64,000 nt of DNA from positions 62,001 to 126,000 of the forward strand of contig LVBB01000069.1 in assembly GCA_001603075.1 (NCBI GenBank), read 5' to 3'. This document shows positions 1-64,000 of the stretch, piece after piece (position 1 is the stretch's first letter; every line of letters begins with the position of its first letter). The notes under the pieces are model-generated. The model had not been told where the DNA came from. It made no database searches and was given only the letters and a program-made list of their open reading frames with translations. The position numbers and the translations under genes were made by a program. The stretch comes from Phycisphaerales bacterium Planc_01. GTDB lineage: Bacteria > Planctomycetota > Phycisphaerae > Sedimentisphaerales > Anaerobacaceae.

Positions 1-44
1 AGATCTTCCGGGACCAGTACGCCATCGATCCCCGCGTCCACCAT
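1..44 (-). CDS. Possible 5' end of an unknown gene, cut by the window edge
   Basis: An ATG overlaps the stop codon of the upstream pgeF gene (TAATG), and the 14 codons before the window edge stay open (MVDAGIDGVLVPED). The stop-start overlap suggests translational coupling in one operon. The upstream sequence has no clear Shine-Dalgarno motif, and the fragment is too short to assign to a family. It could be a chance ATG. Confidence 0.25.
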   Translation of the reverse strand, partial: MVDAGIDGVLVPED

Positions 45-853
45 TAGTCTCGCTGTCGCGAAGGCCACAGCCCGATCGCAGCGGCGAAACGCCCGGCCGA
101 CTCCCCTTCCCGGCGATGGCTGGGAAACACGCCATTGTGGCACATCGTGCAGACTCCGGCCGCGTGAATGGACGAGGACGGCACACCGGTGCGAATCAGG
201 GCGTCGGCGTTGGCCGCCCAGAGATCGAAGTGGTCTTTGCCGCCGGGTCCCGGATGAAAGAACGATGCCGCGTGGCAACCGATTCCCTCAATCGCCGCGG
301 CACGAACCTCTTCGCCCACCTCATAGCACTCCGGCCCCGCCGACGGGCAGATGCACGCGACCAGATCGCCCGCAGCGCAACCCGACTCGACCATGGTCCG
401 CACGACGTTCGGGACGATCCTGGCGACCGTGGCCCGCCAGGAGGCATGGGCGAAACCGACGGCTTGGTGCCGCCGGTCGGCGATCAGCACGATCGGGCAG
501 TCGCCGCTCTTGCCCAGCAGCGCCAACGAGCGGCTTGTCGTGACCAGTCCATCGGCGCGTCCCGCACAACCAGCGGCATCGCAGACAAGAACCTCGCCGC
601 CGTGGACCTGCTCCAGAAAGGCGGCATCATCCAACTCGAGAAGCTGTGCGATCTCGCGGCCGGCGAGACTCGTCTCGTGGCGAACCCGCGCTACGTCCGG
701 TCCCTGCCGAGTCGTAACGAGGTGCGGAACGCCGAGGGTCTCCAATGCCGCGAACCGGCCGATCCGCCAGCCGTTCGCCGATTCCTCCAAACGGAACCCG
801 CCATTTGACCTCAGATGAGATTCAGGATTCAGGGGCTGCTTCCTGGCGATCAT
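44..853 (-). CDS. pgeF: PgeF/YfiH-type laccase-domain protein (peptidoglycan editing or purine nucleoside phosphorylase family)
   Basis: The 269-residue product has the hallmarks of the multicopper-like laccase-domain family. A QVHG motif, an SGDCPIV segment and an HASWRAT segment supply the His-Cys-His metal site. The C-terminal part contains PSAGPECYEVG, then CTMC and a SHRREG segment. Family members are cytosolic; some act as adenosine or purine nucleoside phosphorylases, and PgeF edits amino-acid errors in peptidoglycan precursors in E. coli. The open frame extends to 958, but the upstream part is an arginine-rich shadow of the small gene at 822..989. The ATG at 853 has GGAGG about 12 bases upstream and overlaps the end of that small gene, suggesting coupling. 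The family is clear; the exact start is uncertain, and a TTG at 790 is an alternative. Confidence 0.85.
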   Translation of the reverse strand: MIARKQPLNPESHLRSNGGFRLEESANGWRIGRFAALETLGVPHLVTTRQGPDVARVRHETSLAGREIAQLLELDDAAFLEQVHGGEVLVCDAAGCAGRADGLVTTSRSLALLGKSGDCPIVLIADRRHQAVGFAHASWRATVARIVPNVVRTMVESGCAAGDLVACICPSAGPECYEVGEEVRAAAIEGIGCHAASFFHPGPGGKDHFDLWAANADALIRTGVPSSSIHAAGVCTMCHNGVFPSHRREGESAGRFAAAIGLWPSRQRD

Positions 854-989
854 CGTCGTGGGCCGCCTCCGGGACCTCACTGCCGTCCTGGCTGTTCTTG
901 GTAAGCTTGCGTTGCAGTTTCTCCTCCTTTTTCTTCTTCTTGGCGATTTCCCTGCCACGCTTCGCGAATTTGTAGTTGTCTCTTGCCAA
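822..989 (-). CDS. Small lysine-rich conserved-type protein, TTG start
   Basis: This is a 55-residue ORF that begins with TTG. A perfect AAGGAGG lies five bases upstream (about 995..1001), which decides the start. The product begins MARDNYKFAKRGREIAKKKK, continues with a short KKEEKLQRKL stretch that should be helical, and ends in an acidic tail rich in D, E and A. The pattern of N-terminal Y/F-K-R-R-E-A followed by a lysine run resembles small hypothetical proteins that I recall from many bacterial genomes, with no assigned function. It overlaps the start of pgeF by about 32 bases and is probably co-transcribed with it. A nucleic-acid or ribosome-associated role would be a guess based on charge alone. 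Confidence 0.75.
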   Translation of the reverse strand: MARDNYKFAKRGREIAKKKKKEEKLQRKLTKNSQDGSEVPEAAHDDDRQEAAPES

Positions 990-1146
990 TACGGCCTCCT
1001 TGGTCCGGCATTGCCGATCTCACGCGTCGAATCCCGGGGCTATCAGACCTGGCCCACGAACAGGCGATACCCGTTCATACTTGATATCGCCCCACAAGTC
1101 ATGTGATTTGTGCCGATTCTCTCCGGCACCCTCGCACTCGTATCCG

Positions 1147-3597
1147 TCAGAGACGTTGATCGTCTTCGAGCAACCGCGTGCGAAGACCGTCGTAGTCCAC
1201 GTCCTGAACGGCGCAGCCTGCGTCGATGGCCTGTGCGGCGGCGGTCGCGGCGCTGTGGCCGAGGATCATGAACACCGGCTCCATGCGAATGGACCCGAAC
1301 GCGATGTGCGAGCTGGACAAGCAAACGGGGACGAGCAGGTTTTCGCACTCCTTCTTCCTCGGGCACAGCGCGCCGTAGGCGATGCGATACGGCTCGGGCG
1401 GGCTGACGCCGATGTCGCCCTCGTTCTGCACGTAGCCATCGGGCTTGACGTACCGCTGGACGTTGTGCGAATCCATGGTGTACGAGCCCATCCCCACCGG
1501 CTGCGGGACCGGCCGTTCGCAGAGCACATCGTTCTCGGTCATGACGTATTCGCCGATCATCCGGCGCGATTCGCGGACATAAAGCTGGTGCGGCCAGTGG
1601 CCGTTGTCTGTGAACTCGTCCCTGGCCAGACCCCACTGCCGCATCTTCTCCTGGACCTCGGCAGGCACCCTCGGATCGTTGGCGATGAAGTACATCAGGC
1701 CCTTCTGATAGGTCTCGTGCTCGGCGACGATCTCGCGGCGGCGCTCGTACGAGCCGTCGGGGTAGTCGTAGTTGTAGCCGATGTTGTCGGTGCTGAATGG
1801 GCCGTGGTTGTTCGTATCGGTTTTGCGGTTGGGGATCGGGTCGAATTTGTGGAAGGTCTCCCGCCAGCCCGTGCCGAAGACCCGCAGCAGCAGCTCGTAC
1901 TGCGCCGGATCGTAGCCGTCGGGCTTGGGGAACGGCACGCGGTTCTCCGGCACGTCCGTCAGGCACATGCGAAAGCAATAGGCCTGGATGCGATGATCGG
2001 CCTGGCCCTTTTCGCCCGGATCTTCGCCCGAGATACGAGGCAGCAAACCGCTGCTCGGATCGCCCCCAACGACGTAGGGATCGACCGGCTCCATGAACCA
2101 GTGCCGGTGATGCAGCACGCCGACCTGAACGCCATTCCACGTCTCGTTGTACTGGCTGTTGGCCTCCCGCCCGACGTGGTAAGAGACGCCGGCCGAGGCC
2201 ATCAGATCGCCCTCGTATGTCGCATCGATAAACATCCTGCCCTGGAAGGTCTTCCCGCCGAGCATCGAGATCGACTCGATCCGCCCGCCGGCCTTTCGCA
2301 CGCCATGCTCGCGGTCCAGCCACTCGTCGCGATAGACCGGAATCTTGTACGCGGCGATGAGGTCTTCGAAGACCTGCTCGGCGACGTGTGGCTCGAAGAT
2401 CCACATCGTCCGTTCGGCCCCATCGATGGCGGGCGTGCCCTGCCCGCGGTTGCCGTACTCGGATCGCTCCTGCCATTTCCAGGCAGCGTCTGTCTGATAG
2501 TGCTGCCAGATGCGATGGTAGAACTGCCGTGACAGGCCGCCGATCACCTCTTTGCGGCCCGTATCGGTCCAGCCCAGCCCGCCCGACGAGAGTCCGCCGA
2601 GATGCTTGTCGGGGCAGACGAGAACCACGGACTTGCCCATCCGTGTCGCCTGTACGGCGGCGATCACACCGGCCGAGGTTCCACCATAGACCACCACGTC
2701 GGCCTTGTGTGCCATGGGCCCGATGTACTTCTTGGCGACGACGACATTGTCGATGAAAAGATGATCGTCGCTCTGGGCCGACCACGTGCCGCCGTGGTAA
2801 AGGTTGATCCAGATGGACTCGATCTTCAGGTCGGGGATTTCGCGCATCCGGATATCGGTCTTCTCGAACGCGAGCTTGCCATCGACCCAGCCACGTAAGA
2901 TACCGTCGTTCTGCCCCGGCGTGTTGAGCCTGGCATATTGCTCGATGCAATACCAGCGGTTGTTCTCCAGGTGCCCCAGGCCGTTCCGCTCCCAGATCCA
3001 ACTGCTGCCGTATTGGCCCTTCATATCGGCGTGGTAGCAGTAAAACCCGATCGGGGTCCTGCCGTCCTTCTGCCCGTTGAACTGCCCGCGCGCGGACCAT
3101 CCGTTGCGTCCGTCGCTGGGCCGACCGCCCCAGCCGCCCCGGCCGTAGGTGCCGCCGATACCGGGCAGCTTGCCTCCCCGCGCCGGGTCCCAGTCACCGC
3201 CGAACCGCAGGTAGTAGCGAAAGTAGACCTCTTCCGGCTCGTAGCCAAGCTTCCTCTTGAAGTCGTATTCAATGCTGGCGCCGTAATGTTCGCCCTGTGC
3301 GACCTTGATTCGCAGCGCCCTGCCGCACAGGGGCTCGAAACTCCGCTCCGCGTCATCGGCGACAACACTGACCGTTGGCCGGTCACCACCGGAGAACTCC
3401 TGATGCCAGGCGTCCGATTCAAAGCCCGTCGCGACGATGACGTCGGGGTCTGTCCCGATGCCCTGATCTTCCACGTATCTCACCGCAAGCCCTTTCTCAA
3501 AAGGCACTTGCGATTCTATCGCTGCGAGCGGAGCACCCCAGATGCAGACGAGACCCGATAGCATCGCAGCAATCCTCAGATGGTTCCATATGGGCAT
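1147..3597 (-). CDS. Exported fusion: polysaccharide lyase family 14-like domain plus FAD-dependent oxidoreductase
   Basis: The 816-residue product starts at the ATG preceded by AGGAAAGGA; the upstream frame extension lacks this. Residues 1-26 form a signal peptide. Residues about 53-290 resemble the polysaccharide lyase 14 fold: FRYYLRFGG, GGKLPGIGGT, then W-Y-C-I-E-Q-Y followed by LNTPGQNDG and WVDGK, and a LYHGG strand. From about residue 300 an FAD_oxidored-type domain begins with VVVYGGTSAGVIAA (dinucleotide-binding loop), followed by LGGLSSGGLGWTD and, late in the protein, YVRESRRMIGEYV. Such FAD domains often accompany secreted carbohydrate-active enzymes in planctomycetes. The gene is divergent from the LysR gene at 3877 and is its likely target. 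Substrate is unknown; the lyase-like part may only bind glycan. Confidence 0.8.
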   Translation of the reverse strand: MPIWNHLRIAAMLSGLVCIWGAPLAAIESQVPFEKGLAVRYVEDQGIGTDPDVIVATGFESDAWHQEFSGGDRPTVSVVADDAERSFEPLCGRALRIKVAQGEHYGASIEYDFKRKLGYEPEEVYFRYYLRFGGDWDPARGGKLPGIGGTYGRGGWGGRPSDGRNGWSARGQFNGQKDGRTPIGFYCYHADMKGQYGSSWIWERNGLGHLENNRWYCIEQYARLNTPGQNDGILRGWVDGKLAFEKTDIRMREIPDLKIESIWINLYHGGTWSAQSDDHLFIDNVVVAKKYIGPMAHKADVVVYGGTSAGVIAAVQATRMGKSVVLVCPDKHLGGLSSGGLGWTDTGRKEVIGGLSRQFYHRIWQHYQTDAAWKWQERSEYGNRGQGTPAIDGAERTMWIFEPHVAEQVFEDLIAAYKIPVYRDEWLDREHGVRKAGGRIESISMLGGKTFQGRMFIDATYEGDLMASAGVSYHVGREANSQYNETWNGVQVGVLHHRHWFMEPVDPYVVGGDPSSGLLPRISGEDPGEKGQADHRIQAYCFRMCLTDVPENRVPFPKPDGYDPAQYELLLRVFGTGWRETFHKFDPIPNRKTDTNNHGPFSTDNIGYNYDYPDGSYERRREIVAEHETYQKGLMYFIANDPRVPAEVQEKMRQWGLARDEFTDNGHWPHQLYVRESRRMIGEYVMTENDVLCERPVPQPVGMGSYTMDSHNVQRYVKPDGYVQNEGDIGVSPPEPYRIAYGALCPRKKECENLLVPVCLSSSHIAFGSIRMEPVFMILGHSAATAAAQAIDAGCAVQDVDYDGLRTRLLEDDQRL

Positions 3598-3672
3598 GAC
3601 GGTCCTTTCCTGGCACGTGGTCGTATGGGTAGCCTTCTGCCTTTTCCGTCGGCCTTGAGCGAGCCACCCATG

Positions 3673-3700
3673 ATTATACATCTTCATCTGGGCGCGTCAG
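3673..3700 (-). promoter_or_regulatory. Candidate promoter close to the lyase/oxidoreductase gene
   Basis: On the minus strand CTGACG (3700..3695) is separated by 16 bases from a perfect TATAAT (3678..3673). Transcription would start near 3666, giving a leader of about 70 bases before the ATG at 3597. This competes with the candidate at 3811..3839 next to the LysR-type operator. Confidence 0.4.
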
Positions 3701-3786
3701 CGACAAGGTCAGAGCAATACAAAGTAGTCCGGAATATCCGTCAGCGCCAGTTCCGGCCTGCCGCACTGCTCAACGCAAGATCGGGC

Positions 3787-3815
3787 TTGATTCCAATTAG
3801 AGAAGCTAATATTAT
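3787..3815 (+). promoter_or_regulatory. Candidate promoter of the LysR gene
   Basis: TTGATT (3787..3792) and TATTAT (3810..3815) are spaced by exactly 17 bases. The LysR-type box at 3796..3810 lies between the two hexamers, as expected for negative autoregulation. Confidence 0.5.
3796..3810. promoter_or_regulatory. LysR-type operator (T-N11-A box)
   Basis: ATTAG-N5-CTAAT is a perfect five-base inverted repeat that matches the T-N11-A signature of LysR-family binding sites. It sits in the intergenic region between the LysR gene and the divergent lyase/oxidoreductase gene. It lies inside the forward promoter and directly against the -10 element of a candidate reverse promoter. Confidence 0.6.
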
Positions 3816-3839
3816 ATGTCCTGAACCTAATATCACCAA
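3811..3839 (-). promoter_or_regulatory. Candidate divergent promoter facing the lyase/oxidoreductase gene
   Basis: On the minus strand TTGGTG (3839..3834) is followed after 17 bases by a perfect TATAAT (3816..3811). Its -10 element overlaps the forward -10 element and abuts the LysR-type box. The leader to the ATG at 3597 would be about 210 bases, so this may be used together with or instead of the site at 3673..3700. Confidence 0.4.
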
Positions 3840-3876
3840 TCCGATGACGTGGTGCCTCGTATCAGAAGGAATGATG

Positions 3877-4761
3877 ATGCACGTTGAGACACTGATGATA
3901 TTCTGCGACCTGGCCGATTCGAGGAGTTTCTCGAAGACCGCCGAAAAACACCTGCTCAGCCAGTCCGCCGTCTCCCAGCAACTGGCGCAACTGGAGCTGC
4001 TGCACAAGTGCCAACTGGTCAGCCGCAAGAAGAGGCCGATCGAACTGACGACGGCCGGTCACCTCTTCTACAAGGCCGCCAAGGACATCCTCGAACGGTA
4101 CGATCTGCTCAAGAGCGAACTGAGCGCGCTGAAGACCGCCACCGAGACCCGGATCAACGTCGGCGCCATCTTCAGCATCGGCATGCACAGCCTGCCGGGC
4201 TACGTCAAGAAGTTCATGGTCAGCTACCCGAATGTCAACGTCCATATCGAATACCTCAGCGCCGATCGCATTTATGAGCAGGTCCTCAACGGAGAAATTG
4301 ACATCGGCCTCGTCGCGGTGCCCAAGAAGGACAAACGGCTTGAGGTCCACGATTTCGAGGACGAGCCGCTGCTGCTGGCATGCAGCCCAAGGCATCCGCT
4401 GGCGAAGGAATCGCGGGTGGACATCCATAAGCTCCAGTTCGAGCGGTTCATCGCCTTCGAGGAAGGGGTCCCCACCCGCATCTGGATCGACGCGATCCTG
4501 TCGCGATACAATACCGTCGTTCGGCCGATCATGGAGTTCGACAATATCGAGACGATCAAACGCGCCGTGGAGATCAATGCCGGCATCAGCATCCTTCCGG
4601 AACCGGCCATCGTCCAGGAGGTCGCAAGCGGAACCATCAAGGCAGTCCCCTTCTCCAACGAGCGGTTCGCTCGGCCGACCGGGATCATCATCCGAAAGGA
4701 CCGCGCGTTGAGTCAGGCGGCGCGATACTGCATTGAGCTATTGAGAAAACAGGGGAAATAG
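3877..4761 (+). CDS. LysR-family transcriptional regulator
   Basis: The 294-residue product has an N-terminal winged helix-turn-helix: MHVETLMIFCDLADSRSFSK, then an SQSAVSQQLAQLE recognition helix and the usual LTTAG turn. An effector-binding periplasmic-binding-protein-like domain follows (about residues 90-290), with GEIDIGLVAVP and GISILPEPA segments. Three in-frame ATGs lie at 3871, 3874 and 3877; AGAAGGA at 3864..3870 gives the best spacing to the last. The gene is divergent from the lyase/oxidoreductase fusion, with a T-N11-A operator between them, so it probably controls that gene and itself. The effector cannot be read from sequence. Confidence 0.9.
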   Translation: MHVETLMIFCDLADSRSFSKTAEKHLLSQSAVSQQLAQLELLHKCQLVSRKKRPIELTTAGHLFYKAAKDILERYDLLKSELSALKTATETRINVGAIFSIGMHSLPGYVKKFMVSYPNVNVHIEYLSADRIYEQVLNGEIDIGLVAVPKKDKRLEVHDFEDEPLLLACSPRHPLAKESRVDIHKLQFERFIAFEEGVPTRIWIDAILSRYNTVVRPIMEFDNIETIKRAVEINAGISILPEPAIVQEVASGTIKAVPFSNERFARPTGIIIRKDRALSQAARYCIELLRKQGK

Positions 4762-4943
4762 GCAACACAAGAAGGCTTTCACATTCGATGATGCCGCCAT
4801 TTGGAGGCGCGGCCGACCAGACGAGCCCTTGACAGAACACCAGAGATTCGGCAAGCTGTATCAGCCTGCGAATGGGGCGAAAAGGCCGCATGCTGGACTG
4901 TTCAGGTTTTTCCGCAACTTCGGCGGAAGGGGCCAACCAGGAT

Positions 4944-5573
4944 ATGTCGATAAAAGCTGTGATATTCGATCTGGATGGAACGATCACGCAACCGTATTTC
5001 GATTTCGACGCGATTCGCGCCGAGATCGGACTGCCCAAGGACGGCGGTCCCGTCCTGGAGGCGATGGAACGCATGACCGCTCAGGAACGGCGACGCGCTG
5101 AAGAGATCCTGCACTATCACGAGGACAAGGCGTTGGCCGCATCGGAGCTCAATCCCGGCGCGAGGCAGACGCTCCTGGCCCTTCGCACCCGAGGCATCCG
5201 CATCGGCATCCTGACGCGCAACCGAAAACGGAACGCCCAGGCCATCGCGGACAAGCACGACCTGCAATTCGACGCCGTCGTGGGCCGGGAGGACGGGCCG
5301 GTCAAACCGGATGCCTTCGGCGTTCGACACCTCTGCCGGCGTTTCGACGTGCATCCGTCCGAGACCCTGCTCGTCGGCGACTACCTTTTCGATCTCCAGT
5401 GCGCTCGGGCGGCCGGCGCCGTCCCGGTGCTCATCACCAACCATCCGCAGGCAAGCCGGTTTGCGGCCGAAGCGGATTTCCAGATCGCGCGATTGGACGA
5501 ACTGCTCGTGATCGTCGACGAGAAGGCCTTCCTCGCCGGAGGACCTCGCGCGAACGGAGGAATCGATGCATAG
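4944..5573 (+). CDS. HAD-superfamily hydrolase, phosphoglycolate-phosphatase-like
   Basis: The 209-residue protein carries the four HAD motifs in order. Motif I is VIFDLDGTI with the nucleophile and acid aspartates, motif II is ILTRN, motif III is the lysine of GPVKPD, and motif IV is VGDYLFDL. A helical cap lies between motifs I and II (about residues 20-80), as in C1-type phosphatases. The ATG at 4944 directly precedes the SIKAVIFDLDGT strand and has AGGA just upstream; longer versions add a non-homologous leader. It overlaps the next gene by eight bases (ATGCATAG), indicating coupled translation. The substrate is unknown; small phosphomonoesters are typical. Confidence 0.87.
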   Translation: MSIKAVIFDLDGTITQPYFDFDAIRAEIGLPKDGGPVLEAMERMTAQERRRAEEILHYHEDKALAASELNPGARQTLLALRTRGIRIGILTRNRKRNAQAIADKHDLQFDAVVGREDGPVKPDAFGVRHLCRRFDVHPSETLLVGDYLFDLQCARAAGAVPVLITNHPQASRFAAEADFQIARLDELLVIVDEKAFLAGGPRANGGIDA

Positions 5574-6369
5574 ACGAGGGATTGTCACTGTTCTGCTGGG
5601 GCTCCTGCCGGCCGTGGCCTGCCTGTCTGCCGAGGCCGACCCGCCGAATGGCTGCACCGCACAGGCCTCACAGGCCGACTCGGTCGAGGCGGTTCTCGCC
5701 GAGTTGCAGGCGCGTGCGAGCGCTCTGGAATCCTATCAATCCAAGCTGGACTATATCGTTCGCCAGCCCGTGCTGGAATCTCAGGCCCGGCGGAAAGGCG
5801 TGCTGCGCTATGCCAAGTTCGACCATCGCTCCTATCTGCGGATCGATTTCAACAGCCTGCAGTACGACGAGGAGACGGAGCAACCATACCGGGAGCAGTA
5901 TCTCTTCGACGGCGTCTGGCTGACCTACGTCAACTACGAGGGACGAAGCGTGCAGCGCCAACAGATGGCCGAGCCGAACGAGCCGGTGGATGCGTTTTCG
6001 CTGGTGAGCCGGCGCGTCCCCATTCTCGGTTTCTCGAAGATCGACGACCTCCGGAATCAGTTCGAGATCGAACTGGTCGAGACGGATGAGACGACGCCGT
6101 CTGCCTTCCGGTACCTTCGCATGACGGTCAAGCCGGATTCGATCTACCGCGACGACTACACCACCATCGATTTCCGAATCGACCGGAAGCAGGGACTGCC
6201 CGCGAAGGTGGTGGCCGTCACCAGCGAGCAGGACGTTCACGAGATCACGTTGATCGATGGACGGGTCAACAAGGAGATTCGCAGAAGCACTTTTGACCTT
6301 GCCATTCCGGCCGATTTCTCCGTGGAGACCGTCCCTCTGCGGAAGAGCGGCGAGCGGCCGTCGCGGTGA
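5566..6369 (+). CDS. Exported LolA-like/outer-membrane lipoprotein-sorting-type protein
   Basis: The 267-residue product starts with MHRRG and a hydrophobic signal peptide ending near AEADP. The rest alternates short beta strands (VLRYAKFDHRSYLRIDF, REQYLFDGVWLTYVNYEG, YLRMTVKP, TIDFRIDRKQGLPAKVVAV). This pattern fits LolA/LolB-like half-barrels annotated as lipoprotein-sorting proteins or related planctomycete families. GGAGGA lies upstream and the start overlaps the stop of the HAD gene by eight bases. The stop is followed closely by the HPr-like gene. Assignment is by strand pattern, not by a diagnostic motif. Confidence 0.6.
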   Translation: MHRRGIVTVLLGLLPAVACLSAEADPPNGCTAQASQADSVEAVLAELQARASALESYQSKLDYIVRQPVLESQARRKGVLRYAKFDHRSYLRIDFNSLQYDEETEQPYREQYLFDGVWLTYVNYEGRSVQRQQMAEPNEPVDAFSLVSRRVPILGFSKIDDLRNQFEIELVETDETTPSAFRYLRMTVKPDSIYRDDYTTIDFRIDRKQGLPAKVVAVTSEQDVHEITLIDGRVNKEIRRSTFDLAIPADFSVETVPLRKSGERPSR

Positions 6370-6419
6370 AAGCGGACCATGGCACTTCTCAGGGAAGACA
6401 AGACGGGGGCGTGCAAGCT

Positions 6420-7973
6420 ATGAGCGCGACGTTGGTAGACGACCGTGAGTTTCTGGCGATGATGCAGGAACGCATGCAGGCGATGCTGAGCCTGCTGCTG
6501 TACCTGTCGAAATGCGAATCGTCCAGACTCGCGCTGACACGTCCTTTTCTGGGCAGCCTGTTGTCGGAGGCGGTTCAGATCGAAGAAGTGTTGGACTCTT
6601 ACGACGCGGCCAAGAACCGCAAGTGGTGCCACGTCCGCTCGCTGACGGCGGCCGCCAAGACGTTCGCGGACGCCAGCTACGAGATGCTCCATGTCCGGCA
6701 TCGCCTGCCCAACTACAGACTGCTGCCCGTCCAGCATGACTTCATGACGGCCAGCAACGACGCCCTGACTCTCATCGGACACATCCTGGTGAACGTCGCC
6801 AAGGAGATGGTGGCCGAGGCCGACATCCTGGGACTGACCATCCAGGAGAAGGACGATATCCCCCATCGGTACGCCGAACCGAGACTCCGCGGACATCTGC
6901 CCCATGATTGCGGCACGCGTCTGGCTAAGGCCGGCCCCGATATCGTGGCCGAGACGGTCACCACGCTGGCCACCGAGTTCCTGAACCTGGCCTCCGGCAG
7001 CGAAGATGTGCGGGCCGCCAGTAGGGCCAAACCCGAGGACTATGAGGCGTGCCTGGCAGCGTCACTGCGGGAAGAGTCGTTGCGCCGCCTGGAACTGCGG
7101 TTTCACAATCTCCAGTCGCAGTACGATACCTATGTCTCCGGCAGCGAGATCGAAAGCCAGGATACGGATCTGCCGGTCCTGCGCGGCCAGGCCAGCGTGG
7201 TCTTCCACCTGCTCAAGATCGCGACGCTGTTCGCCCATTTCTACGAGCGTCATATCAACCGGCAACCCTCGCCCAACACCGACCACAGCGTGCCGGTGGT
7301 TCAGCGGCACGAGTTGCTGTGTTCCCTGATGAAGTACGCCATCACATTCATCGACCAGTACATCGGCTGCGCGGTCAATCTGTGCCAGGACATGCTCAAG
7401 CGGTATGCGGAGGTCGGGCAGATCGAAGTCGCGATCCCCCGGTATCGCGGGTTCCACGTCCGACCATCGACCCTGGTCTCCAAGCTGGTCCTTCACTACG
7501 GCAGTCGCGTCCAGATGCGTCTGGGCGACGAGACGTACGATGCCGGCTCCTCGCTCGATCTGTTTCGGGCCAATGAGAAGATCAATGCCGAGAAACGTCG
7601 ATGGCTGGCCCTCGAGATCGTCCGTCTCAATCTCGTATCCGAGAAGACGGACCCAACCGACGTCGTCCCGGTGGTCCGCCATCTCGTGCTGACGCTGGCG
7701 GCCAAGGGCAAACTGATCCTCTACGAGCAGCCGCTCCAATTGCCCGACCGCCTCTGCCCGACCGACGGCACGACCATCGAGAAAGTCACCGCGGAGATGG
7801 GACGCCTGCTGGCGATGGGCAAGATCGATATCGGCACAGACATCACGGCCACGTTTGTCGGCGACAAGCGGGTCCTCGAAGACATCCGCCTGTTGGCACA
7901 ACACGGCTACGGAGAGGACAGTTTCGGCAACAACATTGCCCTCCCCGAAAAACTCGCCTATCTGAGAGCGTAG
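6420..7973 (+). CDS. Large protein of unknown function with an internal HPr-like phosphocarrier domain
   Basis: The 517-residue product is mostly helical and unrecognised over about residues 1-330. Around residues 335-400 it contains EVAIPRYRGFHVRPSTLVSK and later AGSSLDLFRA, which align with the active-site loop (G-x-H-x-R-P) and the regulatory-serine helix of the phosphotransferase protein HPr. His346 would be the phosphorylated residue. The C-terminal 110 residues resemble no family I know. A GTG at 6366 overlaps the previous stop (GTGA) and could also be the start, but the extra 18 residues look non-coding. No enzyme I or other PTS gene lies in the window, so any phosphate donor is elsewhere. 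Position between a LolA-like gene and a flavodoxin gene suggests one transcription unit. Confidence 0.75.
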   Translation: MSATLVDDREFLAMMQERMQAMLSLLLYLSKCESSRLALTRPFLGSLLSEAVQIEEVLDSYDAAKNRKWCHVRSLTAAAKTFADASYEMLHVRHRLPNYRLLPVQHDFMTASNDALTLIGHILVNVAKEMVAEADILGLTIQEKDDIPHRYAEPRLRGHLPHDCGTRLAKAGPDIVAETVTTLATEFLNLASGSEDVRAASRAKPEDYEACLAASLREESLRRLELRFHNLQSQYDTYVSGSEIESQDTDLPVLRGQASVVFHLLKIATLFAHFYERHINRQPSPNTDHSVPVVQRHELLCSLMKYAITFIDQYIGCAVNLCQDMLKRYAEVGQIEVAIPRYRGFHVRPSTLVSKLVLHYGSRVQMRLGDETYDAGSSLDLFRANEKINAEKRRWLALEIVRLNLVSEKTDPTDVVPVVRHLVLTLAAKGKLILYEQPLQLPDRLCPTDGTTIEKVTAEMGRLLAMGKIDIGTDITATFVGDKRVLEDIRLLAQHGYGEDSFGNNIALPEKLAYLRA

Positions 7974-8014
7974 GGCCCACGCCCAACGATCCACCGGCAC
8001 AGAAAGGAATGCAC

Positions 8015-8491
8015 ATGGCAAGCGGAATTGTGGTTTACCATTCGAGAAGCGGCAATACGAAAGAGATGGCCGAGGCCATCGCCGGTGCGATGATCGCCTC
8101 GGCGGTGCCGACGGAGTGCAAATCCGTCGAGAACGTCCATCCCGACGATCTGCCACGCTATGACGCGATCGTCATCGGATCCCCCTGCTACTATGGCCAG
8201 ATGGCGGCATCGATCAAGCAGCTCATCGACGACCTTGTCGGAAGGCACGGGCAGCTCAACGGCAAAGTCGGGGCGGCCTTTGCCAGTTCGGCCAACGTCG
8301 GAGGCGGCAGCGAGACCACGATCATGGGGATCATCGAGGCCATGCTGATCGCCGGCATGATCGTTCAGGGCGACCCACAGGGGGCCCACTACGGCCCGCT
8401 GTCCATCGGCCGTGCAGACGACAGGGTCAAACAGCAGTGCGAGCGTCGAGGCCAGAGGGTCGCCGAATTGGCCAAACGGCTTTTTCCCTGA
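8015..8491 (+). CDS. Flavodoxin-like FMN protein (WrbA/NAD(P)H dehydrogenase type)
   Basis: The 158-residue product opens with a GIVVYHSRSGNTKEMAEAIA segment, the FMN phosphate-binding loop of flavodoxins. It has a second flavin-contact loop, IGSPCYYGQM, and an ASSANVGGGSE loop typical of the WrbA/flavodoxin-fold quinone reductase group. It ends near residue 158, which is flavodoxin-sized. AGAAAGGA at 8001..8008 favours the second of two ATGs (8015 rather than 8009). It follows the HPr-like gene by about 40 bases and is probably in its operon. A cytosolic electron-transfer or quinone-reducing role is the expected one. Confidence 0.88.
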   Translation: MASGIVVYHSRSGNTKEMAEAIAGAMIASAVPTECKSVENVHPDDLPRYDAIVIGSPCYYGQMAASIKQLIDDLVGRHGQLNGKVGAAFASSANVGGGSETTIMGIIEAMLIAGMIVQGDPQGAHYGPLSIGRADDRVKQQCERRGQRVAELAKRLFP

Positions 8492-8545
8492 TGCCCCCCG
8501 GACTGTGCCCAATGCCGTTTTTTTGGGCGAGGAGGCCATTTTTCT

Positions 8546-8574
8546 TTGACAATCGGCCGCAAGCTCATTAGATT
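8546..8574 (+). promoter_or_regulatory. Candidate promoter of the histone-like gene
   Basis: A consensus TTGACA (8546..8551) is followed after 17 bases by TAGATT (8569..8574). The predicted start near 8581 gives a leader of about 30 bases before the ATG at 8613. Confidence 0.55.
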
Positions 8575-8612
8575 CTTGCCAACCTCAACCCAATCATTGG
8601 AGGATCACATAG

Positions 8613-8786
8613 ATGCAGGAATATGAAACGCTCAAGACGTTGGTTGCTGAAATCGAGATGGACGTCGACAAGGCGCAAGGCGGAAACAAGGCGGCCGGCA
8701 CACGCGTCCGCAAGCAGATGCAGATGATCAAGCAGGCGGCTCAGGAAGTCCGCAATCGGGTCCTGGAGATCCGCTCTACGGACTGA
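8613..8786 (+). CDS. Histone H1-like small basic protein
   Basis: The 57-residue protein reads MQEYETLKTLVAEIEMDVDK, then GGNKAAGTRVRKQMQ and a helical tail ending EIRSTD. The NKAAGTRVRK segment flanked by two helices is the signature of the short histone H1-like proteins annotated in Bacteroidetes, Chlamydiae and planctomycetes, which bind DNA non-specifically. GGAGGA lies eight bases before the ATG, and a strong TTGACA promoter lies just upstream, so this is probably a single highly expressed gene. The family is recognised by sequence pattern only. Confidence 0.85.
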   Translation: MQEYETLKTLVAEIEMDVDKAQGGNKAAGTRVRKQMQMIKQAAQEVRNRVLEIRSTD

Positions 8787-8920
8787 AAACGCCAAGTCGC
8801 TGCGACCGCAAAGTCAACGTAAAGACTTTCAAAGAAAACACTTACGACCGAAGCGTCGTCCGCTGTAGATGATTCTCAGCCACGCATCGGGTCGCTGTCC
8901 CCGCCAAATCGAGGTCCACG

Positions 8921-9400
8921 ATGCCGCCGTCTCTACTTTTCGATCTGTCTGAACTCGACCTCGCCGGCCAGCCGGTATTCGACAAGGAAGCGGTCTGTCG
9001 CGTCAACCCCCAGCAGTACGAGATGCAGCACCTCGACGGCATCCTATGGTACGACAAGGCCAGGAATTGCATCCTTGGCTACAAGGATGTTACGCGCAAC
9101 GAGTTCTGGGTCCGGGGTCACATCCCGGGCCGGCCCCTGATGCCCGGCGTGATCCAGATCGAAGCGGCGGCCCAGTTGCTCAGCTTCTTTGTCAAGCAAA
9201 TATACCAGGAGGAGGGATTTGTGGGCTTCGGCGGGATCGACCGGGCCAAGTTCCGCGCCACCATTGAGCCGGGCTGCCGACTCTACCTGCTCGGCCACAT
9301 CACGTCCGCCCGGCCGGGCCGCAAGTACGTCTGCGACGTCCAGGGCGTGGTTGGAGAGACGCTGGCCTTTGAGGCGACCATCTCCGGGCTGAAGGTCTGA
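8921..9400 (+). CDS. FabZ-like (3R)-hydroxyacyl-ACP dehydratase, hotdog fold
   Basis: The 159-residue product contains FWVRGHIPGRPLMPGVIQIE followed by AAAQL. This is the FabZ active-site strand and central hot-dog helix, with the catalytic His of GHIPG and the catalytic Glu of the IEAAAQ segment. FabZ dehydrates 3-hydroxyacyl-ACP in fatty-acid elongation. The N-terminal 40 residues are longer than in minimal FabZ and the gene is not beside other fab genes, so it may be a paralogue acting on a specialised acyl chain. GAGGT precedes the ATG. Confidence 0.82.
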   Translation: MPPSLLFDLSELDLAGQPVFDKEAVCRVNPQQYEMQHLDGILWYDKARNCILGYKDVTRNEFWVRGHIPGRPLMPGVIQIEAAAQLLSFFVKQIYQEEGFVGFGGIDRAKFRATIEPGCRLYLLGHITSARPGRKYVCDVQGVVGETLAFEATISGLKV

Positions 9401-9766
9401 CCCCAGCCTGCCTCTCAGACGACAGATCTCGATTCCGCTCCGCCAGCGCAATTGACCTCAGACCGCGAATCTGATAGAAAAGGGGAAGGCCGCGAGGAGT
9501 TGTTCTGAAACCAGATGCGGTTTCGAGGTCGTAGAGGATGCCTCTGCCATTCACCCTGAATGTTGCGGGCAGCCCCGGTCGGCTGGAGGCCATATCTGAT
9601 GGGTTCTGCTCCGCAGACGTCAGAATCGGACGCAGGTTGTGGGAGTTCCTCATCTGATGGACATTCCTGACCCAACGGAATCCTCGACGCGTTGCCAGGA
9701 CGAGCGTTCCCGGCGTGGGACCGAGAGCGAATCACAGAGTTCATTCTTTCGGAAGGAGGATGCGTC
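9401..9766 (+). other. Gene-free leader region upstream of the LamG/discoidin gene
   Basis: This 366-base stretch shows no credible ORF on either strand. It holds the promoter at 9452..9480, followed by an unusually long predicted 5' leader of about 280 bases and the strong ribosome site GGAAGGAGGA at 9751..9760. I recognise no riboswitch class in it. Confidence 0.5.
9452..9480 (+). promoter_or_regulatory. Candidate promoter of the LamG/discoidin gene
   Basis: TTGACC (9452..9457) is followed after 17 bases by TAGAAA (9475..9480). The -10 shares its TAGA start with those before the histone-like gene and hisH. Confidence 0.45.
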
Positions 9767-12025
9767 ATGTTCAAGCGATCACTTCTTGTGCTTGTCGTGT
9801 TTCTGATCGTGATTCCCGCCGGACCAACGCCAGCCATCCCCGAAGATATCGTCTTGTACTGGCCGTTCAATGAAGGCGGGGGAACCGTCGTCAAAGACCG
9901 GAGCGGAAATGACAACAATGGGGGCATCGAAGGCGGCGCCCTCTGGGTTCCCGGCGTCATCGGTACGGCGTTGCAGTTCAACGGCTCCGACGCACTGGTC
10001 AGGGGTCCACACATCCCCTTCAACAGTCGGAGTTTCACACACGCCCTGTGGGTCAATCCGTTCCTGCTGGCGGGCGATCAGTCTGTCTTTTCCCAATACC
10101 AGGCCAGCAGTGCCAACCAGGGTCTGCACTACCGGATCTCGGGGGCCGGAGGTGTTCGCATGGGGTTCTATTCCAATGACCTTGATCTGCCGGCAGGAAC
10201 GGTGCAAGCGGGCACTTGGTATCACCTCACGTTCTGGTATGACTTCGAGAGTCAGAACCGCAGGGTTTATATCAACGGCGAACTGGCGGGCGAGGGCACG
10301 GCGGCTCCCTATCTCGGCACGGCAGGTGACACGCTCGTCGGCACGTTCTGGAGGCCGGATCGTGCGGATCGTGTGCCGGAGTGGTTCAACGGAACGATCG
10401 ACGACGTCCAGGTCTACGGGCGGGCACTGGCCGACGAGGAGATTCAGGGGATCATGCTCGGTCTGGCAGACCCCGATCTTGCGTACGACCCCACTCCCGC
10501 AGATGAAGCCGTTGACGTGCCCCGCGATACCGCGATGAGCTGGGTGGCAGGCCGGTCGGCGGCGACGCACGACGTGTACTTCGGGACGTCTTTCGATGAC
10601 GTCAACGATGCGACCCGCGCCGATCCGAGAGGCGTTCTCATCAGCCAGAGCCAAACGGAGACCAGCTACGATCCCGCTGGTCCACTGGATTTTGGCACGA
10701 CCTATTATTGGCGAATCGACGAAATCAGCGCCGCACCGGACAATACGATTCACCAGGGCGACGTCTGGAGCTTCACCGCCGAGCCGTTTGCCTATCCGGT
10801 GACCAACATCATTGCCACCAGCAATGGGGTTTCGGACGAGGTCTCCTCGCCACAGCGCACCGTCGATGGATCCGGCCTCGACGCGGACGATCGGCACTCG
10901 GTCGACCATGCCGACATGTGGCTGGCCGACCCGCCGGACGGCGAGCCCCTCTTCATTCAGTACGAGTTCGACCGTCTCTACAAGCTCCACGAGATGGTTG
11001 TGTGGAACTACAATGTTGAGTTTGAGTTGTTGTTGGGCCTCGGTCTCAAGGAAGTGACGGTCACGTATTCGGAAGATGGGAGCGACTGGACCCTGCTGGG
11101 CGATGTGCAACTGAACCAGGCCACAGCCAGGACGGATTATGCGGCCAATACGACGATCGATTTCGAGGGCCTGGCCGCCAGGTTCGTTCGTCTGACTGTC
11201 AACAGTGCCTGGGGCGGAATGGCACAGTACGGCTTGAGCGAGGTCCGCTTCCTGTACATCCCTGCACAGGCTCGCGATCCGCAGCCGGCCGACGGCGCGG
11301 CAAGTGTCGGTGTGACCAGCACGCTGGCCTGGAGAGCCGGTCGCGACGCCGTCTCGCACGAGGTGTACTTCGGCGCCGATCCCGAGACGCTTGCACCGGC
11401 CGCGACCGTTGCCGGTACCAGCTATGCCCCCAGCGCGCTGAACCTCGCCACGACGTACTACTGGCAGATCAACGCGGTGCAGGAGACCGAGTCGTGGGAA
11501 GGCGCTGTCTGGAGCTTCACGACGCAGGAGTATCTGGTCGTCGATGACTTCGAAAGCTACACCGATGACATAGACGCCGGGGAGACCATCTTTGACACAT
11601 GGCTCGACGGCTGGGTCAACAACACCGGCTCGACCGTCGGCCATCTGAACAGCCCCTTTGCCGAGCGGACGATCGTCCACAGCGGTCGTCAATCCATGCC
11701 GTTGTCCTACGACAACACCAGCGTGGCCACCTCGGAGGCCGACTACGCGCTGGACCAGGACTGGTCGCTGCACGGCATTCGGAGCCTGTCGCTGTATTTC
11801 CACGGCGCCGAGGGCAACACAGGCCAACTGTACGTCAAGATCAACGAGACCAAGATCGCCTACGACGGTCCAGCCGACGATCTCACCCAGCCGTCCTGGC
11901 ACTTGTGGAGCATTGACCTGTCCGAAGTCGGTAACGTCAGTAGCGTTCGCTCGCTGACGATCGGCGTCGAGGGTGCTGGAGTCAAAGGTTTGGTGTATCT
12001 CGACGACATCCGCCTGTACCCTTAG
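9767..12025 (+). CDS. Secreted multidomain glycan-binding protein (LamG, Fn3-like, discoidin)
   Basis: The 752-residue product begins with a signal peptide (MFKRSLLVLVVFLIVIPAG). A LamG/concanavalin-A-like domain follows (about residues 25-225; YWPFNEGGGT, then DRSGNDNNG, ending in TIDDVQVYGRAL). Next come two Fn3-like modules beginning DPTPADEAVDVP and DPQPADGAASVGV, each with a TTYYWRI or TTYYWQI strand. Between them sits an F5/8-type discoidin-like domain (WLADPPDGEPLFIQYEF to RFVRLTVN). The C-terminal 170 residues start VVDDFESYTD and end VYLDDIRLYP, a jelly-roll seen in Phycisphaerae surface proteins. No catalytic motif is evident, so adhesion to or sensing of polysaccharide is the best guess. 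Confidence 0.85.
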   Translation: MFKRSLLVLVVFLIVIPAGPTPAIPEDIVLYWPFNEGGGTVVKDRSGNDNNGGIEGGALWVPGVIGTALQFNGSDALVRGPHIPFNSRSFTHALWVNPFLLAGDQSVFSQYQASSANQGLHYRISGAGGVRMGFYSNDLDLPAGTVQAGTWYHLTFWYDFESQNRRVYINGELAGEGTAAPYLGTAGDTLVGTFWRPDRADRVPEWFNGTIDDVQVYGRALADEEIQGIMLGLADPDLAYDPTPADEAVDVPRDTAMSWVAGRSAATHDVYFGTSFDDVNDATRADPRGVLISQSQTETSYDPAGPLDFGTTYYWRIDEISAAPDNTIHQGDVWSFTAEPFAYPVTNIIATSNGVSDEVSSPQRTVDGSGLDADDRHSVDHADMWLADPPDGEPLFIQYEFDRLYKLHEMVVWNYNVEFELLLGLGLKEVTVTYSEDGSDWTLLGDVQLNQATARTDYAANTTIDFEGLAARFVRLTVNSAWGGMAQYGLSEVRFLYIPAQARDPQPADGAASVGVTSTLAWRAGRDAVSHEVYFGADPETLAPAATVAGTSYAPSALNLATTYYWQINAVQETESWEGAVWSFTTQEYLVVDDFESYTDDIDAGETIFDTWLDGWVNNTGSTVGHLNSPFAERTIVHSGRQSMPLSYDNTSVATSEADYALDQDWSLHGIRSLSLYFHGAEGNTGQLYVKINETKIAYDGPADDLTQPSWHLWSIDLSEVGNVSSVRSLTIGVEGAGVKGLVYLDDIRLYP

Positions 12026-12114
12026 GTCATCGAACGGGCGTCCTGCAACACCACCGGTCCGGACGATGGTCAAGAGCGCGGGGCCCTGCCTCACACGGGG
12101 TGTGCCGTATGCCA

Positions 12115-12145
12115 AAGGGCCTGCCATATCCCAGCGCAGGCCCTT
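12115..12145 (+). terminator. Stem-loop after the LamG/discoidin gene
   Basis: AAGGGCCTGC and GCAGGCCCTT form a perfect ten-base-pair stem with an 11-base loop, about 90 bases after the stop. The following sequence is only moderately T-rich, so it may be a weak terminator or an RNA-stabilising hairpin. Confidence 0.55.
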
Positions 12146-12224
12146 CTATCCTTGTGCCGTGACGCGTCCGAGACAACGATATGCGATATCACCGGCTCCG
12201 CACCCCCAGACGCAAAACACCCAT

Positions 12225-12299
12225 TAGCCCCAAGGGGATTCGAACCCCTGTCGCCGGGTTGAAAACCCGGTGTCCTAGACCTGCCTAGACGATGGGGCC
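12225..12299 (-). tRNA. tRNA-Glu (anticodon UUC)
   Basis: The minus strand folds into a 75-base cloverleaf. The acceptor stem is GGCCCCA with TGGGGCT, the anticodon arm is CCGGG-TTTTCAA-CCCGG with anticodon TTC, and the T arm is AGGGG-TTCGAAT-CCCCT. The discriminator base is A, and the 3' CCA is not encoded. It lies just upstream of the small ferredoxin gene's stop, with both on the minus strand. Confidence 0.95.
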
Positions 12300-12306
12300 A
12301 GCCGTG

Positions 12307-12477
12307 TTACATGCTTATGGCTTCAACGGGGCACGCGTCAATACAAGCCCCGCAATCGATGCAGGAATCCGCGTCAACGACTGCTTTGCCGCCCGCCATG
12401 CTGATGGCGTTGCTGGGGCATTCTTCCACACAGGACTCACAACCGGTGCATTTCGCTTTGTCCACTTCTGCCGGCAT
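12307..12477 (-). CDS. Small 2[4Fe-4S] ferredoxin
   Basis: The 56-residue protein has two Cys clusters, [12 protein letters not shown] and [12 protein letters not shown], each fitting CX2CX2CX3CP. These bind two [4Fe-4S] clusters in the clostridial-type ferredoxin fold. Such proteins are low-potential cytosolic electron carriers, typical of anaerobes. The start is an ATG with AAAGGG about eight bases upstream; a second ATG four bases earlier is out of frame. The gene is complete. Its presence supports an anaerobic or facultative lifestyle. Confidence 0.95.
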
Positions 12478-12740
12478 GCATCTACCCTTTCAAATAGGAG
12501 CTATGAATCTATTGAGAAAGCACGGGATCATACCGCATTGCTCAAGCGATTACAAACGAAAATCTCCGCCAAAAAATCGACCGCGGATGGGCTGGCGACC
12601 CCGGAACGCACTGCGTCGGTTTGCCGGGTCCGGCGGGGACTGATCTACGGAACTACGCTGAGAGGTCGTGGAGGGTTCTTGCCACAGGCCCCGCCTTGGG
12701 TCCCCGTGGAGCGCTGCGCAATGGGAAGACGTCTGAGCGA

Positions 12741-15188
12741 TCAGTGGGACGGCGCCGGCAGCCCCGGGGACCATCCCGATCCGAGCGAGATTCGGGGCCT
12801 GCGGGACTCGCGCACGGCTGCGGCCATCGCCCTGACCAGATCGCTCGGGTCCGACTGGGCCATCCAGTCCAGGACCCTGTCGAATTCGTCGCCCTGAGTG
12901 GCGCCCAGAAGGTAGATCGCCATCATACGGACGGGCCACTGGCGACGATTGAGGTTCTTGCCTGCAGCCGCCGTCAGATCGGAATCGAGCGGCATCGAGA
13001 GAAGGTCCGCCATCGCATTGACCTTGACGGCCCAGTCGCTCTCGTTGGGGCTCAGCAGCAGCCCCGACTCCTCCAAGAGCGCCGACCGCAGCAGATTGGG
13101 CAGCCACGCCGCATACCGATAAGGGTAGAGCGTACCGTGCTGGGCCATTACGTGCTGTTCCTTCAACAGACCGGTGAACAACTGGGACGTGCGGATCTTC
13201 TGGGTCTCCAGACCCGAAGACAGAGAGTCGATTCGACTGCGAACGTAGGCAGCGGTGACGTCGATCTTCGGACGCCGAACCAGAAGAGTCACCGGTTCCA
13301 GACCGCCGATGTTGCTGCGTACCCGACCGTCCGGAGCCGTCACCGGGTCCAGATAGAGTGTGAACTCGATGTCGAGGTTCGCCTGAGGATGCTCCAGCAG
13401 GATTCGTTGAAGCGCTCCGACGGACAGACGCACCGAAGCGTTCAGGCTGCGGCCCGGCGGCACCGTCAGAGCGGTGCGGATCGCCTGAGCGACGAGGGCG
13501 GGAATTTGTCTTTGGATGTCACCACCGACACGGGCGTCCACGCGAATCTGGCCGGTAAACAGGCCATGCTCCGTCACCACGAGAGGTTCGACGCCTTTGT
13601 TGACGATCGCCACGGTGGCCTCGATGTCCGTGCCGTAGGACAATTCGCTGCCGTGGACATTGAACTGCGCCTCGATCCTGCCGGCGGGCGGCAGGAACGA
13701 CGGAACAACCGTCTGCCCGATGTTCTGCTGGAGATAGGTGGTCATCGCGACCGGATCGACGGGCGGGACATACCGACCTTCGATGGTCGTGAGCATCTCT
13801 CTGGCCCGTTCGGCAGCGAGCGATCCGGGGTCCTTTGCGATCGCCGATCGGAGCGTCGAAACCGCACCGGCCCTGTCCCGTTCGACCAGTTGAACCTGGG
13901 CCTGTACGAGATCGGCGATTTGGTTTCGTTCGATCGATTGCAGCACGGGTTTGGCCCATTCCAGTTGGCCGTTCATACTCAGTGCATAGGCCAGCAGCGC
14001 CCCGGCCGCGGGGCTGGCCGGCTCGGCCGAATAGCTCTTGTTGGCCCAGTCCAGGGCCTTGACGGGATTCGGATCGCCGAAACAGTAGTACCAGGCAAGG
14101 TCCCTGGCAGCCAGCGGCCGTGCGAGTATGACACCGCCGGACTGACCGGGCCCCAGCGTAAGTACCCGCTCGGCGGTCTGTTCGATCTGGGCGAACAGCC
14201 GTCGGGCCTCCTGCTCGTTTCCCATCCGGGCGGCCGCCCTTGCGGCAGTGGCTTCCAACACGATATCGAACTGTCCCTGCCGCCGTACGCTCTCGGCGAT
14301 CTGGAGGCAGACGCCCCGGCCGCCTTCGGTGTTGTAGCAGGCCGTCGCCCAAGGCAGGTAGATGTCGGGCGGCAGCGGCTCGCTGGGGAACAGGTGTCGG
14401 AACAGTTCGGCACTGTATCGATGCGCCTCGGCAGCCAGTTCATGGAGCCCGAGCCGGCCCGCATACAGCGCGAAGTTCCGGACCGCTTCGATATCGAGGG
14501 GCTTCTCGCGGAAGGTCAGCCGGAGGTGTTCGAGGTAGGCGGCCGGACCGATCTCGTTCGGTGCCACTTCCGCCAGCTTCGCGAATGCGGTGGCGTTGTA
14601 CTTATTGCTGTTGTACGCCTGGACAAAGTAGAACCGGGCTCGTTGCACGTCGCCCTTCTGCTGCATGATCAGACCGAGGGCTGTCGCCAGTTCCGAATCG
14701 ACCGCTGCGTTCTTGTTGCCGATCCGGCGGACCAGCTCTTCCAGGAGCTTCTCCCGAGCCTCCTGACTGCTCTGACGACCCAGTAGATATCGAATTGCAT
14801 CGGCCACAACCGCACGGTCCGCCCGTTCGCTCACATAGTCCTGCAATGCCGCCAACACCTGAGCCGAGTAGTCCTTGGCGGTCGATCGCGTCGCCAGCCT
14901 CAGCAACAGCGGCTCAACGTCCCTGGCCTGAGGGTCCAGCCACTTGGCGGCGATCAGCAGAACGACGCCCTGATCGATCGCGGGCTGGCCGAGATTCTCA
15001 TCGTGCATCCGCTCTCGGGCGATCTGCACGAATCGCTCTGCCGCCGATGGGGACTGAAGCCTGTCGAACGCGTCGGCCTGGCGCACCGCCGTCGGAGCGA
15101 CGGTCTGCCACGGCGTCGTCTGCGCGCACAGACTCGCCGCGAACAGAGCCACGCTGAGCAGCGCCACGATCGACTTGTCCCTGAGCAT
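12741..15188 (-). CDS. Exported TPR-repeat protein of unknown function
   Basis: The 815-residue product starts with AAGGAG six bases before the ATG and a signal peptide (MLRDKSIVALLSVALFAASLCAQ). About residues 40-480 are helical, with repeat pairs of the tetratricopeptide type: ATALGLIMQQKGDVQRARFY, ALLAYALSMNGQLEWAKPVL and similar. From about residue 500 the composition changes to beta-rich segments (IEATVAIVNKGVEPLVVTEH, NLDIEFTLYLDP) and then helices again. I know no family that gives its function. It lies 3' of rodA and murJ in the same orientation, so it may serve the envelope, but this is positional inference. Confidence 0.75.
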   Translation of the reverse strand: MLRDKSIVALLSVALFAASLCAQTTPWQTVAPTAVRQADAFDRLQSPSAAERFVQIARERMHDENLGQPAIDQGVVLLIAAKWLDPQARDVEPLLLRLATRSTAKDYSAQVLAALQDYVSERADRAVVADAIRYLLGRQSSQEAREKLLEELVRRIGNKNAAVDSELATALGLIMQQKGDVQRARFYFVQAYNSNKYNATAFAKLAEVAPNEIGPAAYLEHLRLTFREKPLDIEAVRNFALYAGRLGLHELAAEAHRYSAELFRHLFPSEPLPPDIYLPWATACYNTEGGRGVCLQIAESVRRQGQFDIVLEATAARAAARMGNEQEARRLFAQIEQTAERVLTLGPGQSGGVILARPLAARDLAWYYCFGDPNPVKALDWANKSYSAEPASPAAGALLAYALSMNGQLEWAKPVLQSIERNQIADLVQAQVQLVERDRAGAVSTLRSAIAKDPGSLAAERAREMLTTIEGRYVPPVDPVAMTTYLQQNIGQTVVPSFLPPAGRIEAQFNVHGSELSYGTDIEATVAIVNKGVEPLVVTEHGLFTGQIRVDARVGGDIQRQIPALVAQAIRTALTVPPGRSLNASVRLSVGALQRILLEHPQANLDIEFTLYLDPVTAPDGRVRSNIGGLEPVTLLVRRPKIDVTAAYVRSRIDSLSSGLETQKIRTSQLFTGLLKEQHVMAQHGTLYPYRYAAWLPNLLRSALLEESGLLLSPNESDWAVKVNAMADLLSMPLDSDLTAAAGKNLNRRQWPVRMMAIYLLGATQGDEFDRVLDWMAQSDPSDLVRAMAAAVRESRRPRISLGSGWSPGLPAPSH

Positions 15189-15374
15189 TCACTTCTCCTT
15201 GAAGGCATGGAACGGGCCTTGCCTCAACAGGGTATTTCGGGCGATGGCGGCATCGGCTTTAGATGTTATCGCCACAAGGCCGGACGATTTCTGCGCATTT
15301 TCGACAGATAGGAGTCCGATAAGTTCCGCACGAGAGCATTCTCCATTCGGGGACGAGCGGTCGGCCGCCGTCCA

Positions 15375-16958
15375 TCAGCCTTTCGGCCGATGGCCCCCGA
15401 ACAGTAGCGAGAGCATCTCGACGCGGCAGAGCCAGGCAACCAGCAGATAGGCGCCACCGGCAGTGGGAACGGCAACCAACAGTTGCATTGCCGCCCCGTG
15501 GTATCGCAGGGCGTGCAGCACCACCAACAGAACCGCCTCCATGCAGATCGTCGCCCCGATCGTCTCCAGGACGGCCCGCCTCATCCCCGCGCGGATTTCC
15601 GGACCGAATCGACGTCTCAGAATTGTCGCGAGGATCCCCACCTGGAGATAGGAGCAAATGGCCGTTGATGCGGCCAGCCCGCCGGCACCGAGGAACCAGA
15701 CCAGCGTCAGGTTCAGACAGACGTTGACCAGCACCGCGATAACGGCGCTCTTGGCCGGGACATCCGACTCCTGAAGCGAGTAGAACACACGCGTCAGGAC
15801 CTGCTGAGCAATGTATCCGCCGAGACCAAGGACGTAGAAGGCCAGGGTGAACGTGGTCCCGATGGTGTCGGCGGAGCTGAATTCCCCTCGCTCGAAAATC
15901 ATGCCGACCAGGGGCTCACCGACCAGCAGCAGGCCCACGGTGGCCGGCAGCGAGATGAACACGGAGCATCGCAGCCCTCGGGAGACGGTGCGGCACAACG
16001 AGGTGAAGTCCTTTCGGGCGGCGTCGGAACTGAGCACGGGGAAGATGGCCGTGGCCAGAGAGATTCCAAACACGCCGAGAGGGAATTGATAGAGCCGTTG
16101 TGCGTAGAACAGTTGCGAAACCGCCCCCTCCCACATCGGATACTCGATCCGGCGTCCGAAGAGCTCGAAGAAATGCCCTTTCTCTGCGGAGCCGGACAGC
16201 CACATCGCCACGAAGTTGTCGGCCAGCGTGTTAATCTGCGTGGCGGTCAAGCCCAGCACCATCGGCCCCATCAGCAGGAGCACCCGGCGAAACGCCGGTG
16301 ATCGGACGTCCCATGCCGGCCGAAGAGACACCCCGCACGACCGAAGCGGCGGGACGTGCATGGCCAGTTGAACGATTCCCGTCAACAGGACGGCTCCGGC
16401 CGCCAGAAAGACCTGCGTCCTGGCCGGCACCTTCAGTATCCACCCACCGAAGCACAACGCCGCGATCAGCAGCACATTCAAGACCACCGAGGCGGCCGCC
16501 GGGGCCGCGAAGTGTCTGTGGGTGTTCAGAATACCGCCCAGAATCGCCACCGTGCAGATCAGGGTCATATAGGGCAGCATGACGCCGGTGAGGTACAACT
16601 TCAGCCGGGTCGCTTCGTGATCCGAAAGCGCATACAGGATCCAGATCAAGGCCTCGCCGGCAACCACGATCGCCGTCAGAATGACGAACACCACGGTCGT
16701 CGCCGTCATGGCCAGACGGTCGGCCCGCTGTCGGTCCTTTTCCAGTTCCTGACTATAGATGGGGATCAGGGACGAGGAGGCGGCGCCCTCTCCGAAGAGC
16801 CGCCGCGCGAGATTGGGAATCATGAAGGCGATGACCCACCCGTCCATGACGCCGCTGGCGCCCAGGAAGAAGGCAAAGACCATGTCACGGACCATGCCGA
16901 GGACCCGGCTGACGACCGTCAGCACCACGATTTGCCGAAACCCTTTGATCAACTGCAT
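15375..16958 (-). CDS. murJ: MurJ (MviN) lipid II flippase
   Basis: The 527-residue integral membrane protein begins with GFRQIVVLTVVSRVLGMVRD and GASGVMDGWVIAFMIPNLAR, followed by RRLFGEGAASSSLIPIYSQE. These are the N-terminal signatures of MurJ in the MOP exporter superfamily. About 14 hydrophobic helices are visible. MurJ flips lipid-linked peptidoglycan precursor across the inner membrane. AAGGAGG abuts the ATG with no spacer, so a TTG two codons later (16952) may be the true start. It follows rodA by 36 bases, forming a two-gene peptidoglycan unit. Confidence 0.95.
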   Translation of the reverse strand: MQLIKGFRQIVVLTVVSRVLGMVRDMVFAFFLGASGVMDGWVIAFMIPNLARRLFGEGAASSSLIPIYSQELEKDRQRADRLAMTATTVVFVILTAIVVAGEALIWILYALSDHEATRLKLYLTGVMLPYMTLICTVAILGGILNTHRHFAAPAAASVVLNVLLIAALCFGGWILKVPARTQVFLAAGAVLLTGIVQLAMHVPPLRSCGVSLRPAWDVRSPAFRRVLLLMGPMVLGLTATQINTLADNFVAMWLSGSAEKGHFFELFGRRIEYPMWEGAVSQLFYAQRLYQFPLGVFGISLATAIFPVLSSDAARKDFTSLCRTVSRGLRCSVFISLPATVGLLLVGEPLVGMIFERGEFSSADTIGTTFTLAFYVLGLGGYIAQQVLTRVFYSLQESDVPAKSAVIAVLVNVCLNLTLVWFLGAGGLAASTAICSYLQVGILATILRRRFGPEIRAGMRRAVLETIGATICMEAVLLVVLHALRYHGAAMQLLVAVPTAGGAYLLVAWLCRVEMLSLLFGGHRPKG

Positions 16959-16994
16959 CCTCCTTGAATTGCAGGCCCCCTCAGAGTGGCCGGA

Positions 16995-18251
16995 CTACGC
17001 CTCGATTCCCTTGCGCGGCGCGACGCTGAACGGTCGGCACCGACCGACATTGTTCAGCAGGCCGACCGCCATCATATTCACCAACAGACTGGAGCCCCCG
17101 TAGCTGACGAACGGCAGAGTCAGACCGGTGATCGGCATCAGCCCGAGGGTCATCCCGACGTTGGTGGCGACCTCAACGACAAACATGGCGACGATCCCCA
17201 TAGCCATCAACCGACCGAACGGGTCTGTGTTGTGGACCGCGATCTCCAGGCCGCACGCCACGAGAAGCACGTACAGCAGCAGAAACCCCAGGCAGCCGAT
17301 GAAACCTGACTGATGCGCAATGATCGAGAAGATGAAGTCGTTGTGCCGCTCCGGGAGAAAGTCGTACTTGATGAACGGCCCCTGGCCATAGCCGGCGCCG
17401 CTCCAGCCGCCCGAAGCGACCGCGAACTTGGACCGAACCAGGTGATAGCCCCATTCGTTTCGCCAACTCCGTTCGGTGAACTTGCCCCCGACCAGAAGCC
17501 TGCCCAGGGCCGGGCTCTTCTCGGCCCTCTGCCGAACCCATTGGCTTTGGAGCAGTACGCTGCTGATGCGTATTCGTTGGTACGGGCGGAGCATGAACCA
17601 CATCGCCGGGCTGACGACCACCGCGAGCAGCACGATCAGTGCCAGATGTCTGATCCGGGCCCCTGCAACGAAGAGCATCGTGAAGAACACCGGCATCATC
17701 AGCAGGACCGTGCCAAGGTCGGGTTCGAGCAGGATCAGTACCATCGGAAGCAGCGTCAGGGCAAACGGTCCCACCAGGGCCCGGAAGCGGCTGTAATTGC
17801 TCCGGTAGCGAAGGTACCACGCCAGCGCCAGGATGTAGGCCAGTTTGCAGAACTCCGACGGCTGAATCGCCGGCAGAGAGTGAGAGCCGATCTTGAACAC
17901 GATCCAGCGATGGGCTCCCCCGCGCAGGGGTACGAACGGCAGCGAAACGTACTTGCCCACGAGGATTACGACCAGCAACACCACGGTAACGCCGTAGATC
18001 CAGTGGCTGACAGCCCCCAGGCGGCGATAGTTCACCAGGTTGGCGGCGACCAGGCCTCCCAGGCCGACGACGGCGAAGACCAGTTGCTTCTTCCAATATC
18101 CCGCCAGCTCAGCCGCATCGCTGGTCGGACTGGGCTCCTCGGGATGACCGACGACATAGATCGTCGCAATCCCGATCGCCACCAAAGCAATCATACTGGC
18201 AAGCAGGCAGATCCGGACAGGTAAGAGCCGCCCTTTCAAGAAATTATGCAT
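16995..18251 (-). CDS. rodA: RodA/FtsW-type SEDS peptidoglycan polymerase
   Basis: The 418-residue polytopic protein has the SEDS-family landmarks: AIQPSEFCKLAYILALAWYL, LILLEPDLGTVLLMMPVFF, then GAGYGQGPFIKYDFLPERHN, DFIFSIIAHQSGF and a C-terminal GLTLPFVSYGGSSLLVNM. RodA polymerises glycan strands with a class B penicillin-binding protein during elongation. The rod-type PERHNDFIFS segment favours RodA over FtsW. Possible starts are the ATG at 18251, one base after GAAGGT, or an upstream ATG at 18281. No pbp2 or mreB gene is adjacent. Confidence 0.92.
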   Translation of the reverse strand: MHNFLKGRLLPVRICLLASMIALVAIGIATIYVVGHPEEPSPTSDAAELAGYWKKQLVFAVVGLGGLVAANLVNYRRLGAVSHWIYGVTVVLLVVILVGKYVSLPFVPLRGGAHRWIVFKIGSHSLPAIQPSEFCKLAYILALAWYLRYRSNYSRFRALVGPFALTLLPMVLILLEPDLGTVLLMMPVFFTMLFVAGARIRHLALIVLLAVVVSPAMWFMLRPYQRIRISSVLLQSQWVRQRAEKSPALGRLLVGGKFTERSWRNEWGYHLVRSKFAVASGGWSGAGYGQGPFIKYDFLPERHNDFIFSIIAHQSGFIGCLGFLLLYVLLVACGLEIAVHNTDPFGRLMAMGIVAMFVVEVATNVGMTLGLMPITGLTLPFVSYGGSSLLVNMMAVGLLNNVGRCRPFSVAPRKGIEA

Positions 18252-18570
18252 ACCTTCAAGATACCACAGCAACCCATGCAACGTACAGTAGCGGCAGGCA
18301 AAATGCCGGCGGACAGGCCGTCAGGCAAGCGGTCGCCACGGACAACCGCCTTGAATTCATCGTATCCTGGCCCGCGTTTGCTTGACCGTTTTTGCCGGCC
18401 TTTGGCAGCCACGCCCCCCCCAGCGGCCGCCTCCGGACAGACAACGATGTGACCAAGCCCGACAGACGGGCCCCGCGGAAGCCTCGAACAGGTCCGATTT
18501 CGGCCTTTTGATCTTGATTTTCCCTGTAGTTTCTGGTAGGCTACAAGAGGCCTTGGAGGCGTTATGCACT

Positions 18571-18595
18571 GGTGCCGGGACCCTGTCCAGGCACC
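18571..18595 (+). other. Strong hairpin in the leader of the dockerin-like gene
   Basis: GGTGCC pairs with GGCACC. Inside it, GGAC pairs with GTCC around a CCT loop, with one G/A mismatch between the two stems. There is no T run, so it is unlikely to be a terminator. Confidence 0.5.
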
Positions 18596-18737
18596 CAACG
18601 ACGTCAAGCGGCGGGAAAGGAGGAGCCGAAGGGCGAAGAGCGTGTTGTTGCCGACTTTGCCTGCAAGTCGGGTCTACACCATCGCGACCGACGAGGGTGT
18701 GGGTGTTTCGAGTGAGGGCCATCGTCCCTCCGCAGGA

Positions 18738-18819
18738 CCGCGAAGAAGAGAAGAGAAACGGACAGGACCAAAACCAAGATGCAGCGGGATATCTCGTTCC
18801 GCGAAGAAGAGAAGAGAAA
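18738..18819 (+). repeat. 21-base purine-rich direct repeat, two copies
   Basis: An identical 21-base purine-rich unit, starting CCGCGAAGAAGAGAAG, occurs at 18738..18758 and 18799..18819, a period of 61 bases. The second copy runs into the GAAAGGAAGG ribosome site of the dockerin-like gene. Confidence 0.8.
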
Positions 18820-18832
18820 GGAAGGGTTGCTC

Positions 18833-19813
18833 ATGAAGAGGCTGAGTGTGCTGCTGGCGGTGCTGGTTCTTGCCGGCCCGACCTTGGCGGCCGTGAGGAT
18901 CATCGTCGAGCCCGATGGAAACACGGCGGCGATCAAGTACGAAACAGATGGGGAGAAAGTCCGGGCCTTTGCCCTGGATATCACGGTCGATGCCGGGACC
19001 ATCGTCGGCATTTCCGATTTCATTCGCGGAGAGAGCACCGCGGAGAAGCCTGGCTACGGCATCTTCCCGGCAAACTTCAGCCGGTACATCACCGTCGACG
19101 CCGACACCGGTGAGGTCGCTGCCTGGGACATCAGCGACTACACGCCGGTGGCCGATCCTTGCGATCCGGGCGCCTTGGGCGGTCTGGGCACCAGCGGCAT
19201 CACCATCGAAATGGGCGCTCTGTACTATCCTGCTGACGACAGTTCGCCCAATGCGCCGGGCAACAGCGGTACGCTGTGCCGCCTGACCCTCAGCACGACC
19301 GCCAACGTGACCGTGAGCCTGAACGAGATTCGCGGCGGCGTCGTCCTGACGGACCCGGACGTCGCGGCGACTGTGGACCTGATCCAGGCCTCGGCCCTGA
19401 CCGTCGCCGCCACAAGCAACGGCGACCTGCTCGCCTCCAGCCATCCGGACTACGCGGAGTGGGTTGCCGTCGGCAAGCCGGCCTGCTGGGCCTACCCAAG
19501 ACAATGTCATGGCGACGCCGACGGCGTGGCCGATGGCGATGCCAGCACGGGCTACTACTATGTCGGGCCGCGGGACCTGGACGTCCTGGTCGCCGCCTGG
19601 CAGGTCAAAGAGCCGCCCTTCGGTCCGGGAATCGCCTCGATCGAGAACGGCATCTGCGCCGATTTCGCCCGTGACAAGGAAGGCGACGAAGCGACCGGCT
19701 TCTATCGTGTCGGCATGACCGATCTGAACCGTCTCGTGGCAAGCTGGCTGGTCAAGGAGGCGCCGCAGGGCTCCGGCGTACGCGGCGACTGCGGCGGCAG
19801 CCTGGTGCCATAG
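18833..19813 (+). CDS. Secreted protein with cohesin-like N-terminal region and dockerin-like C-terminal repeats
   Basis: The 326-residue product starts with a signal peptide (MKRLSVLLAVLVLAGPTLA). Residues about 20-190 are beta-rich (VRAFALDITVDAGTIVGISD, LCRLTLSTTANVTVSLNEI), which resembles a cohesin or carbohydrate-binding jelly-roll. The C-terminal 110 residues hold two related units with a Ca-binding-like GDADGVADGD stretch and paired helices, DLDVLVAAWQVKEPPFG and DLNRLVASWLVKEAPQG. Such units resemble dockerin type I modules found in Phycisphaerae. Cysteines flank the units. GGAAGG precedes the ATG. Binding partners are unknown. Confidence 0.75.
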   Translation: MKRLSVLLAVLVLAGPTLAAVRIIVEPDGNTAAIKYETDGEKVRAFALDITVDAGTIVGISDFIRGESTAEKPGYGIFPANFSRYITVDADTGEVAAWDISDYTPVADPCDPGALGGLGTSGITIEMGALYYPADDSSPNAPGNSGTLCRLTLSTTANVTVSLNEIRGGVVLTDPDVAATVDLIQASALTVAATSNGDLLASSHPDYAEWVAVGKPACWAYPRQCHGDADGVADGDASTGYYYVGPRDLDVLVAAWQVKEPPFGPGIASIENGICADFARDKEGDEATGFYRVGMTDLNRLVASWLVKEAPQGSGVRGDCGGSLVP

Positions 19814-19851
19814 CCGATCGGACGACCTCACAACTTCGGTGACCGCACATC

Positions 19852-19886
19852 AAGGGCAAGTCCCCTCAAAGGGCTTGCCCTTTTCC
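19852..19886 (+). terminator. Intrinsic terminator after the dockerin-like gene
   Basis: AAGGGCAAG and CTTGCCCTT form a perfect nine-base-pair stem 39 bases after the stop. A short T tract (TTTTCC) follows. Confidence 0.75.
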
Positions 19887-19960
19887 ATAGCCTTGTCCGA
19901 AGCGGGTCCCTGCGATATGCTCAACGTGCGTGTTTGCTCGTCCGTTCAAGAGTGGAGCCT

Positions 19961-20536
19961 ATGAGATACACAGTGTGCATCGTTGTTTGTCTGACGACAG
20001 CCATACTGTCGATGGGTTGCCGCGGCCCTGCAGCGTCGCGGCAAGACGCTGTGAGCGTTATGGTCCAAGGCGGAGGCGGATTCCCTCCCGAGCTGGCCGG
20101 TACATGGAAGGCGAATCGCGAGGGATGGGAACTGGTGATCGAACCGGACGGACGCATCGCCTCGGCGGTGATCAGCCTCGGCCGAGTTCGCATCACGCCC
20201 GGCAAGAGCCAGACCCTCGCAACCCAGGCAGGAGGCGAGGGGCTCTTCGAACCCGGTCCCTGGACCGTTCACTACGACCCGAAAACAAACGATCTGATCG
20301 TGAAGATCGTTGTGAGCCACGTCCGCATCGAGATGGCCGAGGCGGTCCTGGAAGGCACCGGCATGGACACCTTCGCCGGACCGATTTCGGCGGCCGACGG
20401 CGTCTGGCAGGTGCAGTGGACGAATTTCAGCCGCTACCTCCTCCGTATGCCTGATGGCTCACTTTCGGAGTTGGCGACCGACGAGACCTATGGTGAAACG
20501 ATCGCACTGACGTTCGAGAGACTCTTGCGGCCGTAG
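19961..20536 (+). CDS. Putative lipoprotein of unknown function
   Basis: The 191-residue product has a lipoprotein-like signal peptide (MRYTVCIVVCLTTAILSMGC), with Cys20 as the probable lipidation site; the box LSMGC is slightly atypical. The mature part opens with a GGFPPELAGTWKANREGWEL stretch and continues with beta strands, suggesting a small lipocalin- or META-like barrel. The start is the ATG preceded by GTGGAG; nine further in-frame codons upstream look non-coding. It is convergent with the spermidine-synthase-like gene, whose stop is six bases away. I cannot assign a role. Confidence 0.7.
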   Translation: MRYTVCIVVCLTTAILSMGCRGPAASRQDAVSVMVQGGGGFPPELAGTWKANREGWELVIEPDGRIASAVISLGRVRITPGKSQTLATQAGGEGLFEPGPWTVHYDPKTNDLIVKIVVSHVRIEMAEAVLEGTGMDTFAGPISAADGVWQVQWTNFSRYLLRMPDGSLSELATDETYGETIALTFERLLRP

Positions 20537-20541
20537 GGAAC

Positions 20542-22764
20542 TCACCGGCGCTGCTTGACCCGCTGGTACTCCAGAAAATCCACGTACGCTCCGACCTGAA
20601 GCGCGACGTCCCGCCGCCCGAGATTCTTCAGCATCACAACATGCTTTCTCGCCACAGCAATGGCCTCATCGTAGCGTTGCTGACGTTCGAGCGTCTCGGC
20701 CAGCTTCTCATAGAATGTCAGATTGGCCGGCTCCAGGGCCATGGCCCGGTCGAACGCCTCGGCTGCACCCTGGAGGTCCCCCGCCAGCACGAGCGTGTCC
20801 CCAAGCCGCTCCCAGGAGACAACGGAATTGGGGTTCTTCCGGAGATCCACACGAAACCATCGGGCCGCTTCGGCCAAGTGCGTTCGCGCATCCGTCTTGC
20901 GGCCCGCCTGCCCGAGCACGATCCCCAGATTCATGTGGGCGGCGGCGATCGCCATCGCCTGCCGACCCGCCTCATCCGCTTGGGCGATGGCGTTTCGAAA
21001 GGCCTCGACGGCCCCCTGTGAGTCATCCTGAGCCAGCCTCATTTCCCCAACGAGGCTCCAGGCCTCCGTTGCCATCGACGGATCCAGTTCCGCTGCCTGA
21101 CGATAGCGCAGCGCGCTTCGCTCATACTCCTGGGCGATCCGAAGCCTTGCGGCCTCCCGCAAGCACCTGTCGGCCAGTCTCTGCCTGGCGACCTCCGGCG
21201 TCACTGTCGCCAGAAGCTCCTCCACCGGGGCATAGTCATCGGTCAGAACCAGGTGCCTGCCGACGGCCTTGAGGGCGGCCAGCTTGGAGTCATCCAGCCG
21301 CTCGAACTCCAGATGCGCATCGTAGTCCCGCAGACACCCCGCCGCGTCGAAAGCACGATGTGCCGCGACGACGACGAAAGCGCTCCACCTCGCCCGCGGT
21401 CCGACCCGATCGGCGAGGACGCAGACATGCGCGAAGGTCTGCTCCAACGTGGCGACCACGGCGCCCAGGAAGCGCCCCCCGCCGGGTGCGTCGATGACAT
21501 GGAGCATGTAAACACCGCCGTCGGCCAGAAGGGCCCCGATTTTCTCGTTGAACTGCTGCGTGATCAACGGAAACGGGACCGAGCCGTCACAAACCATATC
21601 GGCATAGATGAAATCGTACGGCGGCTCCCGCTCGCTCGCATCCCGTCGGTTCGACAGGAACCCCACTTGGTATCGCGCATCGACATGGGCGATTTCGATC
21701 GCCGACTCTTCCTCCAGATCGAACGCCTCTCTGGCTGCTTGTGTCACACCAGGATCGAGCTCGATCACCCGCACGAGACTCTCGGGCCAGGATGCCTTGA
21801 GATATCGTGGAAAGGCATAGCCCCCGCTGCCGACGACCAGCACCGACAGATCGCTCCTGTCCCCGGCCAGGCCATGCGTCAAGCCGGCGTAAACCTCCGT
21901 GTGGAACTGGTGCAGACGTGTGCTCTCGCCGATGACGGCCTCGCCTCGCCGCAACGAATCCTGCCAGAACGCGCGTCGATCCGGCCGATTGGAGACTCGC
22001 CGGACGACGATGTGGCCGTACGTCGTCTCCCTCTGATAGAGGAGACTCGGATCGCTCGCCTCACGCAGCGCCGCTCCCTCGCCCGCCTCGCGCGCCCATT
22101 CGGCCGGGGCCATGCCCATCGTCGCCAGCGTCGCGAATACCATCGCCCACAGGTACAGCGCCCAGCAACTCGTCCAATACAACAACGCGACGCCCAACAG
22201 GGCCGCGCCGATGATCCAGATCATGGCGATGCACCCGTAGGCGGGAACAAGGTAGAACCCTGTCGCATACATCCCGACAATCGCCCCGACCGCCCCCCAC
22301 GCGCAGAGTCCCCCCGCCGCACGCCCGAACGTCGGCCCGTGGCCCGGCGTCATCCGGACCGTCACCGGGACGATCGCGCCCAGCAACACGGACGGGACGA
22401 GCAACAGCGCCGCCGCGTGCACGAGGGCCTGGACCGGCCAGCTCAACTCCCACAGCCACAACCATCGGGTCACCAGGGTGTTGAGCACGATGACCGCCAC
22501 ACAGGCCGCCGACGCCAGGCCGAACAGGACAGCCAGGACCCGGCGGGGGTGATAGCGATCTGCGATGCGGCCCCCTGCATAGCTGCCGAAAGCCATTCCG
22601 CCCAGACCGATTCCAATGATCGATGTCCATGTATGAAGTGAAGTACCCAGGCTCGCACCCGCAAGCCGCACCACGACCAGCCCCAGGGCCATGATGGCGC
22701 CACCCAGAAAGAAGACCGTCGCGCTCGGGACGAAAACCCCCAGAACATCCCTGAGTTTGCCCAT
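20542..22764 (-). CDS. Membrane-anchored spermidine-synthase-like methyltransferase-fold protein with C-terminal TPRs
   Basis: The 740-residue product has three parts. Residues about 1-220 form multiple transmembrane helices (FVPSATVFFLGGAIMALGLV, then GIGLGGMAFGSYAGGRIAD). Residues about 290-490 form a spermidine-synthase-like Rossmann domain with VLVVGSGGYAFPRYL, the acidic IELDPGV loop and YDFIYADMVCDG. Residues about 560-735 form tetratricopeptide repeats (LGDTLVLAGDLQGAAEAFDR and relatives). Such membrane spermidine-synthase-like proteins are widespread, but their substrate is usually unknown. GAGGA precedes the ATG. No decarboxylase or other polyamine gene is adjacent. Confidence 0.82.
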   Translation of the reverse strand: MGKLRDVLGVFVPSATVFFLGGAIMALGLVVVRLAGASLGTSLHTWTSIIGIGLGGMAFGSYAGGRIADRYHPRRVLAVLFGLASAACVAVIVLNTLVTRWLWLWELSWPVQALVHAAALLLVPSVLLGAIVPVTVRMTPGHGPTFGRAAGGLCAWGAVGAIVGMYATGFYLVPAYGCIAMIWIIGAALLGVALLYWTSCWALYLWAMVFATLATMGMAPAEWAREAGEGAALREASDPSLLYQRETTYGHIVVRRVSNRPDRRAFWQDSLRRGEAVIGESTRLHQFHTEVYAGLTHGLAGDRSDLSVLVVGSGGYAFPRYLKASWPESLVRVIELDPGVTQAAREAFDLEEESAIEIAHVDARYQVGFLSNRRDASEREPPYDFIYADMVCDGSVPFPLITQQFNEKIGALLADGGVYMLHVIDAPGGGRFLGAVVATLEQTFAHVCVLADRVGPRARWSAFVVVAAHRAFDAAGCLRDYDAHLEFERLDDSKLAALKAVGRHLVLTDDYAPVEELLATVTPEVARQRLADRCLREAARLRIAQEYERSALRYRQAAELDPSMATEAWSLVGEMRLAQDDSQGAVEAFRNAIAQADEAGRQAMAIAAAHMNLGIVLGQAGRKTDARTHLAEAARWFRVDLRKNPNSVVSWERLGDTLVLAGDLQGAAEAFDRAMALEPANLTFYEKLAETLERQQRYDEAIAVARKHVVMLKNLGRRDVALQVGAYVDFLEYQRVKQRR

Positions 22765-22835
22765 GTTCTTTGTTCCTCATCCATCGGAGCAAAAACGGGA
22801 GTATAGCAGAGTGGCACAGTGCCGACAAGACCGAC

Positions 22836-23285
22836 TCACAGATCGAAATAGCGGACGCCGCCCTCATCGGTGCCGGGCCAGTCCAGGCGGATGGTCTGTG
22901 TGGCGGGCTGGTAGATCCATCCGTGCGCCCCTGTCGCCTCGGTGGGAAATGGCTCGTTGTTGCCGATCATGCGAATCGTCCGGCGGTTATTGAAGGGGTT
23001 TTCGGGAATGCGCCGCATGTAGGACTCGTTCACAACCGTCTGTTCGTTGAAGAAGGTCTCGTCCAGGGCGCCGTTGCGATCGTCGTTGTCATATCCGGGC
23101 GGAACGCCTCGGTGGTTGGCGGCATAGAGTTCGATCGTACTGCGCAACACCCGCAGATTGTCCTTCGCAGCAGCCGTCTTGGCATCGGTCGCCTGGTTCT
23201 GCACGTGCGGCACAACCAGGGCGGCCAGGATGCCGATGATGCACGCCACGATCACCAACTCGACGACGGACAGTCCATTTCTCAT
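22836..23285 (-). CDS. Type II secretion-type pseudopilin, solitary
   Basis: The 149-residue protein begins MRNG followed by LSVVELVIVACIIGILAALV. This is a class III prepilin signal: cleavage after Gly4 and the conserved Glu at position +5 of the mature helix. The body has a hydrophilic alpha-spine (QATDAKTAAAKDNLRVLRS) and a GspG-like segment (IPENPFNNRRT). It ends with a short beta hairpin (HGWIYQPATQTIRLDWPG). No prepilin peptidase, ATPase or secretin gene is near. It lies 72 bases upstream of the spermidine-synthase-like gene on the same strand. Confidence 0.85.
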   Translation of the reverse strand: MRNGLSVVELVIVACIIGILAALVVPHVQNQATDAKTAAAKDNLRVLRSTIELYAANHRGVPPGYDNDDRNGALDETFFNEQTVVNESYMRRIPENPFNNRRTIRMIGNNEPFPTEATGAHGWIYQPATQTIRLDWPGTDEGGVRYFDL

Positions 23286-23942
23286 TGCCTACGCCGCAAT
23301 CAAACCCATACGCTACCCGTTTGCCATCCGACTCCACAGACTCCATCGGCGTTATCGTCGGGCGACTTGACCCCACCGATCCGGTTATCGGACACAGCCG
23401 CATCGTTATGGCCGAACATCCAGAATCAACCGGCGATAACTGTACAAACTCGGCCGCCCGTTGTCCACAACCTCCGGAATCACGTGGATCGTTCCGGACG
23501 CATCCATACTCGTTCGAGTAGATGCGGAACCGTACCATCGACTGCTCATCGTCGGGCTCCTTGCGCCGCCCTTTCTGCTCTGCCGGAGCGTCCAAGGCAA
23601 CCGGCAGCCACAGAGCCCCCATTTTGCCCGTCCTCTCACCGCATTTCGCATCAGCTCCATGTCTCGCCGTCGCACCTTGTGCTCCGTGACATTCGTGCGT
23701 CCGGCGTACCCGCGGCGGCAAAAGGGTTTGCATTCGGCGACACCATCTTCTATGCTGGCACAAAGCCGATGGGGTCGTATCAGAGACGTCCGGCATGACC
23801 AAGGATCATGCGAACACAGACACCTTTTCGTGCGTGGTATCTGTATCCCGCCGCGCGGATGGGCGTCGGCGACGGCTTTCTCTTCCCTCCGCGGCGCGAT
23901 CCGCCCAACGTGAACGACCGATGTCAGGGATGCGGCAAGACT
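23286..23942 (+). other. Gene-free region upstream of glgE
   Basis: About 650 bases show no ORF with a recognisable product. A promoter is predicted at 23728..23756. The frame of glgE stays open back to an ATG at 23808, preceded by AAGGA only two bases away, so part of this region could be coding if that start is used. Confidence 0.45.
23728..23756 (+). promoter_or_regulatory. Candidate promoter of the glgE-treS-glgB cluster
   Basis: TTGCAT (23728..23733) is followed after 17 bases by TATGCT (23751..23756). The predicted start near 23763 precedes both possible glgE start codons. Confidence 0.45.
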
Positions 23943-25931
23943 ATGATTGTGGACAACGACGGCAGACAACGCGCGGCAATCGACAACGTGCGTCCGCAAA
24001 TCGACGGGGGACGCTTTCCGATCAAGCGGTCGCTCGGCGAAATCGTGACCGTCAAGGCTGACGTCTTCGCCGACGGACACGATCGCATTCGCGTCGAACT
24101 GCTGCACCGCAGCCCCCGGCAGGATTCCTGGACCGTTGAGCCGATGGTCCATCGCATCAACGACGAATGGATCGCGCGATTTTCCGTCACCGAGTTGGGC
24201 GACTATCTCTATACGGTTCGTGCATGGGTGGACCCGTTCGCCACGTGGCAGGCGGATCTGGTCAAAAGGATCGAGGCGGATCAGGACATTGCTGTCGAAC
24301 TGAAGATCGGCGCCCAACTGCTCGCCACTGCCGCGAAGCGGGCCGAAGAAGCCGACGCCGAGCAGTTCAGGCAGTGGGCCAGGCGTTGGCGTTCGGCCAG
24401 ACGTACGAGCTCGGCAATTGAGACGGCGCTGAGCGAGGAATTGGCGGCGCTGATGGCCCAATACCCGGACCGCTCGCTGGCCACTCTGTACGACAGGGAA
24501 CTGGCCGTCGCCGTAGACCGACCGAAGGCGGTGTTCAGCGCCTGGTACGAGTTGTTCCCCCGCTCGTTCGGCAAAGGCGGCAAACACGGAACGTTCCAGG
24601 ACTGCGAACGGCTGCTGCCGGAGATCGCACGGATGGGGTTCGACGTTCTCTATCTGCCGCCCATTCACCCCATCGGACAAACCCATCGCAAGGGCAAGAA
24701 CAACGCCACCGTCTGCGCCCGAACCGATCCGGGCAGCCCATGGGCCATCGGCAGCGCCGAAGGGGGCCACAAGGCCGTCGCCAAGGAACTGGGAACGCTG
24801 AGCGATTTTCGTCGGCTGGTGAAGAAGGCCGGCCAGCACAACCTGGAAATCGCCCTCGACATGGCGTTTCAGTGCTCGCCCGATCACCCCTACGTGACAT
24901 CGCATCCGGAGTGGTTTCGCTGGCGGCCGGATGGGACCGTGCAGTTCGCCGAGAACCCGCCGAAGAAATACGAAGACATCCTGCCGCTGAACTTCGAGAC
25001 GCCGCAATGGAAGGCGCTCTGGGAGGAGCTGCGCGACGTGGTCCTCTTCTGGACCGACCAGGGCGTGCGGATCTTTCGCGTGGACAACCCGCACACCAAG
25101 CCGTTCGGGTTCTGGGGGTGGCTGATCGCCGAGGTGCGCCGCCGCCACCCCGATGTGCTGTTTCTGGCCGAAGCGTTCACACGGCCGAAGGTCATGCAGC
25201 GTCTGGCGAAGGTCGGCTTCAACCAGTCCTACACGTACTTCACCTGGCGGAATACGAAATGGGAGCTGGAGCAGTACATCCGCGAGCTGACGCAAACGGA
25301 CGCCGCCGAGACGATGCGTCCGAACTTCTGGCCCAACACCCCCGACATCCTGCCGCAATACCTCCAATACGGCGGCCGGGCCGCCTTCATCATTCGCCTG
25401 GTCCTGGCGGCGACGCTCTCGTCCAGCTATGGCATCTATGGGCCCGCGTTCGAGTTGTGCGTCAGCGAGGCCGTCGAGGGCAAGGAGGAATATCTCGACT
25501 CGGAGAAGTACGAGATCAAGAAGTGGGACTGGAAGCGCAAAGGGAACATCCGGCCGGTGATCGAGCGCGTCAACCGCGTTCGCAGGGAGAACCCCTGCCT
25601 CCAGAAGTTCCGCAACATCCGCCTGTACGACGTCCAGAACGAGAACCTGCTGTGCTACGGCAAGACCGGCGACGACCCCACCGACGTGACCGTGATCGTC
25701 GTGAGCCTCGACCCGCACCACAAGCAATCGGGCTGGGTGCAGTTGCCGCTCGATGCACTGGGGATCGACCCGCACCAGCCCTACCTGATGGACGATGCGT
25801 TGACCGGGGACAAGTATGTCTGGCAGGGACCGAACAACTTCATCGAGCTGGACCCCCACGTCATGCCCGCCCACATCCTGCGGCTTCGGCGGACGCTGCG
25901 GCGGGAAACAGACTTCGACTACTTCCTCTGA
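23943..25931 (+). CDS. glgE: GlgE, alpha-1,4-glucan:maltose-1-phosphate maltosyltransferase
   Basis: The 662-residue GH13 enzyme extends linear alpha-1,4-glucan using maltose-1-phosphate. It opens with NVRPQIDGGRFPIKRSLGE, the start of the GlgE N-terminal domain. The catalytic barrel includes SAWYELFPRSFG, then LYLPPIHPIG and the maltose-1-phosphate-type segment RKGKNNA. Asp381 in IFRVDNPHTKP is the nucleophile and Glu410 in LFLAEAFTRP the acid/base. The ATG at 23943 gives family length; a 45-residue longer form from 23808 is possible. It is followed after 15 bases by the treS-maltokinase fusion, the source of its substrate. Confidence 0.93.
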   Translation: MIVDNDGRQRAAIDNVRPQIDGGRFPIKRSLGEIVTVKADVFADGHDRIRVELLHRSPRQDSWTVEPMVHRINDEWIARFSVTELGDYLYTVRAWVDPFATWQADLVKRIEADQDIAVELKIGAQLLATAAKRAEEADAEQFRQWARRWRSARRTSSAIETALSEELAALMAQYPDRSLATLYDRELAVAVDRPKAVFSAWYELFPRSFGKGGKHGTFQDCERLLPEIARMGFDVLYLPPIHPIGQTHRKGKNNATVCARTDPGSPWAIGSAEGGHKAVAKELGTLSDFRRLVKKAGQHNLEIALDMAFQCSPDHPYVTSHPEWFRWRPDGTVQFAENPPKKYEDILPLNFETPQWKALWEELRDVVLFWTDQGVRIFRVDNPHTKPFGFWGWLIAEVRRRHPDVLFLAEAFTRPKVMQRLAKVGFNQSYTYFTWRNTKWELEQYIRELTQTDAAETMRPNFWPNTPDILPQYLQYGGRAAFIIRLVLAATLSSSYGIYGPAFELCVSEAVEGKEEYLDSEKYEIKKWDWKRKGNIRPVIERVNRVRRENPCLQKFRNIRLYDVQNENLLCYGKTGDDPTDVTVIVVSLDPHHKQSGWVQLPLDALGIDPHQPYLMDDALTGDKYVWQGPNNFIELDPHVMPAHILRLRRTLRRETDFDYFL

Positions 25932-25946
25932 CAGGAGCCACCGCCC

Positions 25947-29261
<3,315 letters not shown>

Positions 29262-29346
29262 TGCGCTGTTTTCGGTTTACGATCTGTCGTTCGAGATACC
29301 GCGTTGCGTGTGCGACACCGCTCGAACGACGAACTTCGAGGGTCTT

Positions 29347-31308
<1,962 letters not shown>

Positions 31309-31356
31309 TGCAGACCGCCCGGGGGGTGGGTCTGCCAGCCCCCGGACGAATCGTCT

Positions 31357-32856
31357 CTACAGACGGCCGTAGGCGGCGGTCATGTCTCGCAGTCTTGCGG
31401 CGAGGCGCGCATCGAGAGCGCCGCAGCGCATTCGCCAGAACCAGTTGCCCGTCGCCTTGGCAGGGAAGTTCATTCGCGCCGAGGCGCCCAGCGACAGGAT
31501 GTCCTGCATGGGGACGATCGCCAGCCGCGCGACGGAAGACATCGCCACCCGCATCAGTTCCCACGACACGTTCTTGGCCGCGGACCGGTGGCCGAGATAG
31601 TCGAACAGTCGCTTGCGTGCCGGCCCTTTCATGTCGTTCTCGAACCAGCCGCGAGTCGTGTTGTTGTCGTGCGTGCCGGTGTAGACGATGGCGTTGGCGA
31701 TGTGATTGTGCGGCATGTGGATGTTCCGCTTTGGATCGCCGCTGAACGCGAAGTGCAGCACCCGCATGCACGGGAATTGATACTTGGCGACCGCCTCACG
31801 CACGTCGGCCGTGATGTGGCCGAGGTCCTCGGCGAAGATGGCCGCGAATGGGACCTGGCGAAACAGCGTGCTGAAGAAGCTCTCGCTCGGGGCCTTCACC
31901 CACTTGCCATGTTCGGCCGTCTTGTGCCCGGCCGGCACTTCCCAATAGGCGACGAGCCCGCGGAAGTGGTCGATCCGTACCAGATCGAACAGCAGAAGAT
32001 TGTGCTTGATCCGCTGCATCCACCAGGCGAACCCCGTGCGTTCGGCGTGGTCCCAGTCGTAGACGGGGTTGCCCCACAACTGGCCGGTCTTGCTGAAGTA
32101 GTCCGGCGGCACCCCGGCAGCAAACTTCGGTCTCTTGTCGCGCGTCAGCTTGAACACGTCGGGATTCGACCAGACATCGGCGCTGTCGTGGGCCACATAG
32201 ATCGGAAGGTCGCCGATCACTTGGACGCCCTGCTCGTGGCAGTAACGTTGGAGGTCGAAATACTGCCGATAGAAGACATACTGCAGGAAGCGCTCGCGCT
32301 CGATCGCTTCGGCCAGTTCGGTCTCGATCGCTTCGAGCGATCGGGCTTTCCGGTCCCGCAGCGCCGCCGGCCAGTCACACCATGGCCGACCCTTGAAGTG
32401 CCGCTTGATCGCCACGAACGCCGCAAACGGATCAAGCCATGCCTGGTGCTCGGAACAGAATCGCTCGTAATCGGCCGGCCGGGGGCGTTCCTTGAAACGT
32501 TCGAAGGCGCGATCGAGAAGTCCGTGCTTGTACCGCTCGACCTTGTCGAAATCGACCTTCTCGGTCGGAAACGACGGGGACCGGGCGATCTCATCGCGTC
32601 GGAGCAGCCCCGACCGGTGCAACAGCACCGGACTGATCAAAAGAGGATTTCCCGCGAAGGCCGAGAAACAGTTGTAGGGAGAATGCCCGGTCTTGGCGGT
32701 TGTGTGGTTCAAGGGCAGGATCTGCCAGCAGTTCTGGCCGGCCTGCTTGAGGAAGTCGATGAACTTGTACGTCGTCGGGCCGAAATCGCCGATCCCGAAC
32801 TCCGAAGGGACCGAGGTAACGTGCATCAGGATGCCGCTGGATCGTTGCTTGAGCAT
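31357..32856 (-). CDS. malQ: MalQ, 4-alpha-glucanotransferase (GH77)
   Basis: The 499-residue enzyme starts MLKQRSSGILMHVTSVPSEF and continues GIGDFGPTTYKFIDFLKQAG, the GH77 N terminus. The nucleophile lies in LVRIDHFRGLVAYWEVPAG and the acid in AAIFAEDLGHIT. It also has the TGTHDNNTTRGWF segment. It transfers maltodextrin chains between glucans (disproportionation). AGAGG lies eight bases before the ATG; the 47-codon upstream extension is not family sequence. It converges with glgB, 48 bases apart, and lies 67 bases downstream of the GH57 gene on the same strand. Confidence 0.95.
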   Translation of the reverse strand: MLKQRSSGILMHVTSVPSEFGIGDFGPTTYKFIDFLKQAGQNCWQILPLNHTTAKTGHSPYNCFSAFAGNPLLISPVLLHRSGLLRRDEIARSPSFPTEKVDFDKVERYKHGLLDRAFERFKERPRPADYERFCSEHQAWLDPFAAFVAIKRHFKGRPWCDWPAALRDRKARSLEAIETELAEAIERERFLQYVFYRQYFDLQRYCHEQGVQVIGDLPIYVAHDSADVWSNPDVFKLTRDKRPKFAAGVPPDYFSKTGQLWGNPVYDWDHAERTGFAWWMQRIKHNLLLFDLVRIDHFRGLVAYWEVPAGHKTAEHGKWVKAPSESFFSTLFRQVPFAAIFAEDLGHITADVREAVAKYQFPCMRVLHFAFSGDPKRNIHMPHNHIANAIVYTGTHDNNTTRGWFENDMKGPARKRLFDYLGHRSAAKNVSWELMRVAMSSVARLAIVPMQDILSLGASARMNFPAKATGNWFWRMRCGALDARLAARLRDMTAAYGRL

Positions 32857-32923
32857 GACAGAAACCTCTACTATCGATAAGGGGACAGAGAACCGCCACT
32901 GGACCGATGGTCCGGCGTCCGCT

Positions 32924-35353
32924 CTACGGGATCGCCAGGCCGAGGTGGTGCGCCAGATTTCCGAAACGCTCGACCCACTTGGCCGCTTCCTCATCATCGG
33001 CAGCGGCGCGGCGCTTCATAGCGGGCCACTTGCGCTTGGCGATGTTGAAGAACACGTTCTGCGCGTTCTGCAGGTCCAGCGACGACGTGAGGGTGCGGAG
33101 GATTTCGAGGCTCTCCTCGATCGAGCCCAGAAGGTCCACGTCGTCACTCCGCTCGGCGAGCTGGTCCATCAGGTCGTTGATCCGATGGCTGCCTTCGAAG
33201 CTGAGTCGCTCCTTGTCCAAGCTCAGTGAAAGCCGCTCGGCCTCGTCCGCGAGGTTGCGGAGGCGATTCACATCGATCACGTCGGCCTGAATCTCGGCAC
33301 AGAGGTCCTCGTTCAGAATGAACTCCGCCGGAGCCGACAGGGCCTTGGGCAGCGGCATGTTCATGTTGCGGATCATCTGCATGATCGCGTAGTTGTGCTC
33401 GTAGATGTGCCGGAACGAACTCTCGATCTCCTCCCAGGTGCTCTCCAGAAGCTCGTTGAGGATCTGACGCTGCGGATCCTTGAACAGATGCGTCAACGAG
33501 TAGCCCTTGCCTCCGAAGACCACGTTCATCAAACGCATCACCTCGTTGCTGTCGCTCTTTCGGAACGCCTTCTTCAGATCCTGGCGGACGGCGCTGAATT
33601 CGTCGTCGCCCAGACGAGCCCGCACGGCGGCAAACAGATTGTGATCGCCCAGATAGAAAACGACCAGGTCGGCCACATGCCGCTCGAAGGTGATGTCGGA
33701 CCGAATCGCCACACGGCCCGTGATGAGCACCTGCACGCCGGCCTCGGCGCGATCCGAGCTTTCCACCGTGGCCGAGTAGCAGTAGATTTCCGTCGTACGC
33801 TCCCGGGCCTCCTCGAACACCGAACTCAGCGCGAAATGCGCCGCCACCCGGTTCAAGTCGATGCGGGCCGGCTCGACACAGGCTTCATACACGTCTCGGC
33901 CGTTCATGAACGGGCGAACGTTGGCCGGCGCGCTCTGGAGCATCTCCTTGAACTCCGGCACGAGGTCCCAGCCCTGCACCTCCTGGCACAACTGCATCGT
34001 CCGCGCCGCGTATTGCATCACCTGCACCGCCTCGATCCCGGCGATGTTGTCGAAGAACCACCCGCAGCTCGTATACATCAACATGGCGTGACGCTGCATC
34101 TCCAGAAGCTTGAGAAATATGACTTTGTCCTCGAGAGGCAACGATCGGCCCGTCGACTGTGTGATGAAATCCTCGACGTTCTCCTGAGAGCGGTCGTTGA
34201 TCGCAGCGATGTATTCGTTGCGGAGCCTCCATGGGTCGGCATGGTATCGGGACATGCGGTCCTGGTAGACCTCGATCGTCTTGTCGCGGACCCAGTCCAT
34301 GGCCTGTCGCAGCGGGGCGCGCCATTGCTGTCGCCCCGAACTGGACTGGTCGGCCGCGCAGCCGCAGTTGCTCTTCCATCGCTCTACGCCATGGGCGCAG
34401 CTCCAGGAGCTGTTCTCCCAGATCTCGACCTCCTGGTCCGGCGGGAATTTCTCAAGGTACTCCGCGTAAATGGTGATCTTCGCCAGATCGTTGCTTTCGA
34501 TGTGGTGAATGCAGTACGCCAGCGCCATGTCGCCGTGGCGGTGATGATGCCCGAACGACTCTCCGTCCGTGGCCACATGGACCAGACGCGGACCGTCACC
34601 GTCCTTCGGAAAGGCATCGATGAGCCGGGCCGCGAAGTTCGTGCCGCTGTGAAGCAGACCGCCGTAGGCGATGTCGTGCGACGCCGGACCGCTGTAGAAG
34701 AACAATGCGATCTGTTTGCCGGACGGAAGCTGGCACAGATAGGGAACGCTTGTATCGAGGTCGCTGTCGTTGACGTCCCTCCACCGCCGCCCGCCGATCT
34801 TACGCACCCGCTTGGCCTGTCGCGGCGCGAGGATAGTGAACTTGATCCCCTGCTCGGCCAGCACCTCCAGCGACGGCAGGTCCACCGCCGTCTCGGGCAG
34901 CCACATCCCCTCGGGTGCCCGTTGAAACCGCTGCTTGAAATCCTGGATGCCCCAGATGACCTGCGTATACTTGTCGCGGGTGTTCGACAGGGGCAGAATC
35001 ATGTGGTTGTAGACCTGGGCCAGGGCGCTGCCGTGGCCGCTGAAACGCTCCCGGCTGTTGCGATCGGCTTCGAGGATCTTCTCGTAGACGTCGGGGGCAT
35101 GCGATTCGAGCCACGACAGCAGCGTCGGCCCGAAGTTGAAGCTCATGTGTTCGTAGTTGTTGACGATATCGACGATCTTGCGGTCGGGCCCGAGGATGCG
35201 CGACGCGGCGTTCTGCCGGTAACATTCCTCGGTGATTCGGGCATTCCAATCATGATAGGGATAGGCCGAATCCTGCAACTCAACGTCTTCGAGCCACGCG
35301 TTCTCCCGTGGCGGTTGGTAGAAATGACCGTGGATACAAACGTATTTGTCCAT
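32924..35353 (-). CDS. GH57-family glycoside hydrolase with DUF3536-type C-terminal region
   Basis: The 809-residue cytosolic protein starts MDKYVCIHGHFYQPPRENAW, a GH57 N terminus. The nucleophile Glu lies in PEGMWLPETAVDLPSLEVLA, and the catalytic Asp in HVATDGESFGHHH. A cysteine-containing motif GVERWKSNCGC follows, as in the DUF3536 group. The C-terminal 400 residues are mostly helical. GH57 members are alpha-amylases, amylopullulanases, 4-alpha-glucanotransferases or branching enzymes, and this subgroup is not well characterised. It probably trims or remodels glycogen with malQ, which follows in the same direction. Confidence 0.88.
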   Translation of the reverse strand: MDKYVCIHGHFYQPPRENAWLEDVELQDSAYPYHDWNARITEECYRQNAASRILGPDRKIVDIVNNYEHMSFNFGPTLLSWLESHAPDVYEKILEADRNSRERFSGHGSALAQVYNHMILPLSNTRDKYTQVIWGIQDFKQRFQRAPEGMWLPETAVDLPSLEVLAEQGIKFTILAPRQAKRVRKIGGRRWRDVNDSDLDTSVPYLCQLPSGKQIALFFYSGPASHDIAYGGLLHSGTNFAARLIDAFPKDGDGPRLVHVATDGESFGHHHRHGDMALAYCIHHIESNDLAKITIYAEYLEKFPPDQEVEIWENSSWSCAHGVERWKSNCGCAADQSSSGRQQWRAPLRQAMDWVRDKTIEVYQDRMSRYHADPWRLRNEYIAAINDRSQENVEDFITQSTGRSLPLEDKVIFLKLLEMQRHAMLMYTSCGWFFDNIAGIEAVQVMQYAARTMQLCQEVQGWDLVPEFKEMLQSAPANVRPFMNGRDVYEACVEPARIDLNRVAAHFALSSVFEEARERTTEIYCYSATVESSDRAEAGVQVLITGRVAIRSDITFERHVADLVVFYLGDHNLFAAVRARLGDDEFSAVRQDLKKAFRKSDSNEVMRLMNVVFGGKGYSLTHLFKDPQRQILNELLESTWEEIESSFRHIYEHNYAIMQMIRNMNMPLPKALSAPAEFILNEDLCAEIQADVIDVNRLRNLADEAERLSLSLDKERLSFEGSHRINDLMDQLAERSDDVDLLGSIEESLEILRTLTSSLDLQNAQNVFFNIAKRKWPAMKRRAAADDEEAAKWVERFGNLAHHLGLAIP

Positions 35354-35510
35354 TCAAGGCCTCTCGACTGCCGATCCATCTTCTCCTGCGTCGGGGCAGA
35401 TCCGAGATCCGCTCCGGAACGCTCACCCGAACTCCGGGATTTCACCATGCGGCCTCTACCGCACGAAACTGGTGATGATAAAGGAACTTGCCCCGACAGG
35501 CAACCGATCG

Positions 35511-35539
35511 TTGGCGCCGTCCGGGGTTACGGGTATTAT
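35511..35539 (+). promoter_or_regulatory. Candidate promoter of the GH78 gene
   Basis: TTGGCG (35511..35516) is followed after 17 bases by TATTAT (35534..35539). The predicted start near 35546 leaves a leader of about 60 bases. Confidence 0.45.
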
Positions 35540-35608
35540 CGTCATCTGACAACTTCTCGCTACAGCGCTTAAAGCGCTCACGTTCAAGATTCTGTGGAGC
35601 CGACCGCT

Positions 35609-37858
35609 ATGACGAAGTCAGACCGGCCAGAAACCCGGCTACAATGCTCAAGAACGGCAACATTGGCACTATTTACCCTTTTGTCCCAAGCCGCCCATTG
35701 TTTCACCGCCAGCCATTCGGCCCCTTCCGGTCTCATGTGCGAGCTGATGAGCGAGCCGGCAGAGACGGCCATTTCCGATTCCCGACCGGACTTCGGCTGG
35801 ATCGTGCCGTCCCTCGGTCAAAGCGATGCCCAGACAGCATACCACGTCCTCGTCGCCTCCGGTTTGCAGGAGATCGAGCAGGAACGCGGCGATATGTGGG
35901 ACAGCGGAAGGGTCCAATCGGCCCAGTCGGTTGGGATCAAGTACGCGGGCAAACCGCTGGTCTCGCACCGATCCTATTTCTGGCGGGTGCGAACCTGGAA
36001 CCAGCAGGATCGCGTGAGCCCCTATTCGGCAATCCAGGAGTTTCGCACGGGGTCTCTGGACGGCCCTTACACCACGCCTCGATATCCGCTGACCACCACG
36101 ACGGTCAAGCCCGTTCGGGTGGTGGCCATAGCCGACGGACATTACTTCATCGACTTCGGAAGGGCCGCCTTCGGCACCGTCGAGTTGACCCTGACCGGCC
36201 CTGCTGACGGGCACCGGGTGGAGGTCCATCTCGGCGAGGTCTACGCCAAACCCGACAGCATCGACCGCGAGCCGGGCGGCTCTCGGCGCTATCGGCAGAT
36301 CCCTCTGACGCTCCGGGAAGGAACGCACACGTACAGAGTGACGATCCCGCCCGACAAACGAAACACCGGGCCGCAAGCGATCAGGATGCCGCCGTCCGTC
36401 GGCGAGGTGCTGCCCTTCCGGTATTGCGAGGTCGTCCACAGCCCCTCAGCGCTCGACGCGTCCACGGTCCGCCAGATCGCGGTGCATTATCCGTTCGACG
36501 ATGCCGCCGCACGTTTCCATTCGTCGGATCCGGTCCTCAACGACGTCTGGGAACTGTGCAAGTACAGCATCAAGGCGACGAGCTTCTGCGGCGTCTACAT
36601 CGACGGCGACCGCGAGCGGATTCCTTATGAGGGCGACGCTTACATCAACCAGCTCTGCCACTACAGCGTGGACCGCGAGTATACGATGGCCCGCTACACG
36701 CACGAGTACCTTATCACGCGCCCGACCTGGCCGACGGAGTGGATCCTGCATTCCGTGCTGATGGCCTGGGCCGACTACCTGTACACGGGCGACAGCGATT
36801 CGATTGAGCATTTCTACGACGACTTGGCGGCCAAGACGCTGCTGGCCCTGGCCCGTGAGGACGGCCTGATCAGCACGCAGACCGGCCTGGTCACCGACGA
36901 GGTCCTCAAATCGATCCATTTCAACGGCAGGCTGCGGGACCTCGTGGACTGGCCGCATGGCAACATCCTCGGCCTGACCGGCGGCTATGGCGAGACCGAC
37001 GACTTCGAGTTCAAACCCATCAACACCGTCGTCAACGCGTTTCACCATCGAGCCCTGGTTGCGATGAGCCGCATGGCCCGGGCCGTCGGCAAGGATGGGG
37101 ACGCAGAACGATTCGCCTCCGCCGCCGCCAGGGTCAAGAGGTCCTTCAACGAAAAGCTGCTCGATAAGGACAAGGGCATCTACGTGGACGGTGAAGGCAG
37201 CACGCACAGCGCCCTGCACGCGAACATGTTCCCGCTGGCGTTCGGCCTGGTGCCGCCGGAATACGTTGAATCCGTCGCAGCGTTCCTCAAGAGTCGCGGC
37301 ATGGTGTGCAGCGTCTACGGCGCGCAGCATCTGCTCGACGCCCTCTACACAGCCGGCCTGGACGACTTCGCTCTGCACCTGATGACCGACCGCCAGACGG
37401 ACCGAAGCTGGCCGCATATGATCTACAACGTTGGCACGACCATCACGCTCGAAGCATGGGACAACAAGTACAAGCCCAACCAGGACTGGAACCACGCTTG
37501 GGGCGCGGCGCCGGCCAATATCATCCCCCGCGGCCTGATGGGCGTCGAACCCATCGAGCCGGGCTTCGCCAAGGTGCGGATCAAGCCGCAGGTCGGCTCG
37601 CTGACCCAGGCCCGCCTCGATCTGCCCACGATCCGGGGCGCGATCCATGTGGATTTCGAGGCGGTCAAAGACAAATCGTTCGTCCTGAACGTGACCACGC
37701 CGGCCAACATGCCCGCCGTCGTATACCTGCCCAACTTGGGCAGCGACAGCACGCGGGTGCTCATGGACGGCCGGACCGTCCAGGGCCGGATCGACGACAA
37801 GTTCATCGTCCTCGACGACGTAGCCCCCGGTCGCCATCGTTTCGAACGGCGTCTTTGA
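35609..37858 (+). CDS. GH78-family alpha-L-rhamnosidase-like enzyme
   Basis: The 749-residue product has an N-terminal hydrophobic region that may be an atypical signal peptide (RTATLALFTLLSQAAHCFTA). A Fn3-like strand module follows (AETAISDSRPDFGWIVPSLG, then YFWRVRTWNQQ). A beta domain with FIDFGRAAFGTVELTLTG precedes the (alpha/alpha)6 barrel. The barrel carries GVYIDGDRERIPYEGDAYIN, the GH78 acid-containing segment, and later TITLEAWDNKYKPNQDWNHA. GH78 enzymes remove L-rhamnose from plant or microbial glycans. A GTG five codons upstream is an alternative start. It is convergent with the GH4 operon. Confidence 0.87.
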   Translation: MTKSDRPETRLQCSRTATLALFTLLSQAAHCFTASHSAPSGLMCELMSEPAETAISDSRPDFGWIVPSLGQSDAQTAYHVLVASGLQEIEQERGDMWDSGRVQSAQSVGIKYAGKPLVSHRSYFWRVRTWNQQDRVSPYSAIQEFRTGSLDGPYTTPRYPLTTTTVKPVRVVAIADGHYFIDFGRAAFGTVELTLTGPADGHRVEVHLGEVYAKPDSIDREPGGSRRYRQIPLTLREGTHTYRVTIPPDKRNTGPQAIRMPPSVGEVLPFRYCEVVHSPSALDASTVRQIAVHYPFDDAAARFHSSDPVLNDVWELCKYSIKATSFCGVYIDGDRERIPYEGDAYINQLCHYSVDREYTMARYTHEYLITRPTWPTEWILHSVLMAWADYLYTGDSDSIEHFYDDLAAKTLLALAREDGLISTQTGLVTDEVLKSIHFNGRLRDLVDWPHGNILGLTGGYGETDDFEFKPINTVVNAFHHRALVAMSRMARAVGKDGDAERFASAAARVKRSFNEKLLDKDKGIYVDGEGSTHSALHANMFPLAFGLVPPEYVESVAAFLKSRGMVCSVYGAQHLLDALYTAGLDDFALHLMTDRQTDRSWPHMIYNVGTTITLEAWDNKYKPNQDWNHAWGAAPANIIPRGLMGVEPIEPGFAKVRIKPQVGSLTQARLDLPTIRGAIHVDFEAVKDKSFVLNVTTPANMPAVVYLPNLGSDSTRVLMDGRTVQGRIDDKFIVLDDVAPGRHRFERRL

Positions 37859-37887
37859 ATCTGTGAGCGACCGACTCACTCCATCCC

Positions 37888-37904
37888 CAAGTCCTGCGGA
37901 CTTG
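37888..37904. terminator. Possible bidirectional hairpin between convergent glycosidase genes
   Basis: CAAGTCC-TGC-GGACTTG is a perfect seven-base-pair stem with a three-base loop, in the 78-base gap between the convergent GH78 and GH4 genes. Neither side has a long T run, so termination is only suggested. Confidence 0.4.
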
Positions 37905-37936
37905 AGGCTGCCACCCGCCGTGATGCGGGCATGCTG

Positions 37937-39364
37937 TTACTTGGCCAGCTCTCCGAAGCGGTTGGCGATCGCCAGGGCCGGATCGAGCGGGACGTCCACG
38001 CCGACGGTGTCCTTGGTGACCTGTACCGCCGGGCGAGGTGTGAGCTTCGCGCCCTTGAACTCGGGCAGCCACTTGCGCTGGGCTTCGAGCATCTCGCCCG
38101 TCATCTCCCGAATCTCCTTCAGCGTGCAGACCGCCGAGGTCAGCGGGTCCATCGCCACCGCCTGCATCGCGTATTCCGGATCGCCCGTCAGAGCCGCCTC
38201 GACCGCCAGCTCCTGCACGGTGACGTTGCTCTGGTTCAGCGCCGCACACTGCACCGGCAGCTCGCCGACCGTCACCGGGTGCAGGCCCTGTGAATCGACG
38301 TAGACCGGGACCTCGACGCAGCAACCCTGCGGCAGATTGGTGATATAGCCATCGTTGCGAACGTTGCCGTTGAGACGAAACGGCCGATCCGTTTCGGCCG
38401 CTTCGAGGATGTACGAACAGTATTCGACGCTGCGGCCGGTGATCCTGGGCGACTCCGTCGCGAGGTAGTCCACCTTCTTGTACTTCTCGGCCAGCATGTT
38501 GCAGTAGTGATAGTAGGCGCCGGAGGCCCCGCCGAAGTCGGGCTGATCGCAGTACGTCTCCAACGCCCTCTTGCTGCTGCGGAACCACGGGATGTACTCG
38601 GACAGGTGTCCGGTGCTCTCGGTCATGAAGTAGCCGAAGTGTCGCATCACCTCGCAGCGCACCTTCTCGTTGACGTAGTATTCTGGCTTCTCGATGTTGC
38701 GTTTGAGAATCGGGTACAGGTCGCGCCCATCGCGCTTGTCCCGCAGCGAGAGGAACCAAGCCATGTGGTTGATGCCAGCGCAGACGTAATCGACCTGGTC
38801 TTTCGGAACGTTGACGTAGCGGCTGATCAGGTCCAGCGTGGTCTGCACGCCGTGACAGAGCCCGATGAACTGCACGTCGGCCACGCTGCCGAGAGCCGAG
38901 CAGTTGGCGCCCATCGGATTGGCATAGTTCAGCAGGATCGCGTCGGGGCACAGCTCGTTCATATCGGCCGCCATGTCCGCCAGGACAGGGATCGTCCGCA
39001 AAGCGCGGAAGATGCCGCCGGGGCCGATGGAATCGGCAATGCACTGATCGACGCCGTACTTCAGCGGAATCTCGTAGTCCATGCGGAAGGCCTCGACGCC
39101 GCCGATCTGGATCATGTTGATGACATAATCGGCCCCGTCGAGGGCTTCGCGGCGATCCAGCGTCGCCGTGACCGTCGCAGGCAGCTTGTTCTCCTTGATG
39201 ACCTTCTTGACGAAGGCCTCCATCTTGGCCAGCTTCGGCTTGGTCCGGTTCATCAGACGGATTTCACTGCCCCCAAGGGCCTCGGTGGCCAGGATGTCCA
39301 TGACCAGCGTCTTGCAGAAAATGAGGCTTCCGGCCCCGATCATCGCGATCTTCGGTTTCGACAT
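37937..39364 (-). CDS. GH4-family alpha-galactosidase/alpha-glucosidase (NAD- and Mn-dependent)
   Basis: The 475-residue protein begins PKIAMIGAGSLIFCKTLVMD with a Rossmann NAD loop. It has the GH4 segments LLNYANPMG, then IGLCHGVQTT (metal-ligand Cys) and VCAGINHMAWFLSL (metal-ligand His). GH4 enzymes hydrolyse glycosides by transient oxidation at C3 and accept alpha-galactosides, alpha-glucosides or alpha-glucuronides. The motif set is closest to the MelA/AglA group, but the sugar cannot be fixed by eye. AAGGA precedes the ATG. It is third in an operon after the Gfo-type dehydrogenase and the FG-GAP protein. Confidence 0.93.
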   Translation of the reverse strand: MSKPKIAMIGAGSLIFCKTLVMDILATEALGGSEIRLMNRTKPKLAKMEAFVKKVIKENKLPATVTATLDRREALDGADYVINMIQIGGVEAFRMDYEIPLKYGVDQCIADSIGPGGIFRALRTIPVLADMAADMNELCPDAILLNYANPMGANCSALGSVADVQFIGLCHGVQTTLDLISRYVNVPKDQVDYVCAGINHMAWFLSLRDKRDGRDLYPILKRNIEKPEYYVNEKVRCEVMRHFGYFMTESTGHLSEYIPWFRSSKRALETYCDQPDFGGASGAYYHYCNMLAEKYKKVDYLATESPRITGRSVEYCSYILEAAETDRPFRLNGNVRNDGYITNLPQGCCVEVPVYVDSQGLHPVTVGELPVQCAALNQSNVTVQELAVEAALTGDPEYAMQAVAMDPLTSAVCTLKEIREMTGEMLEAQRKWLPEFKGAKLTPRPAVQVTKDTVGVDVPLDPALAIANRFGELAK

Positions 39365-39390
39365 GGCAATCGTCCTTCGTCAATCGTCAG

Positions 39391-40545
39391 CTACTTGATG
39401 AGATTCTCAAAGAGGTACAATCCACTCTTGCCGGGCGCTACGACGTCGATGTCACCGTCCCTATCGATATCCACCGCGACGGTGTTGATCCCGAACCCGA
39501 CGCGGCCCCCCTCGTGCAGGGTGTGTCGCGTCCACCTGCTCGACGAGCGGTCGAAGCTGTAGTAATAGACGCAGACCGGGTCGTTGCCGCCGGGGTCGTT
39601 GCCGTTGTGGGCGCGATAGCGCTTGCCCGTAACCAGTTCCAGCCGGCGGTTGCCGGTCAGGTCGGCCAGGAGCATGAAGTGCGGCTGCGACCACGAATCG
39701 TCGATCAGGTGTTTGGTCCACGATCGATTGCCGTCGGCGTCCCTGGTCTGCTGGAGCCAGAAGACGCCGTAGTTGTGGCCCAGACCCCAGAGGATGTCCG
39801 GGTGGCCGTCGCCATCCACGTCGTGCACAAGAATCGGAATACCGGCGTAGCCCAGCTCGAACTCCGGACGCCACGTCCACGAACCGTCGGGCTTCTGTTC
39901 GAGCCAACCCTTCGGCGTCACGATGTCGCACAGGCCGTCACCGTTGACGTCGCCGGCGCCGATGCCGTGCCCGGCCGCCTCCTGAGGCAACACGTGTTTC
40001 TGCCATCGCACGCCCTGCGGGGCCGTGGGGTCGCGATGGAACTCGTACCAGGCTGCCGCGCTCATGATGTTAGGCAGGATGTCGAGCTGGCCGTCGCCGT
40101 TGATGTCATAGGCCAGAGCGGTTTCCATGTTGCCGGGCGTATCGATCTCGTACACCGGCCAGGGCCCACCCGCCTTGCCGGGGTTGCGGACCCAATAGAC
40201 CATCTTGTCGTGCCAGGCGGCGCCGACGGTGTCGGTCCAGCCGTCGCCGTCCACGTCCATCGCCAGATTCGCGAAGTCATAGTGGTACTCCCCTTCCTCC
40301 TTGATTTCGCGCAGGAAGTGCTTCTTCCAGGTCGGGGCCTCGTACCAGAACCCGCCGCAGACGATATCGAGTTTGCCGTCGCGATTGACATCCAGAACGC
40401 CCGCCGCCTCGAACCGCGACTCGGCATTGACCGTGTGCAGCTTGAAGCCGTCTCCCACCGTGCCCTCGGCCGCTGTGGCCGACCCCGTCAACAGAATGCC
40501 GATAGCCAGCCCGATCAAGATGTGGGCCATACGTTCAGTTCGCAT
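39391..40545 (-). CDS. Secreted FG-GAP/VCBS-repeat protein
   Basis: The 384-residue product has a signal peptide (MAHILIGLAIGILLTGSATA). It then has repeated calcium-binding-like blades, including DVNRDGKLDIVCGG, DVDGDGWTDTVGA, DINGDGQLDILPN, DVNGDGLCDIVTP and DVDGDGHPDILWG. These fit FG-GAP or VCBS repeats that form a beta-propeller. Such proteins in planctomycetes are extracellular and often found near glycan-degradation genes. The start is the ATG with AAGGAG six bases upstream. It lies 26 bases before the GH4 gene and 38 bases after the Gfo-type gene. No catalytic residues are evident. Confidence 0.88.
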   Translation of the reverse strand: MRTERMAHILIGLAIGILLTGSATAAEGTVGDGFKLHTVNAESRFEAAGVLDVNRDGKLDIVCGGFWYEAPTWKKHFLREIKEEGEYHYDFANLAMDVDGDGWTDTVGAAWHDKMVYWVRNPGKAGGPWPVYEIDTPGNMETALAYDINGDGQLDILPNIMSAAAWYEFHRDPTAPQGVRWQKHVLPQEAAGHGIGAGDVNGDGLCDIVTPKGWLEQKPDGSWTWRPEFELGYAGIPILVHDVDGDGHPDILWGLGHNYGVFWLQQTRDADGNRSWTKHLIDDSWSQPHFMLLADLTGNRRLELVTGKRYRAHNGNDPGGNDPVCVYYYSFDRSSSRWTRHTLHEGGRVGFGINTVAVDIDRDGDIDVVAPGKSGLYLFENLIK

Positions 40546-40583
40546 GGGTACTCCTTTTCCAGAACCGTGTTGCGTTTTTGTTC

Positions 40584-41864
40584 TCATATGGACCAGGGAC
40601 TTCGCATCGCCCGCTGCAGCATGGAATCGGCCTGCCTGTCATTGACGAACCGCTCGGCGGCCGGGTCCCATCGCAGGGGCCGTTCGAGCCAGTAGGCGAT
40701 ATTGCCCAGATGACAGACGCTGATCGAGCGATAGCCCACATCGGCGTCGCAGGCCGGACGGTTCCGCGTATGCACGCATTCGAGGAAGTTGTCCGGATGG
40801 TTCTTGCTCTCGTAGAGGTGTACATCGTTGGCGCCGAGCGTCTGCCTGCGCAGCGAGTCCGGCTCGGCAATCAACTGCTCGCGCGTGACCTCGATCATCC
40901 CGTCGGTCCCCTCGAACCGCACGCCGGGCGTCGGCTGGCTGATGCCCTCCCGCGTCATCACCGTCCCGTTGGCATAGCGATACGTCAGCACTTTGAACTC
41001 CTTGCCGTCGGCCGGGATGATCTCGACCGGGCCGGACTCATCCATTCCCATCGCCCACTGGGCGATGTCGAACATGTGCTGGCCCCAGTTGGTCATCTCG
41101 CCGCCGGAGAAATCCTTCCAACGCATCCAGCCGAGGATGTCGGGGTGGAACGGATGCCACGGCGCCGGGCCCAGCCAGCGGTCGTAGTCCAGCCAGTCCG
41201 GCGGCGAACCCTGCGCGGGCAGGTGACAATCTTCAGGCGGACCGCCCACGTTGACCTTGATGTGCTTGACGTGGCCGATGTATCCACTGCGGACCAGCTC
41301 GCAGGCGAAGCGAAACTCATACCAGCTTCGCTGCTGCGTTCCGCTCTGGAAGATGCGTCCGTAGCGCTTCATCGTGCGTGCCAACTCGCGGGCCTCATAA
41401 ACCGTCAGCGAGATGGGCTTTTCGCAGTAAATGTCCTTGCCCGCCTTCGCGGCGGCGATGGAGATCGGCGTGTGCCAGCGGTCGCCGGCGGCACAGAGGA
41501 TGATGTCGATGTCGTCGCGGGCCAGCAGGGCCTCGAACTCGTGGTACGCGACACAGTCTGTGTTGCCGTAGTATTGATCGATGACGCCCTTGGCGTTGTT
41601 GAGATTGTTGCGATTGACGTCGCAGGCCGCGACGACCTGCACGCCGGGCTTGCTGAGGAACCCGCCGCCCTGGACCCAGATGCCGCCGCCGACGTGACGC
41701 ATGCCCTGCCCGCCGCAGCCGATGGCCCCCATCACCAGCCGCTCGCTGGCCGGCAGCTTGCCGCCCGCCCCCAGGGCCGACGACGGAATGACATAGGGAA
41801 CCGCGACGGCCGATGCGGTCGCTCGCAGAAATGCCCTTCGCGCCATACTCATTGGATATGCCAT
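40584..41864 (-). CDS. Tat-exported Gfo/Idh/MocA-family oxidoreductase
   Basis: The 426-residue protein begins MAYPMSMARRAFLRATASAV, a twin-arginine signal. The dinucleotide loop is IGCGGQGMRHVGGG, and the family motif CEKPISLT (Glu-Lys-Pro) lies near residue 140. The C-terminal sandwich domain includes MRWKDFSGGEMTNWGQHMFD. GGGAGG lies just before the ATG at 41864; the long frame extension upstream is a shadow. Such exported dehydrogenases or hydrolases act on sugars in planctomycetes. It is first in the operon with the FG-GAP and GH4 genes. Confidence 0.9.
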   Translation of the reverse strand: MAYPMSMARRAFLRATASAVAVPYVIPSSALGAGGKLPASERLVMGAIGCGGQGMRHVGGGIWVQGGGFLSKPGVQVVAACDVNRNNLNNAKGVIDQYYGNTDCVAYHEFEALLARDDIDIILCAAGDRWHTPISIAAAKAGKDIYCEKPISLTVYEARELARTMKRYGRIFQSGTQQRSWYEFRFACELVRSGYIGHVKHIKVNVGGPPEDCHLPAQGSPPDWLDYDRWLGPAPWHPFHPDILGWMRWKDFSGGEMTNWGQHMFDIAQWAMGMDESGPVEIIPADGKEFKVLTYRYANGTVMTREGISQPTPGVRFEGTDGMIEVTREQLIAEPDSLRRQTLGANDVHLYESKNHPDNFLECVHTRNRPACDADVGYRSISVCHLGNIAYWLERPLRWDPAAERFVNDRQADSMLQRAMRSPWSI

Positions 41865-42073
41865 GCAACCTCCCATCCATCTCATACCGTGGTTCACAGG
41901 CAGTTTCCGCCATCTTACCGGCGACCGTTGCACCACGCAATCCCCAGTCCCGCCCTTCTCCTGCCGCGTTTCAGAGTCGCCGGGACGCAATTCACGTTTG
42001 CCGATATGCGTCAAAGGCCAAGGTTTCCCAAGGGCCGTCGTGGAAAGCCTGCCGAAGGAACGCGAAGAACCGC

Positions 42074-42101
42074 TTGAGTCATGGGCGGCATGGTGTATAA
42101 T
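42074..42101 (+). promoter_or_regulatory. Candidate thiC promoter
   Basis: TTGAGT (42074..42079) is followed after 16 bases by a perfect TATAAT (42096..42101). Transcription would start near 42108, right at the 5' edge of the TPP riboswitch. Confidence 0.65.
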
Positions 42102-42109
42102 GGCCTCGG

Positions 42110-42221
42110 TCGCTAGGGGTGACCGGTCCGGGGCCGGTCTGAGAGAAAACCCTCCGAACCTGATCAGGACAATCGCCCGACCGAGATGAACCGGGCGAAT
42201 ATGCCTGCGTAGGAAAGCGAT
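42110..42221 (+). ncRNA. TPP riboswitch (THI element)
   Basis: The segment holds the conserved thiamin pyrophosphate aptamer blocks in order: GGGGTG, CTGAGAG, ACCCTCCGAACCTGATC and TGCCTGCGTAGGAAA. Closing stem P1 is TCGCT (42110..42114) with AGCGA (42216..42220). It lies between a promoter and a terminator in front of thiC, so TPP should reduce thiC expression. Confidence 0.95.
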
Positions 42222-42250
42222 AGACAAAGGGCTATCACGAATGGGCGACG

Positions 42251-42278
42251 AATCGCTTCCTGCGGGAGCGATTTTTTT
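42251..42278 (+). terminator. Riboswitch expression-platform terminator of thiC
   Basis: AATCGCT (42251..42257) and AGCGATT (42267..42273) form a seven-base-pair stem followed by five further T residues. The 5' arm region (42252..42261) can instead pair with 42211..42221 at the end of the riboswitch, with a one-base bulge, forming an antiterminator. Confidence 0.9.
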
Positions 42279-42300
42279 GTTGGCACAAGGAGTACAGAAC

Positions 42301-43632
42301 ATGGCAACGCAATTGCAGCAGGCCCGAGCGGGCATCGTCACAGAGGCGATGAAGCACATCGCCGAGGCCGAAGGCGTCAGTGCCGAGACGATCCGCAGCG
42401 AAACCGCCGCCGGGCGACTGGTCATACCGGCCAATACTCTGCACCTGAAGACGAATCTCAAGCCGATGGGCATCGGACGCGTCCTGACCACCAAGGTCAA
42501 CGCCAACATCGGCACCAGCAGCGCGCGATCCAGCGTCCAGGAAGAAATCGAGAAGATGAACGCGGCCCTGGCTGTCGGCGCCGACACGATCATGGACCTG
42601 AGCACCGGCGGCGACCTGGACGAGGTCCGCCGGGAACTGCTGGCGCATTGTCCGGTCGCGTTCGGCACCGTGCCGATCTACCAGGTGATCCAGGGCCGGG
42701 AGGTCGAAGAGATCGACAACGACATTCTCCTCAAGACGATTGAAAAGCAGGCCCGTCAAGGCGTCGACTTCTTCACGATCCACGCCGGGTTGCTCCGCGA
42801 GCACCTGCCCCTGCTCAAGGAACGCGTAGCGGGGATTGTCAGCCGGGGCGGCGCCCTGCTGGCCAAGTGGATGATCCATCACGACAGGCAGAACCCGCTT
42901 TACGAGCTGTTCGACGAGTTGTGTGACATCATGGTCGCGTACGACGTCTGCTTTTCGCTCGGCGACGGGCTGCGTCCCGGAGCCATCGCCGACGCCACCG
43001 ACCAGGCTCAGATCGCCGAACTGAAGACCCTCGGCGAATTGACACAGCGGGCACAGGAGAAGGGCTGTCAGGTCATGGTCGAGGGCCCCGGACACGTTCC
43101 CTTCGACCAGATCCAGTACAACATGGAGATCCAGCAGAAGATCTGCCACGGCGCGCCGTTCTACGTTCTCGGTCCGCTGGTGACCGACGTCGCACCGGGA
43201 TACGACCATATCACCAGCGCCATTGGCGGCTGCGCCGCGGCGTTCTACGGGGCATCGTACCTGTGCTATGTGACGCCTCGCGAGCATCTGGGCCTGCCGA
43301 ATGCCGACGACGTTCGCGCCGGGGTCGTGGCAAGCAAGATCGCCGCCCACGGCGCCGATGTGGCGCGGGGGCTTCCGGGTGCGGCCGACCGGGACCGCCG
43401 ACTGAGCACGGCCCGGGCGAATCTGAACTGGGAGACGCACTTGGGTGAGTCGCTCGACCCGCCGACGGCCGCGCGCATGCACCGGGAGGCATGCGGACAG
43501 ATCGAAGGCGCCCGGCCCGATGCCGCGGATTACTGCTCGATGTGCGGGCAACACTGGTGCAGCGTGCGAATCAATCGCCAGGTGCGTGAGGCCATCCGAC
43601 GCCAGCCTTGCGATTCCGAGCCGCGCCCCTGA
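42301..43632 (+). CDS. thiC: ThiC, phosphomethylpyrimidine synthase
   Basis: The 443-residue radical-SAM enzyme converts aminoimidazole ribotide to HMP phosphate, the pyrimidine half of thiamin. Family segments include NANIGTSSARSSVQEEI, then ADTIMDLSTGGDL, VEGPGHVPFDQI and LGPLVTDVAPGYDHITSAIG. The C-terminal CX2CX4C cluster site is Cys412, Cys415 and Cys420 in CSMCGQHWC. AAGGAG (42287..42292) sets the ATG at 42301; an in-frame ATG at 42241 lies inside the riboswitch platform and is rejected. It ends six bases from the convergent lptG stop. Confidence 0.97.
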   Translation: MATQLQQARAGIVTEAMKHIAEAEGVSAETIRSETAAGRLVIPANTLHLKTNLKPMGIGRVLTTKVNANIGTSSARSSVQEEIEKMNAALAVGADTIMDLSTGGDLDEVRRELLAHCPVAFGTVPIYQVIQGREVEEIDNDILLKTIEKQARQGVDFFTIHAGLLREHLPLLKERVAGIVSRGGALLAKWMIHHDRQNPLYELFDELCDIMVAYDVCFSLGDGLRPGAIADATDQAQIAELKTLGELTQRAQEKGCQVMVEGPGHVPFDQIQYNMEIQQKICHGAPFYVLGPLVTDVAPGYDHITSAIGGCAAAFYGASYLCYVTPREHLGLPNADDVRAGVVASKIAAHGADVARGLPGAADRDRRLSTARANLNWETHLGESLDPPTAARMHREACGQIEGARPDAADYCSMCGQHWCSVRINRQVREAIRRQPCDSEPRP

Positions 43633-43638
43633 CGGGTA

Positions 43639-44748
43639 TCAGGTCCGCATCGAATCCAATTCGATGAAAGCGATCGGCAGGAAGATGAACAGGGGCACCC
43701 AGGGCCAGAATTCCGGCATGATCCGGGCGAACACAACCTCGGTCGCCAGCATCTTGCAGGCGAACGTCGTGATGAAACACGCGACCGTCAGGCCGAAGCT
43801 CACCACGATTGCCGATTTCATGGTCCGGGGGTCGCGGCAGATCAACACGGGCAGACTGACCATCAGCATGGTCAGGTTGATCAGCGGATCGGTGATCCGA
43901 AAGTGCTTCTGGCTTGTCAACTGCGCCACGTCCTTGATTTTGGTCTTCTGCGCCGCCAGCGCCGTCAATTGGCGCGAACTGAGCAGCGTGTCGTAGCCGG
44001 CCATCTGCCGGACGGCGATGTCCTTCGGCAGCAGGTCCGGGGCCTTGTACGAAGCAATCGGCCGAGCCTGCGTCGTCTCCGGCGCTTCGGTCGCGACGTA
44101 GAGCCCATTGACCAGGTCCCAGCTCTCGGTCCGCTCGTTGTAGATCGCCGCATCGGCCGAGATGCGTCCGGTCACTCTCCAGACCCCCGGCTGGTTCGGA
44201 TCGCGCTCTCGCGTAAGAATCGTCGGAACATCCAGCGTCAGCGTCTCGACGTAATAGCGACGCGAGCAGATCAACGATCCCTTCGCATCGGTGAGAAACC
44301 AGACCGGGAACGATTCCTGGCCGGGCAGATCGTCCTCGTTGCGCACCAACTTGTCGCTGATGCGGGGGATGAGCAGCTCCTGGTCGGCGACGGCCAGGCC
44401 CGTGAAAAAGATGGACAACACCAGGATCGGACCGACGATGCGCTTGGCGCTGACACCCGAGGCGATCATGGCAACCAGTTCGTTGGACCGCACCATTCGA
44501 CCCAGCGAAAACGCGGCGGCAACGACCGTAATCACGCCCGCAATGTCGCGGAAGTACAGCGTGGTCTGCATGGCATAATACGCGACAATGTGACGGGTCA
44601 GTGCCCATGCGCCCAGTGATGTGTGCTTGGTGAACTCGTCGAGATTGACGAACAGCTCGATGATGATCCGCAATCCGATGAGAACGCAGAAGGCGATGAT
44701 GTAGCCGATCATGAAGTTCTTCGCAACGTAGCGATCCAGTATCTTCAT
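43639..44748 (-). CDS. lptG: LptG-like permease of the LPS export ABC transporter (YjgQ family)
   Basis: The 369-residue protein has the LptF/LptG layout: two helices at each side of the N-terminal half (MKILDRYVAKNFMIGYIIAF, then FSLGRMVRSNELVAMIASGV), a large periplasmic beta domain (about residues 130-270) and three C-terminal helices (LMVSLPVLICRD, SAIVVSFGLTVACFITTF). LptFG with the LptB ATPase extract LPS from the inner membrane. It is the last gene of the long reverse run, 47 bases after the second permease gene. The choice of G over F is tentative. Confidence 0.85.
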   Translation of the reverse strand: MKILDRYVAKNFMIGYIIAFCVLIGLRIIIELFVNLDEFTKHTSLGAWALTRHIVAYYAMQTTLYFRDIAGVITVVAAAFSLGRMVRSNELVAMIASGVSAKRIVGPILVLSIFFTGLAVADQELLIPRISDKLVRNEDDLPGQESFPVWFLTDAKGSLICSRRYYVETLTLDVPTILTRERDPNQPGVWRVTGRISADAAIYNERTESWDLVNGLYVATEAPETTQARPIASYKAPDLLPKDIAVRQMAGYDTLLSSRQLTALAAQKTKIKDVAQLTSQKHFRITDPLINLTMLMVSLPVLICRDPRTMKSAIVVSFGLTVACFITTFACKMLATEVVFARIMPEFWPWVPLFIFLPIAFIELDSMRT

Positions 44749-44795
44749 CGTTTCGTGCCTCAGCCCTTCTGTCGCGTCGCGCCGTCAGGTGCGTC

Positions 44796-46394
44796 TCAGG
44801 TCCGTGCCAGTCGGCGGTAGATGAAGGCCGCCAGAATCGTCAATGCGGCCAGTCCCGACCACATGACCGCCCTGCCTGAGACCCCTTCACTCATGGCGTT
44901 CTTCATGATGTTCTTGCCGCTGAGGATGGTGACCACCAGTACCGCGGCCGGCACGCAACTGGCGCCGAAGGCGCTCAGGATGTGCCCGCCACGATTGATA
45001 ATGCCCATCCCGATGCCGATCAGGATCATCGGAACACAGCCGATGCCGAACACCAGCCGGGTGTTCATCTCGGCCTCGATATCCACGAGCGTCCGGCGAA
45101 TCTCGCGGGCGAGCTGTTTCTGCAGCGACGCCAGCATCGACGTGGGCGGCCCTCTCAGGACCGCCGCCGCGCCCTCGCATGTCACAGTATCGAGCACACC
45201 GGCGCTGTGGAGATCCCGTTGCAGCGATTCGGGCATCTTCAGTCCGTGAACATGATAGCGTACAAGAAGCTGGCCCGTCTCTTCGACGCGCAGATTGAAC
45301 AGATCCAGGCTCAGGCCCGGCCCTGTCGTATCTTCGTCCACATGGACGGTTGCATTCTCACACCGCAGGCTCTGAAGGTGCCTGCCGGAGACCACATCAT
45401 ACTCCTCGACTCGAATCGGTCCGAGCAACTTGATCGCCCGTTCATCGTCCAGAGCGCAGCCGGCGGCAGTCAGGCGGACGGACCGGCTGGTGCCGGGAAG
45501 TGCGTAGCCGGCACCATCGGGAGAACGCAGCTTCTCACTGAGATCTCGCGCAAGGGCCTCTGTCGCCAACTGGGAATACGCCGCTACCGCCATCCTGGCA
45601 ATCGGGTCGAAGAACAGCAGGTTCGCGCGAATCTGCTTGATTTCGTTAACCTTCTTGAACTTGATGTCGTCGCCCAGCAGGGAGCCGAAGTGGTACTGAA
45701 ACGACGCCTGCCCGAGGGTGAGCCACAGGTCTTCCGCCTGGTGGCCCATCTGGCGCGCCCCGAAGACGTCCAGCCTCACCTCATTAAACTTCTCGTGCGG
45801 ATCGAACTGGATTCTTGCCGCATCGGCAGTGCGGATCTTTGCGATCACACCCTGGTCATACTGCATGACCACGATCCCCAGAAGCATGTCCCGCTTGAGA
45901 TCGACGTGGTCTGCGTAGATCAGGAACCGCCCGTCCGGAGGCATCTTGTAGAACCCCCGTCTCTGAATGTTGCGGAACAGAATCTGCTTGGCGTCGGCCT
46001 TGAGCGACTTCTCGGCCAAGTGAACAAAGTGGGGCATGACGTGGAAACTGAGGATCAGATTGGCGATGGCCACGAGAATCGCCAGGGCCAGGCCCGGATA
46101 GACCATGGTATAGAGACTGACGCCGCTGGCCCGGCATGCGTCCAGTTCATTGTCACAGGCGAAGCGTCCGTACGTCAGCGCCGAGGCAAACAGCGCCGCC
46201 ATCGGCAATACGAAGGTCAACGTGATCGGCATGAGATACAGCAGGATGTGGATGACCTGGCGGGGCCCCAGGCCGTACTCCTGAACCGGGGCCAGCACGC
46301 CGCCGAGGCTCAGGATCAACGTCAGCCCGATGGTCGCCAGGAGAAAGACCCGGAAAAGCTCGCGAAATACATATCGTTGCAGCGTAAAAACCAT
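44796..46394 (-). CDS. lptF: LptF-like permease of the LPS export ABC transporter, long form
   Basis: The 532-residue protein starts MVFTLQRYVFRELFRVFLLA and has the paired N-terminal helices with an LptF-type YGRFACDNELDACRASGVSL coupling segment. It ends with GIGCVPMILIGIGMGIINRG and two more helices. It is about 160 residues longer than the E. coli protein. The extra length lies in the periplasmic part (about residues 130-420), which contains segments such as GRHLQSLRCENATVHVDEDT. It pairs with the neighbouring LptG-like gene. The first 31 codons of the open frame upstream of this ATG look non-coding. Confidence 0.85.
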   Translation of the reverse strand: MVFTLQRYVFRELFRVFLLATIGLTLILSLGGVLAPVQEYGLGPRQVIHILLYLMPITLTFVLPMAALFASALTYGRFACDNELDACRASGVSLYTMVYPGLALAILVAIANLILSFHVMPHFVHLAEKSLKADAKQILFRNIQRRGFYKMPPDGRFLIYADHVDLKRDMLLGIVVMQYDQGVIAKIRTADAARIQFDPHEKFNEVRLDVFGARQMGHQAEDLWLTLGQASFQYHFGSLLGDDIKFKKVNEIKQIRANLLFFDPIARMAVAAYSQLATEALARDLSEKLRSPDGAGYALPGTSRSVRLTAAGCALDDERAIKLLGPIRVEEYDVVSGRHLQSLRCENATVHVDEDTTGPGLSLDLFNLRVEETGQLLVRYHVHGLKMPESLQRDLHSAGVLDTVTCEGAAAVLRGPPTSMLASLQKQLAREIRRTLVDIEAEMNTRLVFGIGCVPMILIGIGMGIINRGGHILSAFGASCVPAAVLVVTILSGKNIMKNAMSEGVSGRAVMWSGLAALTILAAFIYRRLART

Positions 46395-46535
46395 CGTCAG
46401 GACCGCTGATCCATCACTCCGTTCATGGTTATGACTCGGCCATACGATAGCACCGCGGCCTCCCGACAACAACCCCGTTGACGGCATGGCGGCGGCCGCG
46501 CCGACCCGTGGCGATCGCCCGACTTACGAACACCC

Positions 46536-48011
46536 TCACCTCGTTGGATTGGACTCGATCGGAGTCACCGCCAACGGATCGATATCCTGGATTCTCTCGG
46601 CATAGATCTCGTGGGGATACTTCTCCAGGAGTGAGACGCCGTAACGCTCGATATGATCCTTCGACCGCTGCGCCATCATCGCCGACTGGACCTGATTCTT
46701 GACCGAATCGGAGTACGGCCGCGGCTCGGCCGGCGTCTTCTCAAGCACCTGCACCACGCGCCATTGGATTCCGTTCTCGTAGAATCCTCTGACGGGCCCC
46801 ACGATGTCGCCAGGCTCGCCTTTCCAGAGGTCCTCCCAGAACACGCCCTCGCTCGACGCATAGGCGTTCCGCGCCGGCTCGTCGGCCTTCAGGGAGTACG
46901 ACGCCTTGACCGTCTCGAACGCCGCCCCATCGCCGAGCGCCTTTCTCACCTGCGCCGCGATTTCGAGGTCGCGACACCAGATCTGGTCGATCTTGAGCAC
47001 GGCCTCCCTGGCGAACATCTCGGGGTTCTGTTCGAAGTACGCCTGGATCTGCTCATCACTGGGCTGTGGAACCTCCTGATATTTCTCCGTTCGGATCTTT
47101 CCCAGCACGGCCATGTCCTCGCGGGCCCGAATGTCGCGCACCAGTTCCTCCTTTGTGTCGTATCCCCGCGCGACAGCCTCGGCCGCCAGGATGACCGGCT
47201 CGATGCCCCGATCCAGCAGCCTTTCGACCCCGGCTGCCGTGCTCAGGTCCTTGGGTCGCCCCGGCGGCGCAATCTCGTTCAACGCCTTGAACCAGTCATA
47301 GAGCGTGAATTGCCCGCCTGTATAGGTCGCCAGGACCATCTCCCGCTCGTCGCGGCCCAACTCCGTCCTGATCTGCTGGTTGGTGATCCAGAAGACGGTT
47401 CTCCCTCGCGGCTCGACCGGCTGCGTCAGCAGACGCTGATGGACCTGGGCGGCCCGCGCGAAATTCCGCTCCACCTTCTTGAGATCGAATTTCGTCTGCA
47501 ATTCGGCATAGAGCGATTGCAGGACGGGCCGGGCTTTGCTCTGAAGCACCTGGAGACGGGCCTGTTCCGAACTCATGTTGGGATCGGCCTCGATCTTCTG
47601 GTCGATCTCCGCCTGACTGACGGGAACGTTCTCCTGGACATAGTCGTTTAGAAACGCCTGAATGAGCCTGCGCTGCCTGTATCGATCGATGGCCGTGGCA
47701 ACCGACTCGTCTTCGACGTACCCAAGCGCGCGGCCCTCAAGGATCATCGCCTTCTCGACCAGCATCTCGCGCAGCACGGATTCGGCGGTGACCGGCTCGG
47801 GCGGGCGATTGTAGCTGTCGCGCTGTGGCCGAATGCTCTGCGCCAGTCGCTGAATCAACTCGTCCTTTGCGATCACGTACTCGGCGATCGTGGCGACGGT
47901 CTCGATGGACGGATCGCCCGGTTTGACCTCCGACGGACGGCACCCCGTTGCAGCGATCGCCGCACCGGCGAGAACCACCATGAACCAGAACGATACATGC
48001 TGCACCTTCAT
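46536..48011 (-). CDS. Lipoprotein peptidyl-prolyl isomerase, SurA/PrsA-like
   Basis: The 491-residue product has a lipoprotein signal (MKVQHVSFWFMVVLAGAAIA then ATGC) with Cys24 as the lipidation site. The N-terminal part has SurA-like helices (VLREMLVEKAMILEGRALGY). The C-terminal half resembles a parvulin-type domain: ILKIDQIWCRDLEIAAQVRK-like strand-helix, AAFETVKASYSLKADEPARN, FWEDLWKGEPGDIVGPV and a WRVVQVLEKTPAE strand. Such proteins fold outer-membrane or secreted proteins in the periplasm. The ATG at 48011 places the signal correctly. The parvulin core is divergent, so activity is unproven. Confidence 0.75.
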   Translation of the reverse strand: MKVQHVSFWFMVVLAGAAIAATGCRPSEVKPGDPSIETVATIAEYVIAKDELIQRLAQSIRPQRDSYNRPPEPVTAESVLREMLVEKAMILEGRALGYVEDESVATAIDRYRQRRLIQAFLNDYVQENVPVSQAEIDQKIEADPNMSSEQARLQVLQSKARPVLQSLYAELQTKFDLKKVERNFARAAQVHQRLLTQPVEPRGRTVFWITNQQIRTELGRDEREMVLATYTGGQFTLYDWFKALNEIAPPGRPKDLSTAAGVERLLDRGIEPVILAAEAVARGYDTKEELVRDIRAREDMAVLGKIRTEKYQEVPQPSDEQIQAYFEQNPEMFAREAVLKIDQIWCRDLEIAAQVRKALGDGAAFETVKASYSLKADEPARNAYASSEGVFWEDLWKGEPGDIVGPVRGFYENGIQWRVVQVLEKTPAEPRPYSDSVKNQVQSAMMAQRSKDHIERYGVSLLEKYPHEIYAERIQDIDPLAVTPIESNPTR

Positions 48012-48111
48012 AGCCACGTCCCCAACAGCTTGTACCCACACGTCCGGCGTCCCGGCGCGGTCGTCTTCCGTCGATCCCGAGTCGCCGTGGCGGCCCCTGT
48101 CACCGGGCCCC

Positions 48112-48990
48112 TCAGTGAATGACTTTGTTCAACGGATACGTGATGATGCCCGAGGCACCCGCCCGCTTCAACGCAGGGACCAGGGCCCTCTCCACCTTGT
48201 CGTCGACGATCACCTCGATCGCCACGTAGTTTGAGTCGGCCAGGCTGGAGACCGTCGGACTCTTTTCCGCCGGCAGCACTTTGAGCACGGCGTCGAGGTC
48301 CGCCTTGCGAACGTTCATCTTCAGTCCCACCTTGCTGCGGGCCTCGATGGCCGCCCGAAGCAAAATGGAGAGGTTCTCGATCTTTTCTCGCTTAAAATCA
48401 TCCTGCCAGGCCTGCCGATTGGCGATCAGCCGCGTCGTCGAGACGATGATCGTGTCGAGGATGCGCAGATTGTTGGCCCGCAGGGAGGTTCCCGTCTCCG
48501 TCAGTTCGACGATGGCATCGACCAGCCGCGCCTTGACCTCGGTGGCGCCCCAACTGAATTCGACTCTGACATCGATCTTCCGGTCGGCGAAATACCGCTG
48601 TGTCACGCCGATCAGTTCGGTGGCAACGATGCCGCCCCGGAGATCCTCGGGGCAGGCCACCTTGGATTCGTTCGGGACCGCCAGAACCCAGCGTGCCGGA
48701 TTGCTCGTCGCCTTGCTGTACGGCAGCTCGCAGACCTCGACGACGTCACAGTCATTCTCCGTAATCCAGTCGAAACCGGTGATGCCCGCGTCGAGCACCC
48801 CGTCCCCTACGTAGCGGCCCATCTCCTGGGCGCGCAGACAAATGGGTTGGATCTCCTCGTCGTCGATCGCGGGCTGATAGCTTCGCCTCGAATCGGAGAT
48901 GCTGAACCCGGCCTTGGCGAACAGGTCCACGGTGGCCTTCTGAAGACTCCCGGCGGGAATCCCCAACTTCAAGACTCTCTCTGCACTCAT
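48112..48990 (-). CDS. hisG: HisG, ATP phosphoribosyltransferase, long form
   Basis: The 292-residue enzyme catalyses the first step of histidine synthesis. It starts MSAERVLKLGIPAGSLQKAT, and its PRPP/ATP segments include GVLDAGITGFDWI and the DAIVELTETGTSLRANNL loop. A C-terminal ACT-like regulatory domain (about residues 215-292) ends SGIITYPLNKVIH, so this is the long form that is feedback-regulated by histidine and independent of HisZ. GGATGG precedes the ATG at 48990. It sits in an unrelated operon, whereas hisH and hisF are near 61-63 kb. Confidence 0.95.
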   Translation of the reverse strand: MSAERVLKLGIPAGSLQKATVDLFAKAGFSISDSRRSYQPAIDDEEIQPICLRAQEMGRYVGDGVLDAGITGFDWITENDCDVVEVCELPYSKATSNPARWVLAVPNESKVACPEDLRGGIVATELIGVTQRYFADRKIDVRVEFSWGATEVKARLVDAIVELTETGTSLRANNLRILDTIIVSTTRLIANRQAWQDDFKREKIENLSILLRAAIEARSKVGLKMNVRKADLDAVLKVLPAEKSPTVSSLADSNYVAIEVIVDDKVERALVPALKRAGASGIITYPLNKVIH

Positions 48991-49052
48991 TCGTTCCATC
49001 CGCAAAAGATGCGCGATCGGCACACCGAACCGGCGTGCTCCGACGGCGCTCG

Positions 49053-49733
49053 TCATTTCTTGGCTTTGGCAACCTTCTTGGTCTTCGCGCTCTTGCGCGT
49101 CGCAGTCTTCTTCCGGGTCTTGGCCACTTTGGGCGACTCGCTCTCACGGCGAAGCAGCGCGTAGAACTCGTAGGCGTTCTTGGCCGCCACCTGACGCGTC
49201 AGAAAGCCCTCGATGTCCTGCTCGTCGGCCTCCGGATCTACGGCATCATGCTGTTTCAGATAGTCGGCCATCTGCCCGGTCAGCGGGATGGCATGGCCCT
49301 GCAACGACGTCAGCATGCAATAGCCGACAACATAGGGGTCCATGCCTTCGAGGCTTTCCAGCGCCTGCTTGGCCGGACGCTTGCCGAGCTTTTTGAGATT
49401 TTGAAGACTGAGCGTATGATACTCGTCGAAGATCGCCCGCAATGCCGTCGTCAGCGCAAACGCTGTGGCCCGGTTGGCGGCCGTGTCCTCGTGCAAGACC
49501 TCCACGATCTCCTCGACCCGCGAAACCCGAAGGTCGTTCCAGTCCACGAAGGTGTCCCGAAACCCCTTCATCGCCCGCTGTGTGGCCATCTCGCTGATGC
49601 GTTCGCTGACGATCCCGTAGATCAATGCTTCGATCGGATCATCGTAGCTGGTCTTCTCCACCTTCGGATGGGCGCGTTTGAGCCCGCGATACAATCTCTG
49701 CAATCGTTGTGCGTATTCTTTGCTATTCTTCAT
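49053..49733 (-). CDS. Degenerate HhH-GPD (endonuclease III-like) protein with lysine-rich tail
   Basis: The 226-residue product aligns with the endonuclease III fold: DDPIEALIYGIVSERISEMA at the N terminus and a helix-hairpin-helix LEGMDPYVVGYCMLTSLQG. In active enzymes the hairpin has a catalytic Lys and the next loop a catalytic Asp (GVGRKTA and VDTH). Here these positions read GMDPYVV and LTGQ. The four-Cys iron-sulphur loop is absent. The last 25 residues are KVAKTRKKTATRKSAKTKK followed by VAKAKK, a histone H1-like basic tail. It is probably a DNA-binding, non-catalytic protein. GGAAGG precedes the ATG. Confidence 0.7.
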   Translation of the reverse strand: MKNSKEYAQRLQRLYRGLKRAHPKVEKTSYDDPIEALIYGIVSERISEMATQRAMKGFRDTFVDWNDLRVSRVEEIVEVLHEDTAANRATAFALTTALRAIFDEYHTLSLQNLKKLGKRPAKQALESLEGMDPYVVGYCMLTSLQGHAIPLTGQMADYLKQHDAVDPEADEQDIEGFLTRQVAAKNAYEFYALLRRESESPKVAKTRKKTATRKSAKTKKVAKAKK

Positions 49734-49821
49734 GGCCCTTCCAAATGACACTGCGACCGCTCGGCCGCCCTATAAAACGCCGCGTGCAAAAGCACGAATG
49801 CGAAGCCCACGACAGCGGCCT

Positions 49822-50220
49822 TCAGAGATCCGGGGGCTCCGGCGTCTCCGATTGCTCCTCCCGGCTTCGACGCTCGTTGGCCACCTCCTCGATCAGCCTC
49901 ATCGTCTCCAGGGTCTTGTGAAAACATTCATCCCGATGGAAGTGCAACACCGGGCAGAACTTGCTTTCCAGAGCGGCTCCCAGCAGCGATTGGATGCGTT
50001 TGGCCGCATGGTCGATGGCGGCGAAGGTCTTGTTCTTGGCCGCATCGCTCGCCGCCCACACGCTCAGGTACACGTCCCCGTTGCGCAGGTCGGGCGTCAT
50101 CTCCACCCGCGTCACCGTAACCAGTCCCGCAATGCGCGGGTCACTGAGGTGATTGGCGATGGCATCACTGACCACCTCCTTCACCACACGAGCTACTTTT
50201 TCCTGCCTTCGGGTGGGCAT
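49822..50220 (-). CDS. rbfA: RbfA, ribosome-binding factor A
   Basis: The 132-residue protein begins MPTRRQEKVARVVKEVVSDA and has the RbfA KH-type core: LVTVTRVEMTPDLRNGDVYL, then AAKRIQSLLGAALESKFCPV and LHFHRDECFHKTLETMRLIE. It matures the 30S subunit in the cold or during rapid growth by binding the 16S 5' region. It follows infB by 39 bases, the classic nusA-infB-rbfA order. The C-terminal 20 residues are acidic and disordered. Confidence 0.95.
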   Translation of the reverse strand: MPTRRQEKVARVVKEVVSDAIANHLSDPRIAGLVTVTRVEMTPDLRNGDVYLSVWAASDAAKNKTFAAIDHAAKRIQSLLGAALESKFCPVLHFHRDECFHKTLETMRLIEEVANERRSREEQSETPEPPDL

Positions 50221-50259
50221 AACGTCGTTTCTTCCCGTCCGGGCCGCCGCGTCCCCGGC

Positions 50260-52971
50260 TTACGAATCCAGGGTTCGCGCCACCTTGACGATCTCATAAA
50301 ACTCCAACGTATCGTCGACTTTCAGGTCGTCGAATCCCGCCAGCTTGATGCCGCACTCGAATCCGGCCTTCACCTCGCGGACGTCGTCCTTGAAATGCTT
50401 GAGGGAATCGAGCGTCAGGTTGTCCCGAACCACGATATTGTTCCGAATCAACCGGGTCTTGGCGCTCTTGAGGACCGCCCCATTGCTGACGAAACAGCCG
50501 ATGACGGTCCCGATCCGAGAGACCTTGAACGTGGCTCTGACCACGGCGCGACCGAGAACCTTCTCCTGCTCTTCCGGTTCGAGCATGCCGACCATGGACT
50601 TGCGCAGATCTTCCGTGATACGGTAGATCACGTTGTACAGGCGGATGTCCACCCCTTCGGCTTCGGCGGCCTTGGCGGCGCGCTCGTCGGCGACGACATT
50701 GAAACCGATGATGATCGCATTGGACGCCTCGGCCAGCAGCACGTCGCCCTCGGTGATCCCGCCGGGCATGGCCTGGAGGATGTTGATGCGGATCTCGTCC
50801 ACGCTCAGTTCGGACAGATATTTCTTGAGCACGTCGACCGACCCCTGCACGTCGGCGCGAACGATCAGATTCAGATCCTTGACGTTCCCCGCCTCGATCT
50901 GACTGAAGAGGTTGTCCATCGTCACCTGGGTTCGCTCGGCCAGCGATTTCTCCCTCGCGCGGAGCCGGCCTTCTTCGGCGGCGTCCTTGGCGCGATTGAC
51001 GTCGTCGAGGCAGTAGAACCGGTCGCCGGCCTGGGGCACGCCGTTGAGACCACTGATCTCCACCGGCATGGAACTGGTGGCGGTCTTGATCTTCTTGCCG
51101 TAGCTGTTCTTCATCATCTTGACCCGGCCGTAGGTGTCACCGGCCAGGACAACGTCGCCCTTGTTGAGTTGGCCTTCCTTGACCAGCACGGTGGCCACCG
51201 GGCCCTGTTGCGGCGACATCTTGGCCTCGACCACCCACCCGGTGGCGGGTATGCCGTCGTCGGCCTTCAGGTCCATCAGTTCAGCCGTATAGTCCAGCGC
51301 CTCGAGCAGGTCTTCAATCCCCTGTCCCGTCGCGGCGCTGGTCTTGACCACTTCGGTCTGGCCGCCCCACTCGGCCGGCGTCAGCTCGTGCTCCGACAAC
51401 TGAGCATAGATGCGGTTGATGTCGCAGCCGGGCAGATCAATCTTGTTCAGCGCCACCACGATCGCCACGCCCGCCGCCTTGCTGTGCGCGATGGCCTCGA
51501 TCGTCTGCGGCATGACGCCGTCATCGGCCGCCACCACCAGCACCACGATGTCCGTCATGTTCGCCCCGCGGGCCCGCATGGCGGTGAACGCCTCGTGACC
51601 GGGCGTGTCCAGGAAGGTGACGGTCTTGTTGTTCCAGGTCACCTGCGAGGCGCCGATATGCTGTGTGATGCCGCCGGCTTCCCCGGCCGCCACATGCGTC
51701 GAGCGAATCTTGTCGAGCAGGCTCGTCTTGCCGTGATCGACGTGACCGAGCATGGCCACGACCACCGGACGTTTCTTAAGATTCAGACGCTCGCGCGACT
51801 CGAACTCTTTTCGAATACTTTCCTCCACCGAGCATCTGCGCTCGATCTCCAGTTCCGTCTCAAATTCGACGGCCACCAGTTCGGCTACGTCGTTGGCGAT
51901 CACCTGGTTGGCTGTCACCATCACTCCCTGCTGCATCAACCTGGCGATGATGTCGGCCGCCTTGACCGCCAACGCAGCGGAGAGATCCTTTACCGTGATC
52001 GGCTCGCTGACCATGGCCTTCCGCGGTCGGCCCGCCCCCCCGGCCTCCCGTTGCGACTTGGACGTGATCTTTCGAGACGGACGCAGCCGAAGGCCCTCGC
52101 CGCCGGCGGCGCTCAGACGGGCCTGCCGTTCCTCTATGTCTCTCTGACGCAACTTGCCACGGGCCTTGCCCTTCTTGGCGGCATCTTCTTCGGCCCCTTC
52201 TTTCCGGCGACCGTGCGTCCTCTCCTTGTGATGCTTGCCTCGTTTCTTGTCGGCGTCCGCCGATGAAACGACCGCCGGGGCCTTGTCCCTGCCCATCAGG
52301 GGCTCGGTGACTGCGCCATCGCGTCGCGGACGGGGGCGGCCCCGCGAACGAAAGCGATCCAGCGGTTCCGGGGCTTCGACCCGAACAACCTGCGGACCAC
52401 TGAGCTTGGCCGGCTTCGGCTTGCCGAGCATGGGCCCGGCGGGCAGCACCACAATCTCCTCTTTCTTCTCTTCGACCTTGGGCGGCGCGGGGGCTTCGGG
52501 CTGGGCCACTGCAGCGGCTGGCTCGACCGCCTCGACCACCTCGATCTCCGCCACCGAGGTCTGGATCTTCTCCTCGACCCCTGGCACCTCAGCAACCTCG
52601 GGGGCAACCAGGGTCTCCACCTGCTCCTCGACCGTCACCGTCTCCTCCTCCGTAGACGGCTCGGCCTCGGCCACTGCCGCTTCGACGCCGCCACTGTCGG
52701 GCCCTTCCTCGGACACCTGTGATGCGTCCACGACCCTGGTCCGCTGGGGCCTCTTGACCCGGACTTCCGACAAATCCACCCTCTCTGCCGTCTCAACCGT
52801 CGTAACGTTCTCCCCCTCACTGAACCACTCTCGAATGGTGGCGGCCAGACCGGCGGAGATCGCGGTCATATGGTTCTTGACGTCCAGACCTTCGTCCTGG
52901 CATTTCTTCACGATCGCCGAGCTCTTGACACCGAGATCACGAGCTAATATGTAGACTCTTGTAGCAGCCAA
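50260..52971 (-). CDS. infB: InfB, translation initiation factor IF-2
   Basis: The 903-residue GTPase begins with an IF2N-type module ([20 protein letters not shown]) and a long charged low-complexity region of alternating E, V and A, then K and R. The GTPase motifs are [12 protein letters not shown] near residue 410, [17 protein letters not shown] and NKID. Domains III and IV close the protein. IF-2 delivers initiator tRNA to the 30S subunit. The start is TTG, with GGAGG four bases upstream. It follows nusA by 17 bases. Confidence 0.97.
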
Positions 52972-52988
52972 GAAACCTCCACGTACAC

Positions 52989-54224
52989 CTATTCTTCCTG
53001 ATCCTTCTTCTGTGCCTCAAGACGACTGGTCTGCTCGGCCAACTCCTTGGCGGCCTGCTTGCGCTCGGATTCAACGGCCATCATCTTGGCCGCCTGGTCG
53101 GCGCCCTGAACCAGCCTTTCGGCGAAGCCGGGATCAAGGCCCAGCTCACCGACCAGCGGCTCGGAGCCCACATCATCAAGATCAAGAACAGATATGATAC
53201 CCAAGGCAATCAGCTTATCAACCAGGATATCGTCGGCGCCCTCGACCGTCTTGACGGCGGCCGCGAGCCGTTCGATGCCCAGGTTGTACTCATCGGGCGT
53301 AAGAATGTCGATGTCCCAGCCGCTGAGCCGGGCCGCCAGACGGACGTTCTGGCCGTGCTTGCCGATGGCCAGAGACAACTGATCCTCTTCCACCACCACC
53401 GTAGCGCGGCCCAATTCGAAGCACAAGGCGATCTCACTGACCTTGGCCGGCATAAGTGCATTGGCAACAAGAACTTGAGAGGAATCGTTCCATCGGACGA
53501 TGTCGATCTTCTCGCCGCCGAGCTCATCGACGATATTCTTGATGCGGCTGCCGCGGACACCTACGCAGGCCCCGACGGGGTCTACCTTGTCATCGTACGA
53601 AGTCACCGCCACCTTGCTGCGATAGCCCGCCTCCCGGGCCAGGGCTCGAATCTCGATGATGTTCTCGGCGATCTCCGGGACCTCCGACTCGAACAGACGC
53701 CGAATGAAGTCCGGGTGCGTTCGCGACAGAATGATCTTGACCTGACTGGCGGTCTCTTTCACGTCGAGAATCAGGCAGCGAATCCGCTCCCCCGGCCGAT
53801 GCGTCTGGCCCATGATCTGCTCGCCCTTTGGCATGAACCCTTCGGTCCAGTGGTCTAGATTGACGATGAGCGTTCCTCCCTCGTAACGAACGACTGCGCC
53901 GCTGATCAGTTGGCCCTTGCGCTGAACGAACTCGCTGAAGATGCTGTCGCGCTCGTCGGCTCGGATCTTCTGGATCATCACCTGCTTGGCGGTCTGCGCC
54001 GGAATCCGACCGAGCCGACGGATGTCGATCGGCTGCTGGTCCCGGAAGGCGACCACTTTGCCGCTCTCCCGGTCGATACGGACCACGATCTCGCTTTCCG
54101 GATCGCCGAAGTGCTTGCGAACCGCTGAGATCATCGCCTCTTCCAGATCAACGAAAATCGACTCCTTGTCGATGTTCTTGTCTCGGGCGATGTTGTCCAC
54201 GATCCTCAACAATTCCTGGTTCAT
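52989..54224 (-). CDS. nusA: NusA, transcription elongation/termination factor
   Basis: The 411-residue protein has the NusA N-terminal domain ([20 protein letters not shown]), an S1 domain ([20 protein letters not shown]) and two KH domains. The KH region includes [20 protein letters not shown] and later [20 protein letters not shown]. After one helix-hairpin-helix-like region (about residues 350-390) it ends in a charged tail, so the double AR repeats of the longer E. coli protein are missing. NusA modulates pausing and termination. It is the first gene of the reverse run and is preceded by an unusual hairpin leader. Confidence 0.96.
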
Positions 54225-54307
54225 AGTCTTTTCTCATCCAAATAGAAACAGCCTCCCGGTGCCGGCCCTGACGCACCGGAGGCGACTATCGCAATGCCTC
54301 GTTAGCC

Positions 54308-54326
54308 GCCGGTCCACTTGACCGGC
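54308..54326 (-). promoter_or_regulatory. nusA leader hairpin (proximal)
   Basis: GCCGGTC-N5-GACCGGC is a perfect seven-base-pair stem about 85 bases before the nusA ATG. Its GGTC/GACC core can also pair with the neighbouring hairpin at 54336..54353. Confidence 0.55.
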
Positions 54327-54335
54327 GAGAACAGC

Positions 54336-54353
54336 GGTCCCCAAAAAAGGACC
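54336..54353 (-). promoter_or_regulatory. nusA leader hairpin (middle)
   Basis: GGTCC and GGACC flank an eight-base loop of mostly A (plus strand). On the minus strand it begins at the end of the terminator T tract and could pair alternatively with the proximal hairpin. Confidence 0.45.
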
Positions 54354-54387
54354 AAAAAAAAGTGGAAACTCTAACCAGTTTCCACTT
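54354..54387 (-). terminator. Strong intrinsic terminator upstream of nusA
   Basis: On the minus strand AAGTGGAAACT-N6-AGTTTCCACTT is a perfect 11-base-pair stem, immediately followed by at least six further T residues. It points toward nusA and lies 130 bases before its ATG. No coding gene precedes it on this strand, so it is either a leader attenuator or the end of a small RNA. Confidence 0.85.
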
Positions 54388-54869
54388 CAAACACACCCAT
54401 GCCAACCGAGGTTGTCACCTGCGTTTCGCCTACATCAGTCGCCTCCGACAGCAGCTCGGCCCGGCTTGGGGCCGGGTCCGCCGAACCTCACCATCAACCT
54501 CGCTGGCGCTACGATACTGAAGCAGAAACATCAAATCTACAGCCGCCATCGGCGCGAACGCGCAGGCACAATTTGCGCATCTACGCCGCTGCACTGTACA
54601 TACGTCCTGTCAACACCATTGCCTACACCTCACACAGCCTTGCTGGCAGCTATTTATTCCACCTTCGAAATCTTAATAGTAATCGGCCTCGGATTGGGGG
54701 GCAACAACTTTTTTTGGGGATTTTGGCCTTTTTCGGCGTCCCGCGAGGTCCGGGAACATCGTTGGGTTCGACGATTGCCCGGTCGGAGCAGCCGCCGAGG
54801 CCGGCGTGGCTCGCAGGCCCAGGGTCGGTATGCGCGCTGGCGGCGTTGCCGGTGCAACGCAGTTGCCGC
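54388..54869 (-). other. Gene-free region upstream of nusA and dapB
   Basis: Only weak, unrecognisable short ORFs occur on both strands. The minus strand contains a GC-rich inverted repeat (CCCGGC-N5-GCCGGG near 54460..54476). Since a strong terminator ends this region on the minus strand, some minus-strand transcript probably starts here. I found no convincing promoter and no match to tmRNA, RNase P RNA, SRP RNA or 6S RNA. Confidence 0.4.
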
Positions 54870-54898
54870 TTGCCAACCGCTGATCCACCGGCTATCAT
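54870..54898 (+). promoter_or_regulatory. Candidate dapB promoter
   Basis: TTGCCA (54870..54875) is followed after 17 bases by TATCAT (54893..54898). Transcription would start about 33 bases before the ATG at 54938. Confidence 0.55.
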
Positions 54899-54937
54899 CC
54901 GTGCCGTGCAGGTGTTTCGTTCAGGAAAGGTTCGGAG

Positions 54938-55735
54938 ATGAAACGCAAATTGGCGGTTGTAGGTGCGGCCGGGCGCATGGGCGGGCGGATCATCGCCATG
55001 GCGGTCGAATCAGGGAAGTTCACGATCGTCGGGGCTGCCGACGCCCAAGGCCATCCCGATCTGGGCAAGGACGCAGGACTGCTGGCGGGAGTCGGCCCCC
55101 TGAACGTACCCCTGAGCGATTCTTGTCCTGCCGATCCCGATGTCGTGATCGATTTCTCGCTCCCGGAGGCGGCCGGCAACACGCTGCGGCACTGTATGAA
55201 GAACAAGATTCCGCTGGTCATGGGAACGACCGGCCTGGGTCCCGAGCAGCAGGCCGTTGCCGCAGAAGCGGCCAAAGGCATTCCTCTGATCTATGGAACC
55301 AACATGAGTGTCGGGATGAACGTCCTGTTTGCCCTGGTGGGCAAGGCGGCGGCCATGCTGGGACCGGACTACGACATCGAGATCGTCGAACAGCATCACC
55401 GATTTAAGAAGGACGCCCCCAGCGGCAGCGCCCTGACACTGGCGGAACAGGTGTGCCAGGCCACCGGACGCGACTATCCCGACTGCCTTACGCACGGCCG
55501 CAGCGGCAAGGACGCCCGGAGGCAGCCCGGCACGATCGGTATGCACGCCGTCCGAGCCGGCGACATCGTGGGCATCCACTCGGTGATCTGCAGCACGTTG
55601 GGCGAGACCGTCACGCTCAACCATACAGCGCACAGCCGGGACACTTTCGTCCAAGGGGCACTGCGCGCGGCCGAATGGCTCATTGATAAGGATCCCGGCC
55701 TCTACTCCATGGCCGACGTGCTGGGCCTCAAGTAG
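54938..55735 (+). CDS. dapB: DapB, 4-hydroxy-tetrahydrodipicolinate reductase
   Basis: The 265-residue enzyme of lysine and diaminopimelate synthesis starts KLAVVGAAGRMGGRII with the NAD(P) loop. It has VVIDFSLPEA, then MGTTGL and TNMSVGMNVLF. The catalytic and substrate-binding segment is EQHHRFKKDAPSGSAL, and HSVICSTLGETVTLNHTAHS follows. It supplies meso-diaminopimelate for peptidoglycan, consistent with murJ, rodA and glmS in the window. AGGAAAGG lies upstream of the ATG. It stands alone, with its own promoter and no other dap gene adjacent. Confidence 0.97.
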   Translation: MKRKLAVVGAAGRMGGRIIAMAVESGKFTIVGAADAQGHPDLGKDAGLLAGVGPLNVPLSDSCPADPDVVIDFSLPEAAGNTLRHCMKNKIPLVMGTTGLGPEQQAVAAEAAKGIPLIYGTNMSVGMNVLFALVGKAAAMLGPDYDIEIVEQHHRFKKDAPSGSALTLAEQVCQATGRDYPDCLTHGRSGKDARRQPGTIGMHAVRAGDIVGIHSVICSTLGETVTLNHTAHSRDTFVQGALRAAEWLIDKDPGLYSMADVLGLK

Positions 55736-55821
55736 ATCGGACAATCCATATTCGCGTTTTCGGACGTGCTGGCCCCATTCTGTGGATCGGGCCAAGAAAG
55801 CTGCTCTTACGGGAGAACGCC

Positions 55822-58482
55822 ATGAGATCACGCCCATTCCTTCCACTGATCGTCGCTGTAATGGCCTGCCTGCTCTGTGCGGCTGAGACCTTCGCACAGG
55901 GTTCCGTTGCGATCGGTCCGGCAACCGCCCTGCAGGACGCGTCGCCCGCCTGGCCGGTGCTCAGACACTACGACCAGCAGCATCTCGCTCGCATCGCCCT
56001 GCCTCTGGGCGGGATCGGGACAGGCACGGTCTCGCTGGGCGGCCGGGGCGACCTCCGCGACTGGGAGATCATGAACCGCCCTGCCAAAGGCTTCGTGCCG
56101 ATGAGAGGCTCGTTCGGCCCGTTCTTCGCCGTCTTCGCCAGGACTCCCGATGGCAAGACGGTGGCCAAGGCCGCCAAAGGCCCGATCGACGTCTCGGCCT
56201 ATGAGAACAGCCACGGCAGCACGGCGCCCAACCATGGCCTGCCGCGTTTTCGAGACTGCTCCTTCGCAACGGCCTACCCGCTCGGCCAAGTCATGCTCTC
56301 CGACCGCGACATGCCGATGGACGTCCGCCTCGAGGCATTCAATCCCCTGGTCCCTGCCGACCCCGAAACCAGCGGCATCCCGGTGGCCATCCTGCGGTAC
56401 GTCCTGCGGAACAAGACCGATCAGCCGCTCGTGGCGTCCGTCTGCGGGAGCATGCCCAACTTCGTCGGAATCGACGGCTCCGGCCAGACACGGGACTGGA
56501 AGGGTGACCTGATCGCAACCGGAGGACGCGCCAACCGCAACCACTATCGCCAGACGGACGGGATCCGGGGCATCTTCATGAACTCCGAGGGCGTCGCCGA
56601 GCGGGCCGAGCAATGGGGAACTATCGCGCTGGCGACCACCGCTGGCGCCGGCGTAACGCATCGGGTCTCGTGGATCGCCTCCGGCTGGGGCCGCTCGCCG
56701 CTCGACTTCTGGGACGATTTCAGCGCCGACGGCAGGCTCGACGAACGAGCGCCCACCGGCGAGGACACCCCGATGGCGTCGCTGGCGGTGCAGGTCGAAG
56801 TCCCCGCCCGGCAGGAAGAGACGATCACCTTCCTGATCGCCTGGCACTTCCCCAACCGCATGACCTGGACGCCCAAAGGCAACGACGAAGACCGGATCGG
56901 CAATTACTACACGACCCGATACGCCGACGCCTGGGATGTGGCCGAGAAGGTGGCGGGCCAACTGGACCGGCTGGAAGCGGACACCGTGCGTTTTGTGAAG
57001 GCGTTCTGCGACAGCGACCTGCCCGAAGTCGTCAAGGAGGCGGCGCTGTTCAATCTCAGCTCGCTGCGCAGCCAGACCTGCTTTCGCACGCGCGATGGAC
57101 GATTCTACGGATTCGAAGGATGCAGCAACCGAGGGGGCTGCTGCCACGGCTCGTGCACCCATGTCTGGAACTACGAGCATGCGACCGCGTTCCTGTTCGG
57201 GTCGCTGGCCCGATCGATGCGCGAGGTCGAGTTCGCCCATGCCACCGGCGAGACCGGTCTGATGAGTTTCCGCGTGAACCTCCCACTCGAACGGGCTCGC
57301 GAATACGGCAAGGCGGCCGCCGACGGCCAGATGGGCTGCATCATGAAACTCTATCGCGACTGGCAGTTGTCCGGCGACAAGCGCCTGCTCGAATCGCTCT
57401 GGCCGCACGCAAAACGGACCCTCGAATTCTGCTGGATCGAGGGCGGCTGGGACGCCGACAAGGACGGCGTAATGGACGGCTGCCAGCACAATACGATGGA
57501 CGTCGAGTACTACGGCCCCAACCCCCAGATGGGCCTCTGGTACCTCGGTGCGCTGCGGGCGGCCGAGGAGATAGCCCGACATCAGGGCGACACGGCGTTC
57601 GCTGCGACGTGTCGGCGTCTGTTCGAGAATGGAAGCCGCTGGATCGACGAGAACCTCTTCAACGGTGAGTACTACGAGCATCACATCCGCCCGCCTAAGG
57701 ACCGATCGGCAATCGCCCCGGCCCTGCTCGTGGGCATGGGCGCCGCGGACCCGACGCAACCTGACTATCAGCTTGGCTCCGGTTGCCTGGTCGATCAGCT
57801 CGTCGGCCAGTACACCGCCCACGTCTGCGGCCTGGGCTATCTGGTCCGGCCGGACCATGTGCGCAAGACCCTGGCGAGCATCATGAAGTACAACTATCGC
57901 GACGGCATGCACGATCACTTCAACTGCATGCGCAGCTTCGCGATGGGCGACGAGTCGGCGCTGCTGATGGCCAGCTACCCGAAGGACCGGCCAGAGAACC
58001 CGTTCCCCTATTTCAGCGAGGTGATGACGGGTTTCGAATACACCGCCGCGATCGGTATGCTCCAGGAAGGGCTCATCGACGACGGACTGACGTGCATCGC
58101 GAGCATCCGTGATCGATACGACGGCCGCAGGCGCAGCCCCTTCGACGAGGCCGAGTGTGGCCACCATTACGCCCGCGCTATGGCCAGTTGGGCGGCGGTT
58201 CCCGCGTTGACCGGGTTCCTCTATTCCGGCGTGGACAGGACCATGACCTTCGCGAACACCGAAGGCAACCACTTCTGGTCCAATGGCGACGCTTGGGGCA
58301 CGTGCGCAATCGAACGCACCCGCGACTCGGCGAAGATCACAATGGCAGTGCTGCACGGCAGGCTCGATCTGGCGGAGTTCCGCCTGACCGGCTTTGGCAA
58401 TCGTGCCTTCGGCGATGGGCTACAAATCGAGGCAGGCAGGCAGGCTCAGTTCCAGGTGAGCGGCTCGGCATCCACCTACTGA
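55822..58482 (+). CDS. Exported GH116-family glycosidase (GBA2-like)
   Basis: The 886-residue product has a signal peptide (MRSRPFLPLIVAVMACLLCA then AETFAQG). The N-terminal beta-sandwich starts IALPLGGIGTGTVSLGGRGD, the conserved opening of the non-lysosomal glucosylceramidase domain. The C-terminal (alpha/alpha)6 barrel has CCHGSCTHVWNYEHATAFLF, then the GH116 segment GCQHNTMDVEYYGPNPQMGL and EAECGHHYARAMASWAAVPA. Characterised GH116 enzymes are beta-glucosidases, beta-xylosidases or glucosylceramidases. GGGAG lies upstream. The end overlaps the convergent pseudopilin gene by seven bases. Confidence 0.9.
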   Translation: MRSRPFLPLIVAVMACLLCAAETFAQGSVAIGPATALQDASPAWPVLRHYDQQHLARIALPLGGIGTGTVSLGGRGDLRDWEIMNRPAKGFVPMRGSFGPFFAVFARTPDGKTVAKAAKGPIDVSAYENSHGSTAPNHGLPRFRDCSFATAYPLGQVMLSDRDMPMDVRLEAFNPLVPADPETSGIPVAILRYVLRNKTDQPLVASVCGSMPNFVGIDGSGQTRDWKGDLIATGGRANRNHYRQTDGIRGIFMNSEGVAERAEQWGTIALATTAGAGVTHRVSWIASGWGRSPLDFWDDFSADGRLDERAPTGEDTPMASLAVQVEVPARQEETITFLIAWHFPNRMTWTPKGNDEDRIGNYYTTRYADAWDVAEKVAGQLDRLEADTVRFVKAFCDSDLPEVVKEAALFNLSSLRSQTCFRTRDGRFYGFEGCSNRGGCCHGSCTHVWNYEHATAFLFGSLARSMREVEFAHATGETGLMSFRVNLPLERAREYGKAAADGQMGCIMKLYRDWQLSGDKRLLESLWPHAKRTLEFCWIEGGWDADKDGVMDGCQHNTMDVEYYGPNPQMGLWYLGALRAAEEIARHQGDTAFAATCRRLFENGSRWIDENLFNGEYYEHHIRPPKDRSAIAPALLVGMGAADPTQPDYQLGSGCLVDQLVGQYTAHVCGLGYLVRPDHVRKTLASIMKYNYRDGMHDHFNCMRSFAMGDESALLMASYPKDRPENPFPYFSEVMTGFEYTAAIGMLQEGLIDDGLTCIASIRDRYDGRRRSPFDEAECGHHYARAMASWAAVPALTGFLYSGVDRTMTFANTEGNHFWSNGDAWGTCAIERTRDSAKITMAVLHGRLDLAEFRLTGFGNRAFGDGLQIEAGRQAQFQVSGSASTY

Positions 58483-59228
58483 GCGATGTCGCGGCCTTTG
58501 ATGCCGTGGATCGTCAGGTTGGCGTCGGGAAGTCCGTCGCGGGCGGGCAAGATCTGCTCGGCCTTGAGAAAGACGACGTGACCGTCGGCGAAAAGGAAGT
58601 TGCGCGCCCCCTGCCAATTCCACCAACCCTGCTCGATTTCGACGGGAACATGGCTGCTGGCCCACTCGCCGATGAGGATCTTGGCGGCGGGGTATGCCAC
58701 GGCGTCAGCCCGCTGTGGAATCGATGGGCGAGGGTCGTTGTAGGTGTCCGCCTTGTCGTTCATCGCATCAATCTGCGGCGGACTGTGATAGAAGGCCATC
58801 GAGTAGGCATAGCTGGTCGATTCGAACAACATGGGGTCGGCTCGATCCTCCGGACATAACAGCACCGAAGGATTGTGTGCGTCAATCGAACCGCCCAGGT
58901 AAGGTCTGACCCACCGTCGCCATCCGCGTCCCATCCACAGCCAGTAGACCGGGTCCTCGGCCACCGGATCAGTCGCGCACGGGTAAATGCCGTCGTGGTC
59001 GTTGAGGTACATGCCCATGCCCAGGCTGATCTGCCGCAGGTTGTGGGCACAGCCGATGCGGGACGCCGCCTGCCGCGCCTTTCTCAGCGAGGGGATGAGG
59101 ATCGACACAAGGACCGAGATGACGGCGATGACAACGAGCAGTTCGATCAGGCTGAACGCCGGGCGATGTGCGTTCGTTCGCCGTATTCGATCGCGTGTGC
59201 CATCCATAGCGGTTTGTATCCTGTCCAT
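58476..59228 (-). CDS. Pseudopilin with H-X9-DG-type C-terminal motif
   Basis: The 250-residue protein has a prepilin signal AFSLIELLVVIAVISVLVSI, with Glu at +5 and Ala instead of the usual Gly before the cleavage site. A helix (RKARQAASRIGCAHNLRQIS) and a beta-rich body follow. The body ends NFLFADGHVVFLKA, the DGH-type motif of the large planctomycete pseudopilin family. Such proteins are usually present in many copies per genome and their roles are largely unknown. The start may be the second ATG at 59207, which has AGGA upstream. The stop overlaps the end of the GH116 gene. Confidence 0.85.
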   Translation of the reverse strand: MDRIQTAMDGTRDRIRRTNAHRPAFSLIELLVVIAVISVLVSILIPSLRKARQAASRIGCAHNLRQISLGMGMYLNDHDGIYPCATDPVAEDPVYWLWMGRGWRRWVRPYLGGSIDAHNPSVLLCPEDRADPMLFESTSYAYSMAFYHSPPQIDAMNDKADTYNDPRPSIPQRADAVAYPAAKILIGEWASSHVPVEIEQGWWNWQGARNFLFADGHVVFLKAEQILPARDGLPDANLTIHGIKGRDIAQ

Positions 59229-59253
59229 GCGGCGGGGCGAATGATGATCCGCC

Positions 59254-61113
<1,860 letters not shown>

Positions 61114-61174
61114 CGATAGTATCCCCTATTTCTCCGTATTCGATCCCGTACAGAATCGGCATTCCCGGGCAAAG

Positions 61175-61204
61175 ACTCTATCGGAAAAACACAAAAACCG
61201 ACAA
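61175..61204 (-). promoter_or_regulatory. Candidate glmS promoter
   Basis: On the minus strand TTGTCG (61204..61199) is followed after 18 bases by TAGAGT (61180..61175). The match is weak, but it shares the TAGA -10 start seen elsewhere in the window. Confidence 0.35.
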
Positions 61205-61296
61205 TTCCGAGCCTGGGTGGAGTGCCCACAATTGTAGGTCCGCCACCCGCAACCCACAAATCATTTCTGCTTAAGCGACCTATCAGGACTTCTCAT

Positions 61297-61325
61297 TTGA
61301 CGGACCCAACCGCCGAAAGTAGACT
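61297..61325 (+). promoter_or_regulatory. Candidate hisH promoter, leaderless arrangement
   Basis: TTGACG (61297..61302) is followed after 17 bases by TAGACT (61320..61325). Only six bases separate the -10 element from the hisH ATG, so transcription would start at or next to the start codon. Confidence 0.5.
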
Positions 61326-61331
61326 CCCCCG

Positions 61332-61940
61332 ATGATCGTCGTGATTGACTACAATATCGGCAATGTCCGCAGCGTCTGCAACGCGTTTCGGCACATCGGC
61401 TGCGACATCCGCTTGAGCCGCGACCCGGACACCGTGGGACGGGCTCTCGGGCTGGTCCTGCCGGGCGTGGCGGCCTTCGGGTATGCGATCGAGGCCCTGG
61501 GCTCGGCCGCCGAACTGGTCAAGCAGGCCGCGGCCGCCGGCAAGCCGGTCCTGGGCATCTGCGTCGGCTACCAGATGCTCTTCGAGGAGAGTTCCGAGTA
61601 CGGCCCCCACCAGGGACTGGGCCTGGTCAAGGGCAAGGTGGTCGCCCTGCCGGCCGCGCAGGTGGTCCCGCATATGGGCTGGAACCGGGTCGATCTGCCG
61701 GGCGACATGGACCTGTTCTCGGACCTCGGCGAATCCAGACATTTCTACTTCGCCCACTCGTACTATGCCCAACCGGGCGACGAGCGGGCGAAGATCGCCT
61801 ATACCGACTACGGCTTCGCCCTGCCGGCGGCGATCCAGAAAGACAACATCTACGGCGTCCAGTTCCACCCCGAGAAGAGCGGCCGGCAGGGACTGAAGGT
61901 CCTCCAGAATTTCTACGACCTTTGCAGGAGCAGAGCCTGA
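61332..61940 (+). CDS. hisH: HisH, imidazole glycerol phosphate synthase glutaminase subunit
   Basis: The 202-residue class I glutamine amidotransferase supplies ammonia to HisF. It begins MIVVIDYNIGNVRSVCNAFR. The nucleophile is Cys77 in VLGICVGYQMLFE and the His/Glu pair lies in GVQFHPEKS near the C terminus. GICVGYQ differs from the more common GICLGMQ. No ribosome site is visible, and the promoter's -10 ends six bases before the ATG. It is followed after 69 bases by hisF; hisG lies elsewhere in the window. Confidence 0.96.
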   Translation: MIVVIDYNIGNVRSVCNAFRHIGCDIRLSRDPDTVGRALGLVLPGVAAFGYAIEALGSAAELVKQAAAAGKPVLGICVGYQMLFEESSEYGPHQGLGLVKGKVVALPAAQVVPHMGWNRVDLPGDMDLFSDLGESRHFYFAHSYYAQPGDERAKIAYTDYGFALPAAIQKDNIYGVQFHPEKSGRQGLKVLQNFYDLCRSRA

Positions 61941-62009
61941 AGTGCGACGTGTGAGGTTTCGATCGATGTGTCCTTCAAACTTCAAACGGGAACCTTCAAA
62001 CTCTTTGTT

Positions 62010-62774
62010 ATGCTGACCAAGCGAATCATTCCGTGCCTCGACGTCAAGGACAACCGCGTTGTCAAAGGCATCAACTTCCTGAACCTGCGCGACGCGGGCG
62101 ACCCCGTGGAGCTGGGGGCGCGCTATAGCGACACCGGGGCCGATGAACTGGTCTTCCTCGACATCACCGCCACGATCCGCTCGCGAAAGACCATCGTGGA
62201 CATGGTCGAGCGCGTCGCGAAGAACGTCTTCATCCCCTTCACCGTCGGCGGCGGCGTTCAGAGTGTCGAACAAATCGACGAACTGCTGCGCAGCGGCGCC
62301 GAGAAGGTCTCGGTCAACACAGCGGCCGTGCAGAACCCGAACCTGATCGCCGAAGCGGCGCAGCGATTCGGCAATCAATGCGTAGTGCTCGCCATCGATG
62401 CGAGGCGGTCGAAGACACGGCCGGGACACTGGCAGGTGTGCGTCAAGGCCGGCTCAGAGCCGACAGATCTCGATGTCGTCGAGTGGGCCGCACGAGGCGA
62501 GGAACTGGGGGCCGGCGAAATCCTGCTGACCAGCATGGACGCCGACGGCACGCTGGCCGGCTACGACAACGAGCTGAACAGGGCCGTCTCCGACGCGGTC
62601 AACATCCCCGTCATCGCCTCCGGCGGCGCCGGCAACCTCGACCATCTCTACGACGCCATCACCCTCGGCGGCGCCGACGCCGTGCTCATGGCCTCGATCA
62701 CGCACTTCGGCGACTTCACCATCACCCAGATGAAAGAACACCTCCGCGACCGCGGCCTGCCCATGAACCTGTGA
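62010..62774 (+). CDS. hisF: HisF, imidazole glycerol phosphate synthase cyclase subunit
   Basis: The 254-residue (beta/alpha)8 barrel begins [20 protein letters not shown] with the catalytic Asp11. It has the paired phosphate-binding segments [19 protein letters not shown] and [15 protein letters not shown], and the second catalytic Asp in VLAIDARR. It closes the imidazole ring using ammonia from HisH, yielding IGP and AICAR. The ATG at 62010 matches the family N terminus; the 14 upstream codons are non-family. No clear Shine-Dalgarno sequence precedes it, suggesting coupling to hisH. Confidence 0.97.
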
Positions 62775-62787
62775 GTTCTACCGCATT

Positions 62788-63834
62788 CTATCGGCGACGG
62801 CGTATCGAAAGGCCGAACGTGTGTACGTCATCGTACTCTTGTCCCATGGCCACGTTGATCAAGCCGGAGTCGAGATTATAGACAACGGACCACACCGTGT
62901 GCTCCTGCCGGACGGCCTCCAGCAAATCCATCGCAGCAGGCGGAGAAAGACAGCCCTGCAACCGGTCGAGTGTCTCCTGTGCCCTGCTGTATCGCCAGCA
63001 ATCCGGCCGGCACTCCTCCGACAGCAGGAAATTCGTCGAAACTTGCCATGGCCGATCGTCGCGAACGACAGAGACTCCGCCGTCGACGTATTCGACAACA
63101 GCCGAAGCCCCCGAGGCGTCGGCGATGTGAAAGTGAACGGACGGCCCTGCAAACTCAACGTTGTACTGCTGAATCAGAGCGAGCGCTTCGTTCACATCCT
63201 GCGCGTGATCGAGTACAAGGCGCACGATCTGGCTGTTGAGCAGCGTCGGCCTGTTGGGGTCATCGGGGCTGTTCCGGCGAGGCACCGCGTTCTGTGCGAT
63301 CGCCACGCCGCACTCGTTCATTCCATCGATCGCCGCGTGTGGTGCGGCCAGAAGAACGAACCGCTTGGACCATGGAATCTCCTGCATTCCCTCCAGACCA
63401 AGGTAGTAGAGATCGACCATAGAGACCGAGGCATACCCCCCCGGCGGGTTCGTGAACAGCAGCAGCGAAGCCCGGTGCGCCCAGTCGAAGTTGCGGCCGA
63501 AGAGGGTCTTGCCCTCCGGGTTCGGAGCCGCGAAGCTCGTGCACGCATCCGGATTCACCGCCTCATAGACTCTGCGATAAGGACCCCAATCGAGACCTGC
63601 CTTGGCGAAGAGATCGAACAGGTACGTGCCTCGATAGCGCATGACGTAGAGCGGGAAATCATCGACCTTCTCCAGTGATGCCAACGTGCACACCGGGTTG
63701 TAGAGCACCACCGACACAACCAACAGCACGACACTCATCGTGATCGCCAGCCCCAGGAGTATTCGTTTCTTGCGGCTTCGCCGCTGCGACTGCAAGGGTA
63801 TGATTTCAGACCGCTGTTCATCGCCATTCGACAT
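62788..63834 (-). CDS. Membrane-anchored Ntn-hydrolase, C45/linear amide C-N hydrolase-like
   Basis: The 348-residue product has a cytosolic basic start and one transmembrane helix (about residues 25-45; ILLGLAITMSVVLLVVSVVL). The outside domain carries ACTSFAAPNPEGKTLFGRNF followed by DW, the nucleophile block of the acyl-CoA:6-APA acyltransferase/choloylglycine hydrolase group, with Cys98. Further family segments are HAAIDGMNECGVAIAQNAVP and VHFHIADASGASAVVEYVDG. Such enzymes cleave or form linear amides. GGTGGAG lies eight bases before the ATG; a GTG three codons earlier is an alternative. The Cys is internal, so activity would require cleavage after Ala97. Confidence 0.8.
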   Translation of the reverse strand: MSNGDEQRSEIIPLQSQRRSRKKRILLGLAITMSVVLLVVSVVLYNPVCTLASLEKVDDFPLYVMRYRGTYLFDLFAKAGLDWGPYRRVYEAVNPDACTSFAAPNPEGKTLFGRNFDWAHRASLLLFTNPPGGYASVSMVDLYYLGLEGMQEIPWSKRFVLLAAPHAAIDGMNECGVAIAQNAVPRRNSPDDPNRPTLLNSQIVRLVLDHAQDVNEALALIQQYNVEFAGPSVHFHIADASGASAVVEYVDGGVSVVRDDRPWQVSTNFLLSEECRPDCWRYSRAQETLDRLQGCLSPPAAMDLLEAVRQEHTVWSVVYNLDSGLINVAMGQEYDDVHTFGLSIRRRR

Positions 63835-64000
63835 CAGCAGCACTCCACCGCCAGCAACACAATACGATATTCAAGCACTCGAATGAAGCAATGCTATCAC
63901 ACTGAATCGCACCTGTCTCGCACAGAAGCAGACGCCCCCTCATCCGGCTTGCGACAGAGAAAACGGGACGGCAAGGACCGAAGCTGCTGTTTCATTTGCC

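Follow-up and report, generated by a model that had tools for sequence, protein, structure and literature searches.

A putative ribosome-sensing transcription attenuator with a start-stop minigene in the nusA-infB leader of Sedimentisphaerales

Terminators in the leaders of operons containing nusA and infB have been described before, and the available part of the original report on the rimP-leader (Naville and Gautheret 2010, PMC2965389) presents a short conserved terminator 4-130 nt before the first gene of the nusA/infB operon. For most species it reports neither a conserved element of greater length nor a recognisable antiterminator, and for some Gammaproteobacteria a tandem terminator having an antiterminator. 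The leader described here likewise places a terminator ahead of an operon with nusA and infB but differs, as far as that part of the report goes, in that nusA is the first gene, in that conservation extends to a leader ORF (uORF1), a minigene and an antiterminator, and in that the terminator stem of the window (the whole 64,000-nt stretch of DNA that was analysed), GAAGTGGAAACT/AGTTTCCACTTT, lacks the GGGc(...)gCCC motif (PMC2965389). In Bacillus subtilis, intrinsic termination in the nusA leader also controls entry into the operon, and NusA is the signal according to the available excerpt (PMC12288461), whereas here the signal would be the ribosome. In leader-peptide and uORF attenuators, including Salmonella mgtCBR as covered by the accessible passages (PMC3641672), translation of a short ORF is thought to choose between mutually exclusive hairpins, as proposed below; in contrast to these, the present leader lacks a codon run for any single amino acid, and the second ORF of the window's family has no sense codon past its ATG. 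Start-stop sites are reported from Ribo-seq of Campylobacter jejuni, with Escherichia coli cited there (PMC11955535, in part), and in Arabidopsis NIP5;1 ribosome stalling at AUGUAA regulates a plant mRNA (PMC11915504, in part). These share with our minigenes a stop codon that comes immediately after the start or a codon or two later; they are profiling sites or belong to eukaryotic mRNA decay in the portions of the two papers at hand, whereas the minigenes lie inside a putative bacterial terminator/antiterminator switch conserved across families. Finally, the axe-txe minigene is a bacterial minigene said to affect expression of a neighbouring gene, but the available section concerns toxin translation and describes no transcription switch (PMC8708949). 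Our literature search of open-licence PubMed Central papers found no report of a planctomycete nusA leader or of a start-stop attenuator.

The nusA-infB leader and its terminator

The leader runs on the minus strand from about 54670 to 54225, before nusA-infB, with the terminator forming its 3' end (Table 1). A reading made from the sequence alone had marked 54308-54387 as a nusA attenuator; hairpins are indeed found there, but the interval omits about 300 nt of conserved leader. Its remark that no gene precedes them holds for genes of ordinary size on the minus strand, dapB being divergent from the leader at 54938, but not for the two tiny ORFs that lie upstream.

Table 1. Features of the nusA-infB leader and the genes behind it, in window coordinates
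Feature	Position	Strand	Details
Candidate promoter	54676..54704	-	-35 TTGCCC 54704-54699; 17-nt spacer; -10 TACTAT 54681-54676
uORF1, putative	54581..54631	-	MVLTGRMYSAAA; SD GAGGTG 54631-54626; ORF 54619-54581
Antiterminator strand, predicted	54519..54529	-	GUUUCUGCUUC; 11 pairs (two wobble) with terminator 5' arm
Helix Pc, 5' strand	54495..54507	-	GCCAGCGAGGUUG; pairs with 54414-54401 in predicted folds
Minigene, putative	54430..54446	-	SD GGAGG 54446-54442; start-stop ATG TAG 54435-54430
Helix Pc, 3' strand	54401..54414	-	CAACCUCGGUUGGC; predicted folds
Intrinsic terminator	54354..54388	-	5' arm 54388-54377; loop 54376-54371; 3' arm 54370-54359; eight T 54361-54354
First downstream hairpin	54336..54353	-	GGTCC 54353-54349; GGACC 54340-54336; fold
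Second downstream hairpin	54308..54326	-	GCCGGTC/GACCGGC; fold
Third inverted repeat	54251..54283	-	GCCTCCGGTGC / GCACCGGGAGGC; read from sequence
nusA, first gene past leader	52989..54224	-	Pfam NusA_N + KH_5
infB (IF2), gene after nusA	50260..52971	-	Pfam IF-2, IF2_N and others; start is the TTG of a mechanical ORF call and may be wrong

A terminator with a T tract facing nusA is present, as the earlier reading had it; its stem has 12 pairs and its tract eight T. The segment 54390-54308 folds into exactly three hairpins at -40.2 kcal/mol, against -22.3 +/- 3.2 in 200 shuffles (z -5.6). A simple terminator scan of an 8-kb region gave six sites with 5.6 expected, so such matches alone mean little; the window terminator stands out by a stem of 12 pairs, where the other five have 5-6, and is conserved in relatives. 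The GGTCC/GGACC elements that the two downstream hairpins were said to share are there, but the predicted fold closes each hairpin on itself rather than pairing them alternatively. As a switch these hairpins were rejected: they are transcribed past the termination point, by eye they were recognised in the five leaders from the genus (L001-L005) but in none of the other 11 aligned, and the conserved alternative pairing lies upstream. A strong inverted repeat, the third after these two hairpins, is found between them and nusA.

Relatives were compared in a set of 132 nusA upstreams from one order (Sedimentisphaerales), which was anchored on nusA and is thus unbiased towards the leader sequence. 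nusA was matched in 138 of 148 genomes, seven were dropped with the N terminus missing or too little upstream sequence, and one extra genome was added to the remaining 131; some upstreams are shorter than 700 nt. A terminator lies within 260 nt of the nusA ATG in 124 of the 132, against a shuffled mean of 4.2 (maximum 8 in 10 shuffles), a count, like those below, of sequences and not of evolutionary events. The terminator stem itself varies by family, being AAAAGTGGTAACC/GGTTTCCACTTTT in L106 (f7) and GAAAGTGGGTT/GGCCCACTTTT in L145 (f5). In an independent search with the leader DNA, 16 of 41 genomes matched, including its own genome, where it is single copy, and the match adjoins nusA in all 16 loci.

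Between the start of the T tract and the nusA ATG there are 23-225 nt (median 38.5, n=124). In 68 of the 124 this gap is no more than 45 nt, a room so small that nusA is most simply reached by readthrough. Among the 107 upstreams having both terminator and minigene, none carries a promoter-like site matching at least 9 of 12 consensus bases between terminator and ATG, and four reach 8; 85 of the 107 have a site of at least 9/12 in the region 140-330 nt ahead of the minigene, compared with 26% of mononucleotide shuffles. The candidate promoter of the window scores 8/12 and is weak by itself; its relatives are promoter-like (by eye) at the same position, and RNA polymerase would start at about 54669. 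With a terminator ahead of nusA in most relatives and no such promoter-like site behind it, the earlier proposal of a nusA attenuator is supported.

Two short ORFs and an alternative pairing

One element of the leader is a minigene, defined by rule as a Shine-Dalgarno (SD) sequence with an ORF of 0-4 sense codons. It precedes the terminator in 112 of the 132 upstreams, against a shuffled mean of 5.3 (maximum 12 in 200 shuffles), and in 78 of the 132 it is a start-stop, that is, an ATG directly followed by a stop (1.1 in shuffles, maximum 5). In the window's family, SD and ATG-stop are found in 66 of 69 members, the stop being TAG in 51, TAA in 11 and TGA in four, such that the identity of the stop shifts while start and stop are retained. 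The three exceptions are L057, whose minigene has one sense codon, L085, whose SD falls short of the rule, and L136, which contains an N. Other families have minigenes of 1-3 sense codons, for example MAD, MAEG, MKKG, MV and MGN. By its conserved ribosome-binding site, start and immediate stop, the minigene of the window qualifies as a start-stop ORF, presumably a translated one. In L105, L113, L140 and L145, which belong to other families, the minigene start codon lies inside a small hairpin of its own, which may control access to the minigene.

Further upstream, uORF1 reads ATG GTG TTG ACA GGA CGT ATG TAC AGT GCA GCG GCG TAG in the window and is presumably translated. In relatives it has 10-14 codons, and a core G-x-x-[SN]-[RS]-[AV] recurs in several families. 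A narrow peptide motif with ATG is matched in 67 of the 132 upstreams, against 4.4 (maximum 7) in 20 mononucleotide shuffles; the window's uORF1 fails this motif and was recognised by eye, as were versions, uncounted, in many other upstreams that fail it. A run of codons for one metabolically linked amino acid is absent from MVLTGRMYSAAA and its relatives, which does not fit an amino-acid leader-peptide attenuator.

The strand GUUUCUGCUUC, upstream of the minigene, is predicted to pair with the terminator 5' arm, and several comparisons bear on this pairing. When folds were computed without the terminator 3' arm, at least 9 nt of the 5' arm plus loop paired upstream of the minigene in 86 of the 107, against 26% of shuffles, and fewer than six arm nucleotides were paired in 14 of the 107. 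The best antiterminator duplexes have a mean energy of -13.5 kcal/mol against -10.7 kcal/mol in shuffles, although taken singly only 50 of 124 exceed the 95% shuffle level. In an alignment of 17 hand-picked members of the window's family (A1), each confirmed to be letter-exact, whose best conserved columns are the SD, the ATG-stop and the switch strands, 186 of 187 cells (99.5%) of the 11-bp antiterminator helix are paired, and in each of the seven pairs that vary just one partner changes; in helix Pc 77.8% of the cells are paired and six of 14 pairs show a double change. Over the whole structure 87.7% of cells are paired in these 17, against 85.5% in letter shuffles, none of 500 of which reach that value, and 39-56% when the structure is slid. 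Double changes occur in seven pairs against 4.1 in controls, a number reached by 35 of 500 shuffles, and slid versions give up to eight; they are thus not clearly above controls and are weak evidence for pairing.

In other alignments, RNAalifold predicts the antiterminator helix unaided in families f1 and f2, and only five pairs, CUUCAGG with CCUGAA, in f7. Between L107 and L114 (f2), strand and arm are altered together, GAGUG/CGCUC against GAACG/CGUUC (by eye). The window segment folds with the antiterminator helix at -65.3 kcal/mol (z -2.5), with 3 of 200 shuffles as good. Taken together, prediction and comparison point to an exclusive antiterminator that would use the terminator 5' arm.

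Proposed mechanism and competing explanations

We propose that the leader attenuates transcription of nusA-infB in response to ribosomes, a reading to which we assign a probability of roughly 0.6. Sequence comparison supports the terminator, the predicted antiterminator pairing, both putative ORFs and the linkage to nusA; which way the switch turns, IF2 as its signal and a part for NusA, if any, are what we infer. In the proposed model, RNA polymerase would pass in turn the leader ORF, the antiterminator strand, the ribosome-binding site with the start-stop minigene, and the terminator. If the antiterminator strand pairs with the terminator 5' arm, enclosing helix Pc and leaving the minigene in the loop, the terminator would be excluded and nusA-infB read; if the terminator forms instead, transcription would end before nusA. 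Most likely, a ribosome initiating on the minigene, its P site occupied by the start codon and its A site by the stop codon, would open Pc and favour the terminator. Ample capacity for initiation would then lower expression of the operon, and this capacity depends on IF2, which infB encodes. The leader ORF probably brings in the ribosome on the minigene or sets its timing, or is a second sensor.

Two folding results constrain this model. The full leader of the window folds preferentially with the terminator (-69.8 kcal/mol), and an antiterminator could then act only kinetically, by being completed first. Masking a ribosome footprint on the minigene did not weaken the antiterminator in nearest-neighbour folds (84 against 85 of 107); sterics, not pairing energy, would therefore have to act, and this counts against the proposed direction.

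A broader proposal, which we hold only tentatively and with more doubt than belief, is that such leaders form a phylum-deep attenuator class, in which a start-stop minigene, and not a peptide or codon run, senses the capacity for initiation and release (IF2, initiator tRNA and release factors), reports it to RNA polymerase and sets nusA and infB, coupling the two machineries. If true, the operon of a central transcription factor and IF2 would be controlled by translation initiation via the smallest possible ORF, start-stop ORFs would gain a conserved and testable bacterial role, and a way of joining feedback on IF2 with that on NusA would be suggested. The nusA-operon leader terminator, which in most bacteria is described as a short element, would have been elaborated into a complex switch in one phylum.

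Among the competing explanations, feedback by NusA alone, in which abundant NusA would stimulate the terminator while ORFs and antiterminator merely tune it, fares best, and we consider it unlikely. NusA of B. subtilis is autoregulated via NusA-stimulated termination in its leader, according to the excerpt available (PMC12288461), and NusA is also proposed as the regulator in the accessible part of the rimP-leader paper (PMC2965389); by this analogy autoregulation by readthrough, as the sequence-only reading suggested, is plausible. Elsewhere in the phylum, moreover, where 40 of the better among 117 matches were taken, a terminator within 260 nt of nusA is found in 24 of the 40 upstreams (0.6 in shuffles) but a minigene in only seven (0.7 in shuffles). 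Such feedback nevertheless leaves the conserved start-stop, leader ORF and antiterminator unexplained.

Alternatively, uORF1 could itself be the sensor, through an arrest peptide or a codon-specific stall, with the minigene as an accessory that, for example, recycles or clears ribosomes. The peptide core that recurs in several families would fit such a role, and tandem short ORFs within one attenuated leader are known from Salmonella mgtCBR (PMC3641672, available in part), but the uORF1 frame is broken (by eye) in L014, L074 and L076, where the minigene is intact, and in the window about 50 nt separate its stop from the antiterminator strand; we regard this explanation as quite improbable.

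There is very little to recommend a ligand-binding riboswitch. The leader is long and conserved, with terminator and antiterminator, as such an RNA would be, but Rfam gave nothing credible in it at gathering scores or at E up to 10 and no match in 20 related loci at gathering scores, and the best conserved columns of alignment A1 are those of the SD, the ATG-stop and the switch strands. In eight short-leader loci searched at E up to 5, there were eight matches, all below the cut-off, six of which carry miRNA names and fall on a single stretch of L243. Rfam contains a rimP-leader model, and no such family was among the matches for the leader, for the 20 loci (gathering scores) or for the eight loci (E up to 5). 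tmRNA, RNase P RNA and 6S RNA were rejected as identities of the leader, each being found above cut-off elsewhere in its own genome. That the leader is a separate small-RNA gene ending in its terminator, with nusA transcribed from another promoter, is scarcely tenable: a long leader with a strong terminator and a whole-leader fold of z -5.0 does resemble an sRNA gene, and a few members with 100-225 nt between T tract and ATG may have a promoter there, but all homologues from the DNA search adjoin nusA, and the distance from T tract to ATG is 45 nt or less in 68 of 124, with no promoter-like site of 9/12 there in any of the 107.

Wider occurrence and variation

Among the 40 upstreams from elsewhere in the phylum, five start-stops are found, all in one family (f31), and loci from its order (G170, of another class) and from a further order of the same class as the window (G150) were examined in 30 of 41 and 30 of 31 genomes. 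In the first, a start-stop with SD is present in 21 of 30, against 0.5 (maximum 3); in the second, minigenes of 0-1 sense codon are present in 16 of 30, against 0.6 (maximum 4), and start-stops in 0 of 30. Four loci of another order of the class (L290, L293, L300 and L306) have a leader ORF encoding MHRWEEPSAW or close variants (by eye), followed by the minigene ATG ACC TGA and then the terminator, before nusA. Other members of the phylum have terminator stems of the GTGGG/CCCAC type.

Many members of the window's family, among them L013, L050, L053, L054, L066 and L070-L072, have additional sequence between helix Pc and the terminator, which varies and is often an inverted repeat. In a few f5 members (L138, L143, L147 and L150) a longer stretch, of 105-194 nt, separates the terminator from the ATG, and a second nusA promoter may lie within it.

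When 84,980 genomes were scanned for one form of the terminator, 56 stretches were returned, of which 33 have nusA 26-307 nt past the T tract, while for the other 23 no nusA lies within the fetched piece (L170 being a short contig piece). The 33 include five from Methylacidiphilaceae (L153, L161, L163, L180 and L200), in which a near-identical terminator stem lies 28-33 nt before nusA and NusA is 34-36% identical; there the terminator follows close behind a TTGACC promoter-like site with no long leader (by eye), and the likeness may be shared or convergent. Elsewhere in the window, a TPP riboswitch (Rfam RF00059) is found at 42105-42232 on the plus strand, scoring barely above the gathering score.
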